A DNA stretch of 64,000 nucleotides from NCBI RefSeq assembly GCF_011064595.1, contig NZ_JAALJI010000006.1, positions 248,001 through 312,000 on the forward strand, in the 5' to 3' direction. The DNA comes from Paludisphaera soli (GTDB lineage: Bacteria > Planctomycetota > Planctomycetia > Isosphaerales > Isosphaeraceae). Both the position numbers and the translations under genes were made by a program. Below the pieces are notes generated by a model. That model had not been told where the DNA came from and did not search any database. It was given only the letters and a program-made list of their open reading frames with translations. Below, in pieces: positions 1-64,000 of the stretch. Within the stretch, counting starts at the first letter, position 1. Each line of letters starts with the position of its first letter.

Positions 1-254
1 AGGGGCCGTGTCTCGGGGTTCAGGTCGTCGAAGGTCCCCTGCACCATCCGGCTGTTGAGGAGGAGCCCCTCGACCGATCGCCCGCGCCAGGTCCGCCCCT
101 CGTAGGTGGGCCGGCCGTCGATCAGGAAGCCGTCGCCCCGGATCGCGATCTCGGTCCTGCGCTTCGGCTCGTCCGCCCCCGAAGGGGCCGTCGAGTAGGC
201 CCCGACGATCAAACCCGAGATCAGCCCGAGCCGAGCGACGTGATCCAGCCTCAT
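1..254 (-). CDS. Secreted protein of unknown function, 5' part only
   Basis: Reading right to left from the ATG at 254, 84 codons are open to the window edge. The N-terminus has a hydrophobic stretch typical of a signal peptide (about residues 8-26, ending in an Ala/Gly-rich cleavage region), followed by a segment containing RGDGFLIDGRPTYEGRTWRG. That kind of passage is seen at the start of secreted planctomycete proteins with glycoside-hydrolase-like or cellulase-like domains, but too little is present to assign a family. It begins 22 bases after the stop of the amidase gene at 277-1125 and is probably co-transcribed with it. Confidence 0.6.
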   Translation of the reverse strand, partial: MRLDHVARLGLISGLIVGAYSTAPSGADEPKRRTEIAIRGDGFLIDGRPTYEGRTWRGRSVEGLLLNSRMVQGTFDDLNPETRP

Positions 255-276
255 CCCCTCACCCCCTTCGCGTTCT

Positions 277-1125
277 TCAAACGCCGCGATAGCCCCGCGC
301 CTCCAGGGCGTCCGCGACGGCCGTCCCTCGCGCGATCGGCGGCCGGGGGGCGACTTCCACCACGACCACCGACTCGGCCCGGTCGCCGTAGGGGCCTCGC
401 GCCAGGACGACGCCCCCCGGGCCCATCGCCAGCGACCGGCCGATGACCTTCCGGCCCTTCCAGGGACCGGCCGTGATCCGGCCCACGTTGCTGACCCCGA
501 CGACCGTCGCGTCGTAGAGGCGGGCCAGCTCGGCGTACGAGTCCAGCCAGAGGCCGCCGTAGGGCTCGCGCGACTCGTCGTGATCGGCGTCGACCGCCCA
601 GGCCGAGGGGGACAGGATCAGCTGGGCCCCCATGCGGGCCAGGACGTGCCCGATCGCCAGCGAGCTGCCGAAGTTGTCGGCGCAGATCGCCAGGCCGATC
701 GTCCCGAATTCGGTCTCGACCACCCCGAGCCGGTCGCCGATGGAGTAGAGGTCCAGGGCGATGTCCAGCTCGTTGATCTTGCGGTGATGCAGCAGGATCT
801 CCCCGCCGGGACCGATCAACACCGCCGAGTTGTAGAGCCGATCGCCGGCGCGTTCCACGAGCCCGGCGGCGACGTGGACCGCGTGCTCGCGCGCGGCGAC
901 GGCCAGCCGATCGGCGTGGGGGCCCGGGATCGGCCGGGCCCGCTCGCGCGCCGAGGGGTCGGTCCAGCCCAGGTCCAGGCACTCCGGCAGGACGACGAGG
1001 CGGCAGCCCTTCGCGGCGGCCTCGCCGATCGCGCTCGCGGCCCGCTCCAGGTTGGCCTCGGGCCGGCCCCCTTCCACCAGGATCTGGGCCATGCCGACGC
1101 GGTGGCCTCGTCGATCCGTGCTCAT
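277..1125 (-). CDS. Carbon-nitrogen hydrolase (nitrilase superfamily)
   Basis: A nitrilase-superfamily enzyme that hydrolyses a C-N bond (amide, nitrile or N-carbamoyl group); the substrate cannot be told from sequence. The catalytic triad is complete: Glu48 in LVVLPE, Lys116 in HHRKIN, Cys148 in AICADNF, numbered from the ATG at 1125. That start is preferred over an in-frame one at 1161 because it follows GGGGAGGG. Length (282 residues) is normal for the family and there is no signal peptide, so it is cytoplasmic. A secreted-protein gene follows 22 bases downstream. Confidence 0.85.
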   Translation of the reverse strand: MSTDRRGHRVGMAQILVEGGRPEANLERAASAIGEAAAKGCRLVVLPECLDLGWTDPSARERARPIPGPHADRLAVAAREHAVHVAAGLVERAGDRLYNSAVLIGPGGEILLHHRKINELDIALDLYSIGDRLGVVETEFGTIGLAICADNFGSSLAIGHVLARMGAQLILSPSAWAVDADHDESREPYGGLWLDSYAELARLYDATVVGVSNVGRITAGPWKGRKVIGRSLAMGPGGVVLARGPYGDRAESVVVVEVAPRPPIARGTAVADALEARGYRGV

Positions 1126-1399
1126 GCCGCCCTCCCCGCTCCCGGCCCGCCGACGGTTCACGACGGAGCATAGTCGGCGCGGAGGCCCGGCGATAGGGAC
1201 GACCCTGGCCGGCGTCTCGATGGAAGATTCGCCTCAGGACGACCTGACGGATCCCGGGCCGGTCCGTCGCGACTTCAACGGCCCGCGGCGGTGGGGCGCG
1301 GCAAGGCGTGAAGATCGCATTGATTCCGACGCCAACTTCCGGATCCGATTCGGTCGGTCAAGCAGGATTCCACGTCCAGGACTGCTGGTACAATAGGAA

Positions 1400-1609
1400 T
1401 GTCGCTTAAGATGCCCGAGCCGGCCGGGCTCGAGGTTCCCCCCTTGGTCTGGCCGATTCGTGAATCGTCGGCGTCCCCGAGGCCTCCTCGCAGGGGACTC
1501 CGTGGACATGGGATTCCTCGGACGTTCCCATGGGGATCGCGACAAGAGAGATGTTCCGGCCTCCGACGTCATGGCGGGCCCCCTGAACCCTGGCGCGGTC
1601 GGGGTTTTT
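1400..1609 (+). ncRNA. Candidate structured RNA, about 210 nt
   Basis: Proposed from structure only. An extended -10 element (TGG TACAAT, 1386-1394) lies just upstream. Within the stretch are hairpins with perfect arms at 416-421/427-432 past 1000 (CGAGCC/GGCTCG), 1454-1459/1462-1467 (CGATTC/GAATCG), 1473-1482/1486-1498 (GTCCCCGAGG pairing with CCTC and GGGGAC) and 1507-1513/1526-1532 (CATGGGA/TCCCATG). The end is a GC hairpin followed by five T. It does not look like 6S RNA, SRP RNA, RNase P RNA or tmRNA by their usual conserved blocks. No good -35 box was seen, and hairpins are common in GC-rich DNA, so this is a weak call. Confidence 0.3.
1580..1609 (+). terminator. Rho-independent terminator
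   Basis: CCCC (1580-1583) and ACC pair with GGT and GGGG (1601-1604) around a short loop, followed immediately by TTTTT. It faces plus and has no protein gene before it, which supports a short transcript starting near 1400. Confidence 0.45.
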
Positions 1610-1691
1610 CATTCATCCTTCGGATCGGTGCAGCGGCTGCCGGGCGTTTCGGAATGACACGAACGCCAGGTTTGTTCGATAAATCTTAAAC

Positions 1692-1709
1692 AAAAATCGC
1701 GCGATTTTT
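1692..1709. repeat. Perfect 18-base palindrome AAAAATCGCGCGATTTTT
   Basis: An uninterrupted palindrome in an A/T-rich pocket 60 bases before the transposase start. It could be a bidirectional terminator (7-base-pair stem, GCGC loop, T tract), a protein-binding site, or part of the insertion sequence end. No matching inverted copy was found on the far side of the transposase remnant. Confidence 0.4.
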
Positions 1710-1770
1710 TTCCGTTGAGTGTGGCGATTGAAGCGGGTCCGCCTGGGTGGCTGGGGAGGGGTTCTCGGGG

Positions 1771-2145
1771 ATGAAAGCCTACTCGACCGACCTGCGTGAG
1801 CGGGTCGTGGCGGCGTGCGACGCCGGCGATGCGACCCGCGAGCAGATCGCCGCCCGCTTCTCGGTCAGCGTCGCCTGGATTCGCAAGCTGATGCGGCAAC
1901 GCCGCGAGACCGGCTCGATCGAGCCCAGGCCGCACGGCGGCGGCCACGCCTCGGCGTTCGACGCCGTGGCCGAACGGAGGCTCCTCGAGGCGGTCCGGGC
2001 CGACGACGACGCCACGCTGGAGGAGCTGGCCCGGGCCGCCGGCGTCTCGTGCTGCGTCTCGGCCGTGCACCGGGCCCTGAAGCGGCTGGGGGTCACGCGC
2101 AAGAAACGTCGCGGCGGGCGGCCGAGCCGGACCGCCCGGAGTTGA
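1771..2145 (+). pseudogene. IS630-family transposase, N-terminal part, frameshifted remnant
   Basis: The 124-residue product starts MKAYSTDLRERVVAACDAG and carries the helix-turn-helix region that begins IS630/Tc1-type transposases of planctomycetes. It ends shortly after VTRKKRRGG. In the -1 frame the family's next segment continues (RAAEPDRPELNAGRAAWRD, about 2109-2170), so the break lies near 2098-2112, where many IS630 elements use a programmed frameshift at an A-rich slip. Here the run is only AAGAAAC, and the DDE catalytic part does not follow, so the element appears truncated rather than active. A good ribosome site (GGGGAGGGG) precedes the ATG. Confidence 0.7.
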
Positions 2146-2671
2146 ACGCCGGGCGGGCGGCCTGGCGCGACCCGTTCGCAAAGCCCGGCCGGGCCGGGCT
2201 TCGTCCAACCCCGGCCCCGGGCCCGGCGCGATCGAGTCGCGATCCTCGCGGCGAAACGCCTCGGTGTGATGGGCCGACGGCCGCACCCTCGCCACCCGAT
2301 CGCCGTCGGTCATCATGCGGTACACCCAATCGAAAACCGTTCAAATGAACCCCGAAGTACATCGTTGACAGGGGCGTCGGTCGAGTCGTATCTTCCTGGA
2401 TGATTGATCGGGTGTTTTCGTCGGTCGCAAGGTCCCTAAAGACAGGGGTTTAGTGCGTCCGCGACTTGCGCCCGGCTCGCCGGGCCTCGGCAACCTGAGA
2501 TTCGGGCTCAAGATGGAAAGCGGGACTGTGCGAGCCCCGCTTCTCCACCGGAAACGCCTCTCCGACAGCACGGCCCGCCGTCCTCGAGGAAGGCTGCTGG
2601 ATCCGCATCCGGCCGACGATTCCGGCGACGCCGAGTCGGCGACGACACAACAAACACGGAGTCTGATCCGC
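2146..2671. other. Non-coding region after the IS remnant, with a promoter
   Basis: About 60 bases of -1 frame transposase sequence are recognisable at the left; beyond about 2175 no transposase sequence can be followed. The right part holds a sigma-70-type promoter (2365-2394) and a leader of about 270 bases before the lipoprotein gene. No other gene is seen. Confidence 0.5.
2365..2394 (+). promoter_or_regulatory. Sigma-70-type promoter
   Basis: TTGACA (2365-2370), an 18-base spacer and TATCTT (2389-2394). It points to the lipoprotein gene at 2672, giving a leader of about 270 bases. Confidence 0.5.
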
Positions 2672-2863
2672 ATGAAGCTTTGCAAGCTGCCCCTGACGGT
2701 CGCGATCGCCGCGGCGCCTTTGCTTCTCCTGGCCCTCGCCTCGGGGTGCGACAGCCAGCAGGAAATCCCGCTGGCCAAGGTCGACTCGCCCCCGCCGCTG
2801 CCGGCGCAGGATAAGAGCAAGATCAAGACCCCGCCGGGCTCGAGCCCGTCCGTGCTGCCTTGA
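2672..2863 (+). CDS. Small lipoprotein, 63 residues
   Basis: The protein has a basic start (MKLCK), a hydrophobic core and the lipobox LASGC with the lipidated cysteine at residue 26. The rest is a short Pro/Lys/Ser-rich tail with no recognisable domain. It should be exported and lipid-anchored. It lies 235 bases before a DUF1559 gene. A second lipoprotein of exactly the same length sits beside another DUF1559 gene at 29980-30171, so the pairing looks meaningful. The function is unknown. The start is the only ATG before the hydrophobic segment. Confidence 0.7.
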   Translation: MKLCKLPLTVAIAAAPLLLLALASGCDSQQEIPLAKVDSPPPLPAQDKSKIKTPPGSSPSVLP

Positions 2864-3098
2864 CGAGCCCTGACCACCCGGTCACCCCTCCCGACCGGGT
2901 GCGACCGATCGGCGTCCCGGACTCCGATCGCCGAGATCCTCGCCGTCCGCGCGGGGCTCGGGTCGAATCCGGGCGTGCGGGCCGCCGTCGTGATGAAACG
3001 GTCGCGGCCCGGCCTCGGGCGGGATCCGACCGCCCTCGGGGCCTAGCGTCCCGGTCTGCCATTTTCTTCCCTCTTCCGATCCCGTTGGAGAATCCTCT

Positions 3099-4196
3099 GT
3101 GCGAAGCTCTTCGATCTCATCCCCTCGCGATTCGCGCGGCTTCACGCTGATCGAGTTGTTGGTGGTCATCGCCATCATCGCCGTCCTGATCGCGCTGCTC
3201 CTCCCCGCCGTGCAGTCCGCACGCGAGGCGGCCCGCCGCGCCCAGTGCACCAACAACCTGAAGCAAATCGGCCTGGCCATGCACAATTACCATTCGTCCG
3301 TCGGGTCCTTCCCGATGGGCGGCGGCTCGGTCATCGTCGCCGGCGCCGTGCGAACCGGGTGGGGCAACTGGAGCGCCCACTCGATGCTGCTTCCCTACAT
3401 GGAGCAGACGGCGATCTTCGCCGCCATCAATTTCAATCTCCCCAACGCCAGCGACGCCGCCGAAGGCCAGTGGGCCAACACGTCGGCCACGCTCACCCTG
3501 ATCACGGCCTTCACCTGCCCCTCGTCGCCCCCCTATCCGGGCGGCTGGTTGGCCGGGAATCAGTCTCCCTACACGAACTATTTCGCCTCCATGGGGGCGA
3601 GCATGAATCAGTTCTTCTACAATCCCAACTCGCGCCCCAACGGGCTCTTCGAGGTGGGGGGCGCGTCCTACGGGGTCCGCGACATCACCGACGGGACCGC
3701 GAACACGATCGCCTTCGGCGAGTGGCGCTCCGGCGACAACAACAACAACAAGTTCAGCAATCCGCAGGACATGGTCATCTCCACGTCGACGCCCCAGAAC
3801 GTCGCCGACTGGAACCAGCCGGGCGCCAACATGCCCTACGGCGGCGCCTCGTTCGTCCCCTGGCTGACGGACTGCGGGGCCCTCGCCCGGACGAACCCGA
3901 CCAACCATCGCAGCTTCATCGGCCAGATGTGGTGCCAGGCCCTCCTCGGCCGGACCCTGGGCAACACCCTCGTCCCGCCGAACTCCAACTTCCCGAACTG
4001 CATCATCGTCAACTGGGGCGGCGACAACGACGGCGCCTGGGGCGCGGTGGGCATGAGCAGCTACCACCCCGGCGGGGCCAACGCCCTCTTCGGCGACGGT
4101 TCGGTCCGCTACCTCAAGTCCTCGGTCGCCCAGACCGTGATCTGGGCCCTCGGCACCCGCGACGGCGGCGAGATCGTCGGCTCCGACGCGTTCTGA
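3099..4196 (+). CDS. DUF1559 prepilin-like secreted protein
   Basis: This 365-residue protein has a type IV prepilin-like N-terminus: [20 protein letters not shown] (residues 13-32), then a charged helix ([19 protein letters not shown]). The prepilin peptidase site is G-FTLIE. The C-terminal part has the planctomycete DUF1559 hallmark [19 protein letters not shown] near residue 330. The family (also called SBP_bac_10 or H-X9-DG proteins) is greatly expanded in planctomycetes, and its role is unknown; a pseudopilin or surface-fibre component is an inference. The start is a GTG 9 bases after GGAG (3086-3089). A strong terminator follows at 4225-4255. Confidence 0.9.
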
Positions 4197-4224
4197 TCAG
4201 TCCATCGCCCGCATGAGCGATCGC

Positions 4225-4260
4225 AAGCCCCGGAAGGTTCGCCCTTCCGGGGCTTTTGCT
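4225..4260 (+). terminator. Rho-independent terminator after DUF1559 gene
   Basis: A perfect 13-base-pair stem (AAGCCCCGGAAGG, 4225-4237, with CCTTCCGGGGCTT, 4243-4255) closes a TTCGC loop and is followed by TTGCTTT. Confidence 0.8.
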
Positions 4261-4370
4261 TTGGACCTGGATCGAGGCGATGCCTGCCTCCAGCGCCTGC
4301 GGAGCGAAGGCCTCGCGTCGAAGGTCCACGGCGAGCGAGGGGAAAGCCCCCCACTCGCCCATCAACGAAG

Positions 4371-4396
4371 AACGGGGACGCCTGAGCGTCCCCGTT
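4371..4396 (-). terminator. Terminator hairpin after the TPM-domain gene
   Basis: A perfect 11-base-pair stem (AACGGGGACGC with GCGTCCCCGTT) closes a CTGA loop, 35 bases beyond the stop at 4431. The T tract is weak on both strands. Confidence 0.55.
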
Positions 4397-4430
4397 CCTG
4401 TCGATCGGTCGGCCGGCACGACGAAGCCTG

Positions 4431-5519
4431 TCACCAGCTCCCGCCTTCGTCCCCGCCGCCCCAGTCTCCACCGCCGCCGCCCCAATCGCCGCCGCCGGAG
4501 TCGCCCCAGGAGCCCCCCTGGCCGCCGCCGTCGTCGCCGCCGACGATGGAGTCGCCGTAGGGGTCGCCGCCGAAGTCGTCCTGGCCGGTCAACGGGGCGT
4601 GGCTGGAGGCGTCGGCCTGCTGGCCGGGGCTGGAGTGACGGCCCGAGAACTGGTCGTAGAGCCAGTTGCCGGCCACCGCGCCGCCGAGGCCGCCGAGCAT
4701 GCCGGAGAAGAAGCCGCCGCCTCGGCCGGGCATGCCGCCGTAGCCGGGGCCGCCGTAACCCGGACCGCCGTAGCCGGGGCCAGGGCCCATGCCGCCGGGT
4801 CCCATGCCGCCGGGCCCGGGCATGCCCTGGGGATATCCGGCGTTCCGGCCGCCGTTGAACGCCCCGCCGATGAGGCGGACGACGAACAGCACGGCCAGGA
4901 TCCCCAGCCCGATCATCAGCAGCGAGCCGAAGCCGAACTGCCCGGGCCGTTGCTCCCGGCGTTCGACCTGGACGCGGCCCGGGGCCTCGCCGCGCGGGAC
5001 AAGCCCCCGCGCGCCGGGAGCCGTGCCGACCATCACGGGCCGGTCGGGCAGGGCCGAGTCGATCGCGGCGGCGGCGGCGGCGAGCCCGCCGTCGTAGTCG
5101 CCGTTCTTGAACGGGCCGATGAAGGCCTCGCGGATCTTCATCCGGGCGGGCTCGGGGAGCGCCCCGGCGTACTTCTGGCGCACCAGGACGTTCGAGAGGA
5201 CGCGGTCCTTCTTCGAGAGCAGGATGTAGATCCCCTCGGCGCCGACCTCGCGATCGCGCTCGACGGCCAGCTTGGTGATGGCCTTGGTCGGCGATTCGGA
5301 GCCCAGGCCGGGGATCGACTCGATGGTCTCGATGGTGATCGGGACGCGGGTCTGCTTCTCGATCCGGGTCAGTTCCTCCTGGACCTTCTTGACGGCCTGG
5401 GGCGAGAACATCCCGGCGCGATCGCGGACCTCGGCCGCGTGGGCGGCGGGGCCGGCGAGGGCCAGGGCGGCCGCCGCCAGCAGCGGCATGGACCAACGGA
5501 GGGTCATCGTCGAGGGCAT
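4431..5519 (-). CDS. TPM-domain (YgcG-like) membrane protein with Gly-rich tail
   Basis: A signal peptide (about residues 1-28) is followed by a TPM domain (about 30-165, with EVRDRAGMFSPQAVKKVQEE and GIYILLSKKDRVLSNV), one transmembrane segment (GFGSLLMIGLGILAVLFVVR, about 200-220) and a long tail rich in Gly, Pro, Asp and Trp. The tail contains GYGGP and GMGPG repeats and ends in GGGDWGGGDEGGSW. TPM domains occur in chloroplast photosystem II repair factors and in bacterial membrane proteins such as YgcG, usually with a Gly-rich C-terminus. A role in membrane protein maintenance is inferred. Start: ATG 5519 after AAGGAAGGAG; a longer in-frame start at 5558 is less likely. Confidence 0.8.
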   Translation of the reverse strand: MPSTMTLRWSMPLLAAAALALAGPAAHAAEVRDRAGMFSPQAVKKVQEELTRIEKQTRVPITIETIESIPGLGSESPTKAITKLAVERDREVGAEGIYILLSKKDRVLSNVLVRQKYAGALPEPARMKIREAFIGPFKNGDYDGGLAAAAAAIDSALPDRPVMVGTAPGARGLVPRGEAPGRVQVERREQRPGQFGFGSLLMIGLGILAVLFVVRLIGGAFNGGRNAGYPQGMPGPGGMGPGGMGPGPGYGGPGYGGPGYGGMPGRGGGFFSGMLGGLGGAVAGNWLYDQFSGRHSSPGQQADASSHAPLTGQDDFGGDPYGDSIVGGDDGGGQGGSWGDSGGGDWGGGGGDWGGGDEGGSW

Positions 5520-5696
5520 GGGTCTCCTTCCTTCCGGCGCGGGCGGTCCCGCGCCCAATCGGACGTCGTCGGACGCGAAATCTCGCCCCCGGGGCCGAGT
5601 CGGCCCGCGCGAGGAGATTCGCTCCCCGCGACGAATTCTTTCACCAGTGTGGTACGTCGGCGACCCCGATCGGTTCGGCGAAATCGGCCGTCCGGC

Positions 5697-5978
5697 TCAG
5701 GCGATGGCCACCTCGCCGAACCGCGAGACGGCCACCACGTCGGCCAGGCGGAGCAGGACGCGGGTGCGGTTGGGGCGGATCCCTAGGCTCACGGACTCGT
5801 AGACGTAGACCTCCCGCGTGGCCGCGCCGTCCCGGAAATCGTGGAGGTCGGCGTCGCGAAGCTCCAGGAAGAGCGGGTCGACGCCGGCCAGCGTGCCCAG
5901 GCAGACGTAGGTCGAGATCAGGTCGACCACGACCACCTGGCCGATCAGGTCGCGGAGCATCGGGGATTCGTCGGACAC
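5697..5978 (-). CDS. Small Sm-like (LSm/Hfq-fold-like) protein
   Basis: This 93-residue cytoplasmic protein has a core (residues 10-48) that reads LIGQVVVVDLISTYVCLGTL followed by AGVDPLFLELRDADLHD. The pattern of a short helix, then G-x-V-V-V-V-D, a Y-x-x-x-G-T-L strand and a D-x-x-x-L-E-L-x-D-A block, is like an Sm1 motif. A second basic block, SLGIRPNRTRVLLRLADVVAVSR, could supply the closing strands. The resemblance is by eye; Hfq-specific residues are not obvious. RNA binding is therefore only an inference. It is divergent from the haem-motif gene at 6162, across a 183-base A/T-rich gap. Confidence 0.65.
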   Translation of the reverse strand: MSDESPMLRDLIGQVVVVDLISTYVCLGTLAGVDPLFLELRDADLHDFRDGAATREVYVYESVSLGIRPNRTRVLLRLADVVAVSRFGEVAIA

Positions 5979-6049
5979 GGCCGGCGCCCTCGGTTGAAAG
6001 GCCTTGGAACTTCATTATTTACAAACAAAATCCGTGCCGTCGCTTCGGC

Positions 6050-6078
6050 TTGACGAATTGTAGGACCCGCGATAACGT
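6050..6078 (+). promoter_or_regulatory. Sigma-70-type promoter for the haem-motif gene
   Basis: TTGACG (6050-6055), a 17-base spacer and TAACGT (6073-6078), in the divergent region and 84 bases before the ATG at 6162. Confidence 0.45.
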
Positions 6079-6161
6079 CCCGCCACCACATCTCCCCCAG
6101 AATTCTCGACGCGCCGCCCGGAGCCGTCGGCCCCCGGGTGCCGTGATAGGGCCTCGCGGTC

Positions 6162-7607
6162 ATGATCAAGTCCAATCGCACGCTCGTCGTCGTCGCCTTC
6201 TCCGCCCTGGGGCTCGCGGGCTGGAAGGCCCAGGACCCCGTCGACCCCGCCGCGGCCCTCCCCGCCCCGCCGGCGCAGGCGGCTCCCGCGGCGGCCGCGG
6301 AGAAGCTCGTCCTGCTCCTGGACGGGCGGTTCGTGAAGGGCGTGGTCACGGAGGACGAGGAGGAGGACAAGGTCATCGTCACGCAGCCCGTCGGCGCGAT
6401 GACGTTCCCCGCCGGCAAGATCGAGCGGATCTTCGCCACGATGGCCGAGGTCCACGCCTACAAGCGCGACCAGGTCCCCGACGACGACATGGACGAGCAG
6501 CTCAAGCTGGCCCAGTGGTGCCTGGCGAACGGGATGCCGGCCGAGGCCCAGGAGCACCTGGCCTTGATCCTCAAAATCGACCCCAAGCACCTCCGCGCCA
6601 CGGCCATGAAGACCTCGATCACGATGGCCGAGGCTCGCCTGGCCAAGCGCCAGCAGATGGACGCCGGCGTCCAGCAGGCCGGCGCCGAGGTGGTCGACAC
6701 GAGCCCGGCCGCGCTCGACATGGCGGTGGTCCTGGGGGCCCGCCGGCGGATGGGCAACAACGACCTCCCGCTGGTCTTCGACCTCCCCCCCAATGCGGCC
6801 CTCAGGCGCTTCCAGGAGTTCAGCAACTACGTCCACCCGGTGCTGCAGGCCTATTGCGCCAAGTGCCACGCCGAGCGTTACGACGGCGAGTTCCAACTCG
6901 TGCACGTCCGCAACAAGGCGGAGCAGACGCCCGAGGCCGTGCGGGCCAACCTCGACGCCGCGCTCCGACTCGTCGACCGCGAGGTCCCCGGACGGAGCGA
7001 GCTGCTCGCCAGCTCGCTCCGGCCCCACGGCCGGGGGCCGAACACGCGGCCGATCTTCCCGAGTTCGAACGACCGGGCGTACCAGATCCTCTCGATGTGG
7101 GTGAGCAACCTCCGGTCCAAGCCCGTCCCCAACCCGCTGGCCGGCGCGCCCGCCCGGCCCGCGACGGCCGACGAGGAGGCCTTCGCGGTCGACCGGAGCC
7201 GCATCAGCCGGTCGACGGTCGCGGTCGAGCCGGTCGTCGCCGAGGGGGGCTTCGTCGCCCCGCCGCCGGCGCACCGCGTGATCCAGACGCCGGACATGCG
7301 CTACGTCCCGGGCCAGGGCATGGTCGAGGACGAGTCCGGCGGCGCCGACGCCCCGGTCCCCTTCGCCGTCTCGGGCGTCATGCCCAAGCTCCCTCCCGAG
7401 GGCCCCGCCGGCGCCCAGGCCGCCCCGGCGATCCCCCGCCCCCGATCGGCCGCCCCGGTCTCCGCCCCCGACGCCCCGCCCCTCCCCACGGCCGACGTCG
7501 AGGATGACGAGGACGACCTCCCCCCGCCCCCCAAGAAGCCGTCCAAGCCCCTAAAGCTCGACCCGGAGATGCTCCGGCGCACCCTCCAGCAGAAGCACGG
7601 CGGCTGA
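6162..7607 (+). CDS. Secreted protein with a single CxxCH haem-like motif
   Basis: A signal-like hydrophobic N-terminus (residues 7-22) is followed by an Ala/Pro linker, a domain with helical repeats (about 105-165, TPR-like: LAQWCLANGMPAEAQEHLAL), and a region around YCAKCH (C232, C235, H236). The context HPVLQAYCAKCHAERYDGEF resembles the cytochrome-like (PSCyt1-type) modules of planctomycete secreted proteins. The C-terminal third is Pro/Ala/Asp-rich and probably disordered, ending in a basic stretch. Covalent haem attachment in the periplasm is an inference from the motif. It is a single-gene unit, divergent from the Sm-like gene. Confidence 0.75.
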   Translation: MIKSNRTLVVVAFSALGLAGWKAQDPVDPAAALPAPPAQAAPAAAAEKLVLLLDGRFVKGVVTEDEEEDKVIVTQPVGAMTFPAGKIERIFATMAEVHAYKRDQVPDDDMDEQLKLAQWCLANGMPAEAQEHLALILKIDPKHLRATAMKTSITMAEARLAKRQQMDAGVQQAGAEVVDTSPAALDMAVVLGARRRMGNNDLPLVFDLPPNAALRRFQEFSNYVHPVLQAYCAKCHAERYDGEFQLVHVRNKAEQTPEAVRANLDAALRLVDREVPGRSELLASSLRPHGRGPNTRPIFPSSNDRAYQILSMWVSNLRSKPVPNPLAGAPARPATADEEAFAVDRSRISRSTVAVEPVVAEGGFVAPPPAHRVIQTPDMRYVPGQGMVEDESGGADAPVPFAVSGVMPKLPPEGPAGAQAAPAIPRPRSAAPVSAPDAPPLPTADVEDDEDDLPPPPKKPSKPLKLDPEMLRRTLQQKHGG

Positions 7608-7643
7608 GCGAGCCGGCCTACCGATCGCCGGAAGCCCCCGCGG

Positions 7644-8435
7644 TCAGGCGGGGGGGCGGGCGGCGATCAGGGCGGTGGAGGCGATGAGTTCGGGGAGCGA
7701 GCCGTCGCGGGCGAAGGGGGCCATCGCGGCGCGGACCTCGGCGGCGAGGTCGTCGGCGCGGGGGCCGATGCGGGAGCGGGCCACGCTCGACATCGACCGC
7801 GTGCGCAGGATCAGGGCGTCGAGCGTGACCCGGGTGCGTTCGAACGCCTTGATCCGTTTCAGGTCGCGGAACGCGGAGGCCCCCAGCACGGCGGCGTGGC
7901 CGGCCCATCGCGACCGCACCCCTTTGGCCACGTCGTCGTCGGCGTACTGTGCGATGATCTGTTGATAGGTGGCGTGCCAGGCGTTCTCGGGGGCTTCGGG
8001 GTGGTCGTCGTGGAGGAGGACCACGACGCCCTCGGGCTCGATCATCGCGTCGAGCCGGCGGAGGACCTCAACGCGGTCCATCCAGTGGAACGATCGGCCC
8101 ATCGCGACCAGCCGGAAGCTCCCGAAGTCCGGGCCGAGGTCGTAGGAGCTGCCATGGACCAGCTCGATCGCCAGGCCGACCGCGGCGGCGTGGTCGCCCG
8201 CGAGGCGGAGCATCTCGGGCTCGGGGTCGACCGCCACGACGCTGCCGACGTAGGGGGCGAGGCCGATCGCGACCTGCCCCGGCCCGCAGCCGAGGTCCAT
8301 CACCCGGTGCGAGAGGTCGAGGCGGGCCAGCCGGGCGACACGTCGGAACAGCCGGGGCGGGTAGGCGGGGCGGCCTTCCAGGTAGCTCGCGGCGGCCGTG
8401 CGGAACCGGCGGGGGTCGAACGGGATGACGTCGAT
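7644..8435 (-). CDS. Class I SAM-dependent methyltransferase (start uncertain)
   Basis: The protein has a methyltransferase fold: motif I is HRVMDLGCGPGQVAIGLA, followed by the acidic strand VVAVDPEPEML and motif IV-like FRLVAMGRSFHWMD. It resembles small-molecule methyltransferases of the UbiE/Methyltransf_11 group; the substrate is unknown. It is the last gene of the MoxR-VWA operon, starting beside the upstream stop at 8453-8455. No ATG, GTG or TTG exists in frame between that stop and the first conserved residues (IPFDPRRF). An ATC at 8433-8435, four bases after AGGGGAG, is used here as a placeholder; CTG at 8460-8462 is another option. Confidence 0.75.
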   Translation of the reverse strand: MDVIPFDPRRFRTAAASYLEGRPAYPPRLFRRVARLARLDLSHRVMDLGCGPGQVAIGLAPYVGSVVAVDPEPEMLRLAGDHAAAVGLAIELVHGSSYDLGPDFGSFRLVAMGRSFHWMDRVEVLRRLDAMIEPEGVVVLLHDDHPEAPENAWHATYQQIIAQYADDDVAKGVRSRWAGHAAVLGASAFRDLKRIKAFERTRVTLDALILRTRSMSSVARSRIGPRADDLAAEVRAAMAPFARDGSLPELIASTALIAARPPA

Positions 8436-8452
8436 GGGGCTCCCCTTCGGGC

Positions 8453-10693
8453 CTAGACCCAGCCGTGGCGCTTGCGCAGCCACCACTCGAAGGTCAGGCA
8501 GAGGGTGAACAGGAGGAAGAAGGGCCAGTTGTCCCAGACCCGGTGCTCGGTGGGGCTGACGTACTCGGTGAACGCGGCCTTGTCGAGGCCGCCGAGGTGC
8601 TTGGCGAGCTGCTCGGGGGGGACGGCCTCGCCGGCGGTGATCTCGGCCATCTGGCGGGCCAGCTCGGGGTCGGCGGAGGGGTTCTCCAGCTCGCGGTCGT
8701 CCTGGTAGACGAGGAACCGCGCGGAGTCGCGGCCGACCTCCTGGCCGTTGCGCTTGCCGATCACCGTGACCTTGTAGTCGCCGGGCTCGCCGACGGCGGC
8801 GTAGGAGCCGCGGGACTCGTCGCCGCGGGTGTAGACCTCGACGGGCTCGCTGACGGGGGGCTCGCCTTCGCGCTCGACCTTGGTCTCGTAGACCACGTCG
8901 GTCAGCGGGGCGCCCTTGGCGTCGCGGCCGGTGACGGTCAGCTCGACGGTCTGGCCCACGGCCGCGCGACGGCGGTCGAGCGAGAGCTTGATCTGGTCGC
9001 TCCCCTGGTTCTCCTTGTGGGAGAGCCAGAAGATGGCCTGGCGCCAGAACTTGCGGTGGGCCGGGCGGCCGACCTCGGTCCGGGCCCAGGGCCAGGTGTC
9101 GCCGCCGTAGGCGAGGGTCCGGCCGCGGCCGGTCTCGATGCTGAGCATCATCGGCTGGGAGTCGACGCCGTCGACCGTGCCGAGGATCTCGGCGCCGAGC
9201 TTGGGCCGGCCGAAACGGTTCGCGCCCTGGAGCCTGGGGAGCAGCTCCCAGATCCGGCCGGTCTCGGCCGGGTCCGAGCCGACCTGGAGGAGGTAGCTGG
9301 TCAGGCCGCCGGCGTTGGGGGTGAACTTGACGCCGCCGGCCGGCTCGATGTCGCCGTCGCCGGGGTGGACCTCGACGGGCAGGACGTCGGCGACCTCGGT
9401 CTGGCCCCAGCCCCCGGGGCCGAAGCTCGCCCGGCCGCCGAGCATCATCAGGCCCGCCGCGCCCTTCTTCACGGAGTCGGCCAGGAGCTGCTGCTGCCTG
9501 CGGGTGAGGAAGTTCGCGGCCATGTCGCTGAGGACGTAGACGTCGTAGCGGCCCGGCGTGAACTCTTCGTCGTCCAGCTCCCCCTTCTCGCCGACCGCCG
9601 GGGCGCGGATCAGGGCCCCCTTGACCTCGATGTCGGGCGAGGTGGCGATCGAGTTCATCAGGTAGCGGTAGTCCCAGGTGAAGTTCGGCCCCTGGAGGAA
9701 CAGGACGTTGAGCCCGCCGCTGAGCACGGTGACGAACGTGCTGATCTCGTTGTTCGAGACCACCAGCTCCCCCTCGCGGGGGGCGACCTTGAGCGTCACC
9801 TTCTTCTCGCCGGGCGTCTGGGGGATGTAGTTCAGGCCGGTGATCGGCACGGCGTCGGTCCCCTCGGGGACCTTGATCCGGGCGCGGGCGACGGCCGTCG
9901 GCTGGTCCTCGACGAGCAGCTCGACGTCGAGCGTCTGGCCGGCGAAGCCGCGAGCGGAGAGCGTGCCCCGGACCTCCAGCTTGTTCTTGACGAAGACGGT
10001 GGGCCCGGCGGCCACGTCGCGCACGGCCACGTCGCGCGAGCCGGCGCCGGCGCCCTGGGTGCCGAGGACGACCGTCGAGATCGGCGTCTGCTGGTCGCGG
10101 TAGCGGCGGGCGGCGATCAGCGGGTTCGTGCCGTTGTTCGAGCCGAAGTCCGACAGCACGACCAGCCGGGCGATCCGCCGGGCCCCCTGCGCCTGCCGCT
10201 TGTCCAGCTCCATGAGCGCCGTGCCGAGCTGGGTCTCGCGGCCTTCGGGCTCGGGGGTGTCGGCCTCGGACGCGTCGGCCTTCGGCTCGCGGAGCGTGGA
10301 GTCGAACCGCAGGGTCTTGATCTCCAGGTCGCCGCCGAGCTTCTTCGCGGCCTCGACGCCGGCCTTGAGGGCCTCCTCGGCGGCCTTCCAGCGGGGCTGG
10401 CTGTTGGCCTCGTCCTGGAGCTTCATGCTGGTGCTGGAGTCGACCAGGAAGATCACCGAGGACGCCTGCTTCTTCTTCTCCTGGACGATCACCGAGGGCC
10501 GCAGCGCCGCCAGCAGGCAGAGCAGCACCGCGAACAGCCGGAGCCCCAGCGCCAGCCACCGCCAGCGCGCCCCGGGGCCGCGGAGCTTCCGCGCGTACGC
10601 GGCGATCGTCAGGCCGACGACGGCCAGCGACGCGGCCGCCAGGAACGGCCAGGGGGCGATCGGATTGAGGCTGACGCTGAATCCTGAATCCAT
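8453..10693 (-). CDS. Membrane protein with VWA and glutamine-amidotransferase-like domains
   Basis: Two N-terminal transmembrane segments (about residues 8-30 and 40-62) precede a von Willebrand A domain with the metal-site motif DSSTS (about residue 80). A long periplasmic part follows with Ig-like beta segments and a GATase1-like domain around LNVLFLQGPNFTWDYRYL and VYVLSDMAANFL. One C-terminal transmembrane helix (NWPFFLLFTLCLTFEWWL) ends the protein. This layout is known from BatB/BatA-like operons next to MoxR; in planctomycetes it is conserved but its role is not established. Start ATG 10693 is chosen because it directly precedes the hydrophobic segment; 10777 is also open. Confidence 0.8.
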   Translation of the reverse strand: MDSGFSVSLNPIAPWPFLAAASLAVVGLTIAAYARKLRGPGARWRWLALGLRLFAVLLCLLAALRPSVIVQEKKKQASSVIFLVDSSTSMKLQDEANSQPRWKAAEEALKAGVEAAKKLGGDLEIKTLRFDSTLREPKADASEADTPEPEGRETQLGTALMELDKRQAQGARRIARLVVLSDFGSNNGTNPLIAARRYRDQQTPISTVVLGTQGAGAGSRDVAVRDVAAGPTVFVKNKLEVRGTLSARGFAGQTLDVELLVEDQPTAVARARIKVPEGTDAVPITGLNYIPQTPGEKKVTLKVAPREGELVVSNNEISTFVTVLSGGLNVLFLQGPNFTWDYRYLMNSIATSPDIEVKGALIRAPAVGEKGELDDEEFTPGRYDVYVLSDMAANFLTRRQQQLLADSVKKGAAGLMMLGGRASFGPGGWGQTEVADVLPVEVHPGDGDIEPAGGVKFTPNAGGLTSYLLQVGSDPAETGRIWELLPRLQGANRFGRPKLGAEILGTVDGVDSQPMMLSIETGRGRTLAYGGDTWPWARTEVGRPAHRKFWRQAIFWLSHKENQGSDQIKLSLDRRRAAVGQTVELTVTGRDAKGAPLTDVVYETKVEREGEPPVSEPVEVYTRGDESRGSYAAVGEPGDYKVTVIGKRNGQEVGRDSARFLVYQDDRELENPSADPELARQMAEITAGEAVPPEQLAKHLGGLDKAAFTEYVSPTEHRVWDNWPFFLLFTLCLTFEWWLRKRHGWV

Positions 10694-10819
10694 GACGCGG
10701 GGGGGACCTGATGCTGGGAGACCGGGGGGACGGGAGGGGGAAGCCGCGCCGGCCGCCCCCTGGGACGATTGTCGCATCTCGGGCCGCCCCGCGTCCAGCG
10801 CGGGCCGGATCGGGGCCGG

Positions 10820-13045
10820 TCAGGCGCCCGCCTGGGCCATGCCGGTGGAGGTCCCGGCGATGTTCGCCGGCCCGGGGGACTCCTTGTAGAACGTGTTGGC
10901 CAGGTAGTTCTCCAGGGTCACCAGGATCAGGATCAGGAACATGAGCCAGGGGAAGATCTCGTGGCCCACGCGGATCAGCTCGGTGACCTTCTTGAGCGCC
11001 TTGTCGTCGCCGGCCAGGGCGTAGCCGTCCTTGCCGAAGACCACGTCCAGGTCGGCCGCCTCCATCGGGGCGAACCGGCTCTCGCCCAGCGGGGCGTTGA
11101 GGCTGAACCCCATCGTCGCCCGCGCGTCGCCGGGCCCCACGGCGACGACCGTCCACTGGCCGAGCTGCTGGGGGGCGGCGACCTTCAGGGGCTCGCCGGC
11201 CTGCGGCGGGGCGATCCGCTCGGTGGTCTTGCCGTCGGGCCCGGTGATCAGGACGTCCTGGGGCCGGGCGTCGGGGGCCATCCCCAGCAGCACGTCCTCG
11301 CCGGCCTCGAAGACCAGCTGCCGGCCGGTCGACCCGGCGAGGTACGGGATCGTCAGGTTCATGATCACGGGGAAGGCCCAGTAGCTGGAGTTCGGGAACT
11401 CGTTCCACGCCCCGCGCTCCGAGCGGAGCACCCGCCGCGCGAGCGGGGTGGACCACATCAGGACGCGGCCGGTCCGGGCGCCCTTGAAGTTCCGCTCGAC
11501 CAGCGCGGGGGCGCCGTCGGCGAAGTTCAGGAGCGTGCGCGAGCCCGACGGGGCGTTGACCTTCCAGTAGCGGTAGACGGGCATGACGGCGAACTGGGCG
11601 TCGATCTCGCGGGAGTAGCGGTCGAACAGCGGGTGGGTCGCGTCGGCGATCTTGCCGAAGGTGGTCCCCTGGCCCGGCGGCGCGACCGGCTCGACGAGCT
11701 GGCCCGGGAGGACCTGGCCGGCGATCGGGCCGTTGTAATTCGCGGGCTTGCAGCGGTCCCCCAGGCCGACCACGAGGCCGCCCCCCTCGTGGACGTGGGC
11801 GTTGAGCAGGCCCCAGCCGCCGTCGTCGAGCGCCTCGACGTTGAGCAGGAAGACGGCCGCGTAGTCCTTGAGCGTGTCGCGGTAGCGGGCCAGCTCGGCC
11901 GGCCGGGTCCGCTCGAGCTGGTAGCCCCCCGCCGCGCCGGGGGTCGGGTCGGGGGCGAGCGCCATGGCGACGTATTCGGAGTCGGCGTCCAGGTCGGAGA
12001 CGATCAGGACCTTCAGCGCCGGGCGGACCTCGAAGCTGACGAACCGCTGGTCGTCGAAATTGAGCGGGTCGGGCGCGCCGGTGACGCGCAGCTCGACCCG
12101 GTGGACCTCGCCCTCCTTCAGGCGCGGCGGGGTGGAGAAGCGGACCTCGGCCTGGCCGCCGGGCTGAAGGTCGACGGCCGTTTGGCCCTTCTTGGAGCCG
12201 CCGAGGTAGAACTCGACGATCCGCTTCGCGGGCTTGGCGCCGTGGGCGCGGACGAGGCCGCGGACCTCGACCGGCTCCCCCTGGGCGGCGTCCTGGGGGA
12301 GGGTCGCCTCGTCGATCGAGACGTTCTCGCGCTCCTCGGGGCCGAGCTTGAGGACCACGGTGGCGATCTGGCCGCCGGTCGCCTTGGACTCCTTGGCCTT
12401 CTCCACGCGGTCGAGGCCCTCGGCCGGGCGTTCGGCGTCCCAGGAGGAGCGGGCGAGGTCAGTGAGGACGTAGACCTCGCGGCGGGGGCGGTCGCAGTCG
12501 GCGACGGCCGCGTAGACCTGGCCCATCGCCACGTTCAGCGGGCGATTCACCGGGCGGACGGCCAGGTCGTCGATCCACTTGCGGGCGGTGGCCGGCGTGA
12601 GGCCCACCGGCACGCCCGGCTCGGCCGAGTTCACGGCGAAGACCAGGCTGGAGTCGGGGATCTTGCCGAGGATCTCGCGGGCGCGGTCCTTGGCCTGGTC
12701 GAGCAGGGTCTTGTCGTTCTCCAGGTAGGCCATCGAGAGGCTGGTGTCGAAGACCAGGCCCAGGGCCGTCGGCACCGAGTCGTCGCCCAGCGGGGTCTCG
12801 GAGTGGAGCCTCGGCCGCGCCAGGGCCAGGGCCATCAGGGCCAGCAGGAGCATGCGGGCGGCCAGCAGCAGCCAGTTCTTGATCCGCATCTTCTTCTTGG
12901 ATTTCTTCTGACGCTCGCGGATCAGGCGGAGGGCGGGGAAGACGATGTGCTTGGGCGTCGGCCGCATGAACAGGTGGAGGATCACCGGCAGGGCGGCCAG
13001 CGCGGCGCCGGCGGCGAGCCCGGCGTGCATGAGCGAGAATTCCAT
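10820..13045 (-). CDS. BatA-like VWA membrane protein
   Basis: The N-terminus has the double-transmembrane BatA domain (residues 1-85: GLAAGAALAALPVILHLFMR, then a basic loop RERQKKSKKKMRIK, then LLLAARMLLLALMALALARP). A VWA domain follows with DTSLS at about residue 100. Beyond it are beta-rich and GATase-like periplasmic regions, and a last transmembrane segment (EIFPWLMFLILILVTLENYLA) near the C-terminus. Such proteins work with MoxR ATPases and DUF58 proteins, perhaps in metal-dependent assembly or envelope stress; the exact role is unknown. Only 5 bases separate it from the upstream DUF58 stop, and its start follows GAGG. Confidence 0.85.
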   Translation of the reverse strand: MEFSLMHAGLAAGAALAALPVILHLFMRPTPKHIVFPALRLIRERQKKSKKKMRIKNWLLLAARMLLLALMALALARPRLHSETPLGDDSVPTALGLVFDTSLSMAYLENDKTLLDQAKDRAREILGKIPDSSLVFAVNSAEPGVPVGLTPATARKWIDDLAVRPVNRPLNVAMGQVYAAVADCDRPRREVYVLTDLARSSWDAERPAEGLDRVEKAKESKATGGQIATVVLKLGPEERENVSIDEATLPQDAAQGEPVEVRGLVRAHGAKPAKRIVEFYLGGSKKGQTAVDLQPGGQAEVRFSTPPRLKEGEVHRVELRVTGAPDPLNFDDQRFVSFEVRPALKVLIVSDLDADSEYVAMALAPDPTPGAAGGYQLERTRPAELARYRDTLKDYAAVFLLNVEALDDGGWGLLNAHVHEGGGLVVGLGDRCKPANYNGPIAGQVLPGQLVEPVAPPGQGTTFGKIADATHPLFDRYSREIDAQFAVMPVYRYWKVNAPSGSRTLLNFADGAPALVERNFKGARTGRVLMWSTPLARRVLRSERGAWNEFPNSSYWAFPVIMNLTIPYLAGSTGRQLVFEAGEDVLLGMAPDARPQDVLITGPDGKTTERIAPPQAGEPLKVAAPQQLGQWTVVAVGPGDARATMGFSLNAPLGESRFAPMEAADLDVVFGKDGYALAGDDKALKKVTELIRVGHEIFPWLMFLILILVTLENYLANTFYKESPGPANIAGTSTGMAQAGA

Positions 13046-13050
13046 GGGCG

Positions 13051-13947
13051 TCAGCCTCGCGCCTGGCGTGAGAGGAGGTAGGACATCAAGGCCTTGTCGA
13101 AGGGCATCCCCGTGTGCAGCGGCACGTAGTCGATCCGGGCCCGGATGCAGTCGGCCTTGTAGCCGGCGCGGAAGTCGTCGACCTCCTCCAGGTAGTCGGC
13201 CTTGATCGCGTCGGCGTCGACCTCGATCACCTCGCCGGTCTCGTTGTCCTCCAGGCGGAGCATCCCGTCGAACGGGAACTCGGCCTCGGCCTCGTCGAGG
13301 ATGTGGAACAGGATCACGTCGTGGCCGGAGAACCGCAGCCGGTAGAGCGCCTTGCGGATCGGCTCGGGGTCGGCCAGCAGGTCGCTGAAGATCATCACCA
13401 GGCTGCGGTGCTTGAGCATGCCGGCCACCTGCATCAGGCTGGCCTGGAAGTCCGCCTCCCCCTCCGGCTTGAGCTGCGCCAGGAGCGACAGGATGTTGGC
13501 GAGCTGGGACCGCCGGCTCCCCGGCGCCAGGCTCTTGCGGACCTTCTTCTCGAAGGCGATCAGGCCGACGGGGTCCTGCTGGTGGATCATCAGGTAGCCG
13601 AGCGCCGCGGCCAGGCTGACGCCGTACTCGAACTTGGTCAGCTCCTGGCGGTGGGTGTAGCCCATCGACGCCGAGAGGTCCATCACGAGGTAGCCGGTCA
13701 GGTTGGTCTCGGCCTGGAACTTCTTGGTGTAGAAGCGGTCGGTCTTGGCGAAGACGTTCCAGTCGATGTCCGAGATGTTGTCGCCCGGCGTGTACTTGCG
13801 GTGCTCGGAGAACTCGACCGAGAACCCCTGGAACGGGCTGGCGTGGAGCCCGGCGATGAACCCTTCGATGATGAACTTGGCGCGCAGGTCCAGCCGCGAG
13901 ACCTGGCGGATGACCTCGGGCTTCAGGAACTTCTCGGCGGTACCCAT
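13051..13947 (-). CDS. DUF58-domain protein
   Basis: This 298-residue protein carries the DUF58 signature FSEHRKYTPGDNISDIDWNV (residues about 46-65) and a VWA-like fold with DLSASM and FSDLLAD. DUF58 proteins are partners of MoxR AAA ATPases in many bacteria. Start ATG 13947 follows GCGGAGCAGCC; an in-frame start at 13992 lies in low-complexity Arg/Gly sequence and is less likely. Upstream is moxR (134-base gap), downstream the BatA-like gene (5-base gap). Confidence 0.88.
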   Translation of the reverse strand: MGTAEKFLKPEVIRQVSRLDLRAKFIIEGFIAGLHASPFQGFSVEFSEHRKYTPGDNISDIDWNVFAKTDRFYTKKFQAETNLTGYLVMDLSASMGYTHRQELTKFEYGVSLAAALGYLMIHQQDPVGLIAFEKKVRKSLAPGSRRSQLANILSLLAQLKPEGEADFQASLMQVAGMLKHRSLVMIFSDLLADPEPIRKALYRLRFSGHDVILFHILDEAEAEFPFDGMLRLEDNETGEVIEVDADAIKADYLEEVDDFRAGYKADCIRARIDYVPLHTGMPFDKALMSYLLSRQARG

Positions 13948-14081
13948 GGCTGCTCCGCGGGGCCGGCCGCGACGCGCGCGGCCTTTCGCCAACGGCCCGG
14001 CCCCGCGAACGCGAGGCGCGGCCGGATCTGCTCCATCATCCTACGTGCGTCGGCCCGGGAACGCCCAGCCGTCAGCCCCGC

Positions 14082-15110
14082 TCACGCCCCTTTTCGGTCG
14101 TACTTGGGGGTCTCGGGCTCGCGGACCTCGGCGATCAGGCGCTGGATGAGGGACTCGGTGGTCTGGCCCTCGGCCTGGGCCTGGAAGTTGACGCTCAGGC
14201 GGTGCCGCAGGACCGGGATCGCCACCTTGCGGACGTCGTCCAGCGAGACGCTGTAGCGGCCGTCCATCGCGGCCATCGCCTTGCCCGCCAGGATCAGGTT
14301 CTGGCCCGCCCGCGGGCCCGCGCCGTAGTCGACCAGGTCCTTGATGAACTGGGGGGCGCGCTCGTCGGCCGGGCGGGTGGCGCGGACCAGGCGGGCGACG
14401 TAGTCCACCGTGTACTCCGAGGCCGGCACCGACGTCACCAGCCGCTGGAGGTTCACGATCGCCTTGGCCGAGAGGATCTTCTTCAGCTCCGGCGTCTCCC
14501 CCTTGGTCGTCCCGGAGAGGATCTTCTTCTCCTCGTCCAGCGACGGGTAGCCCACCCTCACGTCGAACATGAAGCGGTCGAGCTGGGCCTCGGGGAGCGG
14601 GTAGGTCCCCTCCTGCTCGATCGGGTTCTGGGTGGCGATGACGAAGAACGGGTCGGGGAGCTTCAGCGTCTCCTGGCCCACCGTGACCTCGCGCTCCTGC
14701 ATGGCCTGGAGCAGCGCCGCCTGGGTCTTGGGGGGCGTCCGGTTGATCTCGTCGGCCAGGATGATGTTCGAGAAGAGCGGCCCGGCGACGAACCGGAACT
14801 CGCGGCGGCCCGACTCCGGCTCCTCCAGCACGTTCGTGCCGGTGATGTCGCTGGGCATCAGGTCGGGGGTGAACTGGATCCGCTTGAAGCCGACGTCGAG
14901 GATCCGGGCGATCGAGCTGACCATCAGGGTCTTGGCCAGGCCCGGCACGCCGACGAGCAGGACGTGGCCCCGCGTGAAGATGGCGGCCAGGATCAGCTCG
15001 ACGACCTCGTGCTGGCCGATGATGACCTTGCTCAGCTCGGCGGCCATGACGTCCCGCGAGTGCCGAAACTCGTCGAGTAGCTGCGTGATCCGGTCGCTCG
15101 CGTTGGACAT
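14082..15110 (-). CDS. MoxR-family AAA ATPase
   Basis: This 342-residue MoxR ATPase has Walker A GVPGLAKT (about residue 53), Walker B NIILADEINR, sensor-1 FFVIATQNPIEQEGTYPLPE, and arginine finger/lid region DRFMFDVRVGYPS. MoxR enzymes act as chaperone-like ATPases that assemble or load cofactors into VWA-domain partners, which are encoded in the next three genes. Start ATG 15110 gives the usual length; upstream codons to 15182 are Arg/Ala-rich filler. It leads the five-gene minus-strand operon. Confidence 0.92.
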   Translation of the reverse strand: MSNASDRITQLLDEFRHSRDVMAAELSKVIIGQHEVVELILAAIFTRGHVLLVGVPGLAKTLMVSSIARILDVGFKRIQFTPDLMPSDITGTNVLEEPESGRREFRFVAGPLFSNIILADEINRTPPKTQAALLQAMQEREVTVGQETLKLPDPFFVIATQNPIEQEGTYPLPEAQLDRFMFDVRVGYPSLDEEKKILSGTTKGETPELKKILSAKAIVNLQRLVTSVPASEYTVDYVARLVRATRPADERAPQFIKDLVDYGAGPRAGQNLILAGKAMAAMDGRYSVSLDDVRKVAIPVLRHRLSVNFQAQAEGQTTESLIQRLIAEVREPETPKYDRKGA

Positions 15111-15727
15111 CCGGTGTTCCGCCCCAGGGTTCGAACAGGCCCGCCTCGCCGCCCGCGCCCCGACGGCGCCGGCGGTCCGCAATTGTAGGGCGTGGCGAAT
15201 GCGCGATTCAAGCGACCGGGAGGCCCGCCCGGCCGATCGCCGTCACACGGCCTCGGCCCCTCCCGGCCCGGGCGAGGCCCGCGCCACGCCCGAAAACCCG
15301 GCGGGACGCCCAAGACGTCGACGCGCCCCGCCGCCCCCGCAGACGCCTCCCGTCAGGCCTTTCGTGGACCCGACGCCGAGTTTTTCGGTGTCTTAAATCG
15401 TGTTGAATCATGTGGTTACGGCGGTTGTCGTGGGGCGGTTCCGGCTCGCGGCTCGGAGTCGGCCCCCGAATTGCTTTAATGCCTGCCGTCGAAGTCCGAC
15501 GAACAAACCCCGCCGACTTGTCCTTCCCTCCCCCTCGCCCGACGTCCCCGGCCCTCCCCCCGGCCGGACGCGGGCGGGACCCCGCAGGCCTACCCGGGCC
15601 CCGCGAGGTCGCCTCCGCCGCCGTCGCCGCGCCTCCCCGCGGCACCGAACCGAACTCGACCGCCCCGAAGTCGCGGCGGGCCCCGCTCGGGGGCGAGAAC
15701 GAAAAAATTAAGACTGGAAGCATCCAA
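15111..15727. other. Divergent non-coding region between moxR and the propeller-like gene
   Basis: About 600 bases with no credible gene. Two A/T-rich pockets stand out, at 15376-15416 and 15468-15482, which may hold the divergent promoters; no clear -35/-10 pair was found. A ribosome site (GGAAG) lies before 15728. Confidence 0.45.
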
Positions 15728-16849
15728 ATGATCACGAGTCTTCACGCGATCGCCCGTCTCGCGGTCCTCGCCTTCGCCGGCCTCTCGCTGGCCGCCCTGA
15801 CGGCCGCGCAGCTGCAGGCCCCGTCGCGGACGGCCGGCGCCGTGGCCCCGGCCGACCCGGCGAACCCGTGGGAGGCCCTGTCGGCCGACGTCCGGCCCGT
15901 CCACGGGCCCGTGGAGCTGATCCATCGCGGGGACGGGCGGCTGCGGCGAGTGGACCTGCCGGGCCCGGAGCGCTGGGACTACCTGGCCACGTCCCCCTGG
16001 GTCGCCGCCGACGGCTCCATGGAGGCCGTCGGGCGGTTCTCGACGACGGGGCCGCCGGACTCCGGGACCCCGGGCGAGGGGGCCATCGGCCTGGTCCGCG
16101 TCCGGCTGCCGGGGGCCGAGGTGGTCGAGCGCCTGGGCCTGGAGATCATGCCGACCGGACGTCCCGCCTGGGACCCCGCGCGGGCCGGCCACGTGGTCTT
16201 CCCCGGGTCGACGGGCAAGCTCTACTCCTACCACTTCGCCGCCGGCGACGACCCCACGGAGGTCGCGCGAGGCGGGTCGGCGGTGCGGGCGCTGGACTGG
16301 CGTTGCGAGGCCCCCGGGGGCCGCGAGCCGTTCCTGATCGATCCCGTCTGGAGCCAGGCCCCCGAGATGCGCGGGCTGTTGATCGTCTCGCTAGCCAGGA
16401 TGCGGGGCGTCGGCGACGCGGGGAAGCCCCTGCCGATCTCGCCCTGGTGGCTGAGGCTGGACGAGGAGGGGGAGTCGATCGTCGACGCCGGGCCGCTGTT
16501 CGACCCGGCCGACTCGGCGGGGATCGACGCGAGGTCGCGGATGCGGTTCCCGAACGTGGCCCGCCGCGACGGCCGACTGCAGCTCGTCTACATGCTCCAC
16601 GACGCCTGGACCGGCCGGTCGGTCGCCCACGCGGCCGACCTGGAGATCGCGCCGGAGACGGGCCGGCCCCGGGTCCGGCCGGGGTCGGCGGCGGCGATCA
16701 CGGGCGAGGCGCTGGCCTTCGGGACGCTCATCCCCTCGCTCGACGGCCGCTCCGCCTTCGCCTCCGGCCAGGGCTCAGGCGTGGTCCTGCGGCTGCCGCT
16801 CGACACCCGGCCCGAGGCCCCCTCGCTCGACCTGGCGAGGGCCCACTGA
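15728..16849 (+). CDS. Secreted propeller-like protein of unknown function
   Basis: The first 30 residues form a signal peptide (LAVLAFAGLSLAALTAAQLQA). The mature part (to residue 373) has repeated short blocks such as YLATSPWVAADGSMEAVGRF, HVVFPGSTGKLYSYHFAAGD and AFGTLIPSLDGRSAFASGQG, which look like blades of a WD40/TolB-type beta-propeller. No catalytic motif was recognised. It lies 129 bases before the DUF4159 gene on the same strand. Start ATG 15728 sits 8 bases after GGAAG. Confidence 0.65.
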   Translation: MITSLHAIARLAVLAFAGLSLAALTAAQLQAPSRTAGAVAPADPANPWEALSADVRPVHGPVELIHRGDGRLRRVDLPGPERWDYLATSPWVAADGSMEAVGRFSTTGPPDSGTPGEGAIGLVRVRLPGAEVVERLGLEIMPTGRPAWDPARAGHVVFPGSTGKLYSYHFAAGDDPTEVARGGSAVRALDWRCEAPGGREPFLIDPVWSQAPEMRGLLIVSLARMRGVGDAGKPLPISPWWLRLDEEGESIVDAGPLFDPADSAGIDARSRMRFPNVARRDGRLQLVYMLHDAWTGRSVAHAADLEIAPETGRPRVRPGSAAAITGEALAFGTLIPSLDGRSAFASGQGSGVVLRLPLDTRPEAPSLDLARAH

Positions 16850-16978
16850 CCCCGCCTCCCCTCCCGCGGCCCGCCCCGACGCTTTCTCGACTTGCCCCCG
16901 GCCGATATGGCTGGGATAATTGTCAGAGGACGCCGGCCGGTCGGTCGTCGCGGCCGGTTCGAGGGAGGAGGGCTCGCC

Positions 16979-19303
16979 ATGTCGCACGGATTCCGGGGCC
17001 GGTTCGGGGCGATCGTCGAACTGGCGGCGGCGGCTGTCGTCGCCTGGGGGACGGCGGGCCAGGCCCGGGCGGCCGTGACGCACGAGGAGGTCGAGAAGGC
17101 CATCCGCGACGGCGTCCGCTACCTCAAGAGCATGCAGATCGCCGAGACCGGCGGCTGGCGCGACTACCAGGTCGGCGGCGAGGCCCGGACCGGCCTCACC
17201 AGCCTGGTCGCGCTCGCCCTGCTCACCGCCGGCGAGCCCGCCGACTCCCCCACCATCCGCAAGGCGCTGGATTTCCTGCGGAGGTGGAGCCCCGAGCAGC
17301 TCGACTCCACCTACGCGGTCGCCCTCCAGACGATGGTCTACGCCGCCGCCGACCCCAAGACCGACGTCAACCGGATCATCGCCAACGTCGACTGGCTGGA
17401 GCGGGCCCAGATCCGCCCCAGCGACGCCGTCGAGTGGCCCGGCTCGTGGAGCTACAACCTGGGCAAGCGGGGCCTGGGCGACAACTCGAACAGCCAGTAC
17501 GCGCTCCTGGGCCTCCAGGCCGCCGCCGAGGTCGGCGTGCAGGCCAAGCCCGAGGTCTGGAACCTGGCCCGCGCCTACTGGGAGAGCGCCCAGCGCGGCG
17601 ACGGCGGCTGGGGCTATCACCATAAGCAGCGCGACAGCGGATCGACCGGCAGCATGACGGCCGCCGGGATCTCCAGCCTGGTCATCACCGGCCTGCGACG
17701 GTTCCAGGGGGCCGAGGAGATCCACGGCGAGAACATCCAGAACTGCGGCAAGGGGACGCTCAACAGGAACCTCCAGCGCGGGATCGGCTGGATGGCCAGC
17801 CGCTTCCAGGTCGGCCAGAACATCAACCAGGGCCAGGCCTGGCGGCTGTACTACCTCTACGGCGTCGAACGCGCCGGGAGGCTCGGCGGCCTGCGGTTCT
17901 TCGGCGAGCACGACTGGTACCGCGAGGGGGCCGAGGCCCTGGTCCACGAGCAGGACAAGCTCGGCGGCTTCTGGAAGGGGGCGGCCAACGAGAACGACCC
18001 GCTCATCTCCACCAGCTTCGCGCTTTTGTTCCTCGCCAAGGGGCGGGCGCCCGTGCTGATCAACAAGCTGCGGCACGGCCCGCAGGGCGACTGGGACAAC
18101 GACGCCGACGACGTCCGCAACCTGGTGAACCTCGTCTCGACCGACTGGAAGCACCTGCTGACCTGGCAGGTGGTCGACCCCGGCTCGGCCGGCGTGGAGG
18201 ACCTGCTCCAGGCCCCGATCGTCCTGTTCAACGGCCACCAGGCCCCCGAGTTCTCCGACGTCGCCGTGAAGAACCTGCGCGACTACGTCGACCAGGGGGG
18301 CTTCATCGTGGCCGACGCCTGCTGCGGCCGCGAGGAGTTCGACGTCGGCTTCCGCGACCTCATGAAGCGGGTCTTCCCCGAGGAGGCGTACAAGCTCAAG
18401 CCGATCTCGAACGACCACCCGGTCTGGCGGGCCAAGCACCTGCTGACGCCCGGCGTCTACCCGCTCTGGGGCGTGGAGCACGGCTGCCGGACGGTGGTGA
18501 TGTACTCGCCCAAGGACCTCTCCTGCTACTGGAACCAGATGGACCGCTCCGAGCGCGACCGCAAGAACCCGGCGGTCGGCCTGGCGACCATGGTGGGCCA
18601 GAACATCGTCGACTACGCCACCGGCCGCGAGCTGCCCGCCGACAAGCTGGTCGTCCGCGAGGTCCGCGACTTCAAGGCCGACGTCCCCAAGCGCGGTTCG
18701 CTGCGGATCGCCAAGCTCCAGCACGGCGGCGACTGGAACATCGCCCCGCTGGCCGTCCCCAACCTGATGGAAGCCCTGCGCAAGCCGCCCCTGGGCTTCG
18801 ACGTGGCGGTCTCGCAGAAGGACCTGACGCCGAGCGACCCGAACCTGATCTACTACCCCCTGATCTACTTCCACGGCCGGGCCGCGGCGTCGTTCCCGCC
18901 CGAGGACATGGAAGCGCTCCGCAAGCACATCCAGCCCGGCGGCGGCACCATCTTCGCCGACGCCGCCTGCGGCAGCCCCGGCTTCGACGCCTCCTTCCGC
19001 CGGTTCGTCGCCGAGCTGTTCCCCAACAACCCCCTGGTGCCGATCCCCAAGGACGACGAGCTGCTCTCCAACAAGGTCTTCTTCGACCTGAAGGACTCGC
19101 AGTACACCAAGGCGGCCGGCGGCGGCAAGGACTACCCGCAGCTCGAAGGCGTCAAGATCGACGGCCACTGGTCGATCATCTACTCCAAGTTCGACATCGG
19201 CTGCGCCCTCGAACGCCACTCCGGCCTCGACTGCAAGGGCTACACCTACGAGAGCGCCCTCCGCATCGCCGCCAACATCGTCATCTATTCGACGCTGCCC
19301 TGA
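16979..19303 (+). CDS. Secreted terpenoid-cyclase-like / DUF4159 protein
   Basis: A signal peptide (about residues 1-31) is followed by an alpha/alpha-barrel region (about 35-370) with repeats of the prenyltransferase/squalene-oxidase type, for example GLTSLVALALL, GDGGWGYHH and ISTSFALLFLAKGRAPV. The C-terminal 400 residues hold DUF4159-type modules, in two similar halves: FIVADACCGREEFDVGFRDL (about 440) and TIFADAACGSPGFDASFRRF (about 658). DUF4159 proteins commonly sit beside MoxR/BatA/VWA genes, as here. The function is unknown; a periplasmic binding or scaffolding role is inference. The start follows GGAGGAGGG. Confidence 0.8.
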   Translation: MSHGFRGRFGAIVELAAAAVVAWGTAGQARAAVTHEEVEKAIRDGVRYLKSMQIAETGGWRDYQVGGEARTGLTSLVALALLTAGEPADSPTIRKALDFLRRWSPEQLDSTYAVALQTMVYAAADPKTDVNRIIANVDWLERAQIRPSDAVEWPGSWSYNLGKRGLGDNSNSQYALLGLQAAAEVGVQAKPEVWNLARAYWESAQRGDGGWGYHHKQRDSGSTGSMTAAGISSLVITGLRRFQGAEEIHGENIQNCGKGTLNRNLQRGIGWMASRFQVGQNINQGQAWRLYYLYGVERAGRLGGLRFFGEHDWYREGAEALVHEQDKLGGFWKGAANENDPLISTSFALLFLAKGRAPVLINKLRHGPQGDWDNDADDVRNLVNLVSTDWKHLLTWQVVDPGSAGVEDLLQAPIVLFNGHQAPEFSDVAVKNLRDYVDQGGFIVADACCGREEFDVGFRDLMKRVFPEEAYKLKPISNDHPVWRAKHLLTPGVYPLWGVEHGCRTVVMYSPKDLSCYWNQMDRSERDRKNPAVGLATMVGQNIVDYATGRELPADKLVVREVRDFKADVPKRGSLRIAKLQHGGDWNIAPLAVPNLMEALRKPPLGFDVAVSQKDLTPSDPNLIYYPLIYFHGRAAASFPPEDMEALRKHIQPGGGTIFADAACGSPGFDASFRRFVAELFPNNPLVPIPKDDELLSNKVFFDLKDSQYTKAAGGGKDYPQLEGVKIDGHWSIIYSKFDIGCALERHSGLDCKGYTYESALRIAANIVIYSTLP

Positions 19304-19358
19304 CCTGAGCGACGAAGGCGTGACGCGAACGGGGAGTTGGGGGCTTCGCCGCCCCGCT

Positions 19359-19668
19359 CGCGAGGTCGACGGCCTCGGGCGGCTCCGCTCGAAATCCGGC
19401 GGCCTTCTCGCTCGTCCCCCCCTCATCCGGCCCTTCGGGCCACCTTCCCCCGCCAGGGGGGAAGGATTTGAACGGTCTTCCCCCCTGGCGGGGGAAGACA
19501 GACCGCTCAGCGGTCCGATGAGGGGGGGACGCTCGCGGGGAGCTTCGGATTTCGCAGCCACGCGCGAGGCCGACGGCCTTGGGGACACCCATCGAAACCT
19601 CGACGGCCGTCTCGCTCGTCACCTCATCCGGCCCCTCGGGCCACCTTCTCCCACCAGGGGAGAAGGAT
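19359..19668. repeat. Duplicated palindromic intergenic repeat
   Basis: Two imperfect direct copies of about 106-110 bases (19359-19468 and 19563-19668) share CGCGAGG-CGACGGCCT, CTCGCTCGTC and CTCATCCGGCCC-TCGGGCCACCTTC blocks. Inside the first unit is a compound inverted repeat at 19414-19530: outer arms of 13 bases (GTCCCCCCCTCAT, 19414-19426; complement 19518-19530) and inner arms of 21 bases at 19444-19464 and 19477-19497 with a 12-base loop. The second copy runs into the stop codon of the photolyase gene. It resembles REP- or MITE-like repeats scattered through GC-rich genomes. Confidence 0.8.
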
Positions 19669-21068
19669 CATTGCATCCGCCCCTTCTCGATCGCCTCGAC
19701 GCGCTTGATGTACGCGGCGGAGTCGAACTTCTTGCGGGTGCTCTCGTAGCTCATGAATCGGACGGTGCCGAAGATGGGGCGCTCGGGCCAGGGGCGGTCG
19801 TGCTTGCCGCCCACGGCCCAGGCGACGCCGGTGTAGCCGTTGGGGTCGCGTCCGTCCATCTCGTAGCGGTCGTTCAGCTCGATCGCCACCGTGAACGCCT
19901 GCTCGGCCGACGGCGACCACTCCAGGATCTTCTTGGCCCAGTACATGCGCAGATAATTGTGCATCCGGCCGGTGAGCGTCATCTCCTTCTGCGAGGCGTT
20001 CCAGAGCGGGTCGTGGGTCTCGGCCCGTTCGAGCTGATCGGACGTGTAGAGGACCGGCCGGGGGTCGTCGGCGTGCTTGGCGAGGGTCTTGTGGGCCCAG
20101 TCGGGGCAGCCGGCCAGCGAGTCGTAATCGGGGTTGCGGGCGACGAAGTTGATCGCCAGTTCGCGCCGGACGATCAGCTCCTCCAGGAGCGAATCGAGGC
20201 TCTCGCGCGGGCCGTCGGCCTGGATCGCGGCCAGGGCGATGGTCGTCGGGCTGATGTGGCCGAAGTGGAGGTGGGCGGAAAGCTCGGTGGTGCAGTACGG
20301 CGTGGGCTCATTGCGGTCCTCGGCGTATCGGCCGAGCCGCTCGTCGAGGAACCGCTTCAGCCGCTTCATCGCCTCGCGCGTGCCGCCGACGTAGCCGGGG
20401 ACCTCAGCCACCCCGCCGACCCGGAGCTTCTTCATCAGGGCGTCGGGCTCGATCTCCTCCCCCCCGGGCGGCTTTCCGGCCCAGGCGTGGCGGGCCTTGA
20501 TCTCGGGGATCGGCTTGAGGAACTCGTCGCGGACGCGAGTGATCTTGGGCCTGAGGGTCCGCGCGGCGTATTCCTCCTTCGGGAACAGCGAGGTCGGCAC
20601 GACGACGTCGGCGTCGACGAGGTGGAACGGGACCTTGAGCGACTCGGCGACCGCCTCGCGCCAGCGGCGACCGACGCGGACCGGGTTCTCATCGCCGACG
20701 ACGAACGCGGCGTCGACCTCCTCGGCGAAGGCCGGCACGACCTCGTCGGCCGCGCCGAGCCGGACGACGAGCGGCACGCCGCGACGCTCCAGGTCCTCGG
20801 CGGCGTCGACCAGGCCCTCGACCAGGAACCGATAGTGCCGACGCTGGGCGCCCGGGTAGTCGGCGGTGAGGCCGAAGACCGCGATCACGGGCTTGCCGAC
20901 CGCGTTGGCGACGGCGATGGCCATGTTCAGGGCCGGGTTGTCGACCCCCCGCTGGGCCCGCTGCATCCAGTAGACGACGCACGACCCCCCGGGGGCCGGC
21001 GCGCCGACGCGGGCCGCCCGGACCCGGGGGTGGGGGGCGAGGAGGCGTTCGAGCGACGCTTCGGGCAT
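19668..21068 (-). CDS. phrB: Class II CPD photolyase
   Basis: A 466-residue photolyase that repairs cyclobutane pyrimidine dimers using FAD and blue light. The N-terminal photolyase domain (VVYWMQRAQRGVDNPALNMA, about residues 31-50) is of the class II type. The C-terminal FAD region includes PTPYCTTELSAHLHFGHISP and the class II end LWNASQKEMTLTGRMHNYLR followed by MYWAKKILEW. Start ATG 21068 is the only one just before conserved sequence. The 3' end touches the palindromic repeat. Divergent from the inositol-phosphate synthase gene. Confidence 0.88.
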   Translation of the reverse strand: MPEASLERLLAPHPRVRAARVGAPAPGGSCVVYWMQRAQRGVDNPALNMAIAVANAVGKPVIAVFGLTADYPGAQRRHYRFLVEGLVDAAEDLERRGVPLVVRLGAADEVVPAFAEEVDAAFVVGDENPVRVGRRWREAVAESLKVPFHLVDADVVVPTSLFPKEEYAARTLRPKITRVRDEFLKPIPEIKARHAWAGKPPGGEEIEPDALMKKLRVGGVAEVPGYVGGTREAMKRLKRFLDERLGRYAEDRNEPTPYCTTELSAHLHFGHISPTTIALAAIQADGPRESLDSLLEELIVRRELAINFVARNPDYDSLAGCPDWAHKTLAKHADDPRPVLYTSDQLERAETHDPLWNASQKEMTLTGRMHNYLRMYWAKKILEWSPSAEQAFTVAIELNDRYEMDGRDPNGYTGVAWAVGGKHDRPWPERPIFGTVRFMSYESTRKKFDSAAYIKRVEAIEKGRMQ

Positions 21069-21165
21069 GGGACGACTCGGGCGAGGAGGTCGGGGCAAGG
21101 TCGATGCGACCGGATATTGTAGCGGTCGCCCGGCCTCGCCGGCGCGGGCGGAGCCCCGGCGCGGG

Positions 21166-21194
21166 TTGAACGCGGGGGCCTCCGGGGCCATAAT
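21166..21194 (+). promoter_or_regulatory. Sigma-70-type promoter of the inositol-phosphate synthase operon
   Basis: TTGAAC (21166-21171), a 17-base spacer and CATAAT (21189-21194), about 100 bases before the first ATG of the operon. Confidence 0.6.
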
Positions 21195-21293
21195 GGCGAT
21201 ATGGACCGTCCCGGGCGCGCCGTCGCGCGGGCGGCGGCCCCCCTCCTCCTTCCTGCCTCCCCCCTGCACCGCGAACGAACAGGTGAAGCGAAC

Positions 21294-22511
21294 ATGGCGC
21301 GTCGGCGTGTTGGACTCTGGCTCGTGGGAGCCTTCGGCGGGGTCGGGACGACGATCACGGTGGGCCTCGCGGCGATGGCGAAGGGGCTGGTAGACCAGAC
21401 CGGGCTGACGACCGACCTGGCGGCGTTCCGCGACCTCCCCCTGCCCGCCCCCGGCGACTTCGTCGTCGGCGGCCACGAGATCCGCGAGACGAGCTTCGCC
21501 GCCTCGGCCGAGGAGTTCCGGGCCGCGTCCGGCGTCTTCGACCCCGCCTGGCTCGAAGCCTGCCGCGACGAGCTGGCCGCCGCCTCGGCGCGGGTCCGGC
21601 CCGCCCCCCGCTACGGCCTCAGCCCGACCATCGCCAAGCTCGGCGCGTGGGGCGCCGGATCGAGCGAGGGCGAGACGGCCCGCCGGGCGATCGACCGCAT
21701 CCAGGCCGATCTCGACGCCTTCGCCGCCGCCGAGAAGGTCGACCACCTGATCGTCCTGAACGTCTCCAGCACCGAGCCCCCGTTCCGCACCGGCTCGGCC
21801 CACGAGTCGCTCGCGGACCTGGAAGCCGTGCTGGACCGCCCCGGCGACCCGGTTCTGCCGTCGAGCAGCCTGTACGCCCTGGCGGCCTTCCGGGGCGGGC
21901 ACACCCACCTGAACTTCACCCCCAGCCTGGGCGGCTCGTTCCCAGCGGCCCGCGAGCTGGCCGAGATGACCGGCTCGCTCTACGGCGGCAAGGACGGCAA
22001 GACGGGCGAGACCCTGATGAAGACCGTGCTGGCACCCATGTTCGCCGCGCGGAACTTCCAGGTGATGAGCTGGGTCGGCCACAACATCTTCGGCAACCGC
22101 GACGGCGTGGTCCTCGACGACCCCTCGAACAAGTCGTCGAAGGTCGAGACCAAGGACAAGGTCATCACCGAGATCCTCGGCTACAAGCCGGCCTCGGTCG
22201 TCTCGATCGAGTACGTCCCCGACATGGGCGACTGGAAGACCGCGTGGGACCACATCCACTTCAAGGGCTTCCTCGGCACCAAGATGGCCCTCCAGTTCAC
22301 CTGGCAAGGCTGCGACAGCCTGCTCGCCGCCCCGCTCGGCGTGGACATCGCCCGGCTCGCCGACGTCGAGAAGCAGCGCGGCGGCAAGGGCCTGATGAAG
22401 CACCTCTCCTGCTTCTTCAAGGGCCCCGAAGGCGACCCCGAGAACGACTTCTTCAAGCAGTTCGCCCGCCTCGAAGCCTACGTCGCCGCCGCCAAGGCCG
22501 AGCGGAGCTGA
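21294..22511 (+). CDS. myo-Inositol-1-phosphate synthase-like enzyme
   Basis: The 405-residue product has a Rossmann start (GLWLVGAFGGVGTTITVGLA) and the family's core segments NVSSTEPPF, HLNFTPSLGGSF, AARNFQVMSWVGHNIFGNRDG, and KVITEILGY. These mark the inositol-1-phosphate synthase family, which turns glucose 6-phosphate into inositol 3-phosphate with internal NAD redox. The first gene of a four-gene operon with TIM-barrel and prenyltransferase genes, so the cyclitol may feed a specialised product rather than general inositol lipid. Start ATG 21294 follows AGGTGAAG; upstream in-frame codons from 21201 are not conserved in type. Confidence 0.85.
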   Translation: MARRRVGLWLVGAFGGVGTTITVGLAAMAKGLVDQTGLTTDLAAFRDLPLPAPGDFVVGGHEIRETSFAASAEEFRAASGVFDPAWLEACRDELAAASARVRPAPRYGLSPTIAKLGAWGAGSSEGETARRAIDRIQADLDAFAAAEKVDHLIVLNVSSTEPPFRTGSAHESLADLEAVLDRPGDPVLPSSSLYALAAFRGGHTHLNFTPSLGGSFPAARELAEMTGSLYGGKDGKTGETLMKTVLAPMFAARNFQVMSWVGHNIFGNRDGVVLDDPSNKSSKVETKDKVITEILGYKPASVVSIEYVPDMGDWKTAWDHIHFKGFLGTKMALQFTWQGCDSLLAAPLGVDIARLADVEKQRGGKGLMKHLSCFFKGPEGDPENDFFKQFARLEAYVAAAKAERS

Positions 22512-22542
22512 CCCCGACGCCCCCATCCGACGGAAGCAACCC

Positions 22543-23382
22543 GTGAAACTCGCCTTCAGCTCCAACGCATACCTGAAGCATCCGTTCGACGAGACCGCGG
22601 CGCGGATCGCGGCGGTCGGCTACGAGGGGCTCGAACTCCTGGCCGACGTCCCCCACGCCTGGCCGGCGGGGCTCCTGGAGGGGCCCAAGCGGGCCATCCG
22701 CGAGGCGATGGCGAAGAACGGACTCGCGTTCTCGAACATCAACGCGTTCATGATGAACGCGGTGGCCGACCACCGCCAGCCGTACTGGCACCCGTCGTTC
22801 CTGGAGCCCGACGAGGCGTATCGCCGCGTCCGGATCGACCATACCCGACGAGCCCTCAGCCTCTGCGCCGAGCTGGGCGCGCCCCACATCACCACCGAGC
22901 CGGCCGGGCCGATCCCGACGGGGATGTCGCGGGCCCAGGCCGTCGACCTGTTCGTCGAGATCCTCAAGCCCCTGGCCGAGCACGCCGCGAACCTGGGCGT
23001 CCTGCTCCTGATCGAGCCCGAGCCCGAGCTGCTGCTGGAGCGGACCGATCAGTACGTCGAGATCCACGAACGCGTGGACTCCCCGGCGCTCGGGCTGAAC
23101 TTCGACGTGGGCCACGCCTTCTGCATGAGCGAGGACCTGCCGAGGGCCATCGCCGCGCTCGCCCCCCTCACCCGGCACTACCACCTGGAGGACATCGCCG
23201 CCACGCGGGTCCACCACCACATGATCCCCGGCGACGGCGTCATCGATTTCGCCGAGGTCGTCTCCGCGATCAAGGCCACCGGCTACGACGGCTGGCTGAC
23301 GGTCGAGCTGTATCCGTTCCAGGACGACCCCGACGTCGCGGCGAAGCGGGCGTACGACGTCCTCAAGCCGCTGGTCGGATGA
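22543..23382 (+). CDS. Sugar-phosphate isomerase/epimerase-like TIM barrel (1)
   Basis: This 279-residue protein is an AP-endonuclease-2/xylose-isomerase-like TIM barrel. Likely metal ligands are in LLIEPEPELL, LNFDVGHAFC, YHLEDIAATRVHHHMIPGDG and LTVELYPF. The start is GTG 22543, eight bases after GGAAG. It follows the inositol-phosphate synthase by 31 bases, and its stop overlaps the start of the UbiA gene (ATGA), so the two are translationally coupled. The substrate is unknown; a cyclitol or sugar derivative made by the upstream enzyme is inferred. Confidence 0.82.
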   Translation: MKLAFSSNAYLKHPFDETAARIAAVGYEGLELLADVPHAWPAGLLEGPKRAIREAMAKNGLAFSNINAFMMNAVADHRQPYWHPSFLEPDEAYRRVRIDHTRRALSLCAELGAPHITTEPAGPIPTGMSRAQAVDLFVEILKPLAEHAANLGVLLLIEPEPELLLERTDQYVEIHERVDSPALGLNFDVGHAFCMSEDLPRAIAALAPLTRHYHLEDIAATRVHHHMIPGDGVIDFAEVVSAIKATGYDGWLTVELYPFQDDPDVAAKRAYDVLKPLVG

Positions 23383-24293
23383 GGATTTCCATCAGGCCGG
23401 TCCTGCAACTCGTCCGGCTCCCGAACGTCTTCACCGCCGCGGCCGACAGCCTCGCCGGCTGGCTGCTGGTGGGCAGGGCCCTCGACGACCTCGCCGGCTG
23501 GACGCCGCTGGCCGCGGCGTCGATGTCGCTTTATGCGGCGGGCATGGCGCTCAACGACTGGTTCGACCTCGAAGTCGACCGCGCGGAGCGTCCCGACCGG
23601 CCCTTGCCCTCGGGGAAGGTCGCCGTGGGCGTCGCCGGCGCGATCGGCTGGGGGGGGCTGGCGCTCGGGCTGCTGCTGGCGGCCGTGGCCGGCGGCCTCG
23701 CCTCGCCGACGTTCGCCGTGGCCGTCGCGCTGGCGACGGCGATCGTCGGGTATAACGCGGGGCTCAAGCACACGGCGCTCGGCCCCTGGTCGATGGGCTC
23801 GTGCCGGGCGCTCAACATGCTGCTGGGCATGTCGGTCGCGGCCTCCCTGGGGGGGCCGATCGCCTGGACGGCGGCGGCGGCGTTCGGGGCGTTCGTGGCC
23901 GGCGTGACCTGGATCAGCCGTTCCGAGGCCCGCGGCGGCGAGACCCGGAACCTGTGCGTCGGCCTGGCGATCCAGGACCTGGCGCTGCTGGCGCTGGCCG
24001 CCGTGACGCTCGCCCCCAGGCGATTCCCCGAGTTCCACTTCGAACCCACGATCCGTCTGGAGGGCCTCCCCGTCCTGGCCCTGGTCGCCCTGGCGGTCAA
24101 CGCGGCGGCCTGGCGGGCGATCCGCGAGCCCTCGCCGGCGCTCACCCGACGAGCCGTGAAGACGGGCGTGCTGGCCCTGGTCTGGCTGGACGTCGCGCTC
24201 GTCGCCTCGATCCGCGGGCCGATCCCGGCGCTGGCCGTCGCGGCGCTCTGGGTCCCGGCTTTCCTCCTGGCCCGCCGGCTCTACGCCACCTAA
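23379..24293 (+). CDS. eboC: UbiA-family prenyltransferase, EboC-like
   Basis: A 304-residue polytopic membrane enzyme with the first UbiA Asp-rich motif intact: N59-D60-x2-D63-x3-D67-R68 then RPLPSG. The second motif is not the usual DxxxD; it reads YNAGLKHTALGPWSMGSCRALNMLLG (residues 125-150 in two parts), which is the form I associate with EboC of the ebo cluster. UbiA enzymes attach a prenyl chain to an acceptor at the membrane. The ATG overlaps the previous stop (ATGA), and the next gene starts 21 bases downstream. The symbol is assigned by resemblance, not by search. Confidence 0.78.
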   Translation: MRISIRPVLQLVRLPNVFTAAADSLAGWLLVGRALDDLAGWTPLAAASMSLYAAGMALNDWFDLEVDRAERPDRPLPSGKVAVGVAGAIGWGGLALGLLLAAVAGGLASPTFAVAVALATAIVGYNAGLKHTALGPWSMGSCRALNMLLGMSVAASLGGPIAWTAAAAFGAFVAGVTWISRSEARGGETRNLCVGLAIQDLALLALAAVTLAPRRFPEFHFEPTIRLEGLPVLALVALAVNAAAWRAIREPSPALTRRAVKTGVLALVWLDVALVASIRGPIPALAVAALWVPAFLLARRLYAT

Positions 24294-24314
24294 ATCGTCG
24301 CGAAGGGACGCCCG

Positions 24315-25154
24315 ATGCTCCTGGGTTACAACACCAACGGCCTGGCCCACCACCGCCTGACCGACGCCCTCCGGCTCATGGCCGAGGAAGGCTACAAGAG
24401 CGCGGCGATCACCCTCGACGCCGCCGCGCTCGACCCGTTCGAGGATCCCGCGACCCTCGCCCGCCAGGCGTCCGCCGTCCGCCGCCTCCTCGAAGACCTG
24501 GGGATGGCCCGGGTGGTGGAGACCGGCGCCCGCTACCTGCTCAATCCCCGGACGAAGCACGACCCGACGCTGATGGACCCCGACCCGGTCCGACGCGCCC
24601 TCCGCGTCGACTTCCTCCGCCGGTCGATCGACCTGGCCGTGCTCCTGGACGCCGACGCGGTCTCGTTCTGGTCCGGGATCCTCCGCGACGGCTCGCCCGA
24701 GGACGCGGCGATGGACCGCCTCGCCGCGGCGCTCAGGCCGGTGGTCGAGCACGCCGAGGCCAACGGCGTGCGGCTGGCGTTCGAGCCCGAGCCGGGCATG
24801 TTCATCGACACCTTCGCCCGCTTCGCGAAGCTCGACGAACGCATCAAGCATCCGCTGTTCGACCTGACCGTGGACGTCGGGCACGTCCACTGCGTCGAGG
24901 CCGGGCCGGTCGCCGATTTCATCCGCGCGTGGGGACCGAGGATCGCCAACGTGCACATCGAGGACATGGTCGCGGGAGTCCACGAGCACCTGATGTTCGG
25001 CGAGGGGACGATGGACTTCCCGCCCATTTTGGAGGCCTTCCGCGAGGTCGGCTATGCCGGCGGCCTGCACGTCGAGCTGAGCCGCCACAGCCCGATGGGC
25101 GCGGACGCCCTCCGCCAGGCCCGGGAGTTCCTCGCCCCCCTGCTCCGGGCCTGA
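24315..25154 (+). CDS. Sugar-phosphate isomerase/epimerase-like TIM barrel (2)
   Basis: A second TIM barrel of the xylose-isomerase-like type, 279 residues. Candidate metal ligands: AFEPEPGMFI, VDVGHVHC, ANVHIEDMVAGVHEHLMFGE and HVELSRHSP. It is only distantly similar to the barrel at 22543. Its start ATG follows AAGGGA. It is the last gene of the plus-strand operon, 22 bases before the stop of the convergent HEAT gene. It may be the counterpart of EboE-type barrels, though it is shorter than those; that is a guess from context. Confidence 0.8.
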   Translation: MLLGYNTNGLAHHRLTDALRLMAEEGYKSAAITLDAAALDPFEDPATLARQASAVRRLLEDLGMARVVETGARYLLNPRTKHDPTLMDPDPVRRALRVDFLRRSIDLAVLLDADAVSFWSGILRDGSPEDAAMDRLAAALRPVVEHAEANGVRLAFEPEPGMFIDTFARFAKLDERIKHPLFDLTVDVGHVHCVEAGPVADFIRAWGPRIANVHIEDMVAGVHEHLMFGEGTMDFPPILEAFREVGYAGGLHVELSRHSPMGADALRQAREFLAPLLRA

Positions 25155-25176
25155 TCGGCGGGCCGCTCGGGCTTCG

Positions 25177-28011
25177 TCAGGGGGCCGCCATCATGCCCGG
25201 CCCCCCCGCGGGGCTTCGCGGGGGCGAGGCGGGCATCCTGGCGAGGCCCTGGATCGCCTGGACGGCCGCCGCGGCGTCCCTGCGGACTTCGGGGCGGGGG
25301 TCGGTCTCGGCCAGGCGTTTCAGGGCGGGCTCGGCCGATCGCGCCGGCTCGCCGATGTGGCCGAGCGCGCGGACCCCGTCGAGTCGGACGTCCGGTTCGA
25401 CGTGATCGAGCAGGGTCGCGAAGGTCGGCACGGCCGGGGCGACCACGTCGAGCAAGGCCGGGTCGCGGTCGGCGTGGGTCGCCAGGCTCGCCAGCGCGGC
25501 CAGCACGGCGGCGCGGGGCTCGGGGTCCTTCGTGCGCTCCAGCTCCTTGAGGAGCGCCGCGGCGGCCTCGGGCCGACGGGTCGGCGCGGCGCCCAGGCGT
25601 TCGACGGCCAGTTCGCGAAGCTCGGGATCGGACTCCGAGGGCTCGGCCAGCACCGCGAGGAACGGGTCGAGCGCCGGGCCGACGGCCTCGCGGTCGGCGT
25701 CGTCGCGGGAGATCGCGGCGAAGGCGAGGATCCGGCCCAGCACGGCGAACACGGCCCCTCGCTCGGCCGGGGTCGTGATCGATTTCGAGGCGTCGACCAG
25801 GGCCGGCGTCGCGGAGCTGAGGACCTCGCGGAGCCTGGGCAGGTCGTCGCGGAGCGTCCGCATCTCGGCCGAGGCCGAGACCTTCTCGAACCGCTCGTCC
25901 AGGGCCGCGACCGCCACGCCGGCGTTCCCGCCCCTGAGCGCCTGGATCAGCGCGTCGGCGGCGGTCGGGCTCCGGAAGAGCCGCGCGACGAGCGCGTCGG
26001 CCGCGGCCCGGCCCGAGCCCTCGGGATCGGCGAGGTTCTTCGCGAGCGCCTGGATCGCGGCCTCATCGTTCGGCAGCCCTTCGTACTTCGCCGCCGTCGC
26101 GCGGACGCCGGGATCGGCGTCGTGCAGCGCGGCGACGTGGGCCGCGACGACCGGCGCGTCGCCGGGGGCGACGGCCTCCAGGGCCGTCAGGAGCGTCGAG
26201 CGCATCGCCGAATCGGGCTCCGAGGCGAGTCGGTCGAGCATCGCCTGCTCGGCCGGCCGGGCGACCGGGCCGAGCCCTCCCAGGGCGTGCGCGGTCGCGG
26301 AACGGACGCCGGGATCGGGGTCGCCGAGGGCGTCGATCAGGGTCGGCACGGCCGATCCGGCGCGCCAGCCGAGCCTCCCCAGCGCCGAGGCCGCCGCCGC
26401 GCGGTCCTCCGGCTTCTCGGATTTCAGGCCGTCGAGGCTGGCGATCGAGGCTATCGCCCGGTCGACGGCGGATCGAGCCTCGGCGTCCTTCTCGCGGTCG
26501 GCCAGCGCCCGGAGGCCCGGGAGCGCCCCGGCGGCCTCCGGGCCAAGCGCGGCCAGGATCTCCAGCAGGTCGCGGCGCAGCGCCGGGTCGTCCGCCTCGA
26601 GCGCCTTCGCCAGCCCGGGCGTCACCTCGCCCCAGGCCTTTCGGAGCGCCGGGGGGGCGCCCGCGTTGCGGAGGCCGTCCTGGAGGATCGACGCGGCCTT
26701 GCGGCGGATCCCCGGGACGGGGCTCGCCAGCCGTCGCCCCATGGCCTCGATCCAGCGCCCCTCCCAGTTGAGGTCGTCGTCGCGGCCCCCCCGCCCGCTC
26801 GCGTCGCGATAGCGGGCGAAGGTCTGGGCGAGCTCCCACTGGTCCATCGCGTGGAGTCGCAGCTCGGCCTCGTCCTTCTCGTCCTCGATCCGCGCCAGGA
26901 CGGCGTCCAGGGCCGCCTTCGCCGGGCCGAGCAACGCGGGGTTGCCGGACTTCTCGTACGTCGCGACGATTCGGCAGAGGACCGTGACCGCCTCGCGGCG
27001 GCCGGCCGCGCCGGGGGCCTCGGCCACACGGCCAAGCTCGCCGACCGCCGCTTCGTAACGCGGGGTTAGCCGATCGGCCGGGACCGAGGAGTCCGCGCGC
27101 TCCAGGATGAGCTGGGCGAGGTTCATCCCCACGCCCTCCCGCGAGCGCTCGTCGGCGCGGAGCGCGGCGCGGCAGAGGGCGGGGACCGTGCGGTCGTCGG
27201 CCATGCCGATCTGGGCCAGCTTGGCGGTCGTCTCCAGGAGCACCTGGGCGTCTGGGTCGTCGACCGCCGCCACGAGCGCCGGGACCGTGGCGGCGTATTC
27301 CGGCCGGAGCAGGCTGATCGCCTTCTTGCGGACCGCGGCGCTCGGATCCTTGACGGCCGCCTCGGCGAGGGGGCCGACGATCCGCTCGTCGCCGCCGCTG
27401 AACGAGTCGAGGGCGTCGACGGCCGCCGAGCGAAGCTCTTCGGGGCCCTCCGGGGCGAGGGCCGCGCTCAGCGCCTCGATCAAGGCGTCCGCGTCGATGG
27501 GGAGCGAGGATTCCCCCTTGCCCCGCGTGCCGAACCGGCCGAGGCTGCGGACCGCCTCCGCGCGGACGGCCGGGTCGGGGTCGTCGAGGGCGGCCATCAA
27601 GGCCGGCGTCGACGCCGGGTCCTTCGCCGCGGCCAGGAGCGCCGCGGCGTTGCGACGGACTCCCGGCTCGGGGTCGTCCTTGAGCAGCACGGCCGCCCGC
27701 GAGGCCGCCGGCCGGGCCGCCTCGCCGAAGCCGGCGAGCGAGGCCAGCGCGTCGCCCCGCACCTCCTCGTCGGCGTCGTCGAGCGCGGCGATCAGCGCCG
27801 GGACGACCTTGTCCGGCTCGGACGTGTCCCGCCCCAGCTCCGAGGCCGCGTCCCTCCGCGCGGCCGGCCAGGCCCCCTTCAGGCGGGCGATGCGGCCCTC
27901 GACGGTGTCGTCGGGCCAGAGGACGTCCCGGAGTACGTACGAGCCGACGCCCACGGCGACGCCCAGGACCGCCAGGGCGAACGCGCCGCGACCCGCTTTG
28001 GACCATCTCAT
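25177..28011 (-). CDS. Membrane-anchored HEAT-repeat protein
   Basis: A 944-residue protein with one N-terminal transmembrane segment (FALAVLGVAVGVGSYVL, about residues 11-27) and then more than twenty HEAT/PBS-type helical repeats, such as VVPALIAALDDADEEVRGDA, STPALMAALDDPDPAVRAEA and VPTLIDALGDPDPGVRSATA. These form a protein-binding solenoid, here facing the periplasm or cytoplasm from a membrane anchor. No enzymatic motif is seen. The repeats make the gene internally repetitive. It is convergent with the ebo-like operon. Confidence 0.8.
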   Translation of the reverse strand: MRWSKAGRGAFALAVLGVAVGVGSYVLRDVLWPDDTVEGRIARLKGAWPAARRDAASELGRDTSEPDKVVPALIAALDDADEEVRGDALASLAGFGEAARPAASRAAVLLKDDPEPGVRRNAAALLAAAKDPASTPALMAALDDPDPAVRAEAVRSLGRFGTRGKGESSLPIDADALIEALSAALAPEGPEELRSAAVDALDSFSGGDERIVGPLAEAAVKDPSAAVRKKAISLLRPEYAATVPALVAAVDDPDAQVLLETTAKLAQIGMADDRTVPALCRAALRADERSREGVGMNLAQLILERADSSVPADRLTPRYEAAVGELGRVAEAPGAAGRREAVTVLCRIVATYEKSGNPALLGPAKAALDAVLARIEDEKDEAELRLHAMDQWELAQTFARYRDASGRGGRDDDLNWEGRWIEAMGRRLASPVPGIRRKAASILQDGLRNAGAPPALRKAWGEVTPGLAKALEADDPALRRDLLEILAALGPEAAGALPGLRALADREKDAEARSAVDRAIASIASLDGLKSEKPEDRAAAASALGRLGWRAGSAVPTLIDALGDPDPGVRSATAHALGGLGPVARPAEQAMLDRLASEPDSAMRSTLLTALEAVAPGDAPVVAAHVAALHDADPGVRATAAKYEGLPNDEAAIQALAKNLADPEGSGRAAADALVARLFRSPTAADALIQALRGGNAGVAVAALDERFEKVSASAEMRTLRDDLPRLREVLSSATPALVDASKSITTPAERGAVFAVLGRILAFAAISRDDADREAVGPALDPFLAVLAEPSESDPELRELAVERLGAAPTRRPEAAAALLKELERTKDPEPRAAVLAALASLATHADRDPALLDVVAPAVPTFATLLDHVEPDVRLDGVRALGHIGEPARSAEPALKRLAETDPRPEVRRDAAAAVQAIQGLARMPASPPRSPAGGPGMMAAP

Positions 28012-28798
28012 CGTCTGGATCGCTCCCGATGCGGCCGCGCGGAGGGCCGGCGGCGAGGTGACGCGCCCGTCGGCGTGGGGACGCGGCGAGGCGAGACGCC
28101 CCGGCGACCACGGCCCCGGCTCGCGGGACGTCTGGGATCGTCATGAGAGGACATCGGCAACTATCGGCCCTGGGGGGGGCGTTGGCAAGGGCCTGCCGGG
28201 CCGTTCTGGGCGGGGGCGGGGCGGGCGCGGAGGGGGCGCGGACCGCCCTCTCGACGACGAATTCGTTCGGTGAACGTGTTTTTATGATTCCTCGGCAGCC
28301 TCTTGTCGAGGCCCCCGGGAGTCTGGTATCTCTTTCATGAGTCCTTCATGGGACCAGCGGCCGACGATCGACCGCGCGAGCGATCCCCCCCGACCCGGGC
28401 GGGATCGATCTTCGCGGGACGTCTGGGCGCCTCGTCCCCGGGGGATCCTCCTCTCTCTTAAGTGGCGAACGGAATCGAATCGCGCCTCGTTATTTTTTTT
28501 CGCGGTTCTCGAAAGCGTTTCGACCTGACCTCGCGCGACCATCGCCCCGGCTCCCGCCCTCCTCCCCGAGGGCAGCCCGGAGATCCGCGCACCCGCACGA
28601 CGGCCGACCGCGAGGACGTCGTCGTCGCGGCCTCCATTCGACGATTGAACGTCCGGATTCGGGAACGAATTCGTCGGCGAGCCCGCTTCCCGGCGGAGCG
28701 TCGGCGCCCCCGCGGCCGCACCTAGGCCGCGGGCCGGGCGGTGATCCGATCCTTCGTCCTTCCTTCGTACCGCAACGCGTTTCCGGAGATGTGTCGTC
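28012..28798. other. Long non-coding region before the second DUF1559 gene
   Basis: Nearly 790 bases with no credible gene. A possible promoter, TTGTCG (28303-28308), 18-base spacer, TATCTC (28327-28332), lies about 470 bases before the DUF1559 start, and an A/T-rich pocket with a T8 run lies near 28490. If the promoter is real the leader is long. Confidence 0.4.
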
Positions 28799-29881
28799 AT
28801 GAGCACGTTCCAGACCAGGTCGGTGGCCCTGCGTCGGGCCTTCACGCTGATCGAGCTGCTGGTGGTGATCGCCATCATCGCCGTCCTCATCGCCCTGCTG
28901 CTGCCGGCCGTGCAGTCGGCCCGCGAGGCCGCCCGCCGATCCCAGTGCGTCAACAACCTGAAGCAGATCGCCCTCGCCTGCCACAACTACGAGTCGTCCC
29001 AGGGCTGCTTCCCGATGGGGAACCGCTACATCGACGTGTATTCCTACGCGGCCCCGTCCACGGCCTGCTCCGGGAGCAGCTGGTTCGGCTACTCGGCGTT
29101 CGCCTTCACGCTGCCGTTCCTCGAGGGGGGCAACCAGTACGCCGCGATCAACTTCGACTTCGTGGTGAACTCGGTGCGGAACACGACGGCCTTCCGGTCC
29201 AAGGTCGCCGCTTTCGTCTGCCCGTCCGACCAGGAGTCGCCGGCCCCGCCGTCGAACTTCTTCTTCTCGTCGCACTGCTCCTACGCCATGAGCCGCGGCA
29301 CGCTGGAGAACGTCTACTGCAACGCGGCGGTCTCCGCGTTCCCCGACCCGGGCGCCGAGAACCCGTCGCACTGCAACGCCGTGCTGGGCAACGGCATGTT
29401 CGGGGCCGAGGCGGTCGTCCGGATCGCCGGCGTGACCGACGGCACCAGCAACACCGCCCTCTTCGGCGAGGCCTCGCGGTTCCCCGGCGACACGGCCCAG
29501 ATGTACCACACCTGGCACCACGTCTCCGTCACCAACTTCACGTCGAACTACGGATCCAGCTACGGCGGCGACTACCGGCCTCGCGGCGGCAAGTTCACCT
29601 ACCCCCGGCTCAACTCGCCCCCGGACAAGACCGGCGCGATCACGGCCTCGATCTGGGGCGTCTGCGGCTCGGGCGCCGGCATCCCGGCCGACTGGCTCCA
29701 GAACTGCCCGCAGGCCCTGACGCTCGGCCAGTGGGCCTTCCAGAGCCTCCATCCCGGCGGGGCCAACTTCGCCTTCGCCGACGGCTCGGTGCGGTTCGTC
29801 AAGAACTCGACCTCCGACGCCACCTACCAGGCCCTTGGCACCCGCGCCGGCGGCGAGGTGATCAGCTCGGATTCCTACTGA
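28799..29881 (+). CDS. DUF1559 prepilin-like secreted protein
   Basis: A 360-residue paralogue of the protein at 3099-4196. The prepilin-like helix is [20 protein letters not shown] (residues 14-33) followed by [19 protein letters not shown]. The C-terminus has [20 protein letters not shown]. It contains more cysteines than the other two copies, including VYCNAAV and WGVCGSG, so disulphides are likely. The start ATG follows GGAGATG. A 63-residue lipoprotein gene follows 98 bases downstream. Confidence 0.9.
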
Positions 29882-29979
29882 TCGATCGATCGAACGACGT
29901 TCGGTTCGGACGTTCTTCCAGGGCCGGGCGCGGCGCGTCGACGCCCGCCCGGCCGCCTCGCCCGACTCTCGGAGACGAC

Positions 29980-30171
29980 ATGAAGACCCGCTACCACCTC
30001 GCCTGCATCCCCCTGGCGGCCGTCATCGCCCTGGCCTCCGGCTGCTCCGAAGGCAACGAGCCCGCCCCCGGGCCGACGGTCGTCGAGACGAAGCCCCCGG
30101 AGAAGCCCAGCAAGAGAAGGCCCAAGGACATGAAGGAGCTGTCCGCGCCCGGGACCGGCGTCGTCGAGTGA
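29980..30171 (+). CDS. Small lipoprotein, 63 residues
   Basis: Signal segment HLACIPLAAVIALASGCSEG with a lipobox (LASGC, Cys22), then a short charged Pro/Lys tail ending GTGVVE. It has the same length and layout as the lipoprotein at 2672-2863, and both neighbour DUF1559 genes, though here it is downstream rather than upstream. The start follows GGAGACGAC. Function unknown. Confidence 0.7.
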   Translation: MKTRYHLACIPLAAVIALASGCSEGNEPAPGPTVVETKPPEKPSKRRPKDMKELSAPGTGVVE

Positions 30172-30204
30172 CGCCCCCCCGCGGCCCTTCCCCGTCCTCC
30201 ACGA

Positions 30205-30236
30205 CCGGCCCGGCGGCGCCTCGCGCCCCGGGCCGG
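30205..30236. terminator. Bidirectional terminator hairpin
   Basis: CCGGCCCGG (30205-30213) pairs with CCGGGCCGG (30228-30236). It lies between the lipoprotein gene and the convergent hydrolase gene. Confidence 0.45.
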
Positions 30237-30249
30237 CTCGCATGATCCT

Positions 30250-31071
30250 TCAAGCGGACGCGGTTTCGAACCGGGCCGCGAACCGCCGGCTCTGGGAGAA
30301 GAACTCCAGCGGGTTGTCGTGCACGACCTTGCGGATGAGGGCCTCGTCGTGGCCCCGCCGGGCCATCTCGAAGATGAACTCCGGCACCGCCAGGGGGTCG
30401 CTGTGGCCCCAGTCGCCGGCCGAGTTGACCATCACCCGCTCGGTCCCGTACATCTCCACCATGTCGGCGGCCCGCGCCGGGGTGCACTTGGAGATCGGGT
30501 AGAGGGTCATCCCGACCCAGTGGCCGGCGTCGAGGGCCGGCCGGATGGTGTGCTCCTCCACGTGGTCGATGCAGACCCGCTCGGAGCGGAGGCGGCCGTC
30601 CCCCTTGACCATGTCGAGGATCATCCGCGTCCCCTGGTACTTGTCGGCCAGGTGGGGCGTATGCACCAGGACCAGCTCGTCGGTCCTCGCGGCCAGGTCG
30701 AGGTGGTCGAGGAAGACCGTCGCCTCGTTCTTCGTGTTCTTGTTGAGCCCGATCTCGCCGATCCCGATCACGCCCGGGTTGTCCAGGAACTCGGGGATCA
30801 TGGCGATGACCTCGCGCGAGAGCGCGACGTTCTCCGCCTCCTTGGCGTTGATGCAGAGCCAGCAATAGTGCTTGATCCCGTACGCCGACGCGCGCCGGGC
30901 CTCGAAGTCCACCAGCTGCCGGAAGTAGTCCCGGAACCCCTCCACCCCCGAGCGGTCGAACCCCGCCCAGAACGCCGGCTCCGAGACCATCACGCACCCC
31001 GCCAGCGCCATCCGCTTGTAGTCGTCGGTGGTGCGCGAAACCATGTGGATGTGCGGGTCGATGTAGTTCAT
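30250..31071 (-). CDS. eboB: TatD-family metal hydrolase, EboB-like
   Basis: A 273-residue metallo-hydrolase: it starts NYIDPHIHMVSRTTDDY with metal ligands D5, H7 and H9. GVIGIGEIGLNKNTKNE carries the Glu of the TatD site, LVLVHTPH and VCIDHVEE supply His, and MVNSAGDWGHSDP supplies the final Asp. The opening and the phrase SEPAFWAGFDRSG are like EboB, the TatD-type member of the ebo cluster. It is a lone gene here, 5 kb from the EboC-like gene and on the other strand. The natural substrate is unknown. The start is the ATG next to the conserved motif. Confidence 0.78.
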   Translation of the reverse strand: MNYIDPHIHMVSRTTDDYKRMALAGCVMVSEPAFWAGFDRSGVEGFRDYFRQLVDFEARRASAYGIKHYCWLCINAKEAENVALSREVIAMIPEFLDNPGVIGIGEIGLNKNTKNEATVFLDHLDLAARTDELVLVHTPHLADKYQGTRMILDMVKGDGRLRSERVCIDHVEEHTIRPALDAGHWVGMTLYPISKCTPARAADMVEMYGTERVMVNSAGDWGHSDPLAVPEFIFEMARRGHDEALIRKVVHDNPLEFFSQSRRFAARFETASA

Positions 31072-31269
31072 GGCTCACCAGGACCTGGGGGATCGATGCG
31101 AATCGACTTCTGCGTCATTCTACCCGGATTCTCGGGCGATCCGCTCGACTTCCTCGTCGTGGACGTCTCCGCCCGCCGCCCGCCGCGACCGGATCGGCTC
31201 GCACGCTCGCCTCTCTGCGTATCCTGGGCCGAGGCAAATCCTGCTGCCTCAGACGTTCGAAACGACGAA

Positions 31270-31301
31270 GGGCCGCCAGGATCCGATGGTCCCGGCGGCC
31301 C
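31270..31301 (-). terminator. Terminator after the PEP-CTERM gene
   Basis: GGGCCGCC (31270-31277) pairs with GGCGGCCC (31294-31301), with a further GGA/TCC pairing inside; a T-containing tail follows on the minus strand, 31 bases past the stop. Confidence 0.5.
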
Positions 31302-31331
31302 TGCCCTGATGGCGACGATCCGGTGATTCGA

Positions 31332-32171
31332 TCAGGCGGCGAGGCGGGCCTTGCGGCGGGCGAGGGCGAGGACGGCCAGGCCGCCGAGGCCCATCATGGC
31401 GACCGAGGCGGGCTCGGGCACGGCGCCGATGCTGGCGATGTCGCGGAGGCCGACGGTCCGGAAGCCGTCGATCTTGGAGACCGAGCCGGTCAGGCTGATG
31501 TCGTACCACTCGCCGGTGTTGAAGCTGTGGCCGACCAGGGCGGTGCCGTTGGCCACCAGGGCGATCTGGAGCAGCGGGGCCTGGGCGTTCAGGACGGTGT
31601 AACCGGTGGGCGAGCCGCCGCTGAGGCTCACCGCGAAGAGGCCCTGGGTGGACGAGCCGTAGAGGGTGCCGTCGGCGGCGATGGCGATGTCGCCGAAGCC
31701 GAAGCTCGTGGCCGACCCGCCGTCGAAGTTGGCGAACGTTGTGACGCCGGTGATCGCCGGCGTGGCGCCCGAGAAGTCGATGTCCACCCGGTACAGGGCG
31801 TCGCTGTTGTTCCGGACGTACCAGTAGGCGCCGTCGTAGAACGAGGCGTCCGAGGAGAGCCCCGGCAGGGCCAGGTTCGACGGGTTGGCGACCGTCGAGA
31901 GCGAGCCCCCCGCGATGTCGTAGGATCGCAGCGTCCCGCCCTCGTTGTTGCGGAAGACCAGATGGTTCCCCGTGGCGTCCAGGGCCACGCCGTTCGAGGC
32001 CCCGCTCAGGGGGGTGTCGAAGAGGACCGACGAGGTCTGCGTCGCCAGGTCGACCCGAATCAAGTTGTTGGCGTTGTCGATCCCATAAACGACGTCGGCC
32101 GAGGCCGCGCCGCCCATCACGCCCATGCCCATCACCGTCGCCGCCAGGCCCTTCACCATACGTCGCAACAT
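31332..32171 (-). CDS. PEP-CTERM secreted protein (propeller-like)
   Basis: A 279-residue exported protein. The signal peptide is residues 1-26 (VKGLAATVMGMGVMGGAASA). The middle is a repeated D/G-rich beta pattern of the type in DUF4394/propeller proteins (VVYGIDNANNLIRVDLATQT, FGFGDIAIAADGTLYGSS). The C-terminus is a PEP-CTERM signal: VPEPASVAMMGLGGLAVLAL then ARRKARLAA. Such signals are cut by exosortase. The start follows GAGGAAG. No partner gene is adjacent. Confidence 0.85.
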   Translation of the reverse strand: MLRRMVKGLAATVMGMGVMGGAASADVVYGIDNANNLIRVDLATQTSSVLFDTPLSGASNGVALDATGNHLVFRNNEGGTLRSYDIAGGSLSTVANPSNLALPGLSSDASFYDGAYWYVRNNSDALYRVDIDFSGATPAITGVTTFANFDGGSATSFGFGDIAIAADGTLYGSSTQGLFAVSLSGGSPTGYTVLNAQAPLLQIALVANGTALVGHSFNTGEWYDISLTGSVSKIDGFRTVGLRDIASIGAVPEPASVAMMGLGGLAVLALARRKARLAA

Positions 32172-32762
32172 ATTCGGTTTCTTCCTCGTGTTCCGGGTGC
32201 ATTCCGGGCCCGGGTCGAGTCTCCCGCCGCCTCGACTCTCCGGCCCGGAGGCACTGTAGGCGGACGCCCCGGCCGGGAGAATGCTTGGGTGCACAAGGAC
32301 GACGTCCGATGCTTCTCGGACACCGATCCCGACGTCATTCGGTGATCGGCGGCGACGCGGGGCCTCGCCTGAATCGCGCAGTCCACAGGTGTCGATGAGA
32401 TTCCGGGACCGCGCGGCCGGTCCGGGATCGGGGGCCGTAGGGGGCGACCGGCCGGCCGGGCCTGGTCTGTCGCGGTCGAAACGCGCGGGGTCGAGAGCGA
32501 CGCGACGGCGGGGGAAAATGATTGACAGGGGTGCGGGGGGCGATACCATGGAAAGACGTAGCCCCACCCGCGTCGTCCCTGTCGAGACGCACTGGCCTCT
32601 GGGCGGAGCCGATCTGTCGGCCCCCATCAACGCGGCGGCGTCCCGTGTGCGAACCTCCCCCGGCCTTCCGCCCCCCGCGGACCGTCTCCCGGACTCGACC
32701 CGTCGGCGCGCCCCGCGCGGCCGAGGCGTCGCCCATTTCCCGCGAACATCGGGCGAGGCGCG
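32172..32762. other. Divergent non-coding region before the TatA-like array
   Basis: No credible gene. A sigma-70-type promoter is at 32522-32549 pointing to the TatA-like genes; nothing else was recognised. Confidence 0.45.
32522..32549 (+). promoter_or_regulatory. Sigma-70-type promoter of the TatA-like array
   Basis: TTGACA (32522-32527), a 16-base G-rich spacer and TACCAT (32544-32549), about 210 bases before the first ATG. The start of the spacer (GGGG) is shared with the promoter at 2365. Confidence 0.45.
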
Positions 32763-33059
32763 ATGATCGGATTCCGCGAACTGGTGCTGATCGCGATGGT
32801 CTTCCTGGCGCTCTACGGGCGCTCCGGAGTCCTCAAGAGCGAGCGCGCCCAGACCGTGCTCCCCTGGATCACCCCGGTCCGCCGGGGGCCCCGTCGGCGC
32901 ACGCCCCCCTCCCCCGTCGCGTCCGTGCGCAAGCGGGTCGTCGGGGCCTCGCTGACCCGGGGGGGCCGCCTTTTCTGGTTCCTGACCATCCTCGCGGCCA
33001 CGGCCGTCGCCGCCTGGATCGTCACCCGGACCCTGATCACCAGCGACGTCTCCCCCTGA
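32763..33059 (+). CDS. Divergent TatA-like protein with a second membrane segment
   Basis: A 98-residue protein starting MIGFRELVLIAMVFLALYGR, which matches the Tat TatA/B pattern of a short N-terminal helix preceded by an FxEL-like turn and followed by a G hinge. Unlike ordinary TatA it lacks the FG-x-LP box and the amphipathic Glu/Lys helix, has a basic Pro/Arg-rich middle, and ends in a second hydrophobic helix (LFWFLTILAATAVAAWIV, about residues 70-87). It may be a degenerate TatA or a small unrelated two-helix protein. First gene of a three-gene TatA-like array; the next ATG is 71 bases downstream. Confidence 0.6.
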   Translation: MIGFRELVLIAMVFLALYGRSGVLKSERAQTVLPWITPVRRGPRRRTPPSPVASVRKRVVGASLTRGGRLFWFLTILAATAVAAWIVTRTLITSDVSP

Positions 33060-33130
33060 ACCACGCCCGGCCTTGACACCATCGGACCGACACGAACGAA
33101 CGAACCGACCGAACGACTGAGGACCCAGCC

Positions 33131-33340
33131 ATGCCCTTCGCCTTCCTGCCGAACCTCGGCACCACCGAGCTCGTGATCGTGGCGTTCGTCTCCCTGCTGA
33201 TGTTCGGCAACCGCCTGCCCAGCGTGATGCGCTCGCTCGGCAAGAGCGTCACCGAGTTCAAGAAGGGCGTCGCCGGGATCGAGGACGAGCTCGACGAGGC
33301 CGTCAACGCCGACAAGAAGATCACCCCGCCGGCCCCCTGA
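33131..33340 (+). CDS. tatA: TatA-family twin-arginine translocase subunit
   Basis: A 69-residue canonical TatA: transmembrane helix TTELVIVAFVSLLMFG, hinge FGNRLP, amphipathic helix VMRSLGKSVTEFKKGVAGIE, short acidic tail. TatA oligomers form the variable pore that moves folded proteins across the membrane with TatC. Start ATG follows GAGGAC. Second of three in the array; no tatC is in the window. Confidence 0.85.
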   Translation: MPFAFLPNLGTTELVIVAFVSLLMFGNRLPSVMRSLGKSVTEFKKGVAGIEDELDEAVNADKKITPPAP

Positions 33341-33401
33341 CTCCGGCCGGGCGGACGACCTTCACGACGCGACCGACGACGCCAGAAACGGAGCCTGCCG
33401 C

Positions 33402-33728
33402 ATGCTTCCCAATCTCGGGCCGATGGAGATGATGATCGTGATGGGGCTGGCCGTCTTGCTGTTCGGCAAGCGGCTCCCCGAAGTGGGCCGCTCGCTGGGC
33501 AAGGGGATCGTCGAGTTCAAGAAGGGGCTCAACGACGTCACAAGCGTCCTCGACGAGCCCTCGTCGGCGATCTCCAACTACACGTCGCCCTACCAGGCGC
33601 CTCGGCCCTCCTCGACCTACGACGCCCCCCGCGCGACGCCCGCCGCCGACGAGGCCGTCCCCAAGTTTGAGATCCCCGGCGCGGTCTCCACGACCGCCGC
33701 CGTCGAGACCCCCAGGACGGCCGATTGA
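33402..33728 (+). CDS. tatA: TatA-family twin-arginine translocase subunit, long-tailed
   Basis: A 108-residue TatA: helix PMEMMIVMGLAVLLFGKRLP, amphipathic helix EVGRSLGKGIVEFKKGLNDV, then a Pro/Ala/Thr-rich tail of about 55 residues. It is close to the copy at 33131 but with a different N-terminus. The start follows GGAG (10 bases). The long tail suggests a TatB-like or specialised role, which is speculative. Confidence 0.85.
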   Translation: MLPNLGPMEMMIVMGLAVLLFGKRLPEVGRSLGKGIVEFKKGLNDVTSVLDEPSSAISNYTSPYQAPRPSSTYDAPRATPAADEAVPKFEIPGAVSTTAAVETPRTAD

Positions 33729-33753
33729 ACCCAGTCCCGGCGGGAAGCCTCGA

Positions 33754-34314
33754 TCAGAGGAACTCGCCGCTGCGCCGCCTGGCCTCGTCGCGACGGGCCA
33801 GGCGGATCGCCTGCCTCGCCCGCGCCTCCTCGTCGCGGACGCGGTCGGCCTCGGTGAGGGTCAAAAGCGGGGGGACCTCGTGGGGCCGCTTCCCCTCGTC
33901 GTCGAGCGCGACGTAGAGGGCGTATCCCGAGCCCACCATGCGGCGGCCGGGATGCTGGAGCGCCTCGGCGTGGATCTCGATCCGGGTCTCGATCGACGTC
34001 CGGCCCGCGTAGGTCACCTCGGCGACGATCTCCACCCGCTCGCCCACGTAGACCGGGCCCAGGAACGTCATCGAGTCCATCGCCGCCGTCGTCACCTGCC
34101 CCCGGCCCACGTGCCGCAGCGCCGACACCGCGCCGCACTCGTCGGCCATCCGCAGCATGACCCCGCCGTGCAGGGTGCCGAACGGGTTCGCCTGCCCCGG
34201 CACCGTCAGGATCGCCAGGCTCACTCGGGAGTCGGCCGCCGCCCGGGGGGCCATCGGGTCTTCGTTTCGGGTAACGTCCATCGTCACTTTGGATCCTTCG
34301 GCCTGGCGGGACAT
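33754..34314 (-). CDS. Acyl-CoA thioesterase, hotdog fold
   Basis: A 186-residue single-hotdog thioesterase. The family block is PFGTLHGGVMLRMADECGAV (about residues 43-62), with a second motif MDSMTFLGPVYVGERVEI. It probably hydrolyses acyl-CoA in the cytoplasm. Two starts are possible, ATG 34314 and ATG 34281; the second follows AAGGA at a normal distance, so the first 11 residues are uncertain. Convergent with the TatA gene at 33402-33728. Confidence 0.82.
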   Translation of the reverse strand: MSRQAEGSKVTMDVTRNEDPMAPRAAADSRVSLAILTVPGQANPFGTLHGGVMLRMADECGAVSALRHVGRGQVTTAAMDSMTFLGPVYVGERVEIVAEVTYAGRTSIETRIEIHAEALQHPGRRMVGSGYALYVALDDEGKRPHEVPPLLTLTEADRVRDEEARARQAIRLARRDEARRRSGEFL

Positions 34315-34366
34315 CCTCTCCCGACGACATGCTTGATCACCATTCGGGTTGGCGTCGCCTTCCTAC

Positions 34367-34372
34367 TATACT
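34367..34372 (+). promoter_or_regulatory. Likely -10 box (TATACT)
   Basis: TATACT 66 bases before the small basic protein gene at 34438; no strong -35 was found. Confidence 0.3.
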
Positions 34373-34437
34373 GATTGCGGTACGGACGGCATTGCGGCGG
34401 GACCTCGATCCTGCCTGGAACCGGGGAGTGCAGGCCG

Positions 34438-34674
34438 ATGGCCCGATCTCGCAAGAAATCTCCGGTCCAGCCGACTTGCCCCAATGCGAGCGAGCGGCCC
34501 GACAAGCTGGCCTGGCACCGGCGCTACCGCCGCGCCGTCAGATGGATGTTGCGACTTGGCGGTGGCGAAGCGCTGCACGGCACCCTCCACCGTCGGTTCA
34601 GCAATCCCTGGTCGATGTCCAAGGACGGCAAAGTTTGGCGATCGAACCTCGCGCCCCGACTGTTGCGGAAATGA
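34438..34674 (+). CDS. Small basic protein of unknown function
   Basis: A 78-residue Arg/Lys-rich cytoplasmic protein starting MARSRKKSPVQPTCPNASER and ending near SNPWSMSKDGKVWRS. The pattern of DKLAWHRRYRR then SNPWSMxKDGK is reminiscent of short proteins seen in cyanobacteria and planctomycetes that have no known function. The start follows GGGGAG and is 66 bases after a TATACT box. Its gene context (thioesterase upstream, methyltransferase downstream) gives no clue. Confidence 0.55.
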   Translation: MARSRKKSPVQPTCPNASERPDKLAWHRRYRRAVRWMLRLGGGEALHGTLHRRFSNPWSMSKDGKVWRSNLAPRLLRK

Positions 34675-34743
34675 GGCCCGTCGGGCTGGCATACCTTCGT
34701 CGTATCCCCTGAAGCTGGCTTCCGAAGATTCGAGAGATCCTTT

Positions 34744-35457
34744 ATGTCGGTCGCCCCTGCTTCCCGAGACGCCACGCCCACGGGGCCCGAGTATGAGGGG
34801 CCGACGACGGTCTCCACGTTCACGATCGCCGGTCGGACGATCCGCCTGGCCCGGCCGGTCGAGCCCGACCGGCTTCTGGACGACCCGGCCGTGCACGACT
34901 GGAACCGTCGCGACGACTACATGCCCTACTGGGCGTATCTCTGGCCCGGCGCGGGGATGCTGGCCGAGGCCGTCCTGTCGCGCTGGGGGGGCGTCGCCCC
35001 CGGCGAGGACGAGGTCCTGGAGCTGGGCTGCGGGCTCGGCCTGGGGGGGCTCGCCGCGATGGCGCTGGGCTTCCGCGTCCGGTTCAGCGACTACGACCCC
35101 GCCGCCTTCGGCTTCATCCGGCGGAGCGTCGCCGAGAACGGCTTCCCCGCCGACCGCGCGGCCTTGATGCTCCTGGACTGGCGCGAGCCCCCCTCCGAAC
35201 GCTTCCCGCGCATCGTCGCCGCCGACGTGCTCTATGAGAAGCGGCTCGTCCCGCTCGTCGCCGACGTCCTCGCGAAGATGCTCGCCCCCGGCGGCGAGGC
35301 CCTGATCGCGACCCCCTACCGGGTCTCGGCGGAGACTTTCCCGGAGGAAGCGGCGGGGCGGGGTTTGATCGTCGAGTCCGAGGCGGCCTGGACGCTCGAC
35401 GAGGCCGGCGAGCGCCGGCCGGGGACGATCTACCGGGTCGTCCGCGAGGGGGGCTGA
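34744..35457 (+). CDS. SAM-dependent methyltransferase (METTL21/lysine-methyltransferase-like)
   Basis: A 237-residue methyltransferase with motif I VLELGCGLGLGGLAAMALG (about residue 93), acidic strand FSDYDPAAF, and post-motif IVAADVLYEKRLVPLVAD. The phrase YMPYWAYLWPGAGMLAEAV before motif I is typical of the nicotinamide N-methyltransferase/METTL21 protein-lysine branch. The substrate is unknown. Start ATG 34744 is preceded by GAGATCC. It stands alone. Confidence 0.8.
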   Translation: MSVAPASRDATPTGPEYEGPTTVSTFTIAGRTIRLARPVEPDRLLDDPAVHDWNRRDDYMPYWAYLWPGAGMLAEAVLSRWGGVAPGEDEVLELGCGLGLGGLAAMALGFRVRFSDYDPAAFGFIRRSVAENGFPADRAALMLLDWREPPSERFPRIVAADVLYEKRLVPLVADVLAKMLAPGGEALIATPYRVSAETFPEEAAGRGLIVESEAAWTLDEAGERRPGTIYRVVREGG

Positions 35458-35648
35458 GACGGACGACGCTCAAGTCGAGGCCCCCGGGGCGACGATCTTC
35501 GTCGGGGGCTTGCGCGAAGCGGCGCGGCCCGCGCCCCGACCGCATCCCAACGCCAAGGGTCTCGCGCACGATCATCGACGACTACAACCGCGGCTACCAG
35601 GCGGGCACGACCGGCTGGTACACGGGCCCGCCGAGGTCCGCCGCCGAG

Positions 35649-36098
35649 ATGGTCGGGCGCTGGAACGCCGGGGCCGACCGCCAACGCTGGCAGCAACCCG
35701 CCTCGTCCGGGTCCTCCGGGGTCGGCGGGGATTCGATCGGATGGCCCGTCTGGGCGGGGCTGATCGGCGCGGTCGTCGGCGGGATGTGGAGCCAGTCCTG
35801 GATCGTGGCGATCGCGTCGGCGGCGGCCGGCTTCGCCTGGACGCTCGTCGTGATCGCCCTCATCGGCCTGCTCCGGGCCCTGACCTGGGTGTTCCGCGGG
35901 CTTCCCGTCATGAAGCTCGTCGCCGGTGGCGTCTCCTGCGGGCTGACCGTCTGGGCCCTCCTGGAGGGGTTCGCCCGCGGTCAGACGGTGGTCGGGTCGA
36001 TGGGCGCGGCCGCGGGGGGAGCCTTCGCCGCGCTCGGGCTCGGGCTGGCGGCGTGCCTCCTGCTGGCCCCCCTCCGGGCGCTCGCGCGGCTGCGATGA
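35649..36098 (+). CDS. Small polytopic membrane protein, start uncertain
   Basis: From the ATG at 35649 the product is 149 residues with about four hydrophobic segments (WPVWAGLIGAVVGGMW, IVAIASAAAGFAWTLVVIAL, VAGGVSCGLTVWALL, AAAGGAFAALGLGLAACLLL). In the same frame upstream, without a stop, lies TIIDDYNRGYQAGTTGWYTG, an unusually Tyr/Gly-rich stretch that looks coding, but no ATG, GTG or TTG was found there. The real start may therefore be upstream with a non-standard codon, or the window has a sequence error. Function unknown. Confidence 0.5.
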   Translation: MVGRWNAGADRQRWQQPASSGSSGVGGDSIGWPVWAGLIGAVVGGMWSQSWIVAIASAAAGFAWTLVVIALIGLLRALTWVFRGLPVMKLVAGGVSCGLTVWALLEGFARGQTVVGSMGAAAGGAFAALGLGLAACLLLAPLRALARLR

Positions 36099-36108
36099 GC
36101 GGGGCGGA

Positions 36109-37029
36109 TCACTCGCGGTTCGACCGGGCCGTGCCGATGAAGTCGGCGACGGCGGCGACGCCGGTCTCGTCGAGAGCGCGGGCGATCCCGTCGAGGACGT
36201 CCTCGGCGGCGGCGGGGTTGTAGAAGCTCGCGGTGCCGACCTGGACGGCCGAGGCCCCGGCGACGAGGAACTCCAGCGCGTCGTCGGCGTCGGCGATCCC
36301 GCCGACGGCGATGATGGGGAGCGTCGGCAGGGCGCGGGCGACGTCCCAGACGATCCGCAGGGCGATCGGCTTGATCGCCGGGCCGCTGAGTCCGCCGACG
36401 TCGTTGGCCAGGATCGGCCGCCTGCGGCGCCAGTCGACGGCCATCCCGCGCACCGTGTTGATGAGCGAGACGGCGTCGGCCCCGGCCTCGGCGGCGGCGG
36501 CGGCGATCGCCACGACGTCGGTCACGTTGGGGGTGAGCTTGGCGATCACCGGCAGCGGGCAGGCCTCGCGGACCCGTCGCACGAGTCGGCCGACGGCCGC
36601 CGCGTCGATCCCCAGGTCGAGCCCGTGGCTGACGTTCGGGCAGGAGACGTTCAGCTCGACCGCCGCCAGGCCGGGCTCGTCGCCGAGCGACGCGGCCATC
36701 GCCACGAACTGATCCTCGTCCTCGCCGGCGATGTTGGCGATCACGGCCGTCCCGGTGGTGCGGAGGTACGGCAGGTGGTGCTCGCGGAAGTGGTCGATGC
36801 CGTCGTTGTCCAGGCCGATGGCGTTGAGCAACCCGGCGCGGGTCTCGACGGTCCGGGGCGTGGGGTTGCCCGCCCGGGGGCGGTGGGTGACCGTCTTGGG
36901 GACCACGCCGCCCAGGCGTTCGAGGCGGACGAAGCCCGCCATCTCGCGGACGTAGCCGAAGGTCCCCGACGCCGTCAGGACCGGGTTCTTGAGCGACAAC
37001 CGCCCCAGCTTCACGCGCAGATCGACCAC
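36109..37029 (-). CDS. pyrD: Dihydroorotate dehydrogenase, class 1B catalytic subunit type
   Basis: A 306-residue enzyme oxidising dihydroorotate to orotate with FMN in pyrimidine synthesis. The start LKNPVLTASGTFGY and the FMN site AGADAVSLINT, plus IIAVGGIADADDALEFL, mark class 1. The catalytic base is Cys130 in ELNVSCPNV. Length and the form of the motif suggest class 1B, which works with an NAD-linked PyrK subunit; no pyrK is adjacent. GTG 37029 is chosen because it follows GAGAGGAG and gives the usual length; a longer ATG-led frame reaches 37146 in Arg-rich sequence. Confidence 0.88.
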   Translation of the reverse strand: MVDLRVKLGRLSLKNPVLTASGTFGYVREMAGFVRLERLGGVVPKTVTHRPRAGNPTPRTVETRAGLLNAIGLDNDGIDHFREHHLPYLRTTGTAVIANIAGEDEDQFVAMAASLGDEPGLAAVELNVSCPNVSHGLDLGIDAAAVGRLVRRVREACPLPVIAKLTPNVTDVVAIAAAAAEAGADAVSLINTVRGMAVDWRRRRPILANDVGGLSGPAIKPIALRIVWDVARALPTLPIIAVGGIADADDALEFLVAGASAVQVGTASFYNPAAAEDVLDGIARALDETGVAAVADFIGTARSNRE

Positions 37030-37336
37030 CGCTCGCAGACTCCTCTCGACGATCCATCCCGATCGGTCCGGAGGGACCGACGGCGGGGCGCGACGGCCGC
37101 GCCGGGCCCCCATCATCGCCTTTTCGGGCCGTCGCCGCCACGGCATCGGGCGCGTCTCCGCTTCCGATTGTCAACGCTGGATCCGGTCGAGATGAAAAGT
37201 CGACGAATATCCGGGAGACTTCTCGTCATGTCCGTGCTCCCTTGGTAGGTTGGTCCCATACCCCTCGAAGGCGAGGGGCAAATCCGTCCTCTCCCATAAG
37301 TGCTCGGTCCGTTCTCCATTCAGGAGTCGCCGTCTC

Positions 37337-38404
37337 ATGTCCAGGACTTCGAAGGCGCGCGCGTTCACGCTGATCGAATTGCTCGTGGTGATCGCCATCA
37401 TTGCGGTTTTGATCGCCCTCCTCCTCCCGGCCGTCCAGGCGGCCCGCGAGGCCGCCCGTCGCGCGCAGTGCACGAACAACCTGAAGCAACTCGGGCTGGC
37501 GATGCATAATTACATGTCGTCGACCAACGCCTTCCCGACCGGCAACATCCGGCGGATGGGCGTCCCGATGATGCCCGGGGCGGGCAACTGCGGCAGGAAC
37601 ATCTTCAACAACTGCCAGAACACGCCGTGGTTCTGCCTGATGCTGCCGTACATCGAGCAGGGGAATCTCTCGAACTCCTACAACTTCATGGTCGGGGCCG
37701 AGGGCCCGATGACGCCGCTGCCGCTGGGCTTCGCCGTCAACTCGACGGTCTCCTCGACGAAGATGAGCACGTTCCAGTGCCCCAGCGACCGCAACAACAT
37801 CTTCCAGATCACGCCCGCGTACCAGGGCGGGGCCTTGAGCGCCAACACCTTCTCGAAGGGCAACTACGCGGTGAACTGGGGCAACCTGCACTGGGCCCAG
37901 GACGACCAGGCGGCGGCCGCGCCGATGATCGACCCGGCGACCGGCGTGCTGCCGACGTTCCAGAAGGGGGCCTTCGGCTTCTTCACGATCGGCGTGGAGG
38001 GGGTGACCGACGGGACCAGCAACACGGTCTTCGCCGCCGAGATCCTCCAGGGCGCGCAGTACGACGTCCGGGGCATGATGTGGTCGACCCTGCCGGGCGG
38101 CGCCTCGTACCAGGCCCGACTGGCGCCGAACAACCCGACCGACTTCTACCGGTCGGGCCTGACCGGCGACTTCCTCAACCAGGTGATCTTCTGCGTCTCC
38201 GAGCCCGCGCAGGGCCTCCCCTGCACCGGCGGCGCCGGCGACCGGCTCGCCTACGCCGGGGCCCGCAGCCGCCACGCCGGCGGGGTCAACGCCCTGATGG
38301 GCGACGGCTCCTGCCGGTTCGTCAAGAACAGCGTGAGCATGCCGGTCTGGCTCGGCCTCAACACCATCGCCGGCGGCGAGGTCATCAGCGCCGACTCGTA
38401 CTGA
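37337..38404 (+). CDS. DUF1559 prepilin-like secreted protein
   Basis: A 355-residue paralogue of the two other DUF1559 proteins. N-terminal helix [20 protein letters not shown] (residues 9-28), then [20 protein letters not shown]. The C-terminus has [20 protein letters not shown], where the second half shows an extra Cys. The first residues are short, so the prepilin-like leader is only eight residues. The start is ATG 37337 after AGGAG. Unlike the others there is no lipoprotein beside it; the next gene (cheB) is convergent. Confidence 0.9.
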
Positions 38405-38435
38405 GCACGAGTCGCGGCGTCGGCCCCTGGCGCGA

Positions 38436-39569
38436 TCAGTGCCAGGTGCCGGCGTCGGGGTTGGCCACCCAGGCCAGCACGGTCGACGCGATCGAATCCA
38501 GGGGGACGACGTACTTGGCCGCCCCCCGGCGGATCGCCTCGCGAGGCATGCCGAAGACGATGCAGGAGGCCTCGTTCTGGGCGATCGTGAGGGCCCCGGC
38601 CTCGCGCATCTCCAGCAGGCCGCCGGCGCCGTCGTCGCCCATGCCGGTCATGATCACGCCGGCGGCGGCCGGCCCGGCGGCCTGCGCGGCCGACCGGAAG
38701 AGGACCTCGACGCTCGGCCGATGCAGGCAGACCGGCGGGCCCTCCAGCAGCTCCACGCGATAGCCCGAGCCGTGCCGCTTGACCGCGCCGTGCGCGGCGC
38801 CGCCGGGGATGATCAACGCCCGCCCCGGCCGCACCGGCTCGTGATGCCGCGCCTCGACGACCTCCAGCTTGATCCGGGCGTCGTTGTTCAGCCGCTCGGC
38901 GAAGGCGCCGGTGAAGTCGGCGGGCATGTGCTGCACCACCACCAGGCCCGGCGCGTTGGCCGGGAACCCCGCCAGCAGGGCCTGGATGGCCTGCACGCCC
39001 CCGGTGCTCACCCCCACGACGACCAGGGGGTCGCTGGTCGTCCCCCTCGGCGTGTAGGGGACGTAGGGGAGGACGACGTCGGCCGAGTGCCGCGAGTCGG
39101 CGGGGCCCGTCGCCCGCTCCTCGCGCAGGGGGAGCTTGCCGGCGCGGGCCGCGTTGCGGATGCTCTCCAGCAGGTTGGCCGACCATTCCGGCAGCCGCGA
39201 GGCGTCCAGCCAGTTGGGCTTGGCGATGACCTCGATGGCGCCCATCTCCAGCGCCGTGACCGCCCGCTCGGCGACCGACGTGCAGAGGACCACGGGCATG
39301 GGGTGCTGCTTCATCAGCTTGCGCAGGAACGTCAGGCCGTCCATGCGGGGCATCTCGACGTCCAGCACGATCACGCCGGGGACCGACCGGCTGAGCATCC
39401 CCACGGCCTCGTAGGGGTCGGCCGCGAGGGTCACGCGGAAGCGGTGGTCGGACTCGATGATCGCCTTCAGGCGCTGGCGGATCACGGCGCTGTCGTCCAC
39501 CACCATCACCTCGATGGCCGAGTGATGGGCGGGCGGGACCGGCGGCTGGGAGCGGTCGCGCAGGGCCAT
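38436..39569 (-). CDS. cheB: Chemotaxis response regulator and methylesterase CheB
   Basis: A 377-residue CheB: receiver domain with phospho-acceptor Asp70 (VIVLDVEMPRMDG) and a methylesterase domain with Ser188 in VVGVSTGG, His214 in VVQHMP and Asp312/313 in TGMGDDG. It removes methyl groups from the receptor encoded upstream. Six bases separate it from cheR. It is the last gene of the chemotaxis operon. Confidence 0.93.
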   Translation of the reverse strand: MALRDRSQPPVPPAHHSAIEVMVVDDSAVIRQRLKAIIESDHRFRVTLAADPYEAVGMLSRSVPGVIVLDVEMPRMDGLTFLRKLMKQHPMPVVLCTSVAERAVTALEMGAIEVIAKPNWLDASRLPEWSANLLESIRNAARAGKLPLREERATGPADSRHSADVVLPYVPYTPRGTTSDPLVVVGVSTGGVQAIQALLAGFPANAPGLVVVQHMPADFTGAFAERLNNDARIKLEVVEARHHEPVRPGRALIIPGGAAHGAVKRHGSGYRVELLEGPPVCLHRPSVEVLFRSAAQAAGPAAAGVIMTGMGDDGAGGLLEMREAGALTIAQNEASCIVFGMPREAIRRGAAKYVVPLDSIASTVLAWVANPDAGTWH

Positions 39570-39575
39570 GGGGGG

Positions 39576-40442
39576 TCAATCCTCTTTCTGGAAGATCGAC
39601 GGCGATTGCTTGCGGAACATCGCCGGGACCGAGGGGAGGATCTCGCCGTTGCCCATGATCAGCCACCCGCCGGGCCGGATGTGCTGGGCGAGCCGGTTCA
39701 AGAGCACCTGCCGCTCGTCGTCCGAGAAGTAGATCGAGACGTTGCGGCAGAAGACCATGTGGAAGTCGGAGGGGATCGACCAGGGGCTGGTCCGCAGGTC
39801 GATGTGCCGGAACTTCACCAGGTCGCGGATCTCCGGGACGATCCGGAACGAGCCCTCGCGAGGCCCCCGGCCCAGCAGGAAGAACCGCCGCAGCCGCGCC
39901 TGGGAGACCCCCTGGACGTCGCGCGCCGTGTAGATCGCCCCGGCGGCCACCTTGAGCATCTCCAGCGAGAGGTCGCTCCCCCAGATGTCGATCCGCGAGA
40001 GGCTGTGCTGCGGCAGCGCCTCGGCCAGCGCCATGGCCATGCTGTAGGGCTCCTGGCCCGACGAGCAGCCGGCCGACCAGATCCGCACCGGGCCGTTCGG
40101 CGACTCCCGCAGCCACTGCGTGACCTTCTCGATCAGGAACGTGAAGTGGGCCGGCTCGCGGAAGAACGAGGTGTGGTTGACCGTGCTCAGGTCGATCAGG
40201 AGCTGGGCGCCCCAGCCCGTCGGGTCGGGCCGCAGCGCCTGGTCGTAGAACTGGGTGAAGCTGGCGATCCCCCGCGCCTGCAGCCGCGACCGCAACCGGG
40301 CCTGGAGCAGCCCCATGCGGTGCGTCTCCAGGCTGATGCCGATCTGGCTGCGGAGGAACCCGATGACCCCGCCGAAATCCTTCTCGGACCACGGTTCGGG
40401 ATCATTCGAGGGCGAGGGTGGCAGCATGCCCGACGACGCCAC
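39576..40442 (-). CDS. cheR: Chemotaxis protein methyltransferase CheR
   Basis: A 288-residue CheR, which methylates receptor glutamates using SAM. The catalytic fold is marked by VRIWSAGCSSGQEPYSMAMA and ASELD-like DIWGSDLSLEML, then FCRNVSIYFSDDERQVLLNR. The start of the protein carries a Pro/Ser/Asp-rich leader. It begins one base past the cheW stop and ends six bases before cheB. It probably docks to the C-terminal pentapeptide of the receptor encoded two genes upstream. Confidence 0.92.
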   Translation of the reverse strand: MASSGMLPPSPSNDPEPWSEKDFGGVIGFLRSQIGISLETHRMGLLQARLRSRLQARGIASFTQFYDQALRPDPTGWGAQLLIDLSTVNHTSFFREPAHFTFLIEKVTQWLRESPNGPVRIWSAGCSSGQEPYSMAMALAEALPQHSLSRIDIWGSDLSLEMLKVAAGAIYTARDVQGVSQARLRRFFLLGRGPREGSFRIVPEIRDLVKFRHIDLRTSPWSIPSDFHMVFCRNVSIYFSDDERQVLLNRLAQHIRPGGWLIMGNGEILPSVPAMFRKQSPSIFQKED

Positions 40443-40443
40443 G

Positions 40444-40956
40444 TTAGACTCCCTCGCCGTTTATCGAGGCCAAAACCGAGAACACACGGTCCACGTCGAG
40501 TACGAGCAAGAAGGCGTCCTGGTGACGGATCAGCCCCCGGACGAACGGGGTGGTCTTGCCGAGGCCCAGCTGCGGCGACGGCTGCACCTGCTCGGGCGAG
40601 AACTCCAGCACGTCGGAGACCCGGTCCACCAGCAGCCCCGTCACCTCCGAGTCGTTCCCCGCCTCGGTCTCCACGATCAGCACGCTCGGGGCGCGGGCCG
40701 GCTTGGCGTCGACGGGGAGGCCGAACGGGATCCTCAGATCATACACCGGCACGACGTGTCCGCGAAGGTTGATCACCCCCAGCAGGCACCGCGACGCCCC
40801 CGGGACCTCGGTGATCGCCAGCACGTCCAGCACCTCCTGGACGCGCAGGACCTCCAGCGCGTAGCCCTCGCCCCCCAGGCGGAAGACGACGTACGACTGG
40901 GCGCGGTCCCGGTCTCGGTCCCGTTCGGCGGCGTCGTCGGCGGTCAGGTCGATCAT
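40444..40956 (-). CDS. cheW: Chemotaxis coupling protein CheW
   Basis: A 170-residue CheW that links receptors to the CheA kinase. The core reads YVVFRLGGEGYALEVLRVQE, then EVPGASRCLLGVINLRGHVV and PVYDLRIPFGLP. An acidic/Arg-rich stretch of about 18 residues precedes it. The start follows GAAGGG. It lies 125 bases after the receptor stop and one base before cheR. Confidence 0.92.
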   Translation of the reverse strand: MIDLTADDAAERDRDRDRAQSYVVFRLGGEGYALEVLRVQEVLDVLAITEVPGASRCLLGVINLRGHVVPVYDLRIPFGLPVDAKPARAPSVLIVETEAGNDSEVTGLLVDRVSDVLEFSPEQVQPSPQLGLGKTTPFVRGLIRHQDAFLLVLDVDRVFSVLASINGEGV

Positions 40957-41081
40957 CCGCGGAGGCCCTTCAAACGATCGCCCCGCCGGGCCCGCGCGGG
41001 GTGACCGGCGGCCTCGACCGGGAGGCGTGGGGATCGGAGCGAGGTCGGATCGACGCGGCGGTCGGCCCGACCCTCGCCTCT

Positions 41082-42989
41082 TCAGAATCGCTCGAAATTG
41101 TCGTCGTCGTCAAGGTTGACCACCACCCCGCCCCGGGGCGGCGGGACCACGCCGGTCGGCGAGGATCCGGCCCCGTGGCCCGCCGCGGGCGGCGGGCCGG
41201 CGGACTGGCCGTGGCCGCGCCCCGATTGCTCGTGGCCGTGGCCGTGGGACGAGCCGTGGCCGTGCGACGGGCCGTGGCCGCCCCCGGGCCCGTTGCCGCC
41301 GTCGTGGTGGCGGTCCCCCCCGAGCGCGGCCGGCGTCCGGTGCGTCGCGTGCGGGTGCGACCCCCCTCGCGGCCTGTACTCCAGCCCCCGGCCCGGCGAG
41401 GGGGCGGCCGGGGGGGCGTAGGCCCCGGCGTCCAGGCGGAAGAAGTCGACCTCCCGCTGGAGGCTCGTGGACTGCAACGCCAGGTCGGTCGAGGTCGCCG
41501 CCAGCTCGTGGCTGGCCGCCGCGTTCTGCGAGACCACGTCCTCCAGCTGCTTCACGCCGATGTTGATCTCGCGGATCGCGTTCATCTGCTCCTGGCTCGC
41601 CGCCGCGATCTCCGAGATCAGCTCGGACGTGTCCCGGATCATCGGCACCGTCCGCTCCAAAAGCTGCCCCGCGTTCTCGGCGACGGCCACGCTTTTCTTG
41701 GCCAGGTCGCTGATCTGCTGGGCGGCCGCCTGACTCCGCTCGGCCAGCTTCTTGACCTCGCCGGCCACCACGGCGAACCCCCGGCCGTGCGGGCCCGCCC
41801 GGGCGGCCTCGATGGCCGCGTTCAGGGAGAGCAGGTTCGTCTGGTAGGCGATGTCCTCGACGATCAGGATCTTCTGGGTGATCTCCCGCATCGCGGCGAC
41901 GGTCTCGTGCACCGCCTCGCCCCCGCGCCCGGCCTGGGCGCTCGCCTCGTTGGCGGTCCGGGCGGTGTCTCGGGCGTGCTGGGCGTTGCGGGCGACCGAG
42001 CCGTCGACCGACTGCAGGCTGCTGCCGATCTCCTGGAGCGTCGCCGCCTGCTGGTGGGCCCCCTGCGCGAGCTGCTGGGCCGACGAGTTCAGCTCGTTGC
42101 TCGCCGTCGAGACCGACGCGGTCGTGTTGCGGATCTGGCCCACGACCTCCGACAGCTTGACCACCACCGCGTCGGTCAGCCCCGCCAGCTCCCCCATCTC
42201 GTCGGAGCGGACGATCCCGGTGCGGTTGTAGAGGTGGCCTTCCTTCAGGTCCTCGGTGACGTGGATGATCTGGAGCAAAGGCTTGATGAACCAGCGGCCG
42301 AACAGGAAGCCCAGGAGGATCGTGAGCGGGATGATGGCACCCAGCAGCATCAGGATCTTGCTCTGGGAGTCGTAGATCGTCTCGTACGCATTCTTGCGGG
42401 GGACGGCCACGAGCACCGCGTAGCCGTGCTTGGCCTCGGCCGGGGCGGGCGTCGCCAGCCGGATCGAGGCGAAGCCCACGACTTCGGGCTCCAGGTAGGT
42501 CTCGCCGGCGACGGCCTCGACGTGGTCGTTGCCGATCGCGTTCTGGGCCCGGTTGACGACCTGCTCGTATCGCGACGGCAGCCGGTCCGACTTGTCCTCG
42601 AACTTGCCGTCCGGGCCGCGATGGTTGATCAGCACGGTGTTCTGCGGGTCGACGACCATCACCTGGGTGTTGGCCAGCTCGAACCGCGAGACGACCTCGG
42701 CGATCGCGTTCTGGATCATCCGCCGGGCGGCCTCGTCGAGGTTCCACTCCGGCAGCGCCATCCCCGCTTCCTCGGGGGCCGTGGCGGTGACCGGCTTGGT
42801 CTTCTGGTTGGTCAGGGCGGCGGTGTGGATCTTGTCGCTGATCGCGGCCGCGGCGGTCTGGATGATCAGGTCTTGCTTGCGCTTGAACTGGTCGTCGGCC
42901 AGGTAGGCGGTCGCCGCGACGATCCCCGCCGGGATCAGGCCGAAGGCCACCAGCGCCAGGGTGACTTTCTTCCGCAGGGTCAATCTCAT
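41082..42989 (-). CDS. Methyl-accepting chemotaxis protein with His-rich tail and C-terminal pentapeptide
   Basis: A 635-residue receptor: TM1 (residues 9-31), a periplasmic sensor (about 32-210), TM2 (about 212-233), HAMP, then a cytoplasmic signalling hairpin with the conserved tip [20 protein letters not shown] and [20 protein letters not shown] (about 374-413). After about residue 540 comes a flexible tail with many His-Gly pairs ([17 protein letters not shown]), possibly metal-binding. The last five residues are NFERF, fitting the x-aromatic-x-x-aromatic CheR-docking pentapeptide (NWETF in enterobacteria). Its ATG overlaps the cheA stop (ATGA). Confidence 0.92.
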
Positions 42990-45415
42990 CGGACGGTCTC
43001 CGCCCTCACGCCGGCCGTCGGCGTGCTTCGTAGGTTGTTCTCGGCGATCCGCGATTCCGATACGAGCGCCGCCAGGTCCAGGATCAGGGAGACCGAGCCG
43101 TCCCCCAGGATGGTCGCGCCGGAGAACCGGCCGAGCCCGTGGAGCCCCTCGCCGAGCGACTGGATGACGGCCTGGACCCGGCCGCTGAGGCGGTCCACGG
43201 CCACCCCCACGCGCTGGCCCGAGTGCCGGGTCAGCAGCAGCTCCTGGCGGGCGGGGGGCGTCCCCTCGATCCCGAACAGCCGTCGCAGCGAGATGGTCGG
43301 CACCAGCTCCCCGCGGACGGTCACGCAGGGCCGGCCGGCGGAGAGGGCCGTCTGGATCCCCCCGAGCGCCACGCATTCCTCGACCTGCGCCAGCGGCACG
43401 ACGTAGCGGCCGCCGCCGGTCTCGATCAGGAGGCCGTCGATCAGGGCCAGGGTCAGCGGCAGCCGGAAGATGAACGCCGTGCCTTTGCCCGGCGAGCTCT
43501 CCACGGCCAGGCTGCCGCGCAGGGCCCGCACGGAGTCGCGGACGACGTCCAGCCCCACGCCCCGGCCCGACATGTCGCTGACCTGGTCGCGGGTGGAGAA
43601 GCCGGGCTCGAAGATCAGGCCGACCACGCGGGGGTCGTCGGCCGGCGTGCCGGGGGGGATCAGGCCGCGCTCGACCCCCTTGCGGACGATCCGGTCGCGA
43701 TCCAGGCCGCGGCCGTCGTCCTCGACCTTCAGCGCCACCCGGTCCCCCTCGTGGCCGGCCGTGAGCGTGATCCGCCCGACCCGGGGCTTGCCGGCGGCGA
43801 GCCGCTCCTCGGGGGTCTCCAGCGCGTGGTCGACGGCGTTGCGGATCAGGTGGATCATCGGGTCGCCCAGGCGTTCGATGATCGTGCGGTCGAGCTTGGT
43901 CTCCTGGCCGACGATCCGCAGCTCGATCTCCTTGCCCGAGCGGTCGGCCTGGTCGCGGACGAACCGGGGGAACCGCGAGAACAGCTCGTCCACCGGGACC
44001 ATGCGGAGGTCCAGCGTGGTGTCGCGGATCTCGCGGCTGACCCGCAGGAGCGATTCCAGCGTGGCGCCCCAGGGGGCCGCGCTGCGGACCTCCCGGAGGC
44101 CTTGCAGGTTGTCGGAGATCACCGCCAGCTCGCCGGCCAGGCCGACCAGGTCGTCGAGCTGCTGGGCGTCGACGCGGATCCGGCCGTGGGTGCGGGCCGT
44201 CGGCGCGGCCGCGGCGGTCGCGGGCCGTTTCGCCCCGTTGGTCGCCGCGGCGCCGTCGGCGGCGGCCGGTGCCGTAGCCGACGCGGGCGGCCCGTCCGAC
44301 GAGGCGGGGGGCGGGGGCCGATGCGCGGAGACCGGGGTGGGGGGCGAGGAGACCGGCGTCCCCCTCGGCAGCTTCAGCAGCGGCGTCTCCACCGGCTCGA
44401 AGCCGCCGTCGGCGAGCCGACGCTCCACGCCGATCGCGCCGTCCTCGGCCACGAACAGGAAGACGTCGTCCAGCCGTTCGGGCTCGACCTCGGTCCGGAG
44501 GGTGCAGGTCCAGCTCAGGTAGCAGCGCTCGGGGTCGAAGTCGTCCAGGGGGGGGACGGCGTCGGCGTCGGCCCGGACTTCCAGCTCGCCCAGCTCGCGA
44601 AGCTCGTCGAAGACCCCCAGCAGGTTGACCCCGCGCTTCAGCACGTCGGGACCCGGCGCGAACCGGATCCGGTAGAGGGGCTTGGCCTCGTCGGGGGCGG
44701 ACGCCTCGGCGGGCATCGACTTCCGCTCGGCCCCCTTCATCCGGGCGGGGGCCTTGGGCTTGGAGGCACCCTCCCCCGCGGCCTTGCGTCGCGAGCGTTT
44801 GGGCTTGGCGGCCTTGGGCTCGGGTTCGGGCGGCGGCTCGGGCGTGACGGGCTCGGGAGGCGGCGGCGTGGGGGCCGTCGGCGCGGGCTTCGGCGGTTCC
44901 GGCTTCGTCGGTTCGGGCCTCGGCGCGGCCTTGGCGGCCGACGGCGGCGCGGGGACCGGCGCCGGCGAGGGCGAGGGATGGGCCGGCGGCGCGGCCGGGG
45001 GGGGCTCGTCGGGCGGCGGCTTGGGGGTGGAGGGCGAGGTGAGGAGTTCGGCGAGCCGCTGGCTGAGGTGGCCCGAGCCGGGGATCGGCGACGACGCGGC
45101 CTCGCCCTCGACCATCGCCGCGAGGTGGTCGCGCGATTCCAGGAGCGTGGTGATGATGTCCGAGTCGACGGCCAGGCTGCCGGTGCGGATCCGTTCGAGG
45201 ACCGCCTCGATGCCGTGGGTGAACTCGGCGATCGCCCCCAGGCCGACCATCGCCGCGGCCCCCTTGAGGCTGTGCGCGGCGCGGAACGTCTTGTCGAGGT
45301 GCGCGCGGTCGCCCTGGCGTCGCTCCAGCTCCATCAGGCCTTCTTCGAGGCTGATGAGAAGCTCGCGCGCCTCCTCGTAGAACATCTCGCGAAATCGATC
45401 GTCCGCGCTTCCCAA
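42986..45415 (-). CDS. cheA: Chemotaxis histidine kinase CheA
   Basis: A 809-residue CheA. Domains in order: HPt with phospho-His48 ([10 protein letters not shown]), a long Pro/Ala/Glu-rich linker (about 115-240), a P2/regulatory-like domain (about 245-340), a second Pro/Ala-rich linker, dimerisation, HATPase ([16 protein letters not shown], then [17 protein letters not shown] and [14 protein letters not shown]) and a C-terminal CheW-like domain. It phosphorylates the CheY-like regulator and CheB. Linkers are unusually long and low in complexity. First gene of the operon cheA-mcp-cheW-cheR-cheB. Confidence 0.93.
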
Positions 45416-45731
45416 GGCCGGGTCGCTTCCTGACTACGGAGGAGAACGGCGCGGGTCGCGGCCGCTCGATCGGGTCTCACGACGCGGGACGCTGGGCGGC
45501 GGGACGCCCGCCGGCTTCGCCCATCCCGCCCGGCTTCCGGGCGTCGCTCCTTATTGTAAGCGCGCGGCGACCGCGACGCCTCCCGGGAGTGGGCCTTTCC
45601 GATCGGGAAGGCCCGAGGGGCCGTCCGGGGGGGCGGTCCATCGCCATCGAACTTTACACGACGGCGCGTCGGGGGGGCGGGCGGAGGCCGGGAAAGCCGG
45701 TCGGCCCAACCGGCCGACCCCGCGCAGGCGG
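45416..45731. other. Non-coding region between cheA and the CheY-like gene
   Basis: About 315 bases. A terminator hairpin for the upstream regulator gene (45699-45719) and another imperfect hairpin at 45591-45614 are present; no gene and no clear promoter were seen. Confidence 0.45.
45699..45719 (-). terminator. Terminator after the CheY-like gene
   Basis: GGTCGGCC (45699-45706) pairs with GGCCGACC (45712-45719) around CAACC, 13 bases past the stop at 45732, with a short pyrimidine tail on the minus strand. Confidence 0.5.
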
Positions 45732-46097
45732 CTATTCCGGCAGGACGCGGCGGACCCAGCGGCGGAGGTGCTCGCCGTCGACCGGCTTGACCAGCCAGCC
45801 GGTGACCCCCTGCCGGCGGCGGGCGTCGAACTCGCCGGGCTGCTTGCTGGAGAGGACCAGGACGGGGAGGAAGCGATGGGCGGGCAGCTCCCGCACGGCG
45901 GCCAGCAGCGCCAGGCCGTCGAGGTTGGGCATCTCCAGGTCGGTCAGGAGCAGGTCGCAGGACGAGTCCTGGAGGTATTGCAGGGCGGCGTCCCCGTCGG
46001 CGACGGAGACGACCTTCAGGCCCATCCCGCCGAGCTGCTCGGCGACCCAGCGACGGACCGATCCGCTGTCATCGGCGTGGAGGACGGTCTTGGTCAT
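45732..46097 (-). CDS. CheY-like single-domain response regulator
   Basis: A 121-residue receiver: DD at residues 9-10, phospho-acceptor Asp53 in LLLTDLEMPNLDG, the conserved Ser of VLVLSSKQPGEFD and Lys of WLVKPVDGEHL. It is a free receiver domain and could be the CheY output for this chemotaxis set. The start is ATG 46097; longer in-frame codons to 46193 look like leader sequence. It lies between the STAS gene and cheA, on the same strand. Confidence 0.85.
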   Translation of the reverse strand: MTKTVLHADDSGSVRRWVAEQLGGMGLKVVSVADGDAALQYLQDSSCDLLLTDLEMPNLDGLALLAAVRELPAHRFLPVLVLSSKQPGEFDARRRQGVTGWLVKPVDGEHLRRWVRRVLPE

Positions 46098-46308
46098 GGT
46101 CTTGATACCGGCGCCCGGCGAGTCCTGCGGGTCGTTCAGACGCGGGCGTCTGGCCGCGGGCGCGGTGAGAGTCTGGGGGGAGGCCCAGTTCATGTTCGCC
46201 GCCTTCTGGCTGGTCCCCCCGGCTTTCGGCTTCCGCCGCCGAGATCGAAAGGGGGGCGACTTCGTCTTCGAGTCCCGCCGGCCGGGGCCTTGCGGCCCTC
46301 CGCCGAGG

Positions 46309-46605
46309 TTAATCCTTTATCGACGCCGATTCGAGCCACCAGGAGAGGCCGGCCCGCTCGGCGGCCTCGACGCACGCCGGGGGGACCTTGGCCAGCACCA
46401 GGCCTCGGCCCTCGGCGCGCGCCGTCTGCACGCAGGAGATCAGGAGCTGCAGCCCCGCCAGGTCCCACTTGGTCGACTCGTCGAGCTCCACGCGGAGGTC
46501 CACGCCCTCGGCCAGGGCCTCCCGGAACGCCTCGCGCAGGCCGGCGACCTCGTAGATCGTGACCGGGCCGTCGAGCGCCACCGTCTTCGATTCGACTGGG
46601 TTCAC
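46309..46605 (-). CDS. STAS-domain protein lacking the phospho-serine
   Basis: A 98-residue STAS protein. The core is VDLRVELDESTKWDLAGLQL (residues about 35-54), where the usual D-S/T-x-G phosphorylation site is D-L-A-G. It therefore probably binds without being switched by an anti-sigma kinase; STAS proteins with this layout occur in some chemotaxis-linked loci. It precedes the CheY-like gene by 211 bases and is driven by a good -10 box. Not an ordinary RsbV-type anti-anti-sigma factor. Confidence 0.8.
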   Translation of the reverse strand: MNPVESKTVALDGPVTIYEVAGLREAFREALAEGVDLRVELDESTKWDLAGLQLLISCVQTARAEGRGLVLAKVPPACVEAAERAGLSWWLESASIKD

Positions 46606-46647
46606 GGCGGATCGCGGCCTTTGGCGGCCGCGCTCGCTGCTTCGGGA

Positions 46648-46676
46648 ATTATAGACGGATCGGAATCGGGAGTCGA
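46648..46676 (-). promoter_or_regulatory. Promoter of the STAS gene
   Basis: On the minus strand, TCGACT (46676-46671), a 17-base spacer and a perfect TATAAT (46653-46648), 43 bases before the STAS start codon. Confidence 0.6.
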
Positions 46677-46832
46677 GCGCGGAGAAGGGGCCTGGTCCGC
46701 GGCCCGAGCGGGCCGCGTCCGGGACGCCGCGGGTTGTAATCTATCACGTCGAGGGCCGACGTGACGAGGCCGGGTTGAAATCTCGCCTGGATTCTTCCAC
46801 GCAAGCTTCGGGCAAACGTTGGGAGCGTGACG

Positions 46833-47402
46833 TCAGGCGTCTTCCTCGCCGGTCGGATAGCCATGGAGGTGAAACGTGCGCGGGGTCGAGTCGACCAGGG
46901 CCGGGAACGTCCGGCGAGCGAGGTCGTACCCCGTGATGGAAGCGGCGGAGAGGAGCTGCTCGAAGTCGTCCTCGTCGCGCGTCTCGAACCAGCGGGCGGC
47001 GGACTGGATCTGCGCGACGCCGAAGTCGTCGTCGCCCAGCTCCCAAAGTTCCGCGAAGTCGACCTTGATGAACCGGGCCGCAAGGTCCGCAAGCCTCGCG
47101 TCGAATCGCTCCCACTCGGGATCGAACTCGGGGAACCTCGCGGCGAGCAGGGCGCGGCGAAGGCGGAATCGCGCCTTCGCGGCTTCGAGGTCCGTCACGA
47201 GCGAGGGGACCGGCCGGCCCGTCCCTTCCTCGTCCTCGGCCTCGATCAGGACGAGGTCGGCCTCGTCGAAAAGGGCGAGCCAGAACACGGGGACGGCGTG
47301 AGGGGCGTCGGCGATGAGGTCGCCGGATTCCGGACTCCAGCCGATCTCGCCGACGGCCCCGCCGGGGATGTCGTTGGCGATCAGATAGGACGCGTTCGAC
47401 AT
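46833..47402 (-). CDS. Conserved-looking hypothetical protein
   Basis: A 189-residue acidic cytoplasmic protein starting SNASYLIANDIPGGAVGEIG. It has no signal peptide, transmembrane helix or known motif; the middle (VDFAELWELGDDDFGVAQIQ) is amphipathic and the end is HLHGYPTGEEDA. I do not recognise the family; it may be a planctomycete-specific regulator or immunity-type protein. It begins 19 bases after the stop of the regulator-phosphatase gene and is probably co-transcribed with it. Confidence 0.6.
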   Translation of the reverse strand: MSNASYLIANDIPGGAVGEIGWSPESGDLIADAPHAVPVFWLALFDEADLVLIEAEDEEGTGRPVPSLVTDLEAAKARFRLRRALLAARFPEFDPEWERFDARLADLAARFIKVDFAELWELGDDDFGVAQIQSAARWFETRDEDDFEQLLSAASITGYDLARRTFPALVDSTPRTFHLHGYPTGEEDA

Positions 47403-47421
47403 GCGGCCCCCCGGGCCCCTC

Positions 47422-48591
47422 TCACTTCGGCGCGGGGTGCTGGATGACGATGATGTTGATGTCGTCGGCCGGACGGCCGGGGGCGGTGTAGGCCTGGACG
47501 GCGCCGTCGACCTGGTCGATGATCTCGGTCGGGTCGCTGCCGTAGTGGCCCTGGAGCAGGGTCTTGAGCCGCTCCTCGCCGAAGATCACGTCGGCCGGGT
47601 CCATGGCGTCGGGGAGGCCGTCGGTGTAGAGGATCAGCGACTCGCCCGGCTCCAGGCGGTCGGCGGAGCCGGCGGTGCCGTCAACCATGCCGATGCCGAG
47701 CATGCCCGGGTTCGACTCCAGGAGCCGGGGGCCGTTGGGGCCGATGACGATCCCCGGCGGGTGGCCGACGCCCGCGTAGCGGATCAGCCCGGTCTCCTCG
47801 TCGGCGATCAGGTAGAACCCGGTGCAGAAGTAGCCTTCCGGGAAGTGCTGCTCGCCCGAGACGTCCAGGCCGGCGAGGAGTTCGCCGGGCTCCAGCACGG
47901 CGATCGACAGCCCGGAGGCCAGCGTCTTGACCATGCCCGAGAGCATGGCCGCGTTCACGCCGTGGCCCGACACGTCGGCGACGAGGATCCCCAGCCGGTT
48001 GTTCTCCAGCCGGTAGAAGTCGTACACGTCGCCGCCGAGCTGGTTGGCCGGCGTGTAGCGCACGGCGACCCTCAGCACGCCCCGGGGCTTGGGGGGGCGG
48101 GGCATCATGGCGAACTGGACCTTCCGCGCCAGCTCCAGCTCGAACGTCAGCTTCTTGTGGGCGCTTTCCAGGAGCCGGTTGCGCTCGGCCAGCTCGGAGC
48201 GGAGGTCGGCGATCCGCAGGTGGGCGCGGATCCTCGCGAACATCTCCTGGATGTCGTCCGGGCTCTTGGGCTTCTGGATGTAGTCGTCGGCCCCGGATTC
48301 CAGGCCGGCGATCTTGTTGCGGGTCTCGCCCAGGGTGGTGAGCATGAGGACGGGGATCGACCGCAGGTCGACGTCGGCCTTGGCGGCCGTGCAGAAGCCG
48401 GGGCCGTCCAGCTCGGGCATCTCGTAGTCGGTGAGGATCAGGTCCGGCCTGGGCTGCTCCTTGGCGGCGACCAGGCCCTGCGACCCGTCCTCGGCCGTGC
48501 GGACCTCGTAGCCCTCTTCCTTGAGCAGGGTGCCGAGCATGCGGCGCATCGTGGAACTGTCTTCGACCAGCAAAATCCGACGCGACGACAT
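47422..48591 (-). CDS. Response regulator with PP2C-type (RsbU/SpoIIE) phosphatase domain
   Basis: A 389-residue protein with an N-terminal receiver (phospho-acceptor Asp55 in LILTDYEMPELDG), a coiled coil (about 120-155) and a SpoIIE-type phosphatase domain (GGDVYDFYRL, LVADVSGHGVNAAMLSGM, ILYTDGLPDAMD). Such proteins usually dephosphorylate an anti-anti-sigma STAS protein under control of a kinase. The only STAS gene nearby lacks the target Ser, so the partner is unclear. The ATG at 48591 follows GGGGAGAG. Confidence 0.85.
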   Translation of the reverse strand: MSSRRILLVEDSSTMRRMLGTLLKEEGYEVRTAEDGSQGLVAAKEQPRPDLILTDYEMPELDGPGFCTAAKADVDLRSIPVLMLTTLGETRNKIAGLESGADDYIQKPKSPDDIQEMFARIRAHLRIADLRSELAERNRLLESAHKKLTFELELARKVQFAMMPRPPKPRGVLRVAVRYTPANQLGGDVYDFYRLENNRLGILVADVSGHGVNAAMLSGMVKTLASGLSIAVLEPGELLAGLDVSGEQHFPEGYFCTGFYLIADEETGLIRYAGVGHPPGIVIGPNGPRLLESNPGMLGIGMVDGTAGSADRLEPGESLILYTDGLPDAMDPADVIFGEERLKTLLQGHYGSDPTEIIDQVDGAVQAYTAPGRPADDINIIVIQHPAPK

Positions 48592-48772
48592 CGACGTTCT
48601 CTCCCCGGCCCGGCTCGATCGCCCCCGCGCGACGCAACCGTCGGCGCGGGGCGTCGGGAAACGGATCATCGACCCGCCCCCGGCCGGAGGGTCCGGGTCG
48701 AAGGCGGGGAATCCCATGATAGGGGACCGGACGCGACGGTGGCTAGACCACCCCGCCCCGGCACCCGCCCCG

Positions 48773-49864
48773 TCAGGCCCGGGCCGGCTGGGCCGCGTGG
48801 GCCGTGGCCGGCCGCGCGGGGGGCGGGCAGCAGTCGACCGGGCAGACGTCGTGCGACGGCCCGTAACGGCCGACGGCCCGACGCTCGTCGTCGGCCGCGC
48901 AATGGAGCCGCTCGCAGATCAGCTCGCGGAGCATCCGGACGAAGCCCCGGTGGGTCCCCACGGTCCGCGACCGCGCCATGGTCAGGCCGATCTTCTCGCA
49001 GAGCAGCCGCGCCTCCTCGTCGAGGTCGTACAGGACTTCCATGTGGTCGGACAGGAAGCCGATCGGGTGGACCACGACCTCCTCCGCGCCGCCGTCGCGG
49101 AGGGCCTGCAGGTGCTCCAGGATGTCGGGCCCGAGCCACGGGTCGCTGGGCCGTCCGCTGCGGCTCTGATAGACGAGCGACCAGCGGTCGTCGTCGATCT
49201 TCAGCTCCTCGGCGACCAGCCGGCAGGTCTCCAGGATCTGCTCCTCGTACCGCGAGGTCCTGGCCATCGAGTCCGGGATGCTGTGCGCCGTGAAGGCGAT
49301 CGCCGCCCGCCCGCGCTCCTCCGGCGACAGGCCGGCGAGCGCCTCGCGGACCCGGTCGGCGTTCGCCGAGACGAAATCCGGGTGGTTGTAGAAGACCCGC
49401 ATCTTGTCGACCGTCGGCGCGGTCGGGCCCACCTCCTCCCGCGCCCTGCCGATGTCCTCGCGATACTGGCGGCAGCTCGAATACGAGCTGTAAGCCGCCA
49501 GCACGACCGCCAGGGCCTTCTTCACGCCGGCCTCGGCCATCTCGCGCAGGGTGTCGGCCAGCATCGGCGTCCAGTTGCGGTTGCCCCAGTAGATCGGGGC
49601 CGTCACCCCGTGGCGACGCAGCTCCGGGCCGAGGTCGTCGATCAGCGACCTCACCTGGGCGTTGATCGGGCTCACCCCGCCGAAGTGGTAGTAGTGCTCG
49701 GCGACCTCCTCGAGGCGCTCCCGAGGGATGTTGCGTCCTCGCGTCACGTTCTCGAGGAAAGGCATCACGTCTTCGGGCTTCTCGGGCCCGCCGAAGCCGA
49801 CGATCAAGATCGCGTCGTACTCCGGCCCCGTCCGATCCTCCTGAGCGACGTTGCTTTCAGCCAT
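48773..49864 (-). CDS. hemH: Ferrochelatase (coproporphyrin-type) HemH/CpfC-like
   Basis: A 363-residue ferrochelatase, which inserts iron into a porphyrin. The start ILIVGFGGPEKPEDVMPFLE and VTRGRNIP match the actinobacterial CpfC/HemZ style. The catalytic His is in AFTAHSIP and the second metal residue area is LSDHMEVLYDLD. The Cys set (C in SSYSSCRQYRED plus C, C, CC in HCAADD, HDVCPVDCCPP near the C-terminus) could hold a [2Fe-2S] cluster, known in several bacterial ferrochelatases. The end is an Ala/Pro tail. A promoter is at 49912-49940. Confidence 0.85.
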   Translation of the reverse strand: MAESNVAQEDRTGPEYDAILIVGFGGPEKPEDVMPFLENVTRGRNIPRERLEEVAEHYYHFGGVSPINAQVRSLIDDLGPELRRHGVTAPIYWGNRNWTPMLADTLREMAEAGVKKALAVVLAAYSSYSSCRQYREDIGRAREEVGPTAPTVDKMRVFYNHPDFVSANADRVREALAGLSPEERGRAAIAFTAHSIPDSMARTSRYEEQILETCRLVAEELKIDDDRWSLVYQSRSGRPSDPWLGPDILEHLQALRDGGAEEVVVHPIGFLSDHMEVLYDLDEEARLLCEKIGLTMARSRTVGTHRGFVRMLRELICERLHCAADDERRAVGRYGPSHDVCPVDCCPPPARPATAHAAQPARA

Positions 49865-49911
49865 GCTTGATGTACCACCAGGTGCGAAAGGGGTCAGGTC
49901 GGTCGAATGAA

Positions 49912-49940
49912 TCTTTAGCGGTCGCCGATCGGAATCTCAA
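49912..49940 (-). promoter_or_regulatory. Promoter of hemH
   Basis: Minus strand: TTGAGA (49940-49935), a 17-base spacer and TAAAGA (49917-49912), about 50 bases before the ATG. Confidence 0.55.
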
Positions 49941-50210
49941 GGCCACTCGCCGCGGCCCTCCCCGGAACCGACGCGCGTCGACGGGCGACCGCCCAGGGCC
50001 GGGGGGGTGATCCTCGACATCCTCAACGATCGAAACGCGGATCGGGACTCGAACGAGTTGAAATCGAAAGGCGGACTCCCCTTCCGACGGCCGTCCGGCT
50101 TCACGACCGCATCCGAGGCCTGGGGCAAAGCCCATGCCGAGCGTCGGCTTGGGGGTTTGGGCGGTCTGGGAGGCGGCTTCGCGGGTCTGGGCGAGCCGGA
50201 ATGCGGAGAC

Positions 50211-50240
50211 TTGTCCCAGTCGCGGTCGTCCGCGTATAAG
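50211..50240 (+). promoter_or_regulatory. Promoter of the ankyrin gene
   Basis: TTGTCC (50211-50216), an 18-base spacer and TATAAG (50235-50240), about 65 bases before the ATG at 50305. Confidence 0.5.
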
Positions 50241-50304
50241 GATCGGGCAAGTTCTGCTGCGTGGCAAGGCACGACGACCCGGCTCCCGGGACCTCGGAGG
50301 GGAC

Positions 50305-51117
50305 ATGACGGACGCGGAACGGGCCGGGGACGACGACCAGCCGGACGTCCGCGACGAGTTCGGGACCACCCCGCTGATCGCGGCCGCCGCGGAGGGCGAC
50401 CTGGAGTTGGTGGAGTCGCTCCTGGCTCGCGGTGCCGACCCCAGCGCCTGCTCCGGCGACGGCTGCGCGCCGTTGCACGCGGCCGTCGACGCGGAAGGGG
50501 ACGTCGCGCTCGCCGTCATGGCCCGGCTGATCGCCGCCGGTGCGGACCTGCACGGCGTCGGCATGAACGGCTGGACTCCGCTCCACCTGGCGGCGGCCCG
50601 GGGCGACGAGCCGAAGGTCCGCGTCCTCCTCGACGCCGGCGCCGAGGTCGACCGGCGGGCGACGGTCGACGGCGAGGAGACCGCTTTGATGGAAGCCGCC
50701 CGCGCCGGGCGTCCCGAGGCGATCCGCCTGCTCCTCGAACGCGGGGCCGACCCTTCGATCCGCGACGTGATGATGGGCCGAAACGCGCGCGAGATCGCCG
50801 TGGACGCCGGCCGCGGCTGCGACCCCGGCGTCTACGCGGTCCTCAAGGACAACCCGGTCCCGCTCGACGTCGACGAGATCCTCGATCGCGTCGACATCGA
50901 CGCCGAGGGGAGGGAATGGCTGCGGGCGTCGCTCGAAAACTACGACGCCGCCGAGTCCTACCGCGAGAACGCCGACCGCCTCGCCCGCGAGGGACGCCAC
51001 GCCGAGGTCGTCCGCCTGCTCGACGAGTTCACGCCCCGACGCGTCGGCGGGATCGGCCGCCTCCTCGCGCTCGCGGCAACCTGGATGGGAGGACGATCGG
51101 CCGGCCCGGGACGTTGA
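50305..51117 (+). CDS. Ankyrin-repeat protein
   Basis: A 270-residue cytoplasmic protein with about five ankyrin repeats, for example GTTPLIAAAAEGDLELVESL (residue 20), GWTPLHLAAARGDEPKVRVL and ETALMEAARAGRPEAIRLLL. The C-terminal 70 residues form a Glu/Arg-rich helical region. Ankyrin repeats bind proteins; the partner is unknown. The start follows CGGAGGGG. It is a single-gene unit, convergent with the membrane protein gene at 51128, only 10 bases away. Confidence 0.85.
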   Translation: MTDAERAGDDDQPDVRDEFGTTPLIAAAAEGDLELVESLLARGADPSACSGDGCAPLHAAVDAEGDVALAVMARLIAAGADLHGVGMNGWTPLHLAAARGDEPKVRVLLDAGAEVDRRATVDGEETALMEAARAGRPEAIRLLLERGADPSIRDVMMGRNAREIAVDAGRGCDPGVYAVLKDNPVPLDVDEILDRVDIDAEGREWLRASLENYDAAESYRENADRLAREGRHAEVVRLLDEFTPRRVGGIGRLLALAATWMGGRSAGPGR

Positions 51118-51127
51118 AACCTCGCGT

Positions 51128-52870
51128 TCAGGGCTCGATCAGCAGGGTCAGCTCGCGGATGCGGAAGCGGCAAGGTCGGTTGTCGGGCTGGAGGCGGATC
51201 CAGGCGACCGGCTCGTCGATCCAGACGGTCGTGACGAGGTCGTCGCCGGTCGGCAGGTTCCAGTCGCCGTACTGGGTCTCGGGGGCGTTGTAGCCGCCCG
51301 CGCCGCGCCAGGCGAGCTTGAATCGGGCCGGCGAGCCGTCGTCGTTGCGGTGGTCGTAGCGGATCCGCACGCCGGCCACGCGGACGGGCTCGGGGAGGTC
51401 GAACCGGACCCAGGGGTCGGGGCCCGTGGCGACGATCGCGCCGTCCTCCCAGCGCGCCAGGCGGACGTCGCCCGGGCGCAGTTCGACCGGCCGCTCGCGG
51501 AACGCCGGGTCGGGGGCCAGGCGTTTGAACTCGCCCACGCCCGCCTCGCCGAGCGTCGTCAGCAGGTCGTGGAAGGGCGGCTGCGAAGGGTACAGGAACG
51601 GGACGTGCCGACGCACCAGGCGGAAGATCGGCACTCCCGAAGCGCGCTCGCGGTCGAAGGCCGCGGCCTGCTCGGCGTCGCGACGGCCGACCTGCAACGC
51701 GTCCTCGGCGTTCGGCCAGATCAACACGCACGAGGTCGCGAACAGGACCATCGGCGCGAGCGTCCGCAGGAGCCGACCGCCGCCGTATGCGAACGCCAAG
51801 TACGCGATCCCCAGCGCCGGCGCGGCGAGCGTGGCGTATCGCGGCTGCAAGCCGGCCTCGGCCCCTTCGCCCGATCGCCCCCAACCCGTCGCCAGGGCGA
51901 GCAGTCCGGCCGACGCGAGGGCCGCGATCAGCCCGCCGATCCGCGACCGCCCCGCCTCCCGGAACCACGACGCCAGCAAGACGGCCGTCGCTCCCAGCGT
52001 CGCCAGCCCCGCCGCCACTCCCGACCAGGGCCAGAGGACGATCCCCGCCGGCCCGAACCCGGTCGCCAGGAACTGGAAGGTCGTCCGCAGCCCCGCCACG
52101 AGCCCGCCGGGCGCCGCGTGGTGGCTCGGCGACGCATAGCCGACCAGATAGAAGACGGCCAGCAACCCCGCCGGCGCGGCGCACGCGGCGATCCCGGCCG
52201 CTCGCCGACGGTCGCCCCGCTTCCACTCGCTCCAGGCGGTCGCCAGCAGCCAGAAGGTCGGCGCGGGGATCAGCAGCAGCCCCCCCGCGTTGCAGAGCGG
52301 CAGGAGGGCCAGGCACGCCCCGACCCCCGCCGCGCGGCCGATCGACGGCCGTTGTCCACGCCCAACCAGCAGCGCCGTCATCGCGCAGAGCAGCGCCACC
52401 GGCGCGACGTACGTGATCTGGATCGCCCAGAGCAGGTTGGGATGATGGCCGAGCCCCAGCATCGTCAGCGGCAGGAAGGCGTCGGCATAGGTCCGCCCCC
52501 CGGGCGCGCGGCCGGCGGCGACGAGCAGCGCGGCGGCCGCAGCCGCGAGCAGCCCCACGATCAGCCCCATCACCGGCCGGGGGTCGGCCCCGGTCCCGCC
52601 GAACACGCCCAGCAGCACCAGCCTCGCCAGCGGGATCCGGTGCTCGCTGTGCTGCGACCAGAGCCACCCCAGCGTGACCGGCGCCTTCCCGCAAAGCTGC
52701 GGCACCACCGCATAGTCGTCGTACCGCGGCACGTCCGCCCCATAGCGCCCGACGTACGCCAGCGCGATCACCAACGACAACGCCCAGACGCCCCACGCGA
52801 ACGCCGACGCGCCGGGCTGGTCTCTGTTGCGTTGGGCGGAGGATGCGGCTGCGTCGTCGGGTTCGGTCAT
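51128..52870 (-). CDS. Large polytopic membrane protein with a C-terminal beta domain
   Basis: A 580-residue protein with about ten transmembrane helices over residues 25-400 (GVWALSLVIALAYVG, GLIVGLLAAAAAALLVAAG, YVAPVALLCAMTALLV, MVLFATSCVLIWP and others). A periplasmic C-terminal part of about 130 residues (VRFDLPEPVRVAGVRIRYDH, AWIRLQPDNRPCRF) looks like a carbohydrate-binding jelly-roll. Layout resembles GT-C-like or glycan-linked membrane proteins, but no catalytic Asp pair was confirmed. Function unknown. Confidence 0.7.
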   Translation of the reverse strand: MTEPDDAAASSAQRNRDQPGASAFAWGVWALSLVIALAYVGRYGADVPRYDDYAVVPQLCGKAPVTLGWLWSQHSEHRIPLARLVLLGVFGGTGADPRPVMGLIVGLLAAAAAALLVAAGRAPGGRTYADAFLPLTMLGLGHHPNLLWAIQITYVAPVALLCAMTALLVGRGQRPSIGRAAGVGACLALLPLCNAGGLLLIPAPTFWLLATAWSEWKRGDRRRAAGIAACAAPAGLLAVFYLVGYASPSHHAAPGGLVAGLRTTFQFLATGFGPAGIVLWPWSGVAAGLATLGATAVLLASWFREAGRSRIGGLIAALASAGLLALATGWGRSGEGAEAGLQPRYATLAAPALGIAYLAFAYGGGRLLRTLAPMVLFATSCVLIWPNAEDALQVGRRDAEQAAAFDRERASGVPIFRLVRRHVPFLYPSQPPFHDLLTTLGEAGVGEFKRLAPDPAFRERPVELRPGDVRLARWEDGAIVATGPDPWVRFDLPEPVRVAGVRIRYDHRNDDGSPARFKLAWRGAGGYNAPETQYGDWNLPTGDDLVTTVWIDEPVAWIRLQPDNRPCRFRIRELTLLIEP

Positions 52871-53095
52871 GCGGGGCTTCGCGGGGTCGCGTGCGGGCCT
52901 GGGACGAGCGAGCCATGATACTCGCCGAGCCTGGCCCCACCGCCCGGAAAAATCGTTTCCAGGTTCCTACGTCGCGGGCGACCGTTCCCGACCACGCAAC
53001 GCCGCCCATGGCGGGCGTCGGCCCCGTTGCGATCGGGATCGTCTTGCAGCGTCCGTGGCGGTGAGATGATTTCGAGCGTTTGGGCCCAAACGCAA

Positions 53096-53125
53096 GGAGC
53101 CGCCTCAGGCTCCCGAGACGGCTCC
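53096..53125 (-). terminator. Terminator after the PEP-CTERM gene
   Basis: On the minus strand GGAGCCGTCTC pairs with GAGGCGGCTCC with one wobble, followed by TTGCGTTT; the stop of the gene is at 53150. A second palindrome (GCGTTTGGGCCCAAACGC, 53076-53093) lies just beyond. Confidence 0.65.
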
Positions 53126-53149
53126 GATCCGACAGGCCTTGCTTTCGGT

Positions 53150-53782
53150 TCAGGCGGCGATTCGGCGTCCGCGACATGCCAGGCCGACGCCGACGGCACC
53201 CAGGCCGAGCGCCACGACGCTGGCCGGCTCGGGGACGGCCGCCGAGTTCAGCTGCACCATCAGAAACGTGTCCCGGAGCGCGCCGTTGAAGAAGGGATCG
53301 GAGAAGTAGGATCGCACATAAGTCGCCCCCGGGCCTGTCGGCGGGGTGAAGTTGACGGCGAATCCGAAGTCTCCCCCGGTCGCGGTGAGCTGGATCCAGT
53401 AGCTCGTGTCGGCCTCCAGGTCGATCGGGCTCGCGGCCGAGAAGGTGGCCGGCTCGTAGAACAACGTGGCGGGCCCCTGGTCCATCAGCGTCGCCAGGAC
53501 CGCGCCTGGGGCGTCGGGAGCCGCGGCGTTGGTCGTGTGGAGCGTCGCCGTCACCGTGGTGCCGGACCCGATCAGGAGGATGAACGTCGCGTCGGCCAAC
53601 GATTGGGCCGTCGAGCCGGTCGTGAACTCCACGGCGAGCGTCAGGTCGACGCTCGTCGCCCCGGAGCCGGAAAAACCCGCCTGGAAGTTGCCGATGATCA
53701 GATCGGCCTTCACGGGCGCGGTCGCCCCGCCCGCCAGCACGAACGCCAGAGCCACCAGCTCGATCCGTCTCGCGATGCTCAT
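53150..53782 (-). CDS. PEP-CTERM secreted protein
   Basis: A 210-residue exported protein: signal peptide residues 1-25 (IELVALAFVLAGGATAPVKA), a beta-rich middle (LTLAVEFTTGSTAQSLADAT, TSYWIQLTATGGDFGFAVNF) of the choice-of-anchor type, and the sorting signal VPEPASVVALGLGAVGVGLA then CRGRRIAA. The start ATG 53782 follows GAGACTTTTGAGA. Surface attachment or release by exosortase is expected. It is a single-gene unit. Confidence 0.85.
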   Translation of the reverse strand: MSIARRIELVALAFVLAGGATAPVKADLIIGNFQAGFSGSGATSVDLTLAVEFTTGSTAQSLADATFILLIGSGTTVTATLHTTNAAAPDAPGAVLATLMDQGPATLFYEPATFSAASPIDLEADTSYWIQLTATGGDFGFAVNFTPPTGPGATYVRSYFSDPFFNGALRDTFLMVQLNSAAVPEPASVVALGLGAVGVGLACRGRRIAA

Positions 53783-54264
53783 TCTCAAAAGTCTCGCCTT
53801 CGCAGGAATCGCTGTTCGCCCGACCCGACTCGGATTCCGTCGGCGATCAACGGGCACCCATTCTTCATGTTCGCCGTCGTGGAATCAACTGTGCAACCTA
53901 TCAATCTTGCAGTAAAGCAGAGGGACCCGACTCAACCAGGAAGGTCGACTCTGAATCGAGCGGGCTTTCGCGAGGCTGAACGCGACCTCCGCAGCCTCTT
54001 GCGATCCATCGCCACGATCCGCCCGCCCGTCGCCTCGCGTCGGGCCGCGATCCGGCTCGTCAGGCGTGTTGCAAAGGGAAGTGGGGCACCCCAATTCGGC
54101 CCTCTCAAACGATCCTGTGAGTGGTGGGGGCGCAGCGTCGACTCGTCAGGCCATCTCAGGGGCCGCGCGTCGCGTGCGCTCCAGGAACGAGCGCGTCATG
54201 AGCCTCGCCGTGCCGGCTTGAGCCTCCGGGGAAGTCGAGAAACCTCGGCGCTCACGCGGCGCCG
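53783..54264. other. Non-coding region between the PEP-CTERM and thioredoxin genes
   Basis: About 480 bases. An A/T-rich pocket (53880-53930) may hold the PEP-CTERM promoter on the minus strand. No gene was found in either strand. Confidence 0.4.
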
Positions 54265-54564
54265 CTAGCTCGTCGCCTCCGCGAACCCCTTCGCGATCTC
54301 CTCGGACGTGGGCCGCACGAGCTGGCTGAGCACCTGGCCGTCTCGCAGGAAGACGAGCGTCGGCCAGAGCTTCACGCGGAAGGAGCGGCCCAGCGGCTTG
54401 CCCCGGCCGTCCTCGACCGGGATGTGGTTCACGGCCGGGTGTTTGGCGAGCATCGCGCCCAGGAACGGCTGGATGGCCTGGCAGTGCGGACACCAGCTTG
54501 CGCCAAACTCCAGGAGCACCGGCCCGGTCATCCGGTCGACTTCATCGCGCGTCGGTTCGGTCAT
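54265..54564 (-). CDS. Thioredoxin-family protein
   Basis: A 99-residue thioredoxin with the active site WCPHC (Cys25, Cys28; GASWCPHCQA) and the cis-Pro loop KLWPTLVF. The CPHC centre differs from the usual CGPC, so redox behaviour may be different, closer to DsbA/glutaredoxin-like types. No signal peptide, so cytoplasmic. It is the last gene of a likely minus-strand operon, 54 bases after the alcohol dehydrogenase stop. Confidence 0.88.
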   Translation of the reverse strand: MTEPTRDEVDRMTGPVLLEFGASWCPHCQAIQPFLGAMLAKHPAVNHIPVEDGRGKPLGRSFRVKLWPTLVFLRDGQVLSQLVRPTSEEIAKGFAEATS

Positions 54565-54618
54565 GGTTCCTCGACGGGTTGGAGAAGTCCGGGCCTGGTT
54601 TCTTCAGGTTCGCCCGAC

Positions 54619-55728
54619 TCACCACGCCCGGTCGAGCAGCTCTTCCAGCAGGGCCGGCGTGCAGGGGCGGGGGCTGGCGGCGAGGGACGGGTCGAGGAGG
54701 GCGAGGCGGGCGTACTCGGGGAAGCGGTCGCGGGCGAGACCTTCCACGTCGCGGAGGCGTCTCGGCAGCGGGGCGTTGGCGCGGAGGAGTTCCACGAGGG
54801 TGATGAGGTGGCCGGGGCCGTCGCCGGCGCGGCCGAGGCCGACGCGGGTGGCCAGCTCGGCCATGCGGGGCTCGGCGGCCTCGCGGATGAACCGCAGGGC
54901 GTGCGGCAGCAGCAGGGCCACCAGCGCCGCGTGCCGGCCGGGGGCGTCCAGCTCGACGGCGAAGGCCAGGGCGTGGGCCACGCCCAGCCCCTTGTGCGCG
55001 GCGGTCCCGCCCAGCAGCGAGCCGACCATCATCGCCGACCGGGCCTCCAGGCTCGCCCCGTCCTGCACGGCGGCCTCCAGGCCCCGGAAGATGTACCGCA
55101 GGCCCTCGATCGCCGCGCCGTCGCAGAGGGGATGGAAGGCGACGGCCAGGTAGCTCTCCACGCAGTGGGCCAGCGCGTCGAGCCCGGCGGCGGCCGTGAC
55201 CGCCGGCGGCGTGGCCAGCGTCAGGCGCGGGTCGCAGATCGCCACCGAGGGGAGCCGCGGGGCCCGGCCCACTTCGCGCTTGCGGCCGGTCTCGGTCGAT
55301 CGCAGCCGGGAGGACGGCAGGACCTCGACGCCAGGCCCGGACGTGGTGGGGATCGCGACCGTCGGCGGCAGGTCGAGGCCCCAGGCCATCGCCTTGGCCG
55401 CCTCGATCGCCGCGCCTCCCCCGAGGCCGATCAGGCCGTCGCACCCCGACTCGCGATACCGCTCGGCCCCGCGCGCGACGTCCTCGTCGGTGGGGTCGGG
55501 CGGCAGCTCCGCGAACAGGACGAACGGGCCGATCGGGCCCGCGACCTGGTCGACGAGGCCCGAGGCGGCCCGGCCCGGGGTGGCGACCAGCAGCGGCCGG
55601 GCGACCCCCAGGGCGGTCAGGGCCGCCGGCAGGCCGCGGGCGGCCCCGGCACCGAAGCGGATCGAGCCCGGGAAGTCGAAGGCCGCCGGCTCGGACGGCA
55701 TCGGGACCCGGGAGGCCGACGAGAGCAT
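54619..55728 (-). CDS. Iron-containing alcohol dehydrogenase family protein
   Basis: A roughly 370-residue group III (Fe-type) dehydrogenase. Metal ligands are plausibly Asp in AICDPRLTLATPP, His in GLDALAHCVESY, His in GLGVAHALAF and His in PGRHAALVALLLPH. The nucleotide-binding signature, usually GGGSxxDxAK, is GGGAAIEAAK, with Ser and Asp replaced. The oxidised alcohol or other substrate is unknown. Start uncertain: ATG 55728, GTG 55740 or ATG 55701, the last closest to conserved sequence. It lies between the TPR and thioredoxin genes. Confidence 0.82.
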   Translation of the reverse strand: MLSSASRVPMPSEPAAFDFPGSIRFGAGAARGLPAALTALGVARPLLVATPGRAASGLVDQVAGPIGPFVLFAELPPDPTDEDVARGAERYRESGCDGLIGLGGGAAIEAAKAMAWGLDLPPTVAIPTTSGPGVEVLPSSRLRSTETGRKREVGRAPRLPSVAICDPRLTLATPPAVTAAAGLDALAHCVESYLAVAFHPLCDGAAIEGLRYIFRGLEAAVQDGASLEARSAMMVGSLLGGTAAHKGLGVAHALAFAVELDAPGRHAALVALLLPHALRFIREAAEPRMAELATRVGLGRAGDGPGHLITLVELLRANAPLPRRLRDVEGLARDRFPEYARLALLDPSLAASPRPCTPALLEELLDRAW

Positions 55729-55782
55729 GGGGCCGATCACGGCGCGAGCCCCCCCGCCCCGGCGTCGTCGGATCGGTCGGCG

Positions 55783-56106
55783 TCAGTCGAGCGAGTCAAG
55801 GAGCCCCTCCATCTCGGCCGCGGCGTGGGCGTCCCCCTTCGCGCGGGCCTTCGCGACGCCCGTCCGCAGGACTCGGGCCGCGTCCTCGAACTCCTCCGCC
55901 TCGGCGTAGGACTGGCCGAGCTGCTGATACGCGGCGATCTCGTCGTCGGGGCCGTCGGCGATCAGGGCGAGCAGCCGCTCGCGGCCCTCGGCCACGTCCC
56001 CCTCGCGCAGGCATTGCAAGGCCAGCCCGTAGCGGAGGAACGAGTCGGTCGGATCGTCCCGGAGGCTCTCCTCCAGCTTGAGGCGTCGCGGCGATTTCTC
56101 GGCCAT
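55783..56106 (-). CDS. Small TPR-repeat protein
   Basis: A 107-residue protein with about two and a half tetratricopeptide repeats (TDSFLRYGLALQCLREGDVA, AYQQLGQSYAEAEEFEDAAR). It probably mediates protein contact in the cytoplasm. The start is the ATG after the clear gap from the divergent protease gene. It heads the TPR-dehydrogenase-thioredoxin group. Confidence 0.78.
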   Translation of the reverse strand: MAEKSPRRLKLEESLRDDPTDSFLRYGLALQCLREGDVAEGRERLLALIADGPDDEIAAYQQLGQSYAEAEEFEDAARVLRTGVAKARAKGDAHAAAEMEGLLDSLD

Positions 56107-56486
56107 CCGTCCCGGCTCCCGTGGTCGTCTTGGTCCCCTCCTTAGTTTTACACCCCGACCGCCGTTTGCGCAGGGCGCATTCCCCCGAATCGGCCCGGAG
56201 CGGCCCCGAGGCGTCCAGGAAAACCGTGCAAATCGGCCGTCGACCCGACCGCCTGGAACAGTCGCACGGCCGAGAAGATGGGCAATTTAAAGCTGTTATA
56301 TGGATACTTGCGGAACGCAGGAAAGCTAGGAGGTATCAGGGCGACTTGGCTCAAGCTGGTAAGCGGGGTAACCGATCCAAAAGCAGGTCGGAGGGCCCGG
56401 AGTGCGGCGGAGCGGACGCCGCGGGAGCCGGGAGACACGGACGGAAGCCGACGATCCGCCTCGGTCAACGCATTGGGGACGACATC
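56107..56486. other. Divergent leader region with an A/T-rich pocket
   Basis: About 380 bases between the TPR gene and the HtrA start. 56278-56360 is clearly lower in GC than its surroundings (AATTTAAAGCTGTTATATGG). A small frame from ATG 56278 begins MGNLKLLYGYLRNAGKLGGI after GAGAAG and could be a short peptide, but it runs into the protease frame. No clear promoter pair was resolved. Confidence 0.4.
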
Positions 56487-57935
56487 GTGCCAATACCCTG
56501 GAGTCGCCGTGGAGAGGGGGATCGCCGTCCCGGCCCGTCGTCGGGCCCGTGGCTGGGAGCCGGGCTGGTCCTGGCCGCCCTGTCGCTCGGGTCGCCGAGT
56601 CCGACGGCCCGCGCGTCGGACCCGTCGACGATCGGGGTCCGACGGACGGCGGTGGTCGAGGCGGTCAGCAAGGCCCAGGCCTGCGTGGTGAACATCTCCA
56701 GCGAGAAGAAGGCGGCGTCGAGCAGCCGCTGGCCGTTCTCGCCCGAGGAGAACCAGCGGCCGAGGGTCAACGGCATGGGGAGCGGCGTCATCGTCGACGG
56801 CCGCGGCTACATCCTCACCAACCACCACGTCGTCGACCGGGTGGCGGGGGTGCAGGTCCAGCTCCTGGACGGGACGAGCTACCCGGCGCGGGTGCTCCAG
56901 TTCGACCCGGTGATGGACCTGGCGCTGATCAAGGTCGAGCCGACCTCCCCCCTGCCCGCGATCAAGATCGGCACCTCGGCCGACCTGATGGTCGGCGAGC
57001 CGGTGATCACGATCGGCAACGCCTTCGGGTATGAGAACACCGTCTCGGTCGGCATCGTCAGCGCCCTGCACCGGGACGTGACGCTGTCGGACGAGCAGGT
57101 GTACCGCAACCTGATCCAGACCGACGCGGCGATCAACCCGGGGAACTCCGGCGGCCCCCTGATCAACATCGAGGGCGAGCTGATCGGCATCAACGTGGCG
57201 GTCCGGGCCGGGGCCCAGGGGATCGGCTTCGCCCTGCCGATGGACGAGGTCAAGCGGGTGGCGGCCGAGATGCTCAGCACCCGCCGGCTGGCCCAGCTCT
57301 GGCACGGCGTCGTCGCGGCCGAGACCATGCGGGGCCCGCGCCGGGTCCTGCTGGCCGCCGACGTGCAGCGCGGCAGCCCCGGCGAGGCCGCGGGCGTCCG
57401 GCCCGGCGACGAGCTGGTGCAGATCGGCGCGATGCCGGTCTCCAACGCCGTCGACGTGGAGCGGGCGTTCCTCGACGCCCGGCCCGGCACGCCGATGAAG
57501 GTCGTGGTCCGCCGCGAGGGCGTGGACGCGACCCTCGCGGTCGACGTCCGGCCCCTCCCCGACGGCGCCACCCTCGCCGCCTACGAGCAGACCGACCCGA
57601 TCTGGGACACCCTGGGCCTGAAGACCTCGCCGGCCTCGGGCGACGACGTCTCCTCGGTCAACCCCAAGCTCCGGGGCGGCCTGTTCATCCAGGCCGTGTC
57701 CCCCGGCAGCCCGGCCGCCGCCGCCGCCCTCCAGCGCGGCGACATCCTGGTCGGGATGAACGTCGGCGACCGCAACTGGGAGACCATCCGGCCCGACAAC
57801 ATCATGTACGTCCTCCGCCAGCCCGAGGCCGTGCAGACCGACAGCGCCCTGCTCTACGTCATCCGCCGCAACGGCCTCCAGTCCCGCCGCATCAGCCTGG
57901 CCGACCCCCGGGTGAAGAACATCATCGCCCAGTAA
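56487..57935 (+). CDS. htrA: HtrA/DegP-type S1C serine protease
   Basis: A 482-residue exported protease. Signal or anchor segment residues 20-36 (GPWLGAGLVLAALSLGS); catalytic triad His114 (LTNHHVV), Asp144 (DLALIK), Ser221 (NPGNSGGPL). PDZ domains follow at about 260-345 (RGSPGEAAGVRPGDELVQIG) and 385-470 (VSPGSPAAAAALQRGDILVG). Degrades or refolds damaged envelope proteins. The start is GTG 56487 after GGGGAC; a longer frame upstream is Arg-rich leader sequence. Confidence 0.88.
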   Translation: MPIPWSRRGEGDRRPGPSSGPWLGAGLVLAALSLGSPSPTARASDPSTIGVRRTAVVEAVSKAQACVVNISSEKKAASSSRWPFSPEENQRPRVNGMGSGVIVDGRGYILTNHHVVDRVAGVQVQLLDGTSYPARVLQFDPVMDLALIKVEPTSPLPAIKIGTSADLMVGEPVITIGNAFGYENTVSVGIVSALHRDVTLSDEQVYRNLIQTDAAINPGNSGGPLINIEGELIGINVAVRAGAQGIGFALPMDEVKRVAAEMLSTRRLAQLWHGVVAAETMRGPRRVLLAADVQRGSPGEAAGVRPGDELVQIGAMPVSNAVDVERAFLDARPGTPMKVVVRREGVDATLAVDVRPLPDGATLAAYEQTDPIWDTLGLKTSPASGDDVSSVNPKLRGGLFIQAVSPGSPAAAAALQRGDILVGMNVGDRNWETIRPDNIMYVLRQPEAVQTDSALLYVIRRNGLQSRRISLADPRVKNIIAQ

Positions 57936-57970
57936 AGCCCGCCCCGACGCCCCCCGACTCGCGACCACGA

Positions 57971-58014
57971 CGGCCCCGGCCCCTCGTCCCCTTTCGGACG
58001 CGAGGCCGGGGCCG
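57971..58014 (+). terminator. Terminator after htrA
   Basis: CGGCCCCGGCC (57971-57981) pairs perfectly with GGCCGGGGCCG (58004-58014), with an inner CCTCG/CGAGG pairing; a T-containing tail follows. Confidence 0.65.
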
Positions 58015-58187
58015 CTTGCGTTTCGAAAAGTCGACAATGGTGCGTTCAAAGCACGCAATCCCGCAGTCGCCGGAGACCGAGGATCGACACCGGCGGACCC
58101 GTCCGCTAAGGTGATAGGTCGGCCCGGTAAGGACGTCGCCCGACCGGCGTTAGGGCGGGACGAGACCCCTCCCCTCGGAAGCCACGG

Positions 58188-58877
58188 ATGCAGGATCGTC
58201 ACGAATTGGACGCCCCGGACGATCAGCCGGAGACGGAGATCGACTCGCCCGGCCACGACGCGATCGTGACCTTCGCCGTCTTTTTCGAGGGCGGCCTCGC
58301 GCCGCTGTCGCTCCTTTTGGGCTGGTGGTTCGGCCACCCCCCCCTGCACCGCTTCGACTGGGACTTCCGCGCCGCGTTGCTCGGCGCGGCGGCGGCGGCG
58401 GCCCCGGCCGCCTGCTTCCTGGCGATCCTGATCTGGCCGATCGGGCCGCTGGCGCGGGTCAAGAAGTTCTGCGAGGAGGAGTTCGTCCCGCTGCTGGGCA
58501 ACAGCTCGTGGGCGGATCTGGTGCTGATCGCGATCTCGGCCGGCGTCGGCGAGGAGATGCTCTTCCGGGGCGTCTTCCAGTCGTCGATCGCGGCGGCGAC
58601 CACCGGGTTCTGGGGCCTGGTCCTCGCCAGCCTCCTGTTCGGGGCGCTGCACCCGATCTCGATCCCCTACGCGATCCTCAGCTTCTCGATGGGCGTCTAC
58701 CTCGGGACGATCTACGACGCCTCCGGCAACCTGCTGGTGTCCATCGTCTGCCACGGCGTCTACGACTTCGTCCTGATGGCGTACCTGCTGAGGCCGTGGG
58801 ACCCGGACAGGCTCGGGGGCAACCCGATCGACGCCATCGGGGCGGACCAGCGCATCGACGAGCACGACGCGCCCTGA
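58188..58877 (+). CDS. CPBP-family intramembrane metalloprotease
   Basis: A 229-residue membrane protein with about five to six hydrophobic segments. The CPBP (Abi) motifs are present: GEEMLFRG (Glu122, Glu123, Arg127), FGALHP (His155) and a final SIVCHGVYDF. This family cleaves CAAX-type or other membrane proteins, and in bacteria includes bacteriocin-related proteins. The N-terminus has a 20-residue acidic leader. The start follows GGAAG. Confidence 0.85.
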   Translation: MQDRHELDAPDDQPETEIDSPGHDAIVTFAVFFEGGLAPLSLLLGWWFGHPPLHRFDWDFRAALLGAAAAAAPAACFLAILIWPIGPLARVKKFCEEEFVPLLGNSSWADLVLIAISAGVGEEMLFRGVFQSSIAAATTGFWGLVLASLLFGALHPISIPYAILSFSMGVYLGTIYDASGNLLVSIVCHGVYDFVLMAYLLRPWDPDRLGGNPIDAIGADQRIDEHDAP

Positions 58878-58992
58878 TGCTTTCGCCGCGGCCGGCGAGT
58901 ATGCTGGGTGGGCCCGCCGCCCCCGCGCCTCCCCGTCTCGGGGGCCGCGACCGGCCGATCGATCGTCCCGTAGGCGGAAAGGTCCCGACCCC

Positions 58993-59976
58993 ATGATCCA
59001 CGCGGCCTCGAACCGGAACGGCCGCCGGCGCGCCCGGGCCGCGGCCCTCGGCCTGCTGATCGCCGCCGCGACCGCCACGGCCACGGCGACGGCGACCGCC
59101 GCCGAGCCCGTCGCCCTGCGATGGCGGCTGGAGCCCGGCCGGGTCTTCCGCTACGCGATGGTCCAGGAGACCCGGTTCGAGTCGAAGCCCGACGGCGGCC
59201 GGGGCGTGCGGCTCGACCGTCGCCAGCAGGTGGACTTCCGCTGGACCGTCGGCCAGGTCGCCGACGGCGTCGCCGAGCTGACGATGGACATCGAGCGGCT
59301 CCGCGTCCGGATCGACGGCGAGGGCCCCACCGCCGGCTTCGCGTTCGACTCCGCGGCCGACGACCCCCGGCCGGGCGGCCCGTTCGGCGACCGCCTCGCC
59401 GCCCTGCTGAAGGAGCTGGCCGGCTCGGAGATCGCCTTCCGGATGGACGCGCGCGGCGAGGCCTCCGACGTCCGCCTCCCCGACCCCCTCCGCGCCCGGA
59501 TCCGCGAGGCGGGCGACGCCGGCTCCGCCGCGTTCTCCGAGGAAGGGGCCCGCAACCTGATCCTCCAGGCCCTGCCGCTTCTGCCCGAAGGCCCGGTGGA
59601 GCCGGGCGCCGCCTGGACCCGGCAGACCGCCGCCGCCATGCCCAGGCTCGGCGCCATCGTCCTGGACAAGACCTACACCCTTCGCGGCCCCCGGCCCGAC
59701 CGCCCGGCGCTCCGGGAGGTCGACGTCGAGACCCGCGTCACCCTCCGGCCCGCCCCCGAGGCCGACCTGGAGATGAGGCTGATCCGCCAGCAGGGCTCGG
59801 GGTCGTTCGACTTCGACACGGCCCTCGGGCTCGTCGCCTCCTACCACCTGGAGGACGCCCTGACCACGGAGTACTCGGCCCATGGCCAGCGGGTCGAGCA
59901 GACCCTCGCCGGCCGGATCGACGTGGCCCTCGCCCCGCCGGCCGACGCCCCCTGCCCCGATCCTTCGCCTCGTTGA
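58993..59976 (+). CDS. Secreted protein, first of a tandem paralogue pair
   Basis: A 327-residue exported protein with a signal peptide (about residues 15-37, a curious Ala-Thr run) and a domain beginning ALRWRLEPGRVFRYAMVQET. It is a weak paralogue of the protein at 60074-61030: both share a W/Y-rich start, a QQ/Q-VDFRW or SDIRWVVDEV block and a closing region of the DUF6263 kind. No catalytic motif was seen; function unknown. The start is ATG 58993 after GAAAGG. Confidence 0.75.
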   Translation: MIHAASNRNGRRRARAAALGLLIAAATATATATATAAEPVALRWRLEPGRVFRYAMVQETRFESKPDGGRGVRLDRRQQVDFRWTVGQVADGVAELTMDIERLRVRIDGEGPTAGFAFDSAADDPRPGGPFGDRLAALLKELAGSEIAFRMDARGEASDVRLPDPLRARIREAGDAGSAAFSEEGARNLILQALPLLPEGPVEPGAAWTRQTAAAMPRLGAIVLDKTYTLRGPRPDRPALREVDVETRVTLRPAPEADLEMRLIRQQGSGSFDFDTALGLVASYHLEDALTTEYSAHGQRVEQTLAGRIDVALAPPADAPCPDPSPR

Positions 59977-60073
59977 GACCGGTCCGATCGACCGGAGCCC
60001 GCCCCCCGCGCGTCGCGGGCGGCCCGGGCCCGGCCCTCCCCCCCGACCCGCCCCCCCCTTGGAGCCCCGACCC

Positions 60074-61030
60074 ATGCCGAACCCGACGATGGAAGCCTCG
60101 ACGTCCCGCCCGCGCCGCCTCGCGGTCGCCGCCCTCGCCCTGGCCGCCGGCCTCGGCCTCGGCGCCGGCGCGGCCCGGGCCGAGGAACCCCTGCGCTGGA
60201 AGTTCCAGAAGGGGGAGACCATCCGCTACGCCCTGGTCCAGAAGACCGCGACCAAGATGAAGGCCGGCGAGGTCGAGCGCGGCTCGAACGTCGAGCAGAC
60301 CAGCGACATCCGCTGGGTCGTCGACGAGGTCAACCCCGAGGGCGTCGCCACGATGACCCAGGTCATCGACCGCGTCCGCGTGAAGCTCGACTCCGGCGGC
60401 CAGCCCCCGTTCGAGTACGACTCGGCCGAGCCGGACAAGCCCCAGGAGGGCCCGCTCGCCGCGACGATCGGCCCCATGTTCAAGGCGCTCGCCGGCTTCG
60501 AGTGCACGCTGACCATGGACCCCCGGGGCCGGATCGAGTCGGTCAAGATCCCCGAGAAGACCATGGAAGCCCTCCGCGGCAGCCTCGCCGGGCCGATGGG
60601 CAACATGTTCTCGGAAGAGTCCATGAAGAACATGATCACCCAGTCCGGCCTCATCCTCCCCGAGGCGGCCGTCGCCAAGGGCCAGGGCTGGGCCGACGAG
60701 TCCAGCCTGCCGGTCCAGCAGCTCGGCACCATCAAGACCACGAAGACCTACACCGTCGAAGGGCCCGACGAGAAGGACCCGACCAAGGTCCGCATCGCCC
60801 TCGACGCCAAGATGGCCGTCGAGGCCGGCGAGAACCCCCAGGTCAGCTTCGAGATCAAGGAGCAGAAGAACGAGGGCCAGTTCCTCTTCGACGCCGCGAA
60901 GGGCCGCATCGCCAGCTCGCACGTCGAGGTCAAGATGGTCCAGCTCATCACCGCCGGGCCCCAGAAGCTCCAGCAGACCGTCGACAACACCATGGAGATG
61001 ACCCTGGCCCCCGCCGCCTCCGCGAAGTGA
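60074..61030 (+). CDS. Secreted protein, second of a tandem paralogue pair
   Basis: A 318-residue exported protein. The signal peptide is residues 15-36 (LAVAALALAAGLGLGAGAARA). The mature part starts PLRWKFQKGETIRYALVQKT and continues SNVEQTSDIRWVVDEVNPEG, FEVTLTM-like FECTLTMDPRGRIESV and KTYTVEGPDEKDPT. It parallels the 58993 gene and probably arose by duplication. Convergent with the sigma-54 activator gene. Confidence 0.78.
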   Translation: MPNPTMEASTSRPRRLAVAALALAAGLGLGAGAARAEEPLRWKFQKGETIRYALVQKTATKMKAGEVERGSNVEQTSDIRWVVDEVNPEGVATMTQVIDRVRVKLDSGGQPPFEYDSAEPDKPQEGPLAATIGPMFKALAGFECTLTMDPRGRIESVKIPEKTMEALRGSLAGPMGNMFSEESMKNMITQSGLILPEAAVAKGQGWADESSLPVQQLGTIKTTKTYTVEGPDEKDPTKVRIALDAKMAVEAGENPQVSFEIKEQKNEGQFLFDAAKGRIASSHVEVKMVQLITAGPQKLQQTVDNTMEMTLAPAASAK

Positions 61031-61054
61031 GCCCGCCCCCGCCCCCGACCCCGG

Positions 61055-64000
<2,946 letters not shown>

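Follow-up and report, generated by a model that had tools for sequence, protein, structure and literature searches.

A conserved 16-residue C-terminal tag very probably holds the methylation enzyme of a Paludisphaera soli chemoreceptor nearby

The chemoreceptor encoded by mcp in the window (the whole stretch of 64,000 nucleotides that was analysed) very probably holds its own methylation enzyme, CheR, nearby by means of a 16-residue tag at the receptor C-terminus. Docking of CheR by the tail is well supported by comparison, and the initial annotation, in which the terminal pentapeptide NFERF was proposed to recruit CheR, appears to be right in kind; the noteworthy point is the longer conserved anchor. 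In the reading favoured here, in which we place high confidence, a 34H/F8-like receptor possesses a disordered arm ending in an extended CheR-docking tag, which would tie CheR to the receptor, while the His-bearing part of the arm would be a spacer. From the sequences we infer the binding itself, the insulation of pathways that might follow from it and the role of the strand and acidic spacer preceding the pentapeptide.

The genes of the locus are arranged in the order cheA, mcp, cheW, cheR, cheB.

42986-45415, minus strand: cheA, with Hpt, HATPase_c and CheW domains
41082-42989, minus strand: mcp, chemoreceptor of 635 amino acids (reading frame; PF00015, 2.1e-34)
40444-40956, minus strand: cheW (PF01584, 6.7e-34)
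39576-40442, minus strand: cheR, methyltransferase of 288 amino acids encoded in the same operon as mcp (PF01739, 6.9e-53; PF03705, 1.1e-8)
38436-39569, minus strand: cheB, receiver and methylesterase (PF01339, 6.5e-57; PF00072, 2.9e-22)

The placement of a receptor at 41082-42989 in the initial annotation was borne out, the gene product being a 635-residue receptor encoded on the minus strand. The gene starts with ATG, and its start overlaps the stop of cheA. The HAMP match (22.3 bits) is under the Pfam cut-off of 25, and no Pfam match was found for the extracytoplasmic part. In the AlphaFold model a long N-terminal helix is followed by an alpha/beta domain, a signalling hairpin reaching to residue 516 and a disordered tail. 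By our own reading of sequence and model, the receptor would consist of an N-terminal transmembrane helix, an alpha/beta extracytoplasmic domain, a second transmembrane helix and a HAMP-like region, and the predicted signalling hairpin would span about residues 264-516. CheA contains a long insertion rich in Pro, Ala and Lys (residues about 125-235) after its Hpt domain (8-97), and a DUF1559 protein (PF07596) neighbours the che locus.

The conserved end of the receptor is located as follows.

41085-41132, minus strand: conserved terminal module, residues 620-635, kept in 28/28 receptors
41085-41099, minus strand: pentapeptide NFERF, residues 631-635, C-terminal end of mcp

The family sample comprised 45 genomes including that of the window. 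At a threshold of E <= 1e-55 a receptor match was obtained in 29 of the 45, and a locus was taken for each of the 28 besides the window's genome. Counts for module and linker refer to 28 receptors readable to the end (the window and 27 relatives); L035 was dropped for a frame break in its linker. The receptor ends in NFERF as initially annotated, which matches x-[FWY]-x-x-[FWY]. F-[EQ]-R near the C-terminus is kept in 28 of 28 receptors and is followed by F in 24, M in 3 and Q in 1. Both aromatics of the pentapeptide are thus kept in 24 of 28, exactly C-terminal in 10 and with one trailing S or N in 14, while the second aromatic is lost in four (FERM in 3, FERQP in 1).

The conserved unit, as read from the alignment, is 16 residues long and reaches beyond NFERF, a feature overlooked in the initial annotation. 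Across the 28 receptors it has the pattern [GS]G[VI][VILF][VI][NSD][LM], 4 to 6 mostly acidic residues, x, F, [EQ], R, so that a short beta-prone strand (VVVNL in the window) and an acidic spacer stand ahead of the pentapeptide; the distance from the strand to Phe is 5-7 residues in the family. By column counts on the 24 ungapped rows (the gapped receptors L041, L146, L149 and L150 were dropped), residues 620-630, the 11 preceding NFERF, are about as conserved as the pentapeptide. Over all pairs pN/pS was 0.16 for the module and 0.27 for the signalling domain, compared to 0.87 for the linker and 0.95 for the extracytoplasmic region, the latter two values being rough because both alignments are poor at such distance. 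Mean identity over the 28 receptors was 78% for the module, in spite of high synonymous change (pS 0.73), and 25% for the linker. Among five sequences of the genus the module was identical in 10 of 10 pairs, with the linker 41% identical. The AlphaFold model of the receptor is uninformative on the bound state, the terminal module alone lacking a confident fold. A chance C-terminal motif was ruled out by the conservation and by the pairing with CheR.

The module is preceded by a low-complexity linker.

41133-41432, minus strand: low-complexity linker, residues 520-619, rich in His, Gly, Pro and Ser, predicted disordered (pLDDT, composition, pN/pS)
41175-41357, minus strand: linker portion that contains the 13 His, at residues 545-605, with no His conserved (composition, His columns)

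As cut for counting (518-620), the linker of the window receptor comprises 103 residues with 13 His (12.6%). The initial annotation described a His-Gly tail of more than 60 residues, for which about 60 is a fair figure, all His lying between 545 and 605, but it omitted the His-free stretch 606-630 situated between the His part and NFERF. It further noted that such docking peptides usually follow a short flexible linker. Flexibility is consistent with pLDDT < 50 at residues 523-567 and 569-621 in the AlphaFold model; the linker is long, with 51-103 residues in the 28 receptors. A tandem repeat of 6/18 bases at 41206-41280 in the DNA under the His part fits growth of the linker by slippage. In the relative G002 the frame break lies within the His-rich linker (L035, about 6500-6760), with the module readable in another frame, and may be an assembly error or real.

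The proposal that the His tail binds metal and couples metal level to CheR docking, and hence to methylation, did not withstand the comparison, and we regard it as very improbable. His is plentiful in the window linker and enriched in most others (mean 7.8% compared to about 1.8% in the receptor core, 28 receptors), which would suit a metal ligand; but the number per linker ranges from 0 to 13 (0-15.4%), and among the 13 columns with His in the window, even the most widely shared shows it in no more than 11 rows (of 27 present), several others being occupied in just 1 to 6 rows. Conserved metal-ligand residues, as expected of a metal-sensing tail, were not found in the linker. Because linker His is unconserved in number and place and the linker is nearly unconstrained (the rough pN/pS given above), the metal sensor is without comparative support and was rejected on conservation. 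A check of tail conservation had been proposed along with the idea, and it shows a His-rich linker that varies almost freely. A literature search on His-rich C-terminal metal tails of chemoreceptors found no bacterial receptor by title. The stretch looks like an ordinary, fast-changing flexible linker or spacer.

The putative partner of the module is the CheR encoded in the same operon, for which one segment is of special relevance.

39792-39896, minus strand: segment of the CheR beta-subdomain carrying the long loop RFFLLGRGPREGSFRI, equal in length (35 residues) to that of Salmonella CheR

Salmonella CheR (1bc5/1af7) gave the best PDB sequence matches of the window CheR, and no indel was found between the two across the peptide-binding part of the beta-subdomain. 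In Salmonella CheR the segment is 35 residues long, a length shared by 23 of 23 operon CheRs aligned (window and L035-L056; the CheRs of L146-L150 were left out of this alignment). It is shorter in P. aeruginosa CheR1 (32 residues) and in the remaining three CheRs of the window's genome (32, 31 and 31). Long-loop CheRs accompany pentapeptides and short-loop CheRs form another group (PMC3062574, PMC5907407, available parts), and in Salmonella CheR a three-stranded sheet gains a fourth strand when NWETF binds (PMC8609364, available part). Six residues contact the peptide, namely Q182, R187, G188, G190, G194 and R197 (PMC2577667, available part). Four of them, G188, G190, G194 and R197, are kept in the window CheR, which departs at two (Q182 to R, R187 to L). 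G188, G190 and G194 are present in 23 of 23 operon CheRs and R197 in 22 of 23; position 187 varies among the 22 orthologues (L in 12, R in 9, M in 1). Gaps at 188 and 190 and T, E or V at 197 are seen in the remaining three CheRs of the window's genome and in the second one of G001. In the AlphaFold model of CheR, pLDDT is below 50 at 170-201, exactly the beta-subdomain, and the loop assignment therefore rests on sequence alignment. The ten best solved folds for this model, with TM-scores of 0.48-0.67, are CheR-type enzymes from Salmonella, P. aeruginosa and Bacillus subtilis.

Neither a loss of the motif nor a CheR devoid of the beta-subdomain, both of which would have spoken against docking, was encountered: F-[EQ]-R is universal in the family receptors and the long loop is present. 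Docking by the pentapeptide is likewise supported by the pairing of receptor and CheR across genomes; the two departing contacts of the window CheR, the lost second aromatic or the trailing residue in 18 family receptors and the rarity of R197 in outgroup CheRs are points against it. The window's genome encodes three receptors and four CheRs, with the tail on mcp only (the two other receptors end ISGFKV and PAPRPS) and the long loop on the operon CheR only. In each of the 29 receptor-bearing genomes this CheR has a close counterpart (E <= 1.4e-79). In 14 of the 45 genomes neither a receptor nor a CheR better than 2.3e-32 was found, several of these genomes being 68-81% complete; in G034 and G064 a close CheR lies on a contig that stops short of where the receptor gene would be. 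The five che genes occur in the same order in 22 of the first 23 relatives, the cheB of L040 being cut by a contig end. Since operon genes are inherited jointly, the co-occurrence is explained in part by their linkage. G008 is the one informative exception, in which the genes are apart and the long loop is kept: the locus around its best receptor (L057, 9 kb) yielded no other che gene, its cheW, cheR and cheB lie on a separate contig without a receptor match within the 12 kb read, and the CheR segment still has 35 residues with R187, G188, G194 and R197 (aligned by eye). G008 encodes two tailed receptors off this contig (L061, 9051-10601, plus strand; L057, 2663-4378, minus strand), one of which ends HFERIP.

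Two loci run counter to the pairing. In G001 a second receptor ending NFTRF, with the related strand AGVVIQLDED, is encoded near a short-loop CheR, and this genome also possesses a long-loop CheR. In the outgroup locus L105 a long-loop CheR stands with a matched receptor that has no pentapeptide. The second receptor of G001 (L062, 7643-9265, minus strand) ends AGVVIQLDEDQEQAHDRNFTRF, a module of the same kind with a longer spacer. Two further regions of the window's genome encode CheR-domain proteins. One, at L060 8520-9368 (plus strand), is followed by a CheB-like sequence, and the other, at L059 7067-8401 (minus strand), has a long extension at its C-terminus of TPR-like appearance, a feature met in non-motility pathways.

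Outside the family, 80 receptors from other groups were obtained by a receptor-alignment search, none of them of the family by title, and 24 of these end in a pentapeptide-like motif. Ahead of the motif, 10 of 35 distinct outgroup tails carry a strand (for example GVHLQL, AINLDL or GIHIEL), eight of the ten coming from G067 and G069. The strand pattern was written after the first outgroup tails had been viewed and was then fixed for a retest; it matches 27 of the 28 family receptors. The retest drew on one locus from each of 29 additional genomes that share their class with a Desulfuromonadaceae bacterium (the best of 42 among 58 genomes with a receptor match), from which L183 (no motif) and L197 (cut by a contig end) were dropped, leaving 27 tails. 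Of these pentapeptide-like tails 12 matched, compared to 0.046 expected from linker shuffles (maximum 1 in 500), although the retest is still biased because the query used for fetching contains the module. Many of the 15 tails that fail the pattern show a similar strand by eye. In this class about 8-11 residues separate strand and Phe. Three tails in the set assigned to Pseudomonas and five assigned to the betaproteobacteria did not match the pattern. As the strand occurs in the family and in the Desulfuromonadaceae class, it is common to at least two distant groups of such receptors. In the 13 outgroup loci with a pentapeptide-like receptor end, the CheR segment has 35 residues in 11, 34 in one and could not be aligned in one (L094); without the latter, G188 is kept in 10 of 12, G190 in 7 of 12 and R197 in 2 of 12. 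The outgroup linkers L171 and L175-L181 share a mid-linker QIAH-like segment (QVAH in L175), possibly a further contact.

In the mechanism we propose, the long disordered arm would carry the docking tag at the receptor C-terminus, and NFERF would join the beta-subdomain of the operon CheR, whose gene lies two genes downstream, as an additional strand at its edge. Such tethering would concentrate CheR locally around the receptor array, and binding of the operon CheR to mcp might keep the several chemosensory pathways of the cell apart; with three receptors and four CheRs, the window's genome would make this a simple organism for the study of pathway insulation by a tether. The VVVNL strand and the acidic spacer probably provide a two-strand (hairpin) anchor or a second contact, and the acidic turn may face the basic CheR loop GRGPREGSFRI. 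Extension and pentapeptide together have the shape of two strands of five residues each, joined by an acidic turn of four, and the extension is therefore most simply explained by a hairpin that contributes two strands; a longer turn would be expected for the outgroup class, with 8-11 residues between the last strand residue and Phe. We tentatively suggest that strand, acidic spacer and FExF form a bipartite anchor that lies as a beta-hairpin on CheR in receptors of the 34H/F8 type from Isosphaeraceae and Desulfuromonadia-like bacteria, and that it may dock more tightly or more selectively than NWETF, perhaps in a charge-tunable manner.

The extension might instead serve a second partner, with NFERF docking CheR and the 11 preceding residues binding CheB, CheW, CheA or a receptor neighbour in a two-site scaffold. 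A strand and acidic spacer about as conserved as the pentapeptide would be expected there too, the spacing between strand and Phe, which differs between family and outgroup class as given above, would be accommodated, and E. coli CheR binds the bare Tar/Tsr pentapeptide with a KD of about 2 uM (PMC7390727, available part). The peptide of Salmonella CheR, however, is bound in strand form (PMC8609364, available part), so that a further strand on CheR is a simpler assumption than a hypothetical second partner; we consider the two-site scaffold unlikely. The tail could also be an ordinary pentapeptide tether whose upstream conservation reflects mere recent descent within one family. Pentapeptides are common, being present on 10.78% of bacterial receptors (PMC7390727, available part), and the strand pattern is absent from the majority of the retested outgroup tails. 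Recent descent fits poorly with a module that keeps 78% identity at a pS of 0.73 next to a linker down to 25%, or with a similar strand preceding FEKF/Y in the outgroup class far more often than shuffling predicts, and the ordinary tether appears rather improbable to us. If the hairpin anchor is real, some receptors of the class would use a larger docking element, of which the textbook pentapeptide is no more than the last portion. The motif survey method described in the available part of PMC7390727 requires xZxxZ at the very C-terminus, and such surveys would therefore miss many members, here 18 of 28. A literature search covering titles, abstract openings and the passages cited here found no description of an extension before the pentapeptide, though one may be present in supplementary files.

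Two genes upstream of cheA are of interest with regard to the output of the pathway.

45732-46193, minus strand: CheY-like receiver protein just upstream of cheA (PF00072, 1.1e-17)
47422-48717, minus strand: protein with a receiver and a SpoIIE-type phosphatase (PF00072, PF07228)

Sequences similar to the former were found in 25 of 28 family loci examined and to the latter in 21 of 28, several loci being too short to reach it, and the two proteins may be the output of the pathway, which would suggest partner-switching control rather than a flagellar motor. The flagellin N-domain had no match in the window's genome despite its three chemoreceptors and four CheRs, while the secretion/pilus ATPase family PF00437 had eight; the available part of PMC5352709 describes members of the Isosphaeraceae as being without motile swarmer cells.

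The signalling hairpin of mcp aligns without gaps over 234 residues to a Desulfuromonadaceae receptor ending EFEKY and with one 2-residue gap to a Pseudomonas receptor ending EFTRF, while another receptor of the window's genome carries 7 extra residues on each hairpin arm. Class 34H receptors have pentapeptides of the type xF/YxxF/Y (PMC2577667, available part), which NFERF matches, and belong to F8 systems (PMC11253619, PMC7184735, available parts). On account of the hairpin alignments, the Phe/Tyr-type pentapeptide and the published link between 34H and F8, mcp is called 34H/F8-like, a probable assignment made by alignment and pentapeptide type. Features of pentapeptide-tethered receptors, i.e. 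a terminal motif, a linker of at least 10 residues (103 here) and a long-loop cognate CheR, are all present.

The tail resembles that of Tar/Tsr with NWETF and Salmonella CheR (1bc5) in the aromatics at positions 2 and 5, the acidic character and the disordered linker, and the window CheR shares the long loop, G188, G190, G194 and R197 with the Salmonella enzyme. It differs in Phe for Trp at position 2, in linker length (about 35 residues in Tar/Tsr compared to 51-103 in the family), in the 11 additional conserved residues before the pentapeptide and in the one trailing residue in 14 of 28 receptors. The class 34H receptors of Geobacter (EFEKF, group B CheRs; PMC2577667, available part) also combine an xFxxF pentapeptide with a cognate pentapeptide-type CheR in the cluster, whereas the window cluster has a single receptor, and in the outgroup class the strand stands farther from Phe (about 8-11 residues instead of 5-7). 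In P. syringae the sole 34H receptor is the only pentapeptide receptor, and its cluster holds the only CheR with the GXX insertion, so that one pentapeptide receptor is paired with one insertion-type CheR as in the window (PMC11253619, available part); the F8 system of Methylomicrobium likewise has a 34H receptor (PMC7184735, available part). On the other side, one 2-residue hairpin gap separates mcp from a Pseudomonas receptor, and the Pseudomonas tails examined fail the strand pattern. The Che2 system of P. aeruginosa (McpB/Aer2 with GWEEF, and CheR2) shares with the window the combination of one tailed receptor and one long-loop CheR among several, a case of insulation by tethering (PMC7390727, PMC3062574, available parts), but uses a Trp-type peptide and belongs to class F7 (PMC7184735, available part).
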